Source of the DNA: a virus
Strand: one strand, 5' to 3'
Virus record (IMG/VR): IMGVR_UViG_3300005265_000067
Coordinates: 1-36,567 of that record
DNA length: 36,567 bases
Shown here: positions 1 through 36,567 of the stretch, in pieces
Numbering within the stretch: position 1 is the stretch's first letter
Layout of the letters: every line of letters starts with the position of its first letter
Translations under genes and position numbers: made by a program
The notes under the pieces: model-generated
What the model was told of the DNA's origin: nothing
The model's input: the letters and a program-made list of their open reading frames with translations, nothing else
Databases searched by the model: none

Positions 1-417
1 TATTTTAGGAAGATGATTTTTCAAATTAATATTTCCATCGAAAATATTAACATTGTTGTAAGCTATCGGATTAATAACAACATTTAGATTTTTATATACA
101 ATAGTAAATTCACTTGTAAATTGAGAAGATCTAAGATAAAATTTAAATGTCTTTCCAATATTTGCTATTTCTATATTTATAGAAAAATTGAAACTGTAAT
201 GATGCCAAAGTGGGTCTTTCGTAGAATCGGTTTGATAATATTCATATTGATTTTCATTAATATCAAGGTTGATACCAAAAAAAATAAGAGCGAGGTTTCC
301 AACTATATCAGGAACTTTTGCATCAAAAGTAACATTTATATTTAGTACAGCTTCTGCTTGAGCAGTATAAGTGCCTGTATTAAGATTAAAAACATTATCT
401 TCATCAATTTCAGTATC
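1..417. repeat. Left copy of the 417-bp terminal direct repeat
   Basis: Bases 1-417 align to 36151-36567 at a constant offset of 36150 with no indels. Bases 1-104, 168-223 and 314-417 are identical. Substitutions are concentrated in about 105-131 and 224-313, with three more at 151, 154 and 167. The repeat lies inside the 3' part of a tail gene read on the minus strand. The simplest reading is that the sequence is circular or terminally redundant and the assembly overlaps itself, with two population variants at the two ends. A tandem gene duplication extending beyond the window is the alternative. Confidence 0.85.
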
Positions 418-1179
418 TATTGTTTTTTCATTAATAACACTTGTTTTTACATAAAATTCATATCTGATTTTATCTAATGCATAGTTATTAAAGATAACAA
501 GTTTTTGTAAATCAGCATCTTGAAATAAGTTTCCTTTTATATTATAATCTATAGAATTGAATATTTTTGATATTGTGGCAAACAAATAGAAATGCGGGAC
601 AAGACAATTGAAGTTTTGAAATCCGTTTAAATAATATTCATTTTTTAAATAATTATCAAAAATGTAATAATTCATAAAATTACGAAAAGTTATATTTTGT
701 TCTTCGTCATAAAAATTATTAGCTCTTATCATTGGGAAACAAATATCAGCATCAGGATATTGTTTTAGTGATTCTGTTTTTGCCGTAGCAATGATAGTAT
801 CTGTATCATTTCCTATATTAATATCATTATAATCAATGTTTGTTATTAATTCATCTTTAAAATCTTTTGGAAACGGATATGTAGTAAACGAAACTTTATA
901 ACTTTCGGAGTTTGCAGATTTCACTATTAATAAACCAATTTGCGAAACTCCAGCTATCTCAAAAATAACATTTTCAAATAATCTTATTTTATTTTTAACT
1001 TCAACGAATCGCGAATAATTAAAAATATCATCGTTTGTTTTACATATAGGAATATTGAACCACTGAACTGTAGCATTTGGCAATACATCGTTAACAGTAT
1101 CAGGGAATGTCAAAGTATATTTAATAGTAATATCTTTATTTAAAATCAGTTTTTTTCTTTTTATTATAATTTTAATCAT
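1..1179 (-). CDS. Probable tail/baseplate protein (3' end cut by the window)
   Basis: The reading frame is open from an ATG at 1179 to the left edge, 393 codons without a stop. It begins MIKIIIKRKK and overlaps the end of the upstream gene by 8 bases (ATGATTAA). If the sequence is circular, two more positions (one Ile codon, then TAG at 36147-36145) finish a protein of about 394 residues. I do not recognise a domain. The sequence is beta-like, rich in Asn, Ile, Phe and Tyr, with no membrane segment. Its place after portal and head-completion genes and ahead of the tape measure gene suggests a tail-tip, baseplate or receptor-contact protein. The C-terminal 140 residues exist in two variants in this window (see 36145-36567), with most changes altering amino acids, which fits a host-contact surface. 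Confidence 0.7.
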   Translation of the reverse strand, partial: MIKIIIKRKKLILNKDITIKYTLTFPDTVNDVLPNATVQWFNIPICKTNDDIFNYSRFVEVKNKIRLFENVIFEIAGVSQIGLLIVKSANSESYKVSFTTYPFPKDFKDELITNIDYNDINIGNDTDTIIATAKTESLKQYPDADICFPMIRANNFYDEEQNITFRNFMNYYIFDNYLKNEYYLNGFQNFNCLVPHFYLFATISKIFNSIDYNIKGNLFQDADLQKLVIFNNYALDKIRYEFYVKTSVINEKTIDTEIDEDNVFNLNTGTYTAQAEAVLNINVTFDAKVPDIVGNLALIFFGINLDINENQYEYYQTDSTKDPLWHHYSFNFSINIEIANIGKTFKFYLRSSQFTSEFTIVYKNLNVVINPIAYNNVNIFDGNINLKNHLPKI

Positions 1180-2617
1180 CGAAACTGTATCTATATTGGA
1201 ATGTAATATTTTGAAGTTGTTTTTCTTCGTTTCTTATTTGCACACTATCTGTAATAATTTCACATTTTACGTATTGTCGTTTACTTATATTTATTTCAAA
1301 AAAGTATTCAGAAGCTAATGCTGATGCGATTTGTTGTATTTCGTAATTTAATTTACTTCCTGTGTTTATTTCAAATTCTCGGAACGTTTTTTTTACAACA
1401 GTTTTATAAGCTCCTTCGTTTGCTTTATAATCAGCTGTTACATACCGTTTATAAATATTTCGTTCTGTTTTTATAATTTCTTTTTTATAACCAGATGTTT
1501 TAATTACTTCCCAAAAGCCAAAAGAGTTTTTAAACAAAAACTGTTTATCATAAATTAGTTTGTCTGATATATAAAAATTAATGATATCAGTATTTTTAGC
1601 ATTAGTTGCTGGAAAATAAATATCAAATCTATAAACTTTTTTATTAGAATCTGATTTTAACAAAATATCTGCAACAAAAAAATCAATTTGATATAATGAG
1701 TTTTTTTCTAAAATAACTTTTAATGATTCATTATGTATATTAGAAGTTCCGTCTTCATAATAAAATTCTATAAAAAATTCGTTAAATGTTTTATTACCAG
1801 AAAAAAAAGTTAGTCTATTAAAAGCATTGTTAAATGTTTTTACTTTTTTTAACAGATTAAAGAACATACCACTTTCCAAGTTATAATCTGGATATTCATT
1901 AAAATTAATTTTACCGGGAAGAATTTTAATTTGATGAAAAGTCAGATGGCTATTTGTATTGTAATGCTGTTCCCAAAAGCCTATTTTATAAAAGTCAATA
2001 ATAATATTTTGGAATATTGTTTCTGGAAAATTACCTTTATCAAAATGTATATTTAAGAATTTTCCAATTTCTATTTCAGAAATACCTTCTTCTGTTACAT
2101 CTATTTTAAGATGATTTAAGATTTTATTTTCATATAATATAATACAATTGATATGATAATTCGATTTTGTAATTTTAGCTACTCCACTCTGTGTTACAAA
2201 GTTTACATTAAAATCATAACCTGTTCCTATAAATACAGCAACTTCTTCTCCTGTATTTCCTTTTTCTATTGCAGTAAAAACGAGTTTATCAGTATCTTGC
2301 ACTGATACAGTAAAGTTATTAAGAACATCAAATAAGTTATTAATTTCTTCAGCTGTTTCCTCTATTGATTTACCAGCTGTAACTTCGTTATGCCAAGTTC
2401 TAGGAGTTACAACTGCAGTTATCATGATAGTTTCAGATGGATTGTATGGCGGATGGATATAAAAACTATCTCCTACTGTAAGATTTCCTATCTTCTTAAA
2501 ATAAAAAACGACAGCATCGCCGTCATTTTCAATATAATAAGTTCCTTTTATTTTATATTTCAAACCGTTGTCCAAGAAATCCACGGCATTTGGTTTTTTT
2601 ATTAATATGATACTCAT
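1172..2617 (-). CDS. Large virion protein, probable tail/baseplate component
   Basis: A 481-residue protein starting MSIILIKKPN. It ends 8 bases inside the next gene and begins 4 bases before the upstream gene ends, so it is part of a tightly coupled operon. No enzymatic motif or membrane segment is visible. The predicted character is beta-rich, with many aromatic residues. Position in the tail block is the main evidence for a structural role (inference). The next gene downstream has similar composition and size, so the two probably form one tail substructure. Whether it is a fibre, baseplate or tail-tip protein cannot be told from the sequence. Confidence 0.7.
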   Translation of the reverse strand: MSIILIKKPNAVDFLDNGLKYKIKGTYYIENDGDAVVFYFKKIGNLTVGDSFYIHPPYNPSETIMITAVVTPRTWHNEVTAGKSIEETAEEINNLFDVLNNFTVSVQDTDKLVFTAIEKGNTGEEVAVFIGTGYDFNVNFVTQSGVAKITKSNYHINCIILYENKILNHLKIDVTEEGISEIEIGKFLNIHFDKGNFPETIFQNIIIDFYKIGFWEQHYNTNSHLTFHQIKILPGKINFNEYPDYNLESGMFFNLLKKVKTFNNAFNRLTFFSGNKTFNEFFIEFYYEDGTSNIHNESLKVILEKNSLYQIDFFVADILLKSDSNKKVYRFDIYFPATNAKNTDIINFYISDKLIYDKQFLFKNSFGFWEVIKTSGYKKEIIKTERNIYKRYVTADYKANEGAYKTVVKKTFREFEINTGSKLNYEIQQIASALASEYFFEINISKRQYVKCEIITDSVQIRNEEKQLQNITFQYRYSFDD

Positions 2618-3087
2618 AATATTTTTGTGCTATGTACTGATGATATTTTTACTGTAACGAAATATCCGAAATTACCGTCTGCCTGATTTTCGATAGGTGT
2701 GACATCAAAATTATTAAAATTACTATATTTCATAATATTATGACGAGGCGGAGTTGCATCTTTTCGTAAATGATTGAAAATTTTATCAATTATAGTTTCG
2801 CATTCATCAAAAACAGTATCAAGTGCTTCGTAATCGTCAATATCTGCTACATTATTCATTATTATAAAAGCAATTGTTCTATCTTTTAAAACATTGTCTC
2901 CCATGTTATCTGTATACCTAAAGTCATATCTTTCCAACAACATTACAGGTGTTTTGCAAACAATATCAATATGATTTAAGAATTCATCCAGTCCTTTTCT
3001 AAAAAAGGTTTTATTTGTTTGCGAATTACCAAGATAAATATTAGCAATATTTTTAAAATATTTTGTAATGTCTGTATATTTAGTCAT
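2614..3087 (-). CDS. Small tail/head-completion protein candidate
   Basis: 157 residues, ATG at 3087, overlapping the following gene by 4 bases. It has a central acidic alpha-helical stretch (DDYEALDTVFDECETIIDKI, about residues 83-102) and a C-terminal part ending in NFGYFVTVKIS. That arrangement, a helix followed by a strand pair, resembles small tail-terminator or connector proteins of siphoviruses that close the tail tube at the head side. The assignment is by size, context and this weak resemblance only. It is preceded by a 9-base gap from the upstream gene. Confidence 0.6.
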   Translation of the reverse strand: MTKYTDITKYFKNIANIYLGNSQTNKTFFRKGLDEFLNHIDIVCKTPVMLLERYDFRYTDNMGDNVLKDRTIAFIIMNNVADIDDYEALDTVFDECETIIDKIFNHLRKDATPPRHNIMKYSNFNNFDVTPIENQADGNFGYFVTVKISSVHSTKIL

Positions 3088-3096
3088 AATACTTGT

Positions 3097-3918
3097 TTAT
3101 TTTCCTATAAGTTTTTCATTAAAATCAGCTAATACATCATGGATGCCTGTATTATCAATTTTTTGCAAATTAAGAACAGAAGCGGCAAGCTGTCTTCGTA
3201 CCATCATCCAACCAGATTTATTTGTTGCGCCGAAATCATTATTTTGAGTATTTGCGTTTTCGGAATTAGGAAAAACATATGGATATTTTTTTTCTATCCA
3301 CCGTCTAACAGCAAGAAAATTAAATAATACGGCATATTTAATTTCAACAGCAAGTTTATCTATAATTTTAGACCTTGCCAAAACAGTGTTACTGTTAAGT
3401 TCTTTTCTTTTATCTCCTGTTTCATTTTTTTTAATACCTTTTCTTTTGGGTCTCATTACGTATGCAACAAAATCATTTAATATTTTTTCGTTCTTGTTAC
3501 TTTTGAAAAAGCCGTTTAATAACATATCGCAGGCAATAAAATCTCCAAATTTCATATCCGAAAATCTGTCCGTTGGTCCGTATAATCTTACTCTTTTGAT
3601 TCTAATATCCTTAACAAGCCAATTATTAAAATCTATTTCTTTAATAACAAAATCATGTAATTTTAATAATTGCAAAAAACGGTCATCTTCTGGATTATTA
3701 ATCAGAGTCTTAATAATTTTATGTTTAAGTCTTTTTTTTCCTGATAATAAAGAAACGAATAAACGGATTCTATCATCGTATCTATCTTGCAACGGTATAT
3801 CAGATAATAAAACAAGTCTTACAATTTCAATATACTGCACTATTGATAGTTCTGAAAAATTATCAGGATGCGTAAAATTATACGATTTTTTATCTATATC
3901 TATTTTAATTTTTTGCAT
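3097..3918 (-). CDS. Unknown protein of the portal-tail operon
   Basis: 273 residues starting MQKIKIDIDK. I do not recognise the family. It is mostly helical with many Lys and Arg residues; there is no signal peptide or membrane segment. A basic stretch (MRPKRKGIKKNETGDKRKEL) lies near the middle. The gene follows 3920-4486 with a single base between them, and is followed by 2614-3087 after 9 bases, so it is co-transcribed with head-completion and tail genes. A virion or assembly role is inferred from that position. Confidence 0.6.
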   Translation of the reverse strand: MQKIKIDIDKKSYNFTHPDNFSELSIVQYIEIVRLVLLSDIPLQDRYDDRIRLFVSLLSGKKRLKHKIIKTLINNPEDDRFLQLLKLHDFVIKEIDFNNWLVKDIRIKRVRLYGPTDRFSDMKFGDFIACDMLLNGFFKSNKNEKILNDFVAYVMRPKRKGIKKNETGDKRKELNSNTVLARSKIIDKLAVEIKYAVLFNFLAVRRWIEKKYPYVFPNSENANTQNNDFGATNKSGWMMVRRQLAASVLNLQKIDNTGIHDVLADFNEKLIGK

Positions 3919-3919
3919 A

Positions 3920-4486
3920 TCAGTCTATTTTATCAACAAAAGCATTAAAATACATAACCATAAAATCGGATAAAATATCTTCCAATCTATCTATTGATTT
4001 ACCATTATATTTTCCTGAAACAACTTCAAGAATTCTTTCGTTAAATGAATGTATCCTAGCTTTAAATTTATTGTCATTTTCTAATTTTAAAACAACATCC
4101 TTGCCTACAAGTATGTTTGTCGGTATTTTCAACATATCAAAAATAGCATCTGTTTCAATTTTTATATCATTTATATTTATTTGTTGGTTACCATACAACA
4201 AATTAACTGTAAAATTTGAAAAATCTATTAAATAATTTCGGCTTTTTATTAGTAAACTTTTATAATCTTTTGGCAGTTTGTGATTAGCTTCGATAAAGCT
4301 TGTTGCTGTTTTTATTAGCATATCAGAAACTCTATCTCCTACCGAGCTTCTTTTGATAAATGGTGACAATTCTTTTTTAAAATCATTAAAACTTTTTTCA
4401 AAAGTTCTTGATTTAGATCGCCAATAAGTAATTATTAGCAATGCGACTGTATTAATAACAGTAATAATAATAGTTTCTAAATTCAT
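3920..4486 (-). CDS. Unknown protein with an N-terminal membrane segment
   Basis: 188 residues, ATG at 4486, overlapping the upstream gene's stop by 4 bases. Residues 3-21 (ETIIITVINTVALLIITYW) are a clear hydrophobic helix followed by a positively charged stretch, so the protein is probably anchored with the bulk in the cytoplasm. The rest is helical with no motif that I recognise. A membrane protein inside a head/tail operon is unusual; it might be a virion-associated or superinfection-exclusion type protein, but this is speculation. Confidence 0.6.
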   Translation of the reverse strand: MNLETIIITVINTVALLIITYWRSKSRTFEKSFNDFKKELSPFIKRSSVGDRVSDMLIKTATSFIEANHKLPKDYKSLLIKSRNYLIDFSNFTVNLLYGNQQININDIKIETDAIFDMLKIPTNILVGKDVVLKLENDNKFKARIHSFNERILEVVSGKYNGKSIDRLEDILSDFMVMYFNAFVDKID

Positions 4487-5448
4487 AATGATATGACTTT
4501 TTCTGTTCCTTTTGTTCTAAAATACATATTAACATTACCATCGTATGCTGACGATTCTGAATATGTTGTATAATTAATAATGTTTTGCTTTAAAAAACCT
4601 GATAATATTTTCAAATAATAATTCATGTTTTTTTCGGCTTCTTCTAATAATTTAAATATAATTTCGTTTGCATGCAGTTGCTTTGTATAATTTGAATTAG
4701 AAGAGTTTTCAATTTTAAATATTCCTGTTTCAGTTAAATTTGAAATCAATGATATACCTCCTCTAAAAATAGTACCAAAAGCGATTACTTTTTTTATGTA
4801 ATTTACGGCATTTAAATTTTCCGTAGTTAGTGTATCTGTTTTAATTTGAGTTTTTAACTCATCAAAAAATTCTCGTCCAATTAACGGTATTAAATCAAAG
4901 TCTTCTGTAAGTGCTTGTGCTGGGCGTAATTTCAAAAAAACCAATCGCGATGCATTTATTATATAAATTTTATTAAACTCAATTGTAGAGTTTATAAAAT
5001 TGTCTTTCGATAATGTATATTCATCGCTTGACTTCCAAACAGTAAACGTATCTTTGTTTAACTCCATGTATTGCAATGCAGTATCTAATTTTAAATAGCC
5101 TGTAGTTTTAAATTTATTTTTAAGAGCTATTTCTTGTCTTTGATATAAAGGCTGTTTTCCTCCTTTTCCTGTTTCAAGTCTTTGAAATCCTTGGTTTGAA
5201 ATATGAGTATTTATAAGTTCGTATCCAATATAGAACGTTAAGTTAGCAATACTTTTTTGCAACTTTTTTATTAAAGTCAGATATATCACATTACTGCCTG
5301 TATAATTGTCAAGTTCGTTGTAAAAATCCTCTGAAATAACTTTCGCAATTATATTTTCGGCATCTTCTATAAATGCTCCTACTTTTTCAACTGTAAGCGA
5401 CTTACTTACAGGAAAAGTCTCATTTATTGTATTAATATTTGTAAGCAT
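4483..5448 (-). CDS. Head-completion/adaptor protein candidate
   Basis: 321 residues starting MLTNINTINE. It lies directly after the portal gene (3 bases between stop and start), where Bacteroidota siphoviruses usually encode a helical head-tail adaptor. It appears built from two similar helical halves: segments ending in 'ISEDFYNELDNYT' (about residue 50) and 'LIGREFFDELKTQI' (about residue 198) look like repeats of one module. This resembles the proteins grouped as DUF6712 in Bacteroidota phages, although that is from memory of the pattern rather than a search. Probable role: ring between portal and tail. Confidence 0.6.
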   Translation of the reverse strand: MLTNINTINETFPVSKSLTVEKVGAFIEDAENIIAKVISEDFYNELDNYTGSNVIYLTLIKKLQKSIANLTFYIGYELINTHISNQGFQRLETGKGGKQPLYQRQEIALKNKFKTTGYLKLDTALQYMELNKDTFTVWKSSDEYTLSKDNFINSTIEFNKIYIINASRLVFLKLRPAQALTEDFDLIPLIGREFFDELKTQIKTDTLTTENLNAVNYIKKVIAFGTIFRGGISLISNLTETGIFKIENSSNSNYTKQLHANEIIFKLLEEAEKNMNYYLKILSGFLKQNIINYTTYSESSAYDGNVNMYFRTKGTEKVISL

Positions 5449-5451
5449 AAT

Positions 5452-6768
5452 TTAACTAAGTTGTGTTTCTTTTCCAGATTTGTTATCATCTAGCTTTGTA
5501 AGAAACGTATTTCTAAATCTTATTTGTACGTCATTATACTTATCACCGTAATTAAAACGTAGCATTATTTCTAACGGATCAGCCAACTTTTGTCGGGCAT
5601 TCCAAGACAAAGCATAAGCAATTAGCAAAAGTTCTCTTTGCATAGACCCTGCTTTGCTGTTTCCATACATAAGTCCAAGTAAGTCTGGATTGATACCAGC
5701 TGCTATTGCAATTTGAGTATCCGCGGCTGTTGATGTAACTATATTTTCTAACGAAAACTTAGTTTCCTTGACATCTATTTGCCATCTATCGCTATCGTTT
5801 TCTTGGTCAAAATACGTAATCAGAGTCTTTTTTGCATTCTTTGCCGTTGTTAATTTTTTATCAATCCTTACAAGGTCTGCATCTATTAAATCTTCCCTTT
5901 CACTTTCTTTGCCTTCAAATTCATTTTTAGGATATTTTCTATCCCAATAAATGTAAGGAATTTGAATATGATATAAAAGTCCAAGCATATTATCCATACC
6001 CGAATTAATAGCAATTGGTATTTTATTAGTAATCTTAATCCATTCTTTTGCTGAGTTCCATGCTGGCATTGCATAATAATCATTAAAAGAAAAAGGAGAT
6101 TTTAAGTGCATAAAAACAGTCTCTTTTTTTAAGACTCCTTCTTCTCTTAATTTTTGAAGATGAGTATAAGGATCTATTTCATCTAATAAAATATATTTAC
6201 TTATATCTTTTTTTTCAGCATCTGGAAATTTACCAGAAACATAAACATGCTCAATGCGTCCGTCTTTATTTTTATCAGCTAATAGACAATGACCAGCAGG
6301 TACTGGGTTTAACCGTGCAATACTAGATCCATCAATATTTGGAATTAACTGCACAAACGCATTGGCAAGCGTGATATAATTATAACAAGATACAGAAAGG
6401 TATCTATTTATTATATAAGATTGAAAAAAATTTATAATTTCAGTATCATTTACAACTTCAAGAACTTCCTCGCCATTCGGCAAAATTTCTTTTATTCTCG
6501 CAGGAAAGACTCCTTGTCCAAGAATAATCTTAGTCTTTTCTGTTAAAGCTCTTTTTAAAACAGGTGTGTTAGCAATTTTTTCGGCTGCAATACGAGGAAA
6601 GTCATTATCTGCAAACCAAGGTATCATTTTATTACCACCAATATCAACAGAATCGTAAGCGCCTGAATGAATAACATTAGGCTGTTCCTCTACATTTGCA
6701 AAAGAAAGCATTTTATTATTATTTATATATACATCAGGATAACCATTTGTATCAAAAGTTGTTCTCAT
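5452..6768 (-). CDS. Portal protein
   Basis: 438 residues from the ATG at 6768 (MRTTFDTNGY). An open frame extends to 6864, but it would overlap the upstream gene heavily and adds an unlikely hydrophobic leader. Portal-like features are the N-terminal 'GNKMIPWFADNDFPRIA', the middle segment with the Pro-rich 'LNPVPAGHC', and the C-terminal part 'AAGINPDLLGLMYGNSKAGS' followed by a long helix with Arg-Gln pairs, as in portal proteins of Bacteroidota siphoviruses. The portal forms the dodecameric DNA channel at one capsid vertex. It follows gene 6752-7054 with a 17-base overlap and precedes a head-completion gene, the usual order. Confidence 0.85.
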   Translation of the reverse strand: MRTTFDTNGYPDVYINNNKMLSFANVEEQPNVIHSGAYDSVDIGGNKMIPWFADNDFPRIAAEKIANTPVLKRALTEKTKIILGQGVFPARIKEILPNGEEVLEVVNDTEIINFFQSYIINRYLSVSCYNYITLANAFVQLIPNIDGSSIARLNPVPAGHCLLADKNKDGRIEHVYVSGKFPDAEKKDISKYILLDEIDPYTHLQKLREEGVLKKETVFMHLKSPFSFNDYYAMPAWNSAKEWIKITNKIPIAINSGMDNMLGLLYHIQIPYIYWDRKYPKNEFEGKESEREDLIDADLVRIDKKLTTAKNAKKTLITYFDQENDSDRWQIDVKETKFSLENIVTSTAADTQIAIAAGINPDLLGLMYGNSKAGSMQRELLLIAYALSWNARQKLADPLEIMLRFNYGDKYNDVQIRFRNTFLTKLDDNKSGKETQLS

Positions 6769-7054
6769 CTGATAATAAATTAAAATGTACATTACTTCTG
6801 TAAAAAAGAATAGAATGTATCCAGATAGGATGAACATGTCCGATATTAAAACCGTTTTTATCAACAGGCTGAGCGCCTTTCATATCTGTTTTTTTCATAT
6901 TAAAACGTAAACCGCTTTTCTTACATCTTTTAAGATAAACAAACTCTCCGTTTTTTTTTATATAACAAACTGAAAAATATTTGTCCTCGCCATTTGGCAA
7001 TTTGCTTTCATCCCAATCAGAAAGCATTACATTTAAATTTGTTATTCTTTTCAC
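6752..7054 (-). CDS. Small conserved-type gene before the portal
   Basis: 100 residues if the GTG at 7054 is used; an in-frame ATG at 7027 is the alternative. It ends 17 bases inside the portal gene. The C-terminal half has a 'GHVHPIWIHSILFYRSNVHF' stretch and the middle a Cys/Lys-rich 'VYLKRCKKSGLRFNMKK'. A small gene of this kind immediately ahead of the portal is common in Bacteroidota phages, but I cannot give it a function. It is the first gene after the probable late promoter at 7094-7130. Confidence 0.6.
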   Translation of the reverse strand: MKRITNLNVMLSDWDESKLPNGEDKYFSVCYIKKNGEFVYLKRCKKSGLRFNMKKTDMKGAQPVDKNGFNIGHVHPIWIHSILFYRSNVHFNLLSDENNF

Positions 7055-7093
7055 TATGCAAAAGTCTTAAATGAATATTTTTTTGAAAGGACA

Positions 7094-7130
7094 CAAATAT
7101 ACATTAAAGAAAATGTTTTTTGTTTGGCAT
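7094..7130 (-). promoter_or_regulatory. Probable promoter and activator site for the portal/tail operon
   Basis: On the minus strand, TATATTTG (7101-7094) is a perfect match to the Bacteroidota -7 element TAnnTTTG. No TTTG lies at the -33 position; instead the 11-mer ATGCCAAACAA occupies 7130-7120. This 11-mer is identical to the repeating unit of the iteron cluster at 18171-18239. A -7 box with a repeat motif in place of -33 is what an activator-dependent promoter would look like. Transcription would start near 7087 and enter the gene at 7054. Confidence 0.5.
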
Positions 7131-7134
7131 TATT

Positions 7135-7235
7135 GCCTTATGCAAAGCACCATCCCGTATAATTTTTTTGGAAATTCTTTTTTTTTCAAAAAAAGCGTTT
7201 CCAAAAAAAATATACGGGAGGGCTTTGCATAAGGC
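7135..7235. repeat. 101-bp imperfect inverted repeat 1
   Basis: Left arm 7135-7174 (begins GCCTTATGCAAAGC) and right arm 7198-7235 (ends GCTTTGCATAAGGC) are near-perfect reverse complements. A T-run and an A-run in the centre (about 7178-7186 and 7188-7194) can pair further, so almost the whole element folds into one long hairpin. It is non-coding, upstream of the promoter at 7094-7101. Function unknown: replication structure, small palindromic element and RNA structure are all possible. Confidence 0.8.
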
Positions 7236-7280
7236 GTGATTTTTTGGTGTTTTGCTTCCGGATACGTTTTAATGAAACCA

Positions 7281-7332
7281 AGAAGCCAAGTATTTTGGTC
7301 TTTACAGCATATATGCCTGATTTTTGGCTTCT
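7281..7332. repeat. Inverted repeat 2
   Basis: AGAAGCCAA (7281-7289) and TTGGCTTCT (7324-7332) are perfect 9-bp complements separated by 34 bases. It lies between the two much longer palindromes of this hub. Confidence 0.6.
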
Positions 7333-7374
7333 GGAAAATCCCAAAAATTATAGGTCGCAGCGGGGGGAACACCG

Positions 7375-7463
7375 ACACGACTGCAAATTTTTCTATATTC
7401 CTATAAATAAACAATATTACATATTATTGATTTATAGGAATTTAGAAAAATTTGCAGTCATGT
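7375..7463. repeat. Inverted repeat 3 with 34-bp arms
   Basis: Arms 7375-7408 and 7430-7463 are reverse complements with two mismatches. They begin ACACGACTGC and end GCAGTCATGT. In the 21-base centre CAATA and TATTG can pair again, extending the stem. This would extrude as a strong cruciform or fold into a very stable RNA hairpin. No T-run follows on either strand that would make it a simple terminator. Confidence 0.85.
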
Positions 7464-7535
7464 TAAAATGTAAAATTAGAATCGCCTATTTTTTATTAAA
7501 AAAAGTAAAAATAAATGAAAATAAATGAAAATAAA

Positions 7536-7567
7536 TTTGGTAGTGTAATATTTTATATGTACTTTTA
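7536..7567 (+). promoter_or_regulatory. Bacteroidota-type promoter, copy A
   Basis: TTTG at 7536-7539, 20 bases, TACTTTTA at 7560-7567. This fits TTTG-N19/20-TAnnTTTG except for the last base. It reads toward the small HTH gene at 7691, and lies within tandem unit A. Confidence 0.5.
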
Positions 7568-7619
7568 TGTATTCATTTATTAAAAAAAGTGAAAATAAAT
7601 GAAAATAAATGAAAATAAA

Positions 7620-7651
7620 TTTGGTAGTGTAATATTTTATATGTACTTTTA
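7620..7651 (+). promoter_or_regulatory. Bacteroidota-type promoter, copy B
   Basis: Identical to copy A, displaced by exactly 84 bases: TTTG at 7620-7623 and TACTTTTA at 7644-7651. A start near 7657 would give a leader of about 34 bases to the gene at 7691. Confidence 0.5.
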
Positions 7652-7690
7652 TGTATTCATTTATTAAAAATAATACAAACAATTTTTTAT

Positions 7691-7870
7691 ATGTTTAGAG
7701 ATACAATCAACAAAGAAATTAATTTAAAATCTATATCTATTTATAAACTTGCAAAAGATAGTGGTTTGCAACAAACACAATTAAAAAAATATTTAGATAA
7801 AAAAACAGATTTACAAGGCGAGAATATAGAAAAAATATTTAATGTATTAAATATAAAGTTGAAAAAATAA
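7691..7870 (+). CDS. Small helix-turn-helix protein, 59 residues
   Basis: An ATG at 7691 opens 59 codons ending in TAA at 7868-7870. The protein (starts MFRDTINKEI) has the layout of a minimal XRE/Cro-type HTH: 'SIYKLAKDSGLQQTQLKKYL' gives helix, turn with Gly, then recognition helix, followed by 'NIEKIFNVLNIKL', the usual last helix. It would bind DNA, perhaps the tandem-repeat promoters just upstream. It is the first gene of the plus-strand island and is followed immediately by a hairpin overlapping its stop codon. Confidence 0.7.
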   Translation: MFRDTINKEINLKSISIYKLAKDSGLQQTQLKKYLDKKTDLQGENIEKIFNVLNIKLKK

Positions 7871-7933
7871 GCGTCTTAGCAAGGCACACCAAAACGCTTA
7901 TATCTATTAATTTTGGGTATTTACAAACCCAAA
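7867..7933 (+). other. Two hairpins after the small HTH gene
   Basis: ATAAGCGT (7867-7874) pairs with ACGCTTAT (7894-7901) around a 19-base loop, and includes the stop codon. A second hairpin, TTTGGGT (7912-7918) with ACCCAAA (7927-7933), follows. Neither has a strong T-run, so they may stabilise the mRNA end or modulate read-through rather than terminate. Confidence 0.5.
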
Positions 7934-7993
7934 TGCAAAAATAGAACTTATTTTTTAATATGCAAATATTATTTATTTTTATTTCAATAATAC

Positions 7994-8015
7994 AGCCGTA
8001 GGCACACGGCTATTT
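7994..8015 (+). terminator. Short hairpin with T-run ahead of gene 8052
   Basis: AGCCGT (7994-7999) pairs with ACGGCT (8006-8011) around a 6-base loop; ATTTT follows the stem. It is GC-rich against its surroundings and sits 40 bases before the next start codon. It may be a weak intrinsic terminator or part of the leader of gene 8052. Confidence 0.45.
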
Positions 8016-8026
8016 TATAATAATTA

Positions 8027-8050
8027 TTTATTAATTTTAAAATTTACAAA
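8027..8050 (+). promoter_or_regulatory. 24-base leader shared with gene 9548
   Basis: The 24 bases ending just before the start of gene 8052 are identical to 9523-9546 before gene 9548: TTTATTAATTTT followed by AAAATTTACAAA. No Shine-Dalgarno is present. Shared exact leaders suggest the same translation signal or a recently copied expression module. Confidence 0.7.
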
Positions 8051-8051
8051 C

Positions 8052-8798
8052 ATGGAATGTTATTTTTTGAATGACAACACAGCATTTATTTATCAGGAAA
8101 ATGCAAATTTATACATAGCTACATATCCTGAGACAGAAATGTGGAAGACAGTAACCTTAACAGAAGAAGAATTTAATCAGCGAGTAGACGAAGAAGGTTT
8201 TGAAGATGTGGAAGAGTATAAGAAAATACTTTTGGAACAGAGAAGGCAAGAAGAGAACAAGGCTAATATTATGATAGCTGGAGCAACAGGAAGCGATAAC
8301 AATGCAGACAACGAAATTATTGATAATATTGTTGATATTACTAAAGAAAAAGAAGAGAATAATAGTAATGACGCTATCTTAAAAGAAATGGCAAAACTCA
8401 ACCGCCGTTTTGAAGAATTAAAAAACGAGAATCTGGAGTTAAAAGAACAGATAAAAAAAAGAGACACTCTGACGATAGAAGAAGCAAATAGAATCTTCAA
8501 TGAAAAACAAAATCTAATAATTGATTTAAATCAATTTCAAGAAACAAACGACACCCTTAAAAATGCACAAATTAAACATAATAAGCATTTTAACGACCCT
8601 ATGCGAAATCCGTTTGCAGTAGTATTAATTGAACGAAATTTTAATAACTATAACGGAGAAGAAATAGATCGACGCATACTAATTAAATCGCAAAACCCAT
8701 TTTATGTAAAGAAATTCTTTGAATTTACAATAAAAGAAACAGAAATAAAAATAGCAAGCTTAAAAAAAGAAATAAAAGAAAAAACCCTTTTTTCCTAA
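8052..8798 (+). CDS. Unknown coiled-coil protein
   Basis: 248 residues, ATG at 8052 after the shared A/T-rich leader. The N-terminal about 65 residues form an acidic globular part (starts MECYFLNDNT). A low-complexity linker (about 75-100) follows, then a coiled coil (about 105-150, with 'NRRFEELKNENLELKEQIKK') and a C-terminal Lys/Glu-rich helix. A basic patch 'NPFAVVLIERNF' lies in the last third. I do not recognise the family. It is a single-gene unit bounded by a hairpin upstream and a strong terminator downstream, next to HTH genes, so a regulatory or host-takeover role is possible. Confidence 0.65.
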   Translation: MECYFLNDNTAFIYQENANLYIATYPETEMWKTVTLTEEEFNQRVDEEGFEDVEEYKKILLEQRRQEENKANIMIAGATGSDNNADNEIIDNIVDITKEKEENNSNDAILKEMAKLNRRFEELKNENLELKEQIKKRDTLTIEEANRIFNEKQNLIIDLNQFQETNDTLKNAQIKHNKHFNDPMRNPFAVVLIERNFNNYNGEEIDRRILIKSQNPFYVKKFFEFTIKETEIKIASLKKEIKEKTLFS

Positions 8799-8828
8799 TG
8801 TTTTTACATAAAATCATCATATAATAGA

Positions 8829-8871
8829 GCGAAAAGGCAATAATTTTAATTATTGTCTTTTCGCATTTTTT
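8829..8871 (+). terminator. Strong intrinsic terminator after gene 8052
   Basis: A 16-bp stem (8829-8844 with 8849-8864, one G-U pair) has a 4-base loop TTTA. The base is GCGAAAAGG against CTTTTCGC. ATTTTTTTAT follows directly. Confidence 0.9.
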
Positions 8872-8912
8872 TATAATTCTAATTTATCAATATTTATTAA
8901 AAAAAAATTACA

Positions 8913-9365
8913 ATGGATCCATTCAAGATATTAAAAAGAACCGCTAAATTTAGAGGTATTCAACTCAAAGATATTGCCAGAGAAGTAGGTATTTGTCATA
9001 CTTCTCTTAAAGCGAAAGTTACAAAGAAAACTGAGGAAATCATTAAAATTTATGAACAAGCAGGAATTAATATTCAGTTTAATATTAATTCTAAAGCCGA
9101 AAAATTAGACTTTATTATTATTAATAATAAAATTCATCATTTACAGGAGCCAAAATTCGCTGTTGATTTTTTTAAAGTGGGACCGCTTAAAAAAATAGAA
9201 GATTTTGATATTTATTTACCAGAAGCGATGAAAACTGAATTACTTGGAAAATATTATTATATTATTAATTTTGAATCTAATTTAAATGAAAATTTAAAAC
9301 AAGCCACTTGTAATCACCTTGTTAATTGTATTATTAAAAACGAAAAATTAACATTTCAAAAATAG
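8913..9365 (+). CDS. HTH-domain protein, probable regulator
   Basis: 150 residues beginning MDPFKILKRT. Residues about 12-55 have an HTH layout: 'IQLKDIAREVGICHTSLKAK' with the usual Ala/Gly positions and a following helix. The remaining 95 residues are rich in Ile, Asn and Phe, without a known fold to my eye, and might be an effector or dimerisation part. It is monocistronic, 115 bases after gene 8052, and followed by a structured non-coding stretch. Probably a transcription factor of the island; the target is unknown. Confidence 0.6.
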   Translation: MDPFKILKRTAKFRGIQLKDIAREVGICHTSLKAKVTKKTEEIIKIYEQAGINIQFNINSKAEKLDFIIINNKIHHLQEPKFAVDFFKVGPLKKIEDFDIYLPEAMKTELLGKYYYIINFESNLNENLKQATCNHLVNCIIKNEKLTFQK

Positions 9366-9369
9366 TAAA

Positions 9370-9493
9370 TTAGCAATATTGCTAACTACCTGATTATCAG
9401 GCAGTTACAAAAAAAGGCGTTCTGAAAATTTTTCCTTTTTCGAACCAAACTTATTAGTTATACTATGGCATAGCTCGTAAATATATAAGTTTG
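9370..9493 (+). other. Structured non-coding leader between genes 8913 and 9548
   Basis: Three inverted repeats occur in about 125 bases: a perfect 16-bp palindrome TTAGCAATATTGCTAA (9370-9385), a stem 9384-9406 (CCTGA/TCAGG flanked by AACT/AGTT), and CAAACTTAT (9446-9454) with ATAAGTTTG (9485-9493). The first could be an operator. Together they could form a structured 5' leader for gene 9548, whose start codon lies 55 bases downstream. I do not match it to a known riboswitch. Confidence 0.5.
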
Positions 9494-9547
9494 AACTTAA
9501 CAATTACATTATTTTTTTACAATTTATTAATTTTAAAATTTACAAAA

Positions 9548-9883
9548 ATGGCAATAGGACATTACGGTATTGGTCAACAAATTAAATATGTTGATTTTAA
9601 AAACAAAGATGAAATACCAAAAGGATACGAAGAAAATGAATCTTTTGATGAGTTTTTAGGTAACTTTTTTGAAAAAAAGTTCACATATGGTTTTAATTAT
9701 TTTAAAATAGGTGAAGGAAATTACACAGGAGAACAAGATGACTATTTTATTGAAATAGAAAATGTTTTTTCAAATGGACTAAATTTAACAAAAAAGAAAA
9801 AAAAATTTGACAAATTTATAAAAAAACATAGATTTAAAACTATTGGCAAGTTTGGACTCATCGGAGGAGTCGAAATGACATAA
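9548..9883 (+). CDS. Unknown small protein
   Basis: 111 residues from the ATG at 9548 (MAIGHYGIGQ). An upstream in-frame ATG at 9491 is less likely, because the 24-base leader shared with gene 8052 ends just before 9548. The protein is acidic in the middle with a Lys-rich helix near the C-terminus (LTKKKKKFDKFIKKH) and ends GKFGLIGGVEMT. I do not recognise it. Its last codons take part in an RNA stem with the downstream terminator. Confidence 0.6.
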   Translation: MAIGHYGIGQQIKYVDFKNKDEIPKGYEENESFDEFLGNFFEKKFTYGFNYFKIGEGNYTGEQDDYFIEIENVFSNGLNLTKKKKKFDKFIKKHRFKTIGKFGLIGGVEMT

Positions 9884-9921
9884 AAATAAAAAAAAAGGAG
9901 TCCATTTCGACTCCTTTTTTT
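9866..9921. terminator. Bidirectional terminator with two competing stems
   Basis: A 13-bp stem, 9890-9902 with 9909-9921 (AAAAAAAGGAGTC against its complement, loop CATTTC), ends in A/T-runs that make it work on both strands between two converging genes. The codons just before the plus-strand stop (GGAGTCGAAATG, 9866-9877) are also perfectly complementary to 9903-9914, so a second, mutually exclusive 12-bp stem can form. Confidence 0.85.
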
Positions 9922-11135
9922 TATTTTGATAAGTATATATCTCTAAAACTTGTTTTTTTAATATTTGAATGTAACCAATAGCAACCTTTATCTAATGCGT
10001 CTGTAGAGTGTGTCGCTTCTCGTTGGTCGGCACCAGTTTTGCGTTCTAATCTTTTGTCTTTCTTAAATTCATTACCAACTTGCTTTGACTTTGTTATCCG
10101 CATTGCTATTAACAGATATTTACAATTATTTCCATCTATTTTTAAGTTAAAACAAGTATTATCTTTTACATTCATCACCTTCTGCATTACTTGCCACTTC
10201 TCAAAGTAAGGTGGCTCTTTATATTTATGACGTTCTATTGCAACATTCCATTTGCTGGAACGTAACTTACTTATTGCACTCTCATTTATTGTCTTACTGG
10301 ACTGTATAGAATGACTACTGTTATCACCATAAGAATCACGAACAAAGATTATTCTTTTAGTAAAGTGTGATTCAAAAAAAAGAACAACCTGTTTCATTAG
10401 GTTTTTACTCATATCACCGTGTCCCGGTAATTCATAAAACTCTTTTATAATGTAAAGTGTATTATCAGTCTTACTAAATTGAGCGGCCAAACAAAAAGAA
10501 ATCGTCCCTCCCCAATCAAAGAAAAGATGAATTGGCAATTTCGGATTATAATATTTACGATTAAGAAAATTAGAATTTATGCTACCTACATCAGCAAAAT
10601 TATAATTTGTATTTACAGCAATACCATAAGAATAATTCTCATTAAAAGAATCATAATAAATATGTAAATCGTCATTTAATGTATAATAAGGATCATCAGT
10701 CATAGACATCAAAGCATTCATTATCTCAACAAGAAATATAATAGACGGTAAAGTCTTCCGTTGATTTTTTATATATGACAAACCTAGATTTTCTATATTA
10801 TCAAAAGCATTCGACAACGTAAACAAAGTAGTACCATCTTTACTCAAAAGCGGCCTCATTTGTTTGCGTAAACGTTGAATTTCGTTCCATTGCAAACGAA
10901 AATCATTTACATTTGTAATATCAAGTAATTCAACCTGCATTTTGACTACTCGCTTCCACAAAGAAAAATAATCAATATTATATTCTTTTAAATAATAGTT
11001 TCCTTCTTCTAATATCCATTTCGCATCATTTGAATAAGGCATAGAAGTAGAATGATGCTCACCAAGATGCCATGAAATGTGTTTAAACTTATATTTTGAA
11101 AATTCCGAACAGGAGGTTGATATGGTAACTTCCAT
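9921..11135 (-). CDS. terL: Terminase large subunit, C-terminal part (nuclease), separate frame
   Basis: 404 codons from an ATG at 11135. The nuclease domain is clear: 'LPIHLFFDWGG' (first catalytic Asp), 'IIFVRDSYGD' (second) and 'REATHSTDALDKG' (third), with a 'KKDKRLERKTGAD' lead-in typical of Bacteroidota phage terminases. 'HSTSMPYSNDAKWI' near the start resembles the Ser/Thr-rich coupling motif that follows Walker B. This frame overlaps the N-terminal part (11009-11416) by 127 bases and is one base out of register with it. Its own ATG may not be used. Together the parts would make about 490 residues. Confidence 0.8.
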   Translation of the reverse strand: MEVTISTSCSEFSKYKFKHISWHLGEHHSTSMPYSNDAKWILEEGNYYLKEYNIDYFSLWKRVVKMQVELLDITNVNDFRLQWNEIQRLRKQMRPLLSKDGTTLFTLSNAFDNIENLGLSYIKNQRKTLPSIIFLVEIMNALMSMTDDPYYTLNDDLHIYYDSFNENYSYGIAVNTNYNFADVGSINSNFLNRKYYNPKLPIHLFFDWGGTISFCLAAQFSKTDNTLYIIKEFYELPGHGDMSKNLMKQVVLFFESHFTKRIIFVRDSYGDNSSHSIQSSKTINESAISKLRSSKWNVAIERHKYKEPPYFEKWQVMQKVMNVKDNTCFNLKIDGNNCKYLLIAMRITKSKQVGNEFKKDKRLERKTGADQREATHSTDALDKGCYWLHSNIKKTSFRDIYLSK

Positions 11136-11416
11136 TTTTTCGGAGGAGACACACCAATAACATAATGAATGCCACGAATATACCCCATACGCTCTAAATG
11201 TGCAAAAGCAGAAGGAAGTATTGAGGTAAGTACATGAGTAAATGTTTTGGCTGCAATAACACCAGATGCACCTGGCAAATAAGTAACAATTTCATGTATC
11301 TTATGTCCCAAATACGTTGACTTTCCAAAACCTCGTCCTGAAACAATAAAATTCCTTTTCGGCTGTAACATAGAAATAGCCGTCTGAAAAGCATTAAATG
11401 ATAGACTTTTATTCAT
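11009..11416 (-). CDS. terL: Terminase large subunit, N-terminal part (ATPase), frameshifted
   Basis: 135 codons starting MNKSLSFNAF. Walker A is at residues 26-34 (SGRGFGKST). 'GVSPPKKWKLPYQPP' (about 88-102) is a Pro/Trp-rich stretch usually found between Walker A and Walker B in this group. The frame then closes at 11009 and the rest of the protein is in another frame. I find no hydrophobic-DE Walker B in either frame between this point and the nuclease domain, so bases may be missing as well as the frame being broken. It starts directly after the small terminase stop codon (TAAATG). Options: assembly deletion, real inactivation or unusual expression. Confidence 0.75.
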   Translation of the reverse strand: MNKSLSFNAFQTAISMLQPKRNFIVSGRGFGKSTYLGHKIHEIVTYLPGASGVIAAKTFTHVLTSILPSAFAHLERMGYIRGIHYVIGVSPPKKWKLPYQPPVRNFQNISLNTFHGILVSIILLLCLIQMMRNGY

Positions 11417-12001
11417 TTATGAGTTCATTATTTTTTCCGCTTCAACTTCTGATTCTAATTCTGGATATAAAAAATCTGTAAGCTTATGACGTTTATTTAC
11501 AGGCAACTTATGTAACATATCATAATCTATTTTTTTGCGTTCATTGTCGCCAACATTTATATTTATAAAATAATTGTTATGTCCTAATAATGTAGGATCA
11601 ATAGCTTCATCATCTTTTTTATCTATTCCATAAATCGTTATCAAATCTTTCCTTGCTAGTTGCCATGCTTTATGATTACGATTCTTCTGAGCTATATTTA
11701 ACTGTTTCACTGCATCTTCTACTATAAAATTTCGCAACCATTCTGTATCCCTTCTATGTATTGGATTAAAAATTCTTTTACAATTTCTAATATCAATATA
11801 TGCTTGAGAACGTTTGATTTCATATTTTCGCATCAACCTATTTACAACAGCTACTGTCGTATTATATTTTAATTGATCGTAAGCAAAGTCCAACCTTTCT
11901 AAGATTGTTTTTTCGCTTCCCGTCAACTCCGGAGCATCTGGATTATCAACAAAATTACGAATTTTATCAAAAGTTACTTCAATTATGGCTGGTTTACTCA
12001 T
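11417..12001 (-). CDS. terS: Terminase small subunit
   Basis: 194 residues from ATG at 12001. An HTH-like part, 'VNRLMRKYEIKRSQAYIDIR' (about residues 53-72), is the usual DNA-recognition element; helical oligomerisation follows ('LNIAQKNRNHKAWQLARKDL'). The C-terminal tail is acidic. Its stop abuts the start of the large subunit, the normal terminase order. It would bind the packaging site and hand DNA to the large subunit. It overlaps the upstream gene by 8 bases. Confidence 0.75.
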   Translation of the reverse strand: MSKPAIIEVTFDKIRNFVDNPDAPELTGSEKTILERLDFAYDQLKYNTTVAVVNRLMRKYEIKRSQAYIDIRNCKRIFNPIHRRDTEWLRNFIVEDAVKQLNIAQKNRNHKAWQLARKDLITIYGIDKKDDEAIDPTLLGHNNYFININVGDNERKKIDYDMLHKLPVNKRHKLTDFLYPELESEVEAEKIMNS

Positions 12002-12278
12002 AAAGCTGAATTTCTAATTTTTCCTCAAATTCTTTTAACCATGAAACGTGAAACTCCATCAATTCTATATCTACAACTTCATCTGGGAAAATTGCATTAT
12101 GTATTTCTACTTTCCTTTTTAAATATCCTCTATAAAAAGAATCACTTACATCAGAAGAACTATCATTTATTTCTTTTACTAATACAGAAGGCTCTTCTCC
12201 GATTATAATTGCTATATCAAAAGGAAGCATTAATTTGTTTGCTAATTTTTCTATTTCAGGTCGTTTTGAATACATCAT
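11994..12278 (-). CDS. Small unknown protein upstream of terS
   Basis: 94 residues with two successive Met codons at 12278 and 12275. It is acidic and helical (ends 'LKEFEEKLEIQLYE'), with a hydrophobic but not membrane-like segment 'LPFDIAIIIGEEPSVL'. It overlaps both neighbours (23 bases into the PLD-like gene's end, 8 into terS), so translation is coupled with the packaging genes. Function unknown; a small packaging accessory is plausible from its place. Confidence 0.55.
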   Translation of the reverse strand: MMYSKRPEIEKLANKLMLPFDIAIIIGEEPSVLVKEINDSSSDVSDSFYRGYLKRKVEIHNAIFPDEVVDIELMEFHVSWLKEFEEKLEIQLYE

Positions 12279-12825
12279 TCATTTTTTTATAATCAAAATC
12301 AAATGTTTTTTTGTCAAAAAATATAATTCCGCGCTCCTCATTTTGGTTGCTACTCAAATTTCCTGATGTTATTATTGTAATATTATATTTTCCATTCCAA
12401 ATTACAGCTACTTTTGCATGTATTCGCATAAAATGAATTGGAAACCTTCTATTAAGAATATTTAAGGCTTTTTTAAAATTATGCCTCTTTTGAATATTCA
12501 GAATAAACTTTAAAGAATAAAAAAAACCCAAATCTGATACTCTTATAAATTTACGAGCCGCTTCAGACGAAATATTAAAACTCGAAACTATACAATTAGC
12601 TTTTTCTATTCGATGAGCATAAAAAATAATAAGATCGTGTAAACCAAATCTGCCATCACTTTTAAAATGAATAGCATCATTATTATTTGATAAATCGGTG
12701 TTTTTTAACTTCTTATGCAAATATTCGTCTTGTGAACTAATATAAATAGCTTTATGATTATTAGTAAAAAAACTTGTTCTTATATCTTTCCCCTCTTTTG
12801 ACTTTTCATTTATATCAAATAACAT
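12256..12825 (-). CDS. PLD-like (HKD-type) protein, probable nuclease or phosphodiesterase
   Basis: 189 residues. The C-terminal half has one phospholipase-D-superfamily active-site motif: 'RIHAKVAVIWNG' gives His136 and Lys138, followed by 'TIITSGNLSSNQNEE' (SGN at 154-156, then Glu), which matches the HxK...GSxN...E arrangement. The upstream 'ANCIVSSFNISSEAA' fits the first beta strand of the fold. A single HKD half implies that a dimer forms the active site, as in Nuc-type enzymes. The canonical Asp after HxK is replaced by Trp-Asn. It sits in the packaging block, so DNA processing or anti-host nuclease are both possible; the substrate is unknown. Confidence 0.7.
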   Translation of the reverse strand: MLFDINEKSKEGKDIRTSFFTNNHKAIYISSQDEYLHKKLKNTDLSNNNDAIHFKSDGRFGLHDLIIFYAHRIEKANCIVSSFNISSEAARKFIRVSDLGFFYSLKFILNIQKRHNFKKALNILNRRFPIHFMRIHAKVAVIWNGKYNITIITSGNLSSNQNEERGIIFFDKKTFDFDYKKMNDVFKTT

Positions 12826-13631
12826 TATTTGTTTTTTGCATTATTCTTAAAATAATGATTTAGAAAATCAATCATTGCCTGAGTTTGTATAGCTTTCGCT
12901 TGGTTACGCTCTCTGGTTACTGCTTTTTTGGATATTGTTATACGAGCTGTTTGTTTTTTTAGATTCGATTGACACTTTCGTAGCAAAAGTTTCCGCTCAT
13001 CAAAAGTCATTTTTCCATAAGCAAATTGTTTCTCAAGCTCATCTTCTTCATCAGTATAATCATCTTCTTCATCAGTATAATCATCTTCTTTATCCTGTAA
13101 TGAAACGTCAATTGTTTTTGTTTTTTCATAATTTTGCAAAATAGAATGAATTTCTTTAATCCTATCAAAAGAAGACTTCAGTATATCTCTTATTTCTTTT
13201 CGTTTACTAATAGAATCAACATCATTTTTTGTTCCTATTGCGGCAAGTTGCTTTTTATTTTTATCACTTTTGTTATACAACATACCTTTTTCTATCACCA
13301 TCGCTTTCAATTCGTTTGGCAAATCTTTTATAGCAGTAGCATACTTAAATTTTTCTATTGCTTTTTTCGGAACTTCTAAAACTGTTTGATCCTCTTTTTT
13401 TTTAGATAACCTTTCTAACACAGTTTGCTTTCCACTGTGTGCTGTTCCTATACATCCTTCTAAAAGATATATAATTTTTTTATGTGAAGCTTCTTTTTTA
13501 AATCGCTTCCTACATATTTTAGCGAACCGCTTTTTTGATTTCGGATGTAACTCATAAAGTTCAAGAGCCTCGTAAAATAACGGTTCTTTCTGTTCTATTA
13601 AAATCTTTATTTTTTTGTGTAAATCTAGCAT
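12825..13631 (-). CDS. Unknown Lys-rich protein of the packaging block
   Basis: 268 residues, ATG at 13631, sharing one base with the PLD-like gene. It is highly charged and helical. A tandem 7-residue repeat, DDYTDEE twice (encoded by 21-bp repeats near 13035-13085), forms an acidic linker. Either side is basic, with the end 'KKAVTRERNQAKAIQTQAMI' Arg/Lys-rich. No catalytic motif is recognised. It is the first gene after the terminator at 13651-13688, so it probably starts a new transcript that runs through the terminases. Confidence 0.55.
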   Translation of the reverse strand: MLDLHKKIKILIEQKEPLFYEALELYELHPKSKKRFAKICRKRFKKEASHKKIIYLLEGCIGTAHSGKQTVLERLSKKKEDQTVLEVPKKAIEKFKYATAIKDLPNELKAMVIEKGMLYNKSDKNKKQLAAIGTKNDVDSISKRKEIRDILKSSFDRIKEIHSILQNYEKTKTIDVSLQDKEDDYTDEEDDYTDEEDELEKQFAYGKMTFDERKLLLRKCQSNLKKQTARITISKKAVTRERNQAKAIQTQAMIDFLNHYFKNNAKNK

Positions 13632-13650
13632 AATATGTATAATTTATAAA

Positions 13651-13688
13651 AATAAAAAAAACTATGCCTTAAACATGTTAAGACATAG
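13651..13688 (-). terminator. Intrinsic terminator after the tail-tube candidate
   Basis: Read on the minus strand, an 11-bp stem (13688-13678 with 13672-13662, one mismatch) with a 5-base loop is followed by eight T. It lies 63 bases after the stop of gene 13751-14323. Confidence 0.85.
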
Positions 13689-13750
13689 CAAACTATAAAA
13701 ATAAATATATTTTTTAATAAAAAAAGAATAAAAAGCTCTATTTAATAATT

Positions 13751-14323
13751 TTATTCAGCTTCTGTTGCATACATTGCAAGAACTGCATCAATATCTTCAA
13801 CTTCGCCAGCAAAACCCACTTCATAAGAGAAAAAACTCATCGCAATACCTTTTAATGAAGCTGTTTTATCGCCAGTAGTGATACTTCCTTCAGAAGACAT
13901 TTTAGCTGGAAATGCTTCATTCCCAACTCGAAACATTTTATTTCCCGTTTGAACATAGAAAATCCAACTTTGATTTGGAAACATCATAAGAGACAAGCCC
14001 TCATCTGTCAATCCAGGATTAAATAATGATAAAACAATTTTATGGGATATCCCATCTATTTCTCCTTGACGTTCAGCAACCAAACTTCCTTTCTCTGGAG
14101 TAGAATATATTAAAATAAGTTTTTTGCCGGAAAACAATTTGTCTGTTCCTACCGACAATTTATTCATACTTGAAAGAGATCTATTATTTGCACTCTCAAG
14201 CGGTTTCGTAGCAAGTGTTTCAAAATGAGAACGCGGAGCAACATAAACGATTGTTCCTATACCTCCTATATTACCGATTTCGGCAACTTTGTTTTCTATA
14301 TCAGAATAATTAATTCCAGCCAT
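13751..14323 (-). CDS. Tail-tube or virion protein downstream of the capsid
   Basis: 190 residues from the Met at 14323 (MAGINYSDIE), chosen over an upstream in-frame Met at 14368 because of its A-rich leader and because the extra residues look like untranslated leader. The protein is beta-rich: 'GKKLILIYSTPEKGSLVAER' then 'SWIFYVQTGNKMFRVGNEAF' and 'ITTGDKTASLKGIAMSFFSY' near the end. The pattern of strands, a 'G..K/R.G' turn and a late Gly-rich strand pair resembles major tail-tube proteins. It directly follows the capsid gene. A capsid decoration protein is the alternative. Confidence 0.6.
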   Translation of the reverse strand: MAGINYSDIENKVAEIGNIGGIGTIVYVAPRSHFETLATKPLESANNRSLSSMNKLSVGTDKLFSGKKLILIYSTPEKGSLVAERQGEIDGISHKIVLSLFNPGLTDEGLSLMMFPNQSWIFYVQTGNKMFRVGNEAFPAKMSSEGSITTGDKTASLKGIAMSFFSYEVGFAGEVEDIDAVLAMYATEAE

Positions 14324-14374
14324 GTTGTTTTTTTGTATTTGAAATATTAGTATTATACAAACTTGCATTTTTTA

Positions 14375-15343
14375 TTATGCTAAGTTGTTCGTGTTAAATG
14401 CTCGATTGTCAAGAGTTCTTATTTGAAAACCAATTACAATTTTGTTAAATGCTGCAATTAACGTTGGCTTTGCACCTGGGTGAAAAACAACAATTTTTCC
14501 GAACTCTTCGCCTTTCCGATTCGTTCCATATTTTAGTACTTTTGGAGCTACCATTGTAACTCGTTTGCTTGTTCCAATTGCGGATGTCCAAACAAATTTA
14601 GCTTTTTTATCCGTCCCATCAAGATAGGATGTAGGTACATCGCCGTCAGTAACATTGTCATATTCGGTCTTAAAACATTCTTTGTACATTTGTTTATACC
14701 TATAAGGTATAAAAATCGTAACACCTTCTTCTTGAGTTTCCTGAGGAAATAAAGCAAATTGGTTTTTTAATTCTGTAATAATAGATTCTTCTGTATAATC
14801 AGCACCAGATACTGTATAAAGATTTCCTTTATCTGTACTAATATTATTAGCAGTGATTTCATCAGCTATTATTTTCAAATAACCATCGGTTATATCTTTT
14901 GTTGTCGTCCCTGAAGATTTAACGCCTTGCCATGGTAATTTATATAAATCTTTTAAACCTATTTTTGTTATTACAGTCAAATACCAAATTGCAAATGGTA
15001 ATTTTGCAGAAGTATAATCTTTCATTTCTATAAAGTGCATAAAAGTATTCCTGTAACGTTCTATTTCATCACTAATATAAATCATACCAAGATCTACCGA
15101 CAAAGTCCTTTTGCTGATAACCCCAAGCTTTTTTGATTCTGCAAGGTTAGCATCGTAAGGTTGCAGTATTTCGTCTTCTTTAAAAGTATATAAAGGACGA
15201 GTTGATTGAACATTTAGTTCAGGCGACAAGTCTTTAAACACTTTATAGACATTTTTCATTATCAGCAATGCAATATATGCCTGTTTGTCATTTGCGGTTT
15301 TATTTATTACTTCTATATTAATAGGAGTAGTTAAGTCAGCCAT
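14375..15343 (-). CDS. Major capsid protein candidate
   Basis: 322 residues starting MADLTTPINI, with a well isolated start behind a long A-rich leader (66-bp gap from the protease/scaffold gene). It is a balanced soluble protein of the size expected for an HK97-fold capsid protein. Late hydrophobic strands 'RVTMVAPKVLKYG' and 'GKIVVFHPGAKPTLIAAFNK' and a C-terminal 'IGFQIRTLDNRAF' fit the fold's last part. The strongest argument is order: prohead protease, scaffold, capsid. I cannot identify the E-loop with certainty. Confidence 0.75.
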   Translation of the reverse strand: MADLTTPINIEVINKTANDKQAYIALLIMKNVYKVFKDLSPELNVQSTRPLYTFKEDEILQPYDANLAESKKLGVISKRTLSVDLGMIYISDEIERYRNTFMHFIEMKDYTSAKLPFAIWYLTVITKIGLKDLYKLPWQGVKSSGTTTKDITDGYLKIIADEITANNISTDKGNLYTVSGADYTEESIITELKNQFALFPQETQEEGVTIFIPYRYKQMYKECFKTEYDNVTDGDVPTSYLDGTDKKAKFVWTSAIGTSKRVTMVAPKVLKYGTNRKGEEFGKIVVFHPGAKPTLIAAFNKIVIGFQIRTLDNRAFNTNNLA

Positions 15344-15409
15344 TTTTTTTTGTTATATATTTGGTTAGTTTTTTTTTGTAAATTATCAGAATATTAGAGA
15401 GACAAAAAA

Positions 15410-15784
15410 TTAAAAAAAATCTTTCATATGCTTTTCTATTTCATCGCTCATTTTATTAGTTATCTCAATATTAGCTCCTTTTCCACCATCGCCGCCATCA
15501 CCATCATTATTTTTCGGATTTACTCCTTTGTCATTTGGAGTGTTTTTTATCTTTGCTTCTAATACTTTTATTTTCGCCTCCATATCTGCTTTTACTGTAC
15601 GCTCAGCTTCTAATTTCGATTCTAAATTAGTAGCTTTTCTTTCTGCGCTTGACAGTGCTTGGTTTAAAATCATTAATTCATCGGGTGAAAGATATGCATC
15701 ACCTTCATCGTTTAATTGAAATGCCGAGATTTCCAATGCTAAACATAGTGCTATTGCACTTTTAAATACTGCTGTATTTGCCAT
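15410..15784 (-). CDS. Nested in-frame scaffold protein candidate
   Basis: An internal ATG at 15784, in the protease frame, would yield the C-terminal 124 residues (MANTAVFKSA...). Its upstream sequence, purine-rich AAAAGAAAAAATAAAA, looks like the other start sites of this genome. The domain boundary between protease and scaffold falls exactly here. Nested scaffold genes at the 3' end of protease genes are known, for example Nu3 within C of lambda. Separate expression is an inference. Confidence 0.55.
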   Translation of the reverse strand: MANTAVFKSAIALCLALEISAFQLNDEGDAYLSPDELMILNQALSSAERKATNLESKLEAERTVKADMEAKIKVLEAKIKNTPNDKGVNPKNNDGDGGDGGKGANIEITNKMSDEIEKHMKDFF

Positions 15785-16537
15785 TTTTATTTTTTCTTTT
15801 GGTTTTTTTATTTTTTTTTTCGGATTGTCTTCTTTATTAAAAAAAAGCTCTATTCCGTTAGCTATCATATCTTTAAATGTAACATTCTTTTTTTTGCCTT
15901 TTTTACTATAAAGATTGTAAATTTCTTCCCGGTTCATATTTTTTAGATTTGCAATTGTGGCTGGCGGATAAACTTTTGTATTTTCATCAAAGACATCAAC
16001 AAAACCGAACTCATTAGCTTCTGTTGCGGTCATATAATGATCTTTGCCATCGAACCATTTCTTTTTAATTTCTGAAATTGCAAGTCCTGTTTTATCTGAA
16101 ATTGCTTGTTGCAATACAGTTTCAAAAGTTTCAAGTGCCTTTATTACTTCTTGTAAATCATTAATATTGCCTCCGCCACCCGAAGAAGCTCTATGCAAAT
16201 GAAAAACAGAAGTCTTCGGAAAATGTGTAATTCCAGCAAGTATTAGTATAGCTGCCATACTACCAACCAATCCAGCATTATACGTATGAACTTCGGCATT
16301 CGATTTTATTAAAGCATTATAAATTGCAAGACCATCAGATATACGACCGCCTGGACTATTAATATGCAAATTTATACGCTTATGAGTCTTGCTAAATTTA
16401 TTTATCAATTTTGTAAACTCAAAAGCCGTATTGTTCGTTCCTTCTTCCCAATATGCTTCATCAAAACCAACAGCACCAAAAAGGTGTAAATTTACTGTCT
16501 TCGCATCCGCTACATTATAACTAAACTCTAACGCCAT
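15410..16537 (-). CDS. ClpP-like prohead protease fused to scaffold
   Basis: 375 residues from ATG at 16537 (MALEFSYNVA); an open frame reaching 16636 adds an unlikely 33-residue leader. ClpP/S14 features: 'INLHINSPGG' (residues 55-64), the nucleophile Ser93 in 'AGLVGSMAA', catalytic-region His in 'VFHLHRASSG' (111-120), and 'MTATEANEFGFVDVF' (169-183), where the acidic residue region lies. From about residue 252 the protein changes to a helical, Glu/Lys-rich scaffold domain with a coiled coil (about 285-325) and a Gly/Asp-rich linker. The protease cleaves scaffold and capsid during maturation. Confidence 0.85.
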   Translation of the reverse strand: MALEFSYNVADAKTVNLHLFGAVGFDEAYWEEGTNNTAFEFTKLINKFSKTHKRINLHINSPGGRISDGLAIYNALIKSNAEVHTYNAGLVGSMAAILILAGITHFPKTSVFHLHRASSGGGGNINDLQEVIKALETFETVLQQAISDKTGLAISEIKKKWFDGKDHYMTATEANEFGFVDVFDENTKVYPPATIANLKNMNREEIYNLYSKKGKKKNVTFKDMIANGIELFFNKEDNPKKKIKKPKEKIKMANTAVFKSAIALCLALEISAFQLNDEGDAYLSPDELMILNQALSSAERKATNLESKLEAERTVKADMEAKIKVLEAKIKNTPNDKGVNPKNNDGDGGDGGKGANIEITNKMSDEIEKHMKDFF

Positions 16538-16600
16538 ATTTTTATATTTTTTGAGACTACAAAATTGCAATGATATATAACGAAGCGAAAGGACAGTAAT

Positions 16601-16630
16601 AAAAAAGTCCCATTTATCAAAAATGGAACT
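16601..16630 (-). terminator. Terminator between gene 16643 and the protease gene
   Basis: On the minus strand AGTTCCATTT (16630-16621) pairs with AAATGGGACT (16615-16606), one G-U pair, loop of 5, followed by six T. It lies just past the stop of gene 16643 and 63 bases before the protease start, so the head genes probably have their own promoter in the short gap. Confidence 0.75.
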
Positions 16631-16642
16631 CTGCAAAAAAAA

Positions 16643-16933
16643 CTAGTAATAGTACTCTATCATTATTTTCATCCCTTCTTTCAAGTCTTTTGTTGGTTCT
16701 TCAAAGACAATTTCTTCGTTTGCGACTGTATAAAAATCAGATCTGTGCTCTCTAATTCCATTTACATAAACAGCTTTTATCTTTAATTCTGCGCCGTCCA
16801 CTCCAGATTCATTTTGAATATGGTATTTACCTTCTCCGATAATAGTGTTATCTATTTCAAGAATTAATTCTTGTAATTCACTACTTGGATCTTTCCGAAT
16901 TTGTAATATCGGATCAATTTGATTTAATGCCAT
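16643..16933 (-). CDS. Small virion-type protein, paralogue of 16958-17596
   Basis: 96 residues. Its C-terminal about 45 residues ('VYVNGIREHRSDFYTVANEE' then 'IVFEEPTKDLKEG') match the C-terminus of the neighbouring gene position by position. The shared pattern is VYxNGxxExxSxFYxxxxxxIVFxEPxxDLxxGxxxxIxY. Modules of this 'NG...DF/FY...I.F..P...G' type are common in phage fibre and virion proteins, where they end a chain in a beta domain. The N-terminal part is short. A structural or decoration role is inferred. Confidence 0.65.
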   Translation of the reverse strand: MALNQIDPILQIRKDPSSELQELILEIDNTIIGEGKYHIQNESGVDGAELKIKAVYVNGIREHRSDFYTVANEEIVFEEPTKDLKEGMKIMIEYYY

Positions 16934-16957
16934 TTTTAATTTGTATTAAGTGTTAAT

Positions 16958-17596
16958 TTATAAACTATAATTAATTTCCAATTCTAATCCTACATGTAAA
17001 TCTCTATTTGGTTCTTTAAAAACTATTTTATTACCTTCTATTGAATAAAATTTGCTTTCATATTCCTTAAGACCATTATGATAAACAGAAACATTTACAG
17101 GCTCCGGATTTTCTATTTCATTATCTTGACATATATATATATATCCATTATTTATATTCTCTTGAGAAATCTGTACTATTTCATTCAACATTATTATTAA
17201 ATTATTAGATATTGTACCATCATCTCCAACAAGCTCATCTACTATAAATGCAGCACGAAAAACACTTTGCCAAGAAACTGAAATTTCATAAGCATTCAGA
17301 CCTGTTATTTTATCCTTGACTAACTTAGTAACAAAAAGTACTTTGCTTTCAGTATCGCCTATTAACCTTTTTTCTAAATTGTTATCGGTAACAATTAAAA
17401 GATAATTTAATGATGACAATTTTGAAATAGCATTTCGTAAAGATAAAGTATCCTTAGAAATGTAATCGTAAACCTCAAACTCATAAATTTGACCAGCAAT
17501 GACATCGCCTATTTTAAGAACATTGAATTCGGGAATCAACTGAATACTGTTAATTCCAGACAAATTGCTAAATTCTTGGCTTAATTTGGTTAACAT
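16958..17596 (-). CDS. Virion-type protein sharing a C-terminal module with its neighbour
   Basis: 212 residues from ATG at 17596; a TTG three codons earlier is less likely. The C-terminus ('VYHNGLKEYESKFYSIEGNK' then 'IVFKEPNRDLHVG') is clearly related to gene 16643-16933. The N-terminal 150 residues, a mixed alpha/beta part with 'LNYLLIVTDNNLEKRLIG', are unrelated to it and unknown to me. The 24-bp gap to the next gene indicates one transcript. Virion accessory or fibre protein is the best guess. Confidence 0.65.
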   Translation of the reverse strand: MLTKLSQEFSNLSGINSIQLIPEFNVLKIGDVIAGQIYEFEVYDYISKDTLSLRNAISKLSSLNYLLIVTDNNLEKRLIGDTESKVLFVTKLVKDKITGLNAYEISVSWQSVFRAAFIVDELVGDDGTISNNLIIMLNEIVQISQENINNGYIYICQDNEIENPEPVNVSVYHNGLKEYESKFYSIEGNKIVFKEPNRDLHVGLELEINYSL

Positions 17597-17636
17597 AACG
17601 GACAATAAAATGTTTTAAATGAGTAAGTATTGATTG

Positions 17637-18116
17637 TCAAAGAGTTAGACGCTCTCTTTTTTGATAACGTGTGTATTTTCGGTACATACTACCATATTTT
17701 AGCATATCCTCATCTATTCCATACTTGTCTAAGAACATTTCTGTTGCTAGCTTTCTTTGCATTTTTTTGTATAAAACAGCATCTCTAATGTACTTTACAT
17801 AAGCATATTCGAAATCAAGACGTATTTCTTTTATAAAATAAGCGCGATTCTTTACACTTACCATATTATAAAAGTAAACATCTTTATAGCTGTTAAAAGG
17901 CAATTTGATTTTAACTACGGAATCATATTTATTTTCAAATGAATTAAAACAATCACGACGATTTGTTAAAATATTTCTCAATAATAAATTGTATTGATGA
18001 CGCTTGGGAAAAACTAAGATACCGCTTTTTTTATATTCTTTATGATCAGATTCATAAATTAAGAATTGTTTTAAATATGAAGGTATTGAAAAACTTATTG
18101 ATATTCGGGAAGGCAT
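17637..18116 (-). CDS. Unknown basic protein at the head of the virion operon
   Basis: 159 residues (starts MPSRISISFS), strongly basic with many Tyr, Lys and Arg. The C-terminal third ('KYGIDEDMLKYGSMYRKYTR') is helical and could bind nucleic acid, but no motif is certain. It is the first gene downstream of the iteron cluster and its overlapping promoter, so it may be directly regulated by whatever binds the iterons. Confidence 0.6.
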   Translation of the reverse strand: MPSRISISFSIPSYLKQFLIYESDHKEYKKSGILVFPKRHQYNLLLRNILTNRRDCFNSFENKYDSVVKIKLPFNSYKDVYFYNMVSVKNRAYFIKEIRLDFEYAYVKYIRDAVLYKKMQRKLATEMFLDKYGIDEDMLKYGSMYRKYTRYQKRERLTL

Positions 18117-18146
18117 AAAATTATTTTTTTATTTTGTTATAATTCG

Positions 18147-18178
18147 TAAAGATAATGAAAAAAATGGAAAATGCCAAA
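18147..18178 (-). promoter_or_regulatory. Promoter of gene 17637 overlapping the last iteron
   Basis: On the minus strand TTTG (18178-18175), 20 bases, TATCTTTA (18154-18147). The TTTG box is the TTTGGCAT of the outermost iteron. A protein occupying the iterons would therefore cover or contact the -33 region. The -7 element misses the last G of TAnnTTTG. Confidence 0.5.
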
Positions 18179-18239
18179 CAAATGCCAAACAAATGCCAAA
18201 CAAATGCCAAACAAATGCCAAATAAATTAATAGTTTGGC
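18171..18239. repeat. Iteron module 1: five 11-bp repeats and a palindromic core
   Basis: TGCCAAA occurs at 18172, 18183, 18194, 18205 and 18216, a strict 11-bp period of ATGCCAAACAA. The last copy opens a 25-bp core (18215-18239): ATGCCAAAT, a 9-base A/T spacer, then the inverted half GTTTGGC. The same core, with one extra A, recurs in opposite orientation at 19478-19503. Helical phasing points to cooperative protein binding, as in plasmid and P4-type replication origins. Confidence 0.85.
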
Positions 18240-18362
18240 TTTTTTATAAATAACTATAAAACAATTAATTACAAGCTTTTTTTATATAAAAATGTCAAAG
18301 TGCCAAAAGAAATAGAATAAACTTAACCTCCATAAAATAATTTATTGTTTTTTTAGACAAAA

Positions 18363-18388
18363 GAAAACCCACTGAAATTAATCAGTGA
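18363..18388 (-). terminator. Terminator after gene 18427
   Basis: On the minus strand CACTGA (18387-18382) pairs with TCAGTG (18375-18370), followed by GGTTTTCTTTT. A short stem but correctly placed 40 bases past the stop. Confidence 0.55.
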
Positions 18389-18426
18389 GCTGCATTTATT
18401 TTATTGTGTTGTCATCGCTTCCAATA

Positions 18427-18813
18427 TTATAATTCAAACGCATCACATATTCTTTCTTTTTCTTCTTTGGTTATTAATTTCCTTTTATATAGTATTTCAG
18501 GAAAATTAATAGAAATAACAGGTCTTTTAAATTCTAAAATTGTTGCTAAATCTAAAAAGGTATATTTTTTAGTATCCTTATCATACCAAATAATTGTATA
18601 TGATGGTACACTCCAAGTTATTAAATCACATTTAGCATAACCTGATCTTCTCTCATCATATTTAATATTCTGAGTGCCTTTAATTACTTTAGGGAAAATT
18701 GCATCTTCACCCTCTATAGCCCAAAGTTCAATTTCTATTTCTCTGGCTATATCATGTATTTTTTCTATTTGTTTTTGTTCTTTTCTTTTGACAATAAATT
18801 CTATAGTTTTCAT
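18427..18813 (-). CDS. Unknown small protein within the origin region
   Basis: 128 residues starting MKTIEFIVKR. Alpha/beta in character: a charged N-terminal helix, then 'YAKCDLITWSVPSYTIIWYD' beta-like, then a C-terminal helix ending 'EKERICDAFEL'. I do not recognise it. It lies between the two inverted iteron modules downstream of the primase-helicase, so a role linked to replication or its control is possible from position only. Confidence 0.6.
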   Translation of the reverse strand: MKTIEFIVKRKEQKQIEKIHDIAREIEIELWAIEGEDAIFPKVIKGTQNIKYDERRSGYAKCDLITWSVPSYTIIWYDKDTKKYTFLDLATILEFKRPVISINFPEILYKRKLITKEEKERICDAFEL

Positions 18814-18824
18814 TAAAATTTTTT

Positions 18825-18969
18825 TTATTGTATTAAAAATTTAGTATTAACTTTTTTATCTAATTCCTTTTTTGATTTGAAAAATTCATAATTCATAAAT
18901 TCTAAAATCAAAAAGGCAGCATCAATTACTACTTTTTTTAGTTATATCTATTCCTTTGTATTTATCCAT
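18825..18969 (-). pseudogene. Small gene broken by one base in an A-run
   Basis: From ATG at 18969 the frame reads MDKYKGIDITKKSSN and stops. If the run of seven A (T at 18933-18939 on the plus strand) is read as six, the frame continues VVIDAAFLILEF... to a TAA at 18825, giving about 48 residues that end FLIQ, 11 bases before the next start. The continuation is coding-like and fills the gap between genes exactly. It may be a homopolymer sequencing error, a real frameshift or programmed slippage on A7. Confidence 0.45.
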
Positions 18970-18985
18970 TGTTTACAGAATTTAT

Positions 18986-19243
18986 TTATAAATTGGAAAA
19001 CTCTTCCTCCTTCTCTTTTATGTGTTTTTTCAATTCGAAAATTTTTTTATTGATTACCTCAATTAAAACGTAATCTGATATTAAATCATCATTTTTACTT
19101 CCAAAAATTCCATAGCTGTCTGGAACGAGCTTTCCGGTATTCTTATAATCTTTTTTTTTCCCTTCATAGAATGATAACTTGTCTTTTAACTTGTCTATAG
19201 CATCGTTTAATAAAACAGCTCTTTTTAAATATTCTTTTGTCAT
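18986..19243 (-). CDS. Small coiled-coil protein
   Basis: 85 residues, Lys/Glu-rich, with two helical stretches: 'LLNDAIDKLKDKLSFYEGKK' near the N-terminus and 'NKKIFELKKHIKEKEEEF' at the end, joined by a loop. It resembles a helical hairpin. No known family. First gene after the non-coding region with the second iteron module. Confidence 0.6.
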   Translation of the reverse strand: MTKEYLKRAVLLNDAIDKLKDKLSFYEGKKKDYKNTGKLVPDSYGIFGSKNDDLISDYVLIEVINKKIFELKKHIKEKEEEFSNL

Positions 19244-19281
19244 TTCTTTTATTTTTTCGTTAATATTTCTAATTAAAAACT

Positions 19282-19355
19282 ACACAGATTAGATATATAA
19301 AAATTGCGAAAATATTGAAACAAAAGTTTCAATAAAGACAAACTATAATCCGTGT
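19282..19355. repeat. Nested inverted repeats beside the iterons
   Basis: ACACAGATTA (19282-19291) is complementary to TAATCCGTGT (19346-19355), one mismatch. Inside it, TATTGAAAC (19313-19321) and GTTTCAATA (19326-19334) form a perfect 9-bp hairpin with loop AAAA. Such a structure could extrude at an origin or act in the leader of gene 18986. Confidence 0.7.
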
Positions 19356-19423
19356 AATATATTATTATAATTTCTTTTTTCTTTCTTCTTTCTTGCTTGC
19401 TACCTAATAGTTGTTCAAATATT

Positions 19424-19563
19424 TGGCATTTTTTAAAATAAGCTGATAACTAACTGTCTTACTGTATTTTACAAAATGCCAAACTATTAATTTTATTTGG
19501 CATTTTCTGGCATTTTATTTGGCATTTTGTGGCATTTTTGACATTTCTTGGCATTTCTTGGCA
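19424..19563. repeat. Iteron module 2, inverted relative to module 1
   Basis: TGGCATTT-type units start at 19498, 19508, 19520, 19530, (TGACA at 19539), 19549 and 19559, an average spacing of about 10 bases, one helical turn. An outlying TTTGGCATTTT lies at 19422. The core 19478-19503 is the reverse complement of the module 1 core with one extra A. On the minus strand the units read AAATGCCA, so the two modules face each other in inverted orientation around about 1.25 kb. Confidence 0.8.
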
Positions 19564-19578
19564 AAAAAAAATAAATTC

Positions 19579-22500
19579 TTACTTAAATTCTTCTGTAAGC
19601 TCAATATCAGAAAAAACATCAAATTCATTTATTTTTTCTTTAAATGAGACTTTTTTTACTACTTTTTTCACTTTGAGTTTTATTGTGTTTTTTCTTTTAA
19701 TCTCTTCATTAGTCTCTGCTTCTGTATTAATCCAAAAATGCTCAGTTTTCTTGGGTTTTCCAGATACGGTTTTTTGATATACAGACGGATAATAAATTCG
19801 TTTGTTATCTTTATTTAACAATTCTTTTGGATTGAATATGTAACCTCTCATTTTGCAATATGCCTCAACTAAAGGTTTGAATTTTCTTGGCGTATTGTAA
19901 ATTTTAGTTCTTTCTTTATAGCTCATTTTATTATACTGGGTATTGTGAAATAATTCAAAAAACGGACTCCTATCAAGATATCCAAAATTTTCATTTCCAA
20001 TGAAAAAATCATCGAGGAAATCAATAAGTGGGTCGCCTATTTCATTTTCAAGTTTCAGCTTTTTTGCATTTTCCATAGGAGCGTTTATTTCTTTGTAATG
20101 TTCTCTTGCGATGAACATATAAGCGAAACAATTAATCAAATCATTTTTTTGTTTATCTGTATCGGAAGTATAAAGCATTCTACCAAACCAGTCAGCTGGT
20201 GTACGTTCTGTCTTAAACTTTCCACTTCTTGCAGTATGAAAAAAATCATAAACGTATAAAAGTCCTATCCTCCTATCTATTCTCTCTGATCTTTTAATGA
20301 GTGGTGTAAAAGAATTTGCTGTAAGTAATATTTTGGGACTCTTTGAAAAAGGAATCGGAATAATGTCTTTATGTTTGCGGTTCTTATTAATACCCTCACT
20401 AAAGTCTGTAACCAAATCTTTCGGGTCTGCACTTTTATCTACATCTTCGAATATAATAAGTCTTTCGTTATTATATAATTGATAACGATGTTTATCTTTA
20501 AAGAAGTCTTCTTGATCTGCTTTCAGTCTCAGAACAGGCATAAATTGTTCAAAAGCTTTAGCCATTAACGTTTTCCCGCCACCAGATGCTCCATCACTAT
20601 CAATAGCATCAAGAATTGCAGCGCCATAACCATCTGTTGGTTCCCTATGCCCTTTTATAAAATATCCGAGATGTGTAATTTTATTTATAAAATGTAATTT
20701 CATCTCGTTTAATTCATCAGTTGTAAACAAATCTTTTGGCATTTTATACCAAAAATCTGACGGCTTTAAAAAATATCCATTGGTCTCAGCTCTTCTCCAA
20801 TGTTTATAAGATGTAGCAAAAAGATACTGAAGATAATAATTATTACGGTCATTAATTTTTATATCCCATTTGTCAATATCCCTATATTTTAACAACTCTT
20901 TTTTTGCCTCTTTTAATTTTCTAATATCATTTGCTTTTTTAGCTTCTGTTAATTTGCTAAGTGTTTTACTATAATTTCGCTGACGAAAAATTGTAAACGG
21001 TGCATCTTGTTTATCAGATGGAATATCTAATAACTCATCTTTCCAAATATATTTTTTTATTTCTTTTTGTGATTTCACTTCAATACCGTCTTTTGTTACT
21101 TTCCACATCATACCATCGGTAAAAAAAAAGTTCTGAAAATCGGGCCCTGAATTATTAAAATCTAATTCTTTTTGTTTTAATCCAGACAAGTTGTTCTCAG
21201 AAAAACGAGTTGATATTGCAATTTTATTGCGAAGTTTAATAATCTCGCCTCTATCCTCTAAGTACTTATCAACCTTTGTTTTTATATATCTTGGAAAAAT
21301 ATCCTTTCCCATCTTCTCAACTACTTTGCCTTTAATTTTAATATAGATATAATCTTTTTCATTTGTAATCATTTCATAAGTAAAATAACCAAGTTCGTTA
21401 AGGAAATTTCGGAAAACTATAATATTAATGTCAAAATCTCTTTTGTATCTATCCCATTCCCAGAATTTTAATGGCAATGCTGTATTCAAATGTTTTTTAA
21501 ATAAAAATTGCCCTTGTTCTTTTATAAAATGAGATACTGAATAAATATCCTTCTCTAAATAATAAGAATGAATTTCAATATGCTTAACTGCATTTTCTTT
21601 TGCTCGTTTGAGTTCTATTCTGTTATTTGTCGGTGTTTGATAAATTTGATGTGCATATGATAAAACAGTATTTTTAAATTTAGAAACAAAATAATCATTA
21701 ATAAAAATAGGTATTTCAGAAGCAGACAGTAAAGAAAGAAAATCAATAAAATTATAAACAACAATTACTCTGGGTATTTTTTGAACTTTATTTTTTCTTT
21801 TGCTTTTGTACCCCTCCATCTCTTCTTCGCTTTCATTTATTAGATTGTGATTTTCTTTTAAGTATTCCAAACCAAAAGTCCATTCATATTCTTCTTCTTT
21901 ATTATAAAAAATAACTTTTTTTTGTGGACTTTTGGCAAAAGGTCTGATAACAACCTTGTCATCGATTACAAAAATAGGATTATCAACAGTTGAACGATGT
22001 TTATATACAAAACCATCCGCTACAATAGTGTACTCTTTAATATATAAAAAATCAATAGATGCCAGAACTTGTTTGTCTAATAAACCAGATACATTAAGTT
22101 TATCAAAAATGTCGTCTGGTATCTTTTCTTGTTGCATAGTAAATGCTCCGTCTTTCTCGTCCTCCTTGGCTGGTCGCATGCTCTGTTCCGGTCTAATTTG
22201 TGGTTTGTATTTTTTATAATCTTTTTTTATTTTAATAATATGTTCTTTTAACTCGTCTATCTTGGGGTAAACGTAGTTTTCTTTATTATTAAGATAATCG
22301 AAGAGTTTGTCTTCTTTCTGTAATACATTGGCATCTTTATTTGTAGGAAAAATAAGAATGCCACCACTTTTGATTCTAAAATTTTGTTTTATAAAAAAAA
22401 GCAATAAGATTGCCGCCTTCTGACCAGAATAGTTTTTATCAAAATCATAAGCAAGAATTACATTTCTATCTGAAAAATATCTTGCAAATTTTTCTATATC

Positions 22501-23328
22501 ACTGATACGATTATTTGTTGAAAATGTAGCAATTGCTGATTTGCCAGCGTCCTTAATTGACAAGGCATTTATTGCAGCTTCGGCTACATAAACATCCTCA
22601 TGGTCTGGAATAAATGCAATATCATAAACAGCATTTGTCAAAGTACCAAAACCAGATTTTGTTATTTGACCTTCCGCTGGATTTATATACCTTCTATTTA
22701 AATACTTACGGTCTCTATCAAAAAAAACAACACTACCAGATACTTGCGATCCTGTTTTTTTATTGGTATATGGTTTAAGATAATTATAAGCTTCTTCTGG
22801 ATAAGTATCAGTCTGCAATCCTCGTTCTTGTTTCTTTTTACCAGATAGGTACTTTGTTGCTTCTCGTTTATTTGTGCCAATAGCTTTGTCAATCAAATAT
22901 TTAAGCTTATTTGCTTTTTCTTTTTTCGCCTTCTCGTCAGCCTGCTTCTTCATTTTTTTTCTTTTTTTTGTATTGTTATTTATTCTCGCAACAGCAGATT
23001 TTGATAAAGGCTTGTTATTTTCAATATCTATATTGTATTTGTTTGCCAACCAAACAAGAGCCTCATTATAATTAGCAATATTATTGCTTGGATACTTTAT
23101 TAAAAATTCAATAGCATCCCCAGAAGCTCCGCAGCCAAAACATTTATATGTACCGGACCCTTCATAAATTGCGAAACTGTCTGTATCCTCATCATGAAAA
23201 GGACAGTTGCATATATAAACAACTCCTTGTTTTTTGATAGTTATAAAATCTCCTATAACTTCAATTATGTTGATTGCATTTTTTATTTGATTCGACTTAT
23301 CGGTATTTATAAAAATTCCTTTACTCAT
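19579..23328 (-). CDS. Primase-helicase (CHC2 primase with SF3-like helicase)
   Basis: About 1249 residues from ATG at 23328; an in-frame GTG lies four codons earlier (residue numbers here count from that GTG). A CHC2-type zinc finger has Cys46, His49, Cys67 and Cys70 ('CPFHDEDTDSF...KCFGCGASGD'). A Toprim-like region follows with Glu254 and 'AYDFDKNYSGQKAA' (Asp299/Asp301). The C-terminal part is an AAA/SF3-like motor: Walker A GASGGGKT (917-924), Walker B LIIFEDVD (961-968), sensor KILLTANS (1003-1010) and an Arg pair at 1023-1024. It should prime and unwind the phage DNA. The unassigned middle (about 380-880) and C-terminal tail could bind the iterons, as the P4 alpha protein does. It stops 16 bases from the last iteron. 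Confidence 0.88.
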   Translation of the reverse strand: MSKGIFINTDKSNQIKNAINIIEVIGDFITIKKQGVVYICNCPFHDEDTDSFAIYEGSGTYKCFGCGASGDAIEFLIKYPSNNIANYNEALVWLANKYNIDIENNKPLSKSAVARINNNTKKRKKMKKQADEKAKKEKANKLKYLIDKAIGTNKREATKYLSGKKKQERGLQTDTYPEEAYNYLKPYTNKKTGSQVSGSVVFFDRDRKYLNRRYINPAEGQITKSGFGTLTNAVYDIAFIPDHEDVYVAEAAINALSIKDAGKSAIATFSTNNRISDIEKFARYFSDRNVILAYDFDKNYSGQKAAILLLFFIKQNFRIKSGGILIFPTNKDANVLQKEDKLFDYLNNKENYVYPKIDELKEHIIKIKKDYKKYKPQIRPEQSMRPAKEDEKDGAFTMQQEKIPDDIFDKLNVSGLLDKQVLASIDFLYIKEYTIVADGFVYKHRSTVDNPIFVIDDKVVIRPFAKSPQKKVIFYNKEEEYEWTFGLEYLKENHNLINESEEEMEGYKSKRKNKVQKIPRVIVVYNFIDFLSLLSASEIPIFINDYFVSKFKNTVLSYAHQIYQTPTNNRIELKRAKENAVKHIEIHSYYLEKDIYSVSHFIKEQGQFLFKKHLNTALPLKFWEWDRYKRDFDINIIVFRNFLNELGYFTYEMITNEKDYIYIKIKGKVVEKMGKDIFPRYIKTKVDKYLEDRGEIIKLRNKIAISTRFSENNLSGLKQKELDFNNSGPDFQNFFFTDGMMWKVTKDGIEVKSQKEIKKYIWKDELLDIPSDKQDAPFTIFRQRNYSKTLSKLTEAKKANDIRKLKEAKKELLKYRDIDKWDIKINDRNNYYLQYLFATSYKHWRRAETNGYFLKPSDFWYKMPKDLFTTDELNEMKLHFINKITHLGYFIKGHREPTDGYGAAILDAIDSDGASGGGKTLMAKAFEQFMPVLRLKADQEDFFKDKHRYQLYNNERLIIFEDVDKSADPKDLVTDFSEGINKNRKHKDIIPIPFSKSPKILLTANSFTPLIKRSERIDRRIGLLYVYDFFHTARSGKFKTERTPADWFGRMLYTSDTDKQKNDLINCFAYMFIAREHYKEINAPMENAKKLKLENEIGDPLIDFLDDFFIGNENFGYLDRSPFFELFHNTQYNKMSYKERTKIYNTPRKFKPLVEAYCKMRGYIFNPKELLNKDNKRIYYPSVYQKTVSGKPKKTEHFWINTEAETNEEIKRKNTIKLKVKKVVKKVSFKEKINEFDVFSDIELTEEFK

Positions 23329-23362
23329 AATTGTAAGCACTTAAATATTTATTAAAAAATCT

Positions 23363-23638
23363 TTAAAAGTTAGTATTGTTTTTTTTCCAATTAAAACCTC
23401 CTTTGACAAAGGAGGTTGTTCTTACATATCCAAAAAAGTTAATTTTTCGGAAATAATTTTTATTACCCTTACTGATTATTTCACAGTAAGGGATTAAATC
23501 ATTATCCATTAACCTTTTAATGGTATTCAATGCTATGTCTGTTTTTATAGGATATCTCACTTCAAATTTCATTTTATCATCTATAAAAATTAACATTTTA
23601 TCTAAATGTTTTTCTGTTACAGTATCTCCGCAATTCAT
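23363..23638 (-). CDS. Unknown small protein upstream of the primase-helicase
   Basis: 91 residues starting MNCGDTVTEK. Predicted helices with a possible HTH-like middle ('KTDIALNTIKRLMDNDLI') and a basic, aromatic C-terminus. No secure family. Its start overlaps the stop of the upstream gene by 4 bases, so it belongs to the replication transcript. Confidence 0.55.
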   Translation of the reverse strand: MNCGDTVTEKHLDKMLIFIDDKMKFEVRYPIKTDIALNTIKRLMDNDLIPYCEIISKGNKNYFRKINFFGYVRTTSFVKGGFNWKKNNTNF

Positions 23639-23811
23639 ATACCGAGTTTTTTCTTTGAATACTCCGCATCATCGGATGCTATCATTTGTCGCATTTTATT
23701 TACTGCAACCTTTCCTATATATCCTCGTTTGCTGTTGTCTGCATAGGTTATTAACAAGCTTCTTCCTTTGCCGTTGTATCTTATTGCTTTTATTTTCTTT
23801 TTTAGAAACAT
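23635..23811 (-). CDS. Unknown very small basic protein
   Basis: 58 residues from ATG at 23811 (MFLKKKIKAI). An in-frame TTG at 23829 is possible but less likely, because the purine block GGGGGAGG lies 9 bases ahead of the ATG, one of few good Shine-Dalgarno sequences in this window. The protein is a basic beta-type domain ('IRYNGKGRSLLITYADNSKR'), perhaps nucleic-acid binding. It overlaps the end of the upstream gene by 10 bases. Confidence 0.55.
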   Translation of the reverse strand: MFLKKKIKAIRYNGKGRSLLITYADNSKRGYIGKVAVNKMRQMIASDDAEYSKKKLGI

Positions 23812-24119
23812 AACATTAGCCTCCCCCAAAAACTTCTTCGTTTTGTTTTTGTTTGTTTTATAATCTTGGAAGCAAACCGGTTATAACTCCATTTGGCTCT
23901 CTCCATCGCTACCTTTCTATTATTTCTAGTACTGTAATATATATAGAACAGCATAAATAATGTTAAGGCAAGCTCTTTGTTTTTTACGTCTTCTTTTCCT
24001 TTTATTGCTTCCAACGGCTGATTGGAGATTTCCTCATCGTCAATTAATTTCGTGTAAAAATCAACCATAATATTGTAATCTTTTTGCTCTTTACTCTGTT
24101 CGTGTTCCTGTAGTGTCAT
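23802..24119 (-). CDS. Unknown small helical protein
   Basis: 105 residues, acidic N-terminal half and basic C-terminal half ('AMERAKWSYNRFASKIIKQT', ends RRSFWGRLMLCF). A hydrophobic stretch 'LALTLFMLFYIYYST' (about residues 50-64) is short for a membrane helix but could be one. Co-transcribed with the replication genes. No family recognised. Confidence 0.55.
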   Translation of the reverse strand: MTLQEHEQSKEQKDYNIMVDFYTKLIDDEEISNQPLEAIKGKEDVKNKELALTLFMLFYIYYSTRNNRKVAMERAKWSYNRFASKIIKQTKTKRRSFWGRLMLCF

Positions 24120-24144
24120 TTGTTTTTTTTTTGTATGTAAAAAA

Positions 24145-24468
24145 TTATTTTAAGTTTTTATTGCTTAGTAATTCCAAGCAAATTTTCGCTTTGTTTATCT
24201 CATCTTTGTAAAAAAAAAATTTATCACCATTGTTATTTGCCCAAGAATAAGGTTTTAACTTTATCAAGTTCGTTTTATCACGTATTGAAATAGTTAAATA
24301 ACTAAGAGAATCTAAGACATTAATACTAACACTAGCATAGACAGATTCTCTTCTTTTGGCAAGAGTAAATCCTCTTCTTAAAATCTTAAAACAAAGACTG
24401 TCAAATTCTTGTTTTAACTTTTTAAGTTCTGCCTTTTCTTTTTCATAATATTCTAATAATTGTTCCAT
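24145..24468 (-). CDS. Unknown small protein with N-terminal coiled coil
   Basis: 107 residues. Residues 1-26 ('LLEYYEKEKAELKKLKQEFD') are a coiled-coil helix, followed by a beta-rich domain ('VYASVSINVLDSLSYLTISI') and a final helix. No family recognised. A short triple AATTCGT repeat lies at 24481-24501 just upstream in the intergenic gap. Confidence 0.55.
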   Translation of the reverse strand: MEQLLEYYEKEKAELKKLKQEFDSLCFKILRRGFTLAKRRESVYASVSINVLDSLSYLTISIRDKTNLIKLKPYSWANNNGDKFFFYKDEINKAKICLELLSNKNLK

Positions 24469-24503
24469 TATATCATTTAAAATTCGTAATTCGTAATTCG
24501 TAA

Positions 24504-25598
24504 TTATTTCCTATAAACTTTGTTTATCATTTCCTCTACTTTGTTCTTGGCTTCCCATTCAGAAAATTTCTCTTTATAAAAACTAGCACGAACCATATCC
24601 CTACGCCAAGTGCCTATTTGCTTATTATTAGATTTTAAATAGGCATCAATAAGCAAATCAACCTCACCATCGCTGTATACTCTTCGAGAAACAGTACTAA
24701 CTTGTTTTTTTTGGTTAGTAGAAATAATAGGAACAGAGTCATTATACTCTAGGAAGTCTTCTTTTGTGATAAGAGGTTCTGAATTAAAATTATAAAAAAA
24801 TAAGTAATACATAAAAGCTGCTGTGCAGAGAAAAAAAACTATTGTTACAAACCTTGATATTATTGTACTGACTATTCTTTTTTTTGTCGTCGTCTTTGCA
24901 ACAGTTTCTATTCTTTTCTTCTCTTGAGCATTTAATCGAGAGGCAGACCTAATTTTTTCTTTTTGTGATTTTACTATACTTGTTTCTACGTTATCAATCA
25001 TTTTTTCAAGAATCAATTTTTTATTATTTTTGTTTGGATCCCTAATTAACTGAATATACGTCTTGTATATATTGTGTGTATTTTTTATTGATTTTGCTGA
25101 TACACCAAAAGCTAATTTTTGAAGAATTAATTGCTCGAAGAAAAAAGCTGTTGATTTTAAATCGGCATCATCAATAGTACCGCTGATAATATCTTCCTGC
25201 CGCCGACTGTTAAACACAATTTGCCAACTATCTTCGCCTTTCTCCAAAAAGTCAGACGGTTTAGCTGACGGTTGTATAGCGCTATCAGAACGTACACCGA
25301 GAGGTTCTATATTGGTATCTAAAAGGTTTTCTAAACGTCTTTCAACCGTCTTTTTAAGGTTTTTGAACGGTATTGCTTGTGTTTTTTCATTTATCAGAAC
25401 AAATTCATCTTCCTTTCCAAAATCAAATGTTCGGGTTTCATCATTAAGTTTCTGATACATTAATTTATTGTCTACGTATGAAACGAAAACCAGCTCATTA
25501 CTTTTTTTTATTAGACCTACTTCTTTTTTGTATGATTTTGTAAGCATCTCTAACATTTGTCTAATCATTGCTGTATTTTGAGTAGTATCTATTGTCAT
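24504..25598 (-). CDS. Unknown membrane protein with large soluble domains
   Basis: 364 residues from ATG at 25598. The N-terminal about 245 residues are soluble and charged; one membrane helix lies at about 248-269 ('FVTIVFFLCTAAFMYYLFFY'), preceded by a Lys/Arg-rich stretch, so the N-terminal domain should be cytoplasmic and the C-terminal 95 residues periplasmic. No catalytic motif is recognised. The gene follows the amidase by 10 bases, so it might assist lysis, but its topology is not that of a holin. Confidence 0.6.
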   Translation of the reverse strand: MTIDTTQNTAMIRQMLEMLTKSYKKEVGLIKKSNELVFVSYVDNKLMYQKLNDETRTFDFGKEDEFVLINEKTQAIPFKNLKKTVERRLENLLDTNIEPLGVRSDSAIQPSAKPSDFLEKGEDSWQIVFNSRRQEDIISGTIDDADLKSTAFFFEQLILQKLAFGVSAKSIKNTHNIYKTYIQLIRDPNKNNKKLILEKMIDNVETSIVKSQKEKIRSASRLNAQEKKRIETVAKTTTKKRIVSTIISRFVTIVFFLCTAAFMYYLFFYNFNSEPLITKEDFLEYNDSVPIISTNQKKQVSTVSRRVYSDGEVDLLIDAYLKSNNKQIGTWRRDMVRASFYKEKFSEWEAKNKVEEMINKVYRK

Positions 25599-25608
25599 AA
25601 TTTTATTT

Positions 25609-26244
25609 TTAAAATTTGTTTCGTAAAATGTGAAAATTATTAACTGTCTTTTTCAACTCCTCTACATTTATATTCTTTCCCGGACAGTTTGTGTTTCTAG
25701 CGTCTCTGTGTCCAATGATTATTGCATTTGGATATTTCCTTTTTAACAATATCAAGGTTCGTATCAATGAATTATACTGTTTTGAGCTTAAATATTCTTT
25801 GTCAAAATTTCCCTGTAAACATAAAGAAATAGAAGAACTGTTAATCCCTTTGCAGTGATAAGTCAGCTCATTGTCTTCGTGTAATTGATATAACTTGCCA
25901 GCTTTAGTTACATAATAATGGTAAGCAAAAGTCCCATATTTCGGTAAATGTGATTTGTATATTTCAAATATCGGAACATGATTAAAACTATTATCATGTA
26001 TAGCATCATGATGAATTACTATAAATTTCGTCTCTTTTCGATACATATTAGTATTACTAATTATATCTCTTATTTCATTTACTTTAATTTTAACGGCAAG
26101 CCGGTTAATAATATCAAACTTCGAAAGGTTGGAATGCTTGCCGTTAGTCTTCATATTTAAAAATGAAATAAAAAATATTGCAGAGATTAGAATCAAAGTA
26201 AACTTGATATAAAATCTATTAGTTCTCCCGTGTACAGTTTCCAT
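25609..26244 (-). CDS. N-acetylmuramoyl-L-alanine amidase (endolysin), membrane-anchored
   Basis: 211 residues. Amidase_2 features: 'FIVIHHDA' (zinc ligand His78 region), 'YHYYVTKAGKLYQLHEDNEL' (about 108-127), 'ISLCLQGNFD' (139-148) and 'IIGHRDARNTNCPGKNI' (His179, Cys187). It cleaves the bond between N-acetylmuramate and L-alanine in peptidoglycan. Residues 12-30 are a hydrophobic helix after a basic start, making a signal anchor; it might be exported through Sec and released, like signal-arrest-release endolysins. It overlaps the upstream membrane gene by 52 bases. Confidence 0.88.
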   Translation of the reverse strand: METVHGRTNRFYIKFTLILISAIFFISFLNMKTNGKHSNLSKFDIINRLAVKIKVNEIRDIISNTNMYRKETKFIVIHHDAIHDNSFNHVPIFEIYKSHLPKYGTFAYHYYVTKAGKLYQLHEDNELTYHCKGINSSSISLCLQGNFDKEYLSSKQYNSLIRTLILLKRKYPNAIIIGHRDARNTNCPGKNINVEELKKTVNNFHILRNKF

Positions 26245-26627
26245 ATTGGTAAATAAAAAACAAGTGAAAGTATTATTAAAACAAGTGAAAGTATTACTGC
26301 TATTTTACGTATCCATTTTGTTACTCCTTCTATAATTGCTGCAAATATTTTTTTTATTAGACTCTTCAAAATATTAAATATCCATTTAGATAAGTGCCAA
26401 ATAATATAAATAGAACCGCTTGTTAGTATATCAAATACTATCGATGGAAGAATGGCAAACGGAATTTTTAGAAAATCGAAAAAACCAGTCAAAAAAGAAC
26501 CAGCATTAAGTATTTTTATTGTTATTGATTTCTTCGTCAATCCGAACCATTCCAATTTGTAATCTGCCGAGAATATTTCTACCGGTTCTTTTTTTGGCAC
26601 ATCTTTGTAATACATACTGTTATCCAT
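26193..26627 (-). CDS. Membrane protein, holin-like candidate
   Basis: 144 residues from ATG at 26627 (a TTG at 26636 is the other option). Hydrophobic helices lie at about residues 55-77 and 107-127, with an amphipathic stretch 'FNILKSLIKKIFAAIIEG' between. The last helix contains a duplicated 7-residue unit (ILSLVL/IILSLVF) encoded by a 21-bp tandem repeat at about 26257-26298. Place (between a spanin-like gene and the amidase) suggests a role in permeabilising the membrane. Confidence 0.6.
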   Translation of the reverse strand: MDNSMYYKDVPKKEPVEIFSADYKLEWFGLTKKSITIKILNAGSFLTGFFDFLKIPFAILPSIVFDILTSGSIYIIWHLSKWIFNILKSLIKKIFAAIIEGVTKWIRKIAVILSLVLIILSLVFYLPIWKLYTGELIDFISSLL

Positions 26628-26628
26628 A

Positions 26629-26961
26629 TCATTCAAAAAATTTTATTAAGTTATCAATATATCCACCCCCCTGTTTGCTTGGGTTACTAATGTGTTCGTA
26701 AATAACTTGTTGACCTTTTTTTATACTGTCCTGATTCGCTGTCATCACCGCCATATCTTTTCTAAAAAGGTCTTGGTTCGTTTTCATTGTATCCTGATTC
26801 AGCTGCAATACTTCTTGAGACTTTTTTAAGCTATCAAGTTCTTTTCTTAACTCCTCGTGTGTAGCTTCGAATTGCTCTACTGAAACTCCAGCTTTAAAAT
26901 ATGAAGTATAAACAAAGTAACCAGCCGTAACGAGTAGTAAAACTCCTGCGATTATTTTCAT
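26629..26961 (-). CDS. Spanin-like or lysis accessory protein
   Basis: 110 residues: an N-terminal membrane helix (about 3-22), then a long coiled coil (about 27-85) with repeats of 'NQDTMKTNQD', 'NQDSIKKGQQ', and a Gly-rich tail. An anchored coiled coil facing the periplasm is the layout of inner-membrane spanins. Start ATG overlaps the stop of the 40-residue upstream gene (ATGA), and its end is 2 bases before the holin-like gene. Confidence 0.6.
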   Translation of the reverse strand: MKIIAGVLLLVTAGYFVYTSYFKAGVSVEQFEATHEELRKELDSLKKSQEVLQLNQDTMKTNQDLFRKDMAVMTANQDSIKKGQQVIYEHISNPSKQGGGYIDNLIKFFE

Positions 26962-27080
26962 AAAAATTTTATTATTAGATAATAAATTAACATCATTATT
27001 GACATCATTACATAAGCAAATACCTTGCGTTTCCTATCCATAATATCCTCCTCACTATTTTTTTTTCTTTCTTTTTCCAT
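26958..27080 (-). CDS. 40-residue single-pass membrane protein
   Basis: ATG at 27080, TGA at 26960-26958 overlapping the next start. The protein starts MEKERKKNSE, strongly charged, and ends in one membrane helix 'VFAYVMMSIMMLIYYLIIKF'. Small single-pass proteins in lysis cassettes are often pinholin- or antiholin-like; that is an inference from place. Confidence 0.55.
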   Translation of the reverse strand: MEKERKKNSEEDIMDRKRKVFAYVMMSIMMLIYYLIIKFL

Positions 27081-27090
27081 TTTATTTCGT

Positions 27091-27264
27091 TTATAAAAAT
27101 GAGTATATCATTATTCCAACTCCAATTAGCACTACTCCTCCAGCCATCATTTTTTTTATTTTTTTACTCACATATTCATCCCAGTGTTCCTGACACAACA
27201 TATTCACGCCGTTCCAGTATGCGGGACTCACGCCGCACTTGTCGCATTTTTTGTCTTTAGCCAT
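27091..27264 (-). CDS. 57-residue zinc-ribbon membrane protein
   Basis: ATG at 27264, TAA at 27093-27091. The N-terminus has CDKCG (Cys7, Cys10) and 'MLCQEHW' (Cys24, His27), which could bind one zinc ion. A C-terminal membrane helix follows ('GGVVLIGVGIMIYSF'). The gene overlaps the preceding gene by 37 bases. No function known. Confidence 0.55.
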   Translation of the reverse strand: MAKDKKCDKCGVSPAYWNGVNMLCQEHWDEYVSKKIKKMMAGGVVLIGVGIMIYSFL

Positions 27265-27641
27265 ATTTTTATCCTTTTATTATTTATTATTATTTGATTT
27301 AGTTTATTTTTTACTATTCTTTTATTGTCTATTATATTTTCTAATTCTGCTCTAAGTTTTTCTTCCTTTTTTTGTAAATGTAAAATAAGAGCATTGCTCA
27401 TTATTTCAATTATTACTTCTCTTCCTATTTTTGGTATCCTATCCGGATATAAGAAATAACTTTTTAATACATGCTTCGTTTTTTTAGGAACAAGAAGCTT
27501 GTTAACCTCATTGTATAAAGGCTGACGCTCATTAATACCACGGTGCGAGGTTAACGAATTAAAAAAAGCAGGATCTAAAATTAAATTAGAATAATTATTT
27601 AACGCTTTTGGTTTTGCGTAATTTTTTTTATCTTTGTCCAT
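27228..27641 (-). CDS. Unknown first gene of the leftward early/lysis operon
   Basis: 137 residues starting MDKDKKNYAK, basic, with a C-terminal coiled-coil helix ('LHLQKKEEKLRAELENIIDN'). It lies directly behind the best promoter in the window (27672-27704), and divergently from the HTH gene at 27760. No family recognised. As the first gene it may be an early regulator, but that is a guess. Confidence 0.55.
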   Translation of the reverse strand: MDKDKKNYAKPKALNNYSNLILDPAFFNSLTSHRGINERQPLYNEVNKLLVPKKTKHVLKSYFLYPDRIPKIGREVIIEIMSNALILHLQKKEEKLRAELENIIDNKRIVKNKLNQIIINNKRIKIWLKTKNATSAA

Positions 27642-27671
27642 TCGTTTGTATTTTTACGTATAAATATTATG

Positions 27672-27704
27672 CAAATATAAGAAATAATGTAAATAAGTTC
27701 CAAA
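27672..27704 (-). promoter_or_regulatory. Strong Bacteroidota promoter for the leftward operon
   Basis: On the minus strand TTTG (27704-27701), 21 bases, TATATTTG (27679-27672), a full consensus -7 element. The start of transcription would fall near 27665, about 24 bases before the ATG at 27641. The opposite HTH gene begins 56 bases on the other side, so that regulator may act here. Confidence 0.7.
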
Positions 27705-27759
27705 CTTTATTACAAATAATTTACAATAAAATGTTAATCTATAATCAATCTAAATAATA

Positions 27760-28218
27760 ATGACTGTAATTGAGAACATTAAGGAAAAAATGGTTGAAAA
27801 GCGGTATAAAGCAAAACATCTCGCAATAGGGATAGGAATGACTGATAATGGAATTAGTAATTTATTTAAAAGAGGAGATATGAAATTATCAATATTAAAA
27901 AAAATTGCAGTCTTTCTTGAAACTCCAATTTCTTATTTTATTGAAACAGGAGACGATGCCACCTACAATCAGTATAAGAACAATAATATTATCATCCTAT
28001 CAGAAAATGTAGGTTTAAAAGAAAAAATTAAAGATTATAAAAAAGAGGTAAGAGACTTAAAAGAAAAAATTAAACTACTTGAGGAGAATAATATTCTTAA
28101 AGAAGAACTTAAAAAATATAAACAACAGGATTATCCCAAAAATGGAACATCTTATAAATTAGTAAGTAATAAAATAAGTAAACCAGAAGAGCCATATATA
28201 AGTATGCTGGTTCATTAA
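27760..28218 (+). CDS. Cro/CI-type HTH regulator with coiled coil (1)
   Basis: 152 residues. Residues 3-62 are an XRE-type HTH: 'YKAKHLAIGIGMTDNGISNL' then 'LSILKKIAVFLETPISYF', the usual fifth helix and hydrophobic end. A linker is followed by a coiled coil (about 87-125, 'KEKIKDYKKEVRDLKEKIKL') that would dimerise. It is divergent from the leftward operon (118-bp gap) and lies upstream of a paired operator and a second regulator of the same architecture. Probably a repressor of the early/lysogeny switch. Confidence 0.8.
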   Translation: MTVIENIKEKMVEKRYKAKHLAIGIGMTDNGISNLFKRGDMKLSILKKIAVFLETPISYFIETGDDATYNQYKNNNIIILSENVGLKEKIKDYKKEVRDLKEKIKLLEENNILKEELKKYKQQDYPKNGTSYKLVSNKISKPEEPYISMLVH

Positions 28219-28228
28219 TTTCTTTATC

Positions 28229-28276
28229 TTAAAGTAATACTTTAATGTAAAAATATTGCTTAAAGTAATACTTTAA
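28229..28276. promoter_or_regulatory. Paired 17-bp palindromic operators
   Basis: TTAAAGTAATACTTTAA occurs at 28229-28245 and again at 28260-28276. Each is a perfect inverted repeat (TTAAAGTA, A, TACTTTAA). Centres are 31 bp apart, three helical turns, so two dimers can bind on one face. The TACTTTAA half also resembles a -7 element. It lies between the two HTH genes and most probably controls the second one (start 28358). Confidence 0.8.
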
Positions 28277-28357
28277 TTATCTAAATTTTTTTACATAATA
28301 ATTAAAGATTTCTCTTAATTTACTCAACGTTATCTTTAAAATAATTAAATTTTTTTT

Positions 28358-28897
28358 ATGCTTGCAGGTATAGTATTAAAAATCAAGAAATTACAAGCGG
28401 CGAGAAGAATGTCTGTTAAAGATATTTCTTTAATATTAAAAGTAACTCCTCAGACTATTTACGATTATTATTCAGGGAAGTCTAATATTTCAATAAATAA
28501 TTTAAGTAAGTTTGCTGATATTTTTGATGTTCCTATTGTATTTTTTTTTGAAGATATTGATTATGTTCGCAGTCATTCAGTTGTCAGAGTTGAGAATGAA
28601 TCATTAAAAGAGCTGGTTAAAAATTATCAAAAAGAAATATATTATTTAAAGAAGATAAATAAATTATTAGAGTATAAAAACGGCACTTTATCTAATTTAT
28701 CTGAGAAGGAAGAGATTAAAACTCATGTTTCTTCTTTTAAATTAAAAAAGAAGAAGCCTGAGTTTAGAAATGGCACTTTATCTAATTTAGAAAAGATTAA
28801 AGAAATACTAAAAAAAGGTTCTTCTTCTAATTTTACAAAAAAAAAAAATAAAATAAGCTCGTTTAGGCTTTCTTTTATTCAGCTTAAATTATTTTAA
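28358..28897 (+). CDS. Cro/CI-type HTH regulator with coiled coil (2)
   Basis: 179 residues. Residues 6-62 are an XRE-type HTH ('MSVKDISLILKVTPQTIYDY' and 'INNLSKFADIFDVPIVFFFE'). A coiled coil follows (about 75-105). The C-terminal 70 residues are basic and contain two copies of NGTLSNL and two Ser-Ser-Phe elements, which looks like a short internal repetition. It ends by overlapping the converging gene 28884-29252 by 14 bases. Likely the partner of the regulator at 27760. Confidence 0.8.
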   Translation: MLAGIVLKIKKLQAARRMSVKDISLILKVTPQTIYDYYSGKSNISINNLSKFADIFDVPIVFFFEDIDYVRSHSVVRVENESLKELVKNYQKEIYYLKKINKLLEYKNGTLSNLSEKEEIKTHVSSFKLKKKKPEFRNGTLSNLEKIKEILKKGSSSNFTKKKNKISSFRLSFIQLKLF

Positions 28898-29252
28898 TTG
28901 ATAGTGGGTTGTATTTAAAACATTTATTTTTATTTGTTTTATAAGCTTTGTTTTGTGCTATAAAATTAATTCTAAAAACTTTATCGAAATCAATTTTATC
29001 ATCCTTTCCTTTAATTTTGAAAAAAGCGGAAATAAAGACTTCTGTTTTTATTTCCACTTTAATAACAGCTATATCATCGATTCTTGGTGTCCAGAGGTTA
29101 TCTTTTTTATATTTTTGTCTAAATTGTTTATCTGCAATTCTGTATAATTTTCTTTTACTTCTGGACTTTAAAATATTAGAAAAATCATTTATATTTCTAA
29201 TAATTTTAGATTGTAGTTCTGCGTTTGGTTTTATGTTTCCTATAAATTCCAT
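28884..29252 (-). CDS. Unknown small protein after the tape measure gene
   Basis: 122 residues starting MEFIGNIKPN, basic. Begins 12 bases after the tape measure stop, so it is probably translated from the same transcript. No motif recognised. Its 3' end runs into the converging regulator gene with no terminator visible, so the two transcripts overlap. Confidence 0.55.
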   Translation of the reverse strand: MEFIGNIKPNAELQSKIIRNINDFSNILKSRSKRKLYRIADKQFRQKYKKDNLWTPRIDDIAVIKVEIKTEVFISAFFKIKGKDDKIDFDKVFRINFIAQNKAYKTNKNKCFKYNPLSIKII

Positions 29253-29264
29253 ATTATTTTTATT

Positions 29265-32200
29265 TTAAAAATTAGAATATCTTAATAAAAGTTCTTCGTC
29301 TGTATTTCTTTCGTCTATTTCACGTTGTGAAATAACAGCTTTCATATATTTCAATTTATCAATTGTATCTACCATTGTTATCATACATTTTTGCATTTTT
29401 ACGACTTCATTTGTTAGTTTTATCATTCCTTTTGTGTCCACTTGATTAACAACAGTATTATTATTAATATTATTATCAGCTTTGTTTGTTATTGTTTTTT
29501 TCATTCCTGAGAAATTAGCTTGTGCTGGTTGTCTTAGAAAGTTAGGTTTTTTACCTTCTTGTATTCTAGCTAGGTCGTCGGCAATTGGTCCTAGTTCTTT
29601 GTCTTCGACTATTTTATTAGATAATATAATTTCTTTACCTTTTTCGCCGACAATTGCTGTGTGTGGATGGTTTATTCTTCCTCCGTCTCCGTATTTTGGT
29701 ATTGGTTCTGAAGCGATTGTAGCAAGGTTAAGTGCTCCTATTATTCCTGCGGCAGCCATCAGGTATGGGTTTGGAAATACTTGAACAATATTTGCAGCTG
29801 TATTAATTACAGTTTCGAAGAGTCTGGCATTTCTATCTCTTTTTGCTTGTTCGTGTGCAATTTTTCTTCTTTTTTTGTCGAGGTTCTTGTCGAGACCAGC
29901 AATTTGTTCGTTGTGAGATTTTTCTGATATAAGTCCGTTTTTGAGTTGTCTATCTAATAGCTCTTTTTTTCTATTTATATTTTCTTCGTACTCGTCCATC
30001 GCTTTATTTTCTTCTGCTTTTTTCAAATTATTGTACGCTGTAGTTATATTGCTAAGTTCCTGTGCGATGCGAATAACCTTGTCTATTTTTTTTTTAATCT
30101 CGGCTACCTCTTTGTCCGATAAATTAAAAAAGATATTTTTGTCTTTATATTTTTCGTCTATTGCATCAAGTTCTACTTTTAATCTTCTTTTTAGTTCGAT
30201 AGTATCTGTTATATTTTCTTCGGCGAGTATAAGAAGCTTTTGATATTTTTCTTTTACAGAGTTTATTTCTTTTTCTTTTTCTGTTGATAAAAAATCTTTT
30301 ATTTCTTTTTTAACTCTGTCTCTTTGTTCTTGTTGAAGCTTAGTTATTTCTTCTTCTAATTTTTTTTCAATCTTTTTATAGTCTGTTCCATATTTTTTAG
30401 CTAGCTCTATAAATTTTTCATATTTAGCTTTTAATGCTGTTATTTCTTTTTCATTGTTTGTTTCATCGTCTGTCGTCAAGAATTTATTAATTTTTTCTCT
30501 TATTTTGTTTTGTTCTTCGAGATGTTTAACATTAATATTATTTTGTTCTTCTTTAAACTGTTTGTTAAGTTGTGTTTTTTGTTTATAAAATTTAGAAAGC
30601 AAATTTGTTTCTTTTTTATTAAGACCTCTTTTAGTTTTTTGTTTAGCTTCTAAGTCTTCAATTGCATCTTTATTAACTTCCATCATTTCTTCATAATGAA
30701 TTTTAGAAATTTCGAGTTCTTTTTCCCATTCTGTTTTTGCATCTAAACCAGCTTTTCGTCTAATTTGTTTAAGTTCATCTTGTAATTGTTTGTATTTAGC
30801 GAGCATTCCATTGTATAAATCATCGCTTGTGTTGTTTGTTGTTCCTGTTCTTTTTCCTGTTTTTGTTCCTGTTTCTGTTTTTGTTCCTGTTTCTGTTTTT
30901 GTTCCTGTTTCTGTTTCTGTTTCTGTTTCTCCGTATCCGGATCGTGCTTTTTGATCTTTTATTCCGTATTTTTTTCTAAGTTTATTATATGCTTTCAAAT
31001 GTCTTACTACTTCTAATTGTCGCGCTCCGTGACTTCCTTTAAGATTTTTCATTATTGTAAGGTGTTTATTTCTTAACAACATAAGTTCTTCGCTAAAAGT
31101 TTTTGTTCGTTCTGTGTTTATTTTGTCGTTTGTTTCTTTTTCATATCCCCATCGTGCTTTTTGATCTTTTATTCCGTATTTTTTTCTAAGTTTATTATAT
31201 GCTTTCAAATGTCTTACTACTTCTAATTGTCGCGCTCCATGATCTCCTTTAAGTTTTCTCATTGTTGTAAGGTGTATATTTCTTAACAACATAAGTTCTT
31301 CGCTAAAAGTTTTTGTTCGTTTTTTTTTGCTTTCTTTAAGATTTTCCGTTATTGTATTGTCTTTATTGCTTAACAAATTGATTTCATCGGTAGCCGCTGC
31401 TGTGTTTTTTTCTTCAATATATCCGCTGAACGCTGCATTCATTCTTTTTAATTCCTCATTTTTGTCCGCTTCAATTGATAGTATATCAGCGACATTCATC
31501 TCTAAACCCGCTTTACCTTTTCTCATAAAACCTTCATTGTCTTTTAGATATTTATCATAAAAATCGCCTATTGCTTTTTCTCCCTCTGGTGTAAAACTAT
31601 ACCCGTCTATTAATCCGGTGTTCATTTTTATTTTTTCTTTGTCTACTAATTTTAACAGTTCATTAAATTCATCCGCTACTACTCTTGTCAAAGAAGAGTT
31701 CTTTTTTGTAGCCATTTCTATGATATCAGATATTTCACTTGTTCTTTCTTTTATTGCTTCTTCTTTTATTTTATTCAGATTTTCATTTCTCATTTTGAGA
31801 GCAATATTTTTTGTCAATGCTTCATTTGCTAATTTTTGTGCATTTGTTATTTCACTTAGTGTTGACTTCTCGGTTAATAACTGTGGTAGGTATTTGCCGT
31901 ATTGTTTATTTATTTTTTTAATTACTTCTGTTCTTGCTTCTGTTCCTATTGTTGCTTTTTTTAAACTATCAAAAAGATTATTCATTGCATTTTTTTGTAT
32001 TGTAAGTTCTTCATTAAATTTTCTAACTGCTATGTTTGTAGCTTTTACTTTAGCCATAAAATTAGAATACAATATTTCTAAAACTGTAAATAATGAAATT
32101 AATAAACCAATTGGGTTTGCTCTCATACTCATATTTAGCATTTTTTGAGCCGCTGCGGCTCTTGTTGTATTGTTTGTTAGTTTTGCTTGTGCTAATGCTA

Positions 32201-33608
32201 ATAATAAACTTGCTTTTTTTAGTCCTACCTGCAAAAAAATAGCTATTTTAGTCCATACAGTTTTTAATTTTATTGCAATTACATAAGATAAAATTGCTCC
32301 TGTAACTAATTTAATCACTAATATATTATCTTTAAAAAAATCAATTAACGATATAATTTTTTTCATAAATCCCGAGATATACGGAATAATTGCCTTAATA
32401 ACTGGTGAAAGTTTTTGTCCGACTTCTATTGCAAATGCTGTTAGTTCGCCTTTTGCTTTTTTTATAATATTAGGTAATGTTTCCATTTGTTTTTGATAAG
32501 CTTTTTGCAAGCTACTGTTTTCTCCAATATCATTTGTAACATCGTTAAGAATATTTTTATAGTCTTCTAAATTATCACCTGTAAGTCCAAGTATTGCAAC
32601 TTGTCCTTCAATTGAAGGTATAATTTTAGAAAGTATATCTGGACTTTTCTCAGCTACATCGTTTAATTTTTTAATTGTTTCAGTAAAGCCGACTGTTTTT
32701 AACTGACTTACACCCATCGGTATACCATATTCTTCGAAAAGTTTTATAGCTGATGAGCCAGGTGCTATTAAATTTCCTAGCGCCGCTTTTAAATATGTCA
32801 TACTTTCTGATGTTGAAATACCGCCTTTTGTAAGTTTTGCGGCTGCTGATAATAATTCCTGATATTTTACTCCAACATTACTTGCAATTGGTGCTACTTT
32901 GCCTATTGATACAGCTAATTCTTCTACTGTTGTTTTTCCTTTTTTTTGAGCTGAAAAAAAAGCATCATTAATATTTCCAGCTTCTTCCATTCCTGTATTA
33001 AAAGCGTTCATTATGGTTGTGTTCCCGTCAACAGCAATACCGAGTTTTGTAACTCCTCCTAATGCTAGTTCATTCATTTTAGTAAGGTAGTCTATTGATT
33101 TTCCAGCCTCTACTCCAGCACTCACTGCATCAAAAAGTGCTTTGTTTGTGTCTTTTTGAGTATTGCCAAGTTTAAGAAGTTCTACGGAGTTTTTTTTAAG
33201 ATAATCGCCATATTCTTCTATTTCGTTGTCGCTCATTAATGTTAATACATTTGTCAGTCCTTGTTCAGCTTCGCCTACTGACTTAGTAATAAACTTAAAA
33301 GCATTTCCTATGTTTTCTATTACAACAGGAAAAGCATCTGCAATAAGATTTCCTATTGTTACTTGTTTTATTTCATTCACTATTTTTTTCCAGCCTCGCG
33401 CAATTCCATCTTGCGAAGTTCTATGTTCGTTCATTAATTCTTTCAGCTTTCTTATCTTGCTCGTTTGCTGAATATATTCCTTGCTACCAATCGTCATATT
33501 TGCAAGTTCATTCCGAGCTTGCTTCATTGCATTCGATATACCTCTGTATGAATTAGTAACTTGTTTGTCATTAATCCAGATATTTATTTTTCTGTTCTGG
33601 TCAGCCAT
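29265..33608 (-). CDS. Tail tape measure protein (TP901-type)
   Basis: 1447 residues from ATG at 33608. Residues about 105-330 carry the TP901-type tape measure core ('AVSAGVEAGKSIDYLTKMNE', 'VEELAVSIGKVAPIASNVGV', 'TKGGISTSESMTYLKAALGN'). Hydrophobic helices follow at about 400-450. The middle is a long Lys/Glu-rich coiled coil. Near the C-terminus 'MAAAGIIGALNLATI' and 'HTAIVGEKGKEIILSN' are usual for such proteins. By the rule of roughly 1.5 angstrom per residue it implies a tail near 0.2 micrometre (inference). It contains a 70-residue duplication and a Thr/Glu/Gly repeat, listed separately. Confidence 0.92.
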   Translation of the reverse strand: MADQNRKINIWINDKQVTNSYRGISNAMKQARNELANMTIGSKEYIQQTSKIRKLKELMNEHRTSQDGIARGWKKIVNEIKQVTIGNLIADAFPVVIENIGNAFKFITKSVGEAEQGLTNVLTLMSDNEIEEYGDYLKKNSVELLKLGNTQKDTNKALFDAVSAGVEAGKSIDYLTKMNELALGGVTKLGIAVDGNTTIMNAFNTGMEEAGNINDAFFSAQKKGKTTVEELAVSIGKVAPIASNVGVKYQELLSAAAKLTKGGISTSESMTYLKAALGNLIAPGSSAIKLFEEYGIPMGVSQLKTVGFTETIKKLNDVAEKSPDILSKIIPSIEGQVAILGLTGDNLEDYKNILNDVTNDIGENSSLQKAYQKQMETLPNIIKKAKGELTAFAIEVGQKLSPVIKAIIPYISGFMKKIISLIDFFKDNILVIKLVTGAILSYVIAIKLKTVWTKIAIFLQVGLKKASLLLALAQAKLTNNTTRAAAAQKMLNMSMRANPIGLLISLFTVLEILYSNFMAKVKATNIAVRKFNEELTIQKNAMNNLFDSLKKATIGTEARTEVIKKINKQYGKYLPQLLTEKSTLSEITNAQKLANEALTKNIALKMRNENLNKIKEEAIKERTSEISDIIEMATKKNSSLTRVVADEFNELLKLVDKEKIKMNTGLIDGYSFTPEGEKAIGDFYDKYLKDNEGFMRKGKAGLEMNVADILSIEADKNEELKRMNAAFSGYIEEKNTAAATDEINLLSNKDNTITENLKESKKKRTKTFSEELMLLRNIHLTTMRKLKGDHGARQLEVVRHLKAYNKLRKKYGIKDQKARWGYEKETNDKINTERTKTFSEELMLLRNKHLTIMKNLKGSHGARQLEVVRHLKAYNKLRKKYGIKDQKARSGYGETETETETGTKTETGTKTETGTKTGKRTGTTNNTSDDLYNGMLAKYKQLQDELKQIRRKAGLDAKTEWEKELEISKIHYEEMMEVNKDAIEDLEAKQKTKRGLNKKETNLLSKFYKQKTQLNKQFKEEQNNINVKHLEEQNKIREKINKFLTTDDETNNEKEITALKAKYEKFIELAKKYGTDYKKIEKKLEEEITKLQQEQRDRVKKEIKDFLSTEKEKEINSVKEKYQKLLILAEENITDTIELKRRLKVELDAIDEKYKDKNIFFNLSDKEVAEIKKKIDKVIRIAQELSNITTAYNNLKKAEENKAMDEYEENINRKKELLDRQLKNGLISEKSHNEQIAGLDKNLDKKRRKIAHEQAKRDRNARLFETVINTAANIVQVFPNPYLMAAAGIIGALNLATIASEPIPKYGDGGRINHPHTAIVGEKGKEIILSNKIVEDKELGPIADDLARIQEGKKPNFLRQPAQANFSGMKKTITNKADNNINNNTVVNQVDTKGMIKLTNEVVKMQKCMITMVDTIDKLKYMKAVISQREIDERNTDEELLLRYSNF
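30841..31320. repeat. 210-bp duplication and short repeats inside the tape measure gene
   Basis: Bases 30941-31110 match 31151-31320 with few differences at an offset of exactly 210 bp (70 codons), including 'RQLEVVRHLKAYNKLRKKYG' twice. Next to it, 30841-30930 carries 18-bp units that encode TETGTK repeats. Both preserve the frame. Confidence 0.9.
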
Positions 33609-33649
33609 AAAAAAAAACGCTTAATTTGTATTAAATACAAATTAAGCGT
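33609..33649 (-). terminator. Perfect terminator abutting the tape measure start codon
   Basis: Read on the minus strand, a 16-bp perfect stem (33649-33634 with 33632-33617, one unpaired centre base) is followed by nine T, and the ATG of the tape measure gene comes directly after the T-run. Read-through would be needed to express the tape measure from an upstream promoter, and the leader has no Shine-Dalgarno. Confidence 0.85.
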
Positions 33650-33671
33650 CAATTTTTTTATTAAGAAAGGA

Positions 33672-34472
33672 CTATGAAAAATAGCTCTCTTTGGCTAAAA
33701 CGAAATTTTTTTTAAGATTTTTTATTTTATATGCATCTGTAGAATTGCGTATTAACTTAGCAATACTGTAGTATGGTTCTGCGTCTATTCTTGCATCAGC
33801 TATTAAAGCTTGTTCGCAAATAACTAATTTTCTATCAGCAATAGAAGAAAAATATTCTTGTTCAGCTAAATAATTTTTAAGAGTGTCTATTGCCTTTTGA
33901 ATATCCGAAGAATTTATATCGTCTTCAGCTCCATCTTCTTTGATTTCGTTTTTTATTTTTTTTAATTCTGTAGTCAAAAAATAAATTTTATCGTTACCGC
34001 CTCTTCCATTATATAAATATTTATCTTCATTGCTAAATAACAAACCATCTTTTATTTTTATTTCATATTCTGCAACAATTTTAAAAGCTTGTGATCTTAG
34101 TGTTCTATTTGAAATTAAAACTTCTTTATATTTTTCGTCTATTTCAACTCTCGGAATTATTGCTATTAAATCATCATAATAATATATAAAAGCAAGCTTC
34201 TTCTGGACTTCTATATCTGATGGATCGATTGCATCTAAAAAATGATCCGTTTTTATTTTTAAGAAAGAACTATATTCATCTCCTAAACATTGTACTATTT
34301 TCTTATATCCAAATCTCCACTTCCATCCTCGTTCTTTCATTTCTTTTTTAAGTTCTTTGACTTTTGCTTTTACTCTTTTTTTCATTATCTTCATTTCTTT
34401 TATCTCTTTTTCTTTATCTAAACCTTTGAAAAAGTCATTCATATTATTATAATTTACAACTGTCAGTTCCAT
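33672..34472 (-). CDS. Unknown protein ahead of the tape measure gene
   Basis: 266 residues starting MELTVVNYNN. Very basic N-terminal coiled coil ('MKKRVKAKVKELKKEMKERG', about residues 30-49) followed by a mixed helical region. The place before the tape measure gene is where tail assembly chaperones are usually encoded, but its length and look do not match well. Flanked by terminators on both sides, it forms its own transcript. Confidence 0.55.
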   Translation of the reverse strand: MELTVVNYNNMNDFFKGLDKEKEIKEMKIMKKRVKAKVKELKKEMKERGWKWRFGYKKIVQCLGDEYSSFLKIKTDHFLDAIDPSDIEVQKKLAFIYYYDDLIAIIPRVEIDEKYKEVLISNRTLRSQAFKIVAEYEIKIKDGLLFSNEDKYLYNGRGGNDKIYFLTTELKKIKNEIKEDGAEDDINSSDIQKAIDTLKNYLAEQEYFSSIADRKLVICEQALIADARIDAEPYYSIAKLIRNSTDAYKIKNLKKNFVLAKESYFS

Positions 34473-34495
34473 TATATCTATTTTTTGTTCCTACT

Positions 34496-34585
34496 CTATT
34501 TAAAATCAGATTTTCGGATGTTCTTATATCGCTTAATATCTTCTTTAAAATCAACAAAAAGAGCGTCCATTTTTTCCTCTATCAT
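34496..34585 (-). CDS. Possible 29-residue leader peptide
   Basis: ATG at 34585, TAG at 34498-34496, ending 24 bases before the start of gene 34472. Starts MIEEKMDALFVDFKEDI. Too short to judge; it might set translation of the gene behind it. Confidence 0.25.
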   Translation of the reverse strand: MIEEKMDALFVDFKEDIKRYKNIRKSDFK

Positions 34586-34749
34586 TTGTATATCTTTTCT
34601 CGTAAATTAAGGTTCTTTTTCATTTTATTTAAAATTTTAGATTAATAATTAGGTTGCAAAAATACGTTAAGTTTTATTAACGGCAAATTTATTTTCATAT
34701 TTCGTATATGTTTTATAACATATTTGTAAAAACATTCATTTTGTAGGTA

Positions 34750-34792
34750 TCAAAAAGAAAAAATCGTTTTCCTAATGATAGGAAAACGATTT
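34750..34792 (-). terminator. Terminator ending the portal/tail operon
   Basis: On the minus strand a perfect 14-bp stem (34792-34779 with 34774-34761, AAATCGTTTTCCTA, loop of 4) is followed by TTTTCTTTTT. It is 26 bases past the stop of gene 34818. Confidence 0.9.
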
Positions 34793-34817
34793 GTAAATAT
34801 TAGCTTTTATTATCTGT

Positions 34818-35249
34818 CTATTGTTTTGGATTAGAATTTTTATCTCCAACAAAAATAGTTTTTTCTTTGAATGCCGAAGAACGTACACTAGCATCGGCAA
34901 GATGTTTAACAACAATATCTGCAAGTTCTTGAACTCCGCTTTCCCATAGTTTTTTTGTCCATTCAACTTTTTTACGAGGATTTTTATTTTTGTTGTGCCC
35001 TCTTGAAGAGCCTACTTGAAGATAGTAACCGTGTGCAGCATAAGAAAAAATTACTCTTTCTGGAATGCCAAAATAAGTTTGTAAACGTGGTCTTATAGTG
35101 TTTTCGAGTTTTTTCCTATTGGCAGTTCGCAAGACTTTATGTTTGGTTTCATTTCTAATTACTCCAGCCATAGCTCGTACTTGTCTTCTCTGCCAATTCC
35201 TTATATCAGCTTTAAAACGTTTTGTATTTATATTACTTTTTTTTTCCAT
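34818..35249 (-). CDS. Tail-completion/HK97-gp10-like candidate
   Basis: 143 residues from ATG at 35249 (MEKKSNINTK), which overlaps the stop of the upstream gene by one base (TAATG). An in-frame ATG at 35270 is less likely. Basic N-terminal helix ('FKADIRNWQRRQVRAMAGVI'), an aromatic strand 'VIFSYAAHGYYLQVGSSRGH' and a C-terminal helix. That layout, helix, strand pair with 'Y..y.q.G...', helix, is seen in HK97-gp10-type tail-completion proteins. Its position late in the tail block is unusual for that role. Confidence 0.55.
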   Translation of the reverse strand: MEKKSNINTKRFKADIRNWQRRQVRAMAGVIRNETKHKVLRTANRKKLENTIRPRLQTYFGIPERVIFSYAAHGYYLQVGSSRGHNKNKNPRKKVEWTKKLWESGVQELADIVVKHLADASVRSSAFKEKTIFVGDKNSNPKQ

Positions 35250-36130
35250 TATCGTAAAGTTGTAAGGCAATTTGTAAATGCAAACATATTAATTTCAAAC
35301 TCAAATTTAATAGGAATATAATTTTTGTTAATTACTCTAACTTTTCTAATATCAGAGTCTACTGCAAATAATTTATGTATTTTATGAAAAATATCTGAAT
35401 TAACATGTAGTTTCATTTTCACAATATCATGTTCTTGTAAATAATTGTAATATTTTTCAGAGTAATTAGCAAATAGACCGTCTTCACCGTTGAGACGTAA
35501 AGCGATGTTGCTAAGAGTATCTCCTTTTGTGTTATATCTTGTGGAAGATGCCAATGGATATATCCAGTTTTTCGAGTTCTCATGAAAACCATGATAAAAC
35601 AATAATTTAAAATCAAAATCATTTTGTCCTGAGCCAAAAGCTTTGCTTGTTCCCTTTTTATTATATTCTGGATATGTCATTGTATATGCATATCCATAAT
35701 TAAAATTCATTGGCAAAGTTTTTATAGTAATATCTATTTTTTGAGCTTCTTTGTCGTTTATATTAATATTCTCAAAATTATCTTTATAAGATTTCCATTT
35801 TAAAGTAGCGACTTCTTCGTCTTCTTCCTTTACTAGATTACATAAAATCCATTTATTCAAATTTTTTACATAAAATAAATCATTTGCAATTGCTGGATTT
35901 GGAATATCAACAGAATATCCAGAGCCAATATAATTTCCAATCAATTCGCTTCGGCTATCAATATCATCATCCTGATTCATAGTTTGAGAATAAGTGTTCG
36001 TATACAATTCTATCTCTTCGCTGTCATTTTCTAAGCAATCTGTTAAATCAATATTTTTATCGTTGTTTATAATATCTTTTAAAAATTGAAATTCAATTTG
36101 TTTGTTTTTTGTATCGTAAAAAACAGCCAC
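35249..36130 (-). CDS. Tail/baseplate protein candidate
   Basis: 293 residues from a GTG at 36130; the nearest in-frame ATG is over 45 codons on, and 14 bases separate this GTG from the upstream stop. The middle is beta-rich and acidic. A stretch 'TRYNTKGDTLSNIALRLNGE' (about 197-216) looks LysM-like, as in tail proteins that connect to a baseplate or hub, and the C-terminal 'YIPIKFEFEINMFAFTN' is strand-rich. Enzymatic motifs are absent. It probably belongs with the two large proteins at 1-2617 to the tail tip. Confidence 0.6.
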   Translation of the reverse strand: MAVFYDTKNKQIEFQFLKDIINNDKNIDLTDCLENDSEEIELYTNTYSQTMNQDDDIDSRSELIGNYIGSGYSVDIPNPAIANDLFYVKNLNKWILCNLVKEEDEEVATLKWKSYKDNFENININDKEAQKIDITIKTLPMNFNYGYAYTMTYPEYNKKGTSKAFGSGQNDFDFKLLFYHGFHENSKNWIYPLASSTRYNTKGDTLSNIALRLNGEDGLFANYSEKYYNYLQEHDIVKMKLHVNSDIFHKIHKLFAVDSDIRKVRVINKNYIPIKFEFEINMFAFTNCLTTLR

Positions 36131-36144
36131 TGATAATAATTTCG

Positions 36145-36567
36145 CTATATTATTTTAGGAAGATGATTTTTCAAATTAATATTTCCATCGAAAATATTAA
36201 CATTGTTGTAAGCTATCGGATTAATAACAACATTTAGATTTTTATATACAATAGATAATTCAACTGTTAAGAAAAATGCTGTAAGATAAAATTTAAATGT
36301 TTTACCAATATTTGCTGTTTCTATATTTATAGAAAAATTGAAACTGTAATGATGCCAAAGTGGGTCTTTCGTAAAATATATATAAGAATATTCATATCGG
36401 TTTTGAGAAACATAATTGTTTATACCAAAAACAATATAAGCATGATTATCATACATATCAGGGACTTTTGCATCAAAAGTAACATTTATATTTAGTACAG
36501 CTTCTGCTTGAGCAGTATAAGTGCCTGTATTAAGATTAAAAACATTATCTTCATCAATTTCAGTATC
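36145..36567 (-). CDS. C-terminal 140 residues of the tail protein, second allele (5' end outside)
   Basis: Open on the minus strand from the right edge to TAG at 36147-36145. It corresponds to residues 255-394 of the protein at 1-1179. Identical at both ends; different at two patches (for example 'YLTAFFLTVEL' here against 'YLRSSQFTSEF' in the other copy). In the second copy 'YDNHAYIVFGINNYVSQNRY' replaces 'VGNLALIFFGINLDINENQY'. No indels. Confidence 0.75.
   Translation of the reverse strand, partial: DTEIDEDNVFNLNTGTYTAQAEAVLNINVTFDAKVPDMYDNHAYIVFGINNYVSQNRYEYSYIYFTKDPLWHHYSFNFSINIETANIGKTFKFYLTAFFLTVELSIVYKNLNVVINPIAYNNVNIFDGNINLKNHLPKII
36151..36567. repeat. Right copy of the 417-bp terminal direct repeat
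   Basis: Equals bases 1-417 shifted by 36150. See the left copy for the positions of the differences. If circular, the genome length would be about 36150 bp. Confidence 0.85.

Follow-up and report, generated by a model that had tools for sequence, protein, structure and literature searches.

A split iteron element beside a fused primase-helicase gene as a predicted replication origin in a Bacteroidota phage

Replication origins of Bacteroidota phages and prophages, which are abundant in the gut and the sea, are hardly known, and no publication on iteron origins of Bacteroidetes phages was found in the literature searched. The window analysed here, an entire viral record of 36,567 nucleotides, contained two inverted repeat modules beside a gene for a 1253-aa primase-helicase, which raises the question of what these modules do and which protein reads them. 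On the basis of sequence comparison, modules 1 and 2 probably (about 0.8) make up a single replication origin of the iteron type, one half each, which the phage's own primase-helicase would recognise. The features of the locus are as follows:

1-36,567: source record, the entire IMG/VR virus record, 28% G+C
15410-16636, minus strand: ClpP-type head protease
17637-18116, minus strand: 159-aa protein, first gene of the late side, which neighbours the element in most relatives
18169-18227, plus strand: module 1 iteron array, five 11-bp units AAATGCCAAAC, the last being AAATGCCAAAT
18213-18239, no strand assigned: core 1, imperfect palindrome AAATGCCAAATAAATTAATAGTTTGGC
18246-19470, no strand assigned: AT-rich segment between the two proposed halves, 23.7% G+C, with two small ORFs
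18290-18309, no strand assigned: degenerate extra sites TGTCAAA / GTGCCAAAA adjoining core 1, from sequence
18366-18391, minus strand: terminator-like hairpin between the 128-aa ORF and module 1, from a terminator search
18427-18813, minus strand: ORF of 128 aa inside the split
18986-19243, minus strand: ORF of 85 aa inside the split
19422-19483, no strand assigned: imperfect hairpin, 19-nt arms, 95% complementary
19474-19505, no strand assigned: core 2, AAATGCCAAACTATTAATTTTATTTGGCATTT, an inverted copy of core 1
19496-19563, minus strand: module 2 iteron array, ending 15 bp from the primase-helicase stop
19579-23340, minus strand: primase-helicase, 1253 aa, proposed initiator
19738-19959, minus strand: codons of the predicted winged helix (residues 1128-1201)
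19771-19773, minus strand: codon of Lys1190, the specificity column suggested by comparative statistics

The sequence-only reading had described five units with an 11-bp period plus a core in module 1, and these repeats were found where it had placed them. Exact copies of ATGCCAAACAA started at 18171, 18182, 18193, and 18204, and a fifth unit, ATGCCAAATAA, at 18215 ran on into core 1; the period was 11 bp with 97% matches. The core recurred in inverted orientation, as had been claimed, and core 2 was the reverse complement of core 1 except for one added T and a few end bases. The two cores represent one asymmetric sequence in opposite orientations, and GCCAAACTATTAAT occurred exactly twice in the record, once on each strand. 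The "six or seven" TGGCA units previously counted in module 2 comprised six exact units (19498, 19508, 19520, 19530, 19549, and 19559) and one TGACA variant (19541), spaced 8-12 bp apart. Within the 36.6 kb, 12 of the 14 AAATGCCA sites were located at 18169-19549, and AATGCCA reached a maximum of six per 100 bp, compared with two or fewer in 200 first-order Markov simulations; the clustering of the repeats is far above chance. The degenerate sites at 18290-18309 read TGTCAAAGTGCCAAAA, and the arms of the imperfect hairpin (19422-19440 and 19465-19483) carried TTTGGCA and TGCCAAA; the hairpin holds an outer TTTGGCA site as well as the first half of core 2. The tandem arrays lay on the outside, with one palindromic core on the inner side of each half. 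The change in GC skew that had been anticipated at this site did not appear: both GC and AT skew tracked the coding strand without a switch at the repeats, and GC skew is therefore uninformative on the position of an origin. Other repeats in the record included a tandem duplication of 210 bp (30934-31321, copies 94% alike) and 4.7 copies of an 18-bp repeat (30846-30930), both in the tape-measure gene, as well as an 84-bp unit present 2.1 times at 98% identity, with AAAATAAATG repeats, between larger genes (7492-7670).

On the minus strand, the gene order was primase-helicase, module 2, 85-aa ORF, 128-aa ORF, hairpin, module 1, 159-aa gene, and head protease. Two terminators were found in the search versus 0.2 expected, and the hairpin at 18366-18391 is likely the end of the early transcription unit. 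Neither the 85-aa nor the 128-aa ORF had recognisable relatives among the fetched loci.

Single-sequence searches of IMG/VR with the primase-helicase and the head protease returned no direct relatives. Polaribacter phage Leef_1 and Bacteroides phage BT-TP2 were identified as relatives by tblastn, and the remaining relatives were reached only after alignment with the sequences of these two phages. The alignment of the three primase-helicases led to locus L010 (46% identity) and 14 further viral loci, and later additions were 80 loci from bacterial genomes, whose titles all indicated Bacteroidota, and about 60 more viral ones. The primase-helicases of Leef_1 and BT-TP2 are homologous to that of the present phage (22-26% identity), and their 155-160 aa gene and head protease are ordered in the same way. 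Both phages carried a single compact GATTACAA / GTTACAA element, in which the spelling differs (GATTACA in Leef_1 and GTTACAA in BT-TP2) and for which no origin is annotated. BT-TP2 (L026) also harbored an annotated reverse transcriptase near the genome end (40959-42254), possibly part of a diversity-generating retroelement. The 155-160 aa protein was conserved in 114 loci and had a confident fold prediction (pLDDT 93.7); a fold search matched no solved structure and, among viral models, only the protein of Leef_1 itself.

Conservation of the repeats in relatives, on which the sequence-only reading had made its proposal depend, was examined by a blind scan (7-mer Poisson statistics over each whole locus, with no motif supplied) of 121 Bacteroidota phage and prophage loci in which a related primase-helicase was followed by 8 kb or more of sequence. 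A strong repeat cluster was present downstream of the primase-helicase in 112 loci, and in 107 of the 121 this downstream cluster outranked every other in the locus. Of the nine loci that were missed, two (L088 and L091) fell only just under the threshold. The compact element has a median span of 240 bp and 10-20 sites, and its distance from the stop codon of the primase-helicase ranges from 15 bp to 8.6 kb. It is mostly situated directly before the 155-160 aa gene, usually at the boundary between early and late genes, with a median of 403 bp from the element start to the open start of that ORF. A second phage group carried the element upstream of a different structural-type gene, with the 155-160 aa gene several kilobases away. 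The usual motif is GTTACAAA, with the variants ATTACAA, GTCACAA, GATACAA, and TGACAAA, and TGCCA in the present phage; counted by locus, GTTACA (59) was followed by ATTACA (21), GTAACA (13), GTCACA (11), GATACA (7), and rarer spellings. L010 contained ten TGACAAA/TGCCAAA sites in the noncoding region before its homologue of the 159-aa gene. In the compact elements of the relatives, tandem sites were located outside and inverted pairs inside, often 21-23 bp apart. The second iteron cluster was found in this phage alone, the relatives having one compact cluster each, and iteron sites near the primase stop were not enriched in the relatives (three seen versus 4.2 expected in 80 loci). A search of viral contigs for exact GCCAAAC arrays gave five matches that were judged unrelated from their sequence context, and a search with the long core pattern gave zero.

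Four Prevotella-type loci (L049, L058, L100, and L101) had their cluster directly after the primase-helicase, with the motifs AGTGAGA, GTCTCAC, GGGAACA, and CAGTCCA and no 155-160 aa gene close by; these are natural cases for studying large shifts in specificity. Second strong clusters of CATGGTC (six copies) were observed about 1.2 kb past the primase-helicase in L017 (10051) and L018 (8326), unrelated to the origin motif. Strong upstream clusters (TAGGGGA, eight copies; TCGGTAA, eight and six copies) were distributed among L156, L157, and L104, about 6.3 kb before the primase-helicase end in L156 and L157 and at 5.2 and 8.1 kb in L104, and are possibly repressor operators.

The primase-helicase was the sole early gene present in all of the loci clustered, and the motif could be compared with both candidate proteins in 78 dereplicated loci that contained the primase-helicase as well as the 155-160 aa protein. 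The nearest neighbour had the same motif in 74% of cases when chosen by the primase-helicase and in 53% when chosen by the 155-160 aa protein; discordant cases favoured the primase-helicase by 19 to 2 (p = 0.0002), and the partial rank correlation was 0.30 for the primase-helicase, compared with -0.10 for the 155-160 aa protein. In this comparison of sequences, it is the primase-helicase, not its 155-160 aa neighbour, with which the motif co-varies. This neighbour had been considered as the repeat-binding protein and was rejected on the grounds of the covariation.

Since the loci had been gathered via the primase-helicase, a reverse test that started from the DNA pattern matters here. Viral contigs were searched for GGTTACAAAAN{1,8}TGTAACC with no protein reference, which yielded at least 80 loci, and a locus was called array-like when about 520 bp contained six or more GTTAC sites. 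Among the matches listed, 45 of 80 loci were array-like, and a member of the primase-helicase family was present in 18 of these (10 known and 8 new), compared with none of the 35 non-array loci. Among the same matches, the other 27 array-like loci included 15 with a DUF5906 helicase (versus 2 of 22 non-array loci) and 13 with a P4-family primase C-terminus (versus 0 of 22); in 12 of the 45, several of which were short fragments, no helicase of the kinds named was recognised. Some array-like loci were Listeria-type phages with NrS-1-like PrimPol-helicases (L219, L236, L244, and similar phages, with GGTTACA arrays near these genes), which indicates that GGTTACA-like iterons accompany this helicase type well beyond Bacteroidota.

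The primase-helicase contained a DnaG-type zinc ribbon and a Toprim-like domain, both by Pfam, and an SF3-type AAA+ helicase with Walker A, and thus combines primase and SF3-type helicase in one protein as in the P4-alpha/PICI type. TIGR01613, the P4-family primase C-terminal domain, was not matched, dnaG being the only NCBIfam match, and PF19263 matched weakly in just 3 of 13 family members. An AlphaFold2 model of residues 800-1253 (89 sequences, mean pLDDT 84.7) placed three helices (1128-1138, 1141-1146, and 1151-1165) and a beta hairpin (1182-1201) after the AAA+ domain. In this model, residues 1128-1201 form a C-terminal winged helix, the predicted counterpart of the P4-alpha/PICI origin-binding domain. 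Among 178 windows along the protein, those that best predicted the motif lay at 1119-1209, over the winged helix (best score 0.71 versus a mean of 0.635, sd 0.030), and windows outside it predicted the motif moderately too; a pairwise column score gave no significant primase region for the motif. When 947 columns were ranked by their change at independent G/A switches, the top one was column 1190, where the first strand of the wing ends: it had changed at 9 of 10 inferred independent switches, compared with 1.1% in distance-matched pairs. Of the 69 G-type loci, 68 had K or R at this column, whereas 18 of the 20 A-type loci had a non-basic residue (Fisher p = 1e-15, a value that ignores the relatedness of the loci and applies to a column around which gap placement in the alignment is uncertain). 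From these statistics, we infer that column 1190 may contact DNA. The motif register in the present phage is TTGGCATTT or TGCCAAA, and Lys1190 goes without a G at position 1 in both; with this uncertain register, the code of the relatives is not directly readable in this phage. Its closest relative, L010, has Gln at the column.

The C-terminal domain of P4 alpha is a winged helix that binds ori (solved as 1ka8, residues 671-770), and SaPI Rep binds its own iterons. A Foldseek search with the helicase and C-terminal region found the SaPI5 primase-helicase (PDB 7om0/7ola) as the nearest structure, with papillomavirus E1, the NrS-1 CTR (6k9e), and poxvirus D5 also among the closest, at modest TM-scores of about 0.3-0.5; P4 alpha and the SaPI5 primase matched at the sequence level. 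It is because of the motif-protein covariation, the wing residue of the winged helix, and this nearest fold that the element is read as a P4/PICI-type origin. P4 also has a fused primase-helicase with a C-terminal origin-binding domain (here predicted), short iterons in both orientations, and an iteron, GGTGAACA, that is similar to GGTTACA. Unlike in P4, the primase part in this phage and L010 consists of a DnaG zinc ribbon and Toprim. In PICIs, the origin lies 3' of pri-rep and has two iteron sets that flank an AT-rich region, a plan that was called unique to PICIs in 2018 (PMC6092414). In PICI/SaPI elements (pri-rep and ori; PriRep1, 7pds) as here, two iteron sets surround AT-rich DNA, which between modules 1 and 2 has 23.7% G+C and an atypical length of 1.2 kb. 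However, PICIs are satellites, whereas the present element occurs in tailed Bacteroidota phages and often kilobases from the primase-helicase gene. NrS-1 has a related helicase and C-terminal region, but a PrimPol replaces the DnaG-type primase; its primase-polymerase recognises TTTGGTTA (PMC8718748), in only two copies that serve primer initiation (PMC7102993). In the Listeria phage LP-HM00113468, whose PrimPol-helicase is NrS-1-like, about 1 kb separates the gene of this enzyme from GGTTACA arrays.

The modules could instead form a true two-site system, with module 1 as ori and module 2 as crr in separate, non-interchangeable roles. In the P4 record, crr lies directly 3' of alpha, and ori, with the same type 1 iterons (TGTTCACC/GGTGAACA), lies at the early/late boundary; module 2 directly 3' of the primase-helicase and module 1 at the early/late boundary resemble this arrangement. 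However, no relative has a second iteron cluster or, in the 80 loci, an enrichment at the primase stop, and the relatives have a single compact origin, whereas P4 is a satellite whose two sites are about 4.5 kb apart, compared with just 1.25 kb here. The mirror-image core shared by the modules is also expected of halves or of an inverted duplicate, and a two-site system is unlikely. Of the P4-like logic proposed earlier, recognition of the iterons by the primase-helicase is upheld as a prediction by covariation, the predicted winged helix, and fold matches, but ori and crr as a general rule are not; the element would work like that of P4 without belonging to its two-site design. Control of transcription, in which a regulator switches the late genes or the 155-160 aa gene from an operator or late promoter, would explain why the element ends directly upstream of this gene in most loci and why a terminator precedes module 1, and autoregulation by the primase-helicase via the sites is possible. 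This reading is improbable, because the motif does not follow the 155-160 aa protein, the second group has the element before another gene with the 155-160 aa gene kilobases off, and 10-20 sites over 240 bp exceed a usual operator. The shared operator offered earlier as an alternative meets the same difficulty, the motif not tracking the adjoining late-module gene.

Inverted arrays that surround a segment may also suggest an attachment site, an invertible segment, or a partition site, and the integrase gene of Leef_1 adjoins the element. In the other relatives for which the position was worked out, however, the integrase is roughly 7-14 kb away, and the record encodes no tyrosine (PF00589) or serine recombinase and no ParA or ParB, which disfavours the invertible segment and the partition site of the sequence-only reading; this group of explanations is very unlikely. 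Multiple binding repeats are known at cosB, and an element with such repeats near the head genes could also serve packaging, as a cos or pac site to which the small terminase binds. The motif covaries with the primase-helicase, however, and the physical ends of Leef_1 are predicted to be of the cos 3' type (PMC8776804); provided that its record begins at such an end, as is usual, cos and the element would be about 8 kb apart. A role in packaging is extremely unlikely.

As an origin recognised by the primase-helicase, the element would work as follows. The winged helix of the 1253-aa protein would bind the repeats, TTGGCATTT/AAATGCCAA here and GTTACAAA in most relatives, and the two arrays would nucleate SF3 helicase hexamers on the AT-rich stretch. 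The helicase would then melt the origin DNA, and the fused DnaG-type primase would make the first primers. In this phage, a segment of 1.2 kb at 24% G+C with two small ORFs would separate one half of the origin, on the side of the primase, from the other, on the side of the late genes, and the two halves may work together. The split reads as an origin pulled apart by an insertion, or as an inverted duplication.

The broader proposal stands at about even odds: these origins would form a large, as yet undescribed class among Bacteroidota phages, with the wing of the primase-helicase reading the iteron and column 1190 (Lys/Arg versus Asn/Ser/Thr) setting G or A as the first base across about ten switches; specificity would diversify by single changes in the wing, and in the present phage the split halves would have to be looped together. 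For more than a hundred phages and prophages, the analysis predicts an origin, the protein that initiates at it, and a rule of recognition at the level of a single residue. If true, it would extend the PICI origin plan to tailed phages and link it with P4 alpha, and the element would offer minimal replicons for Bacteroidota vectors.
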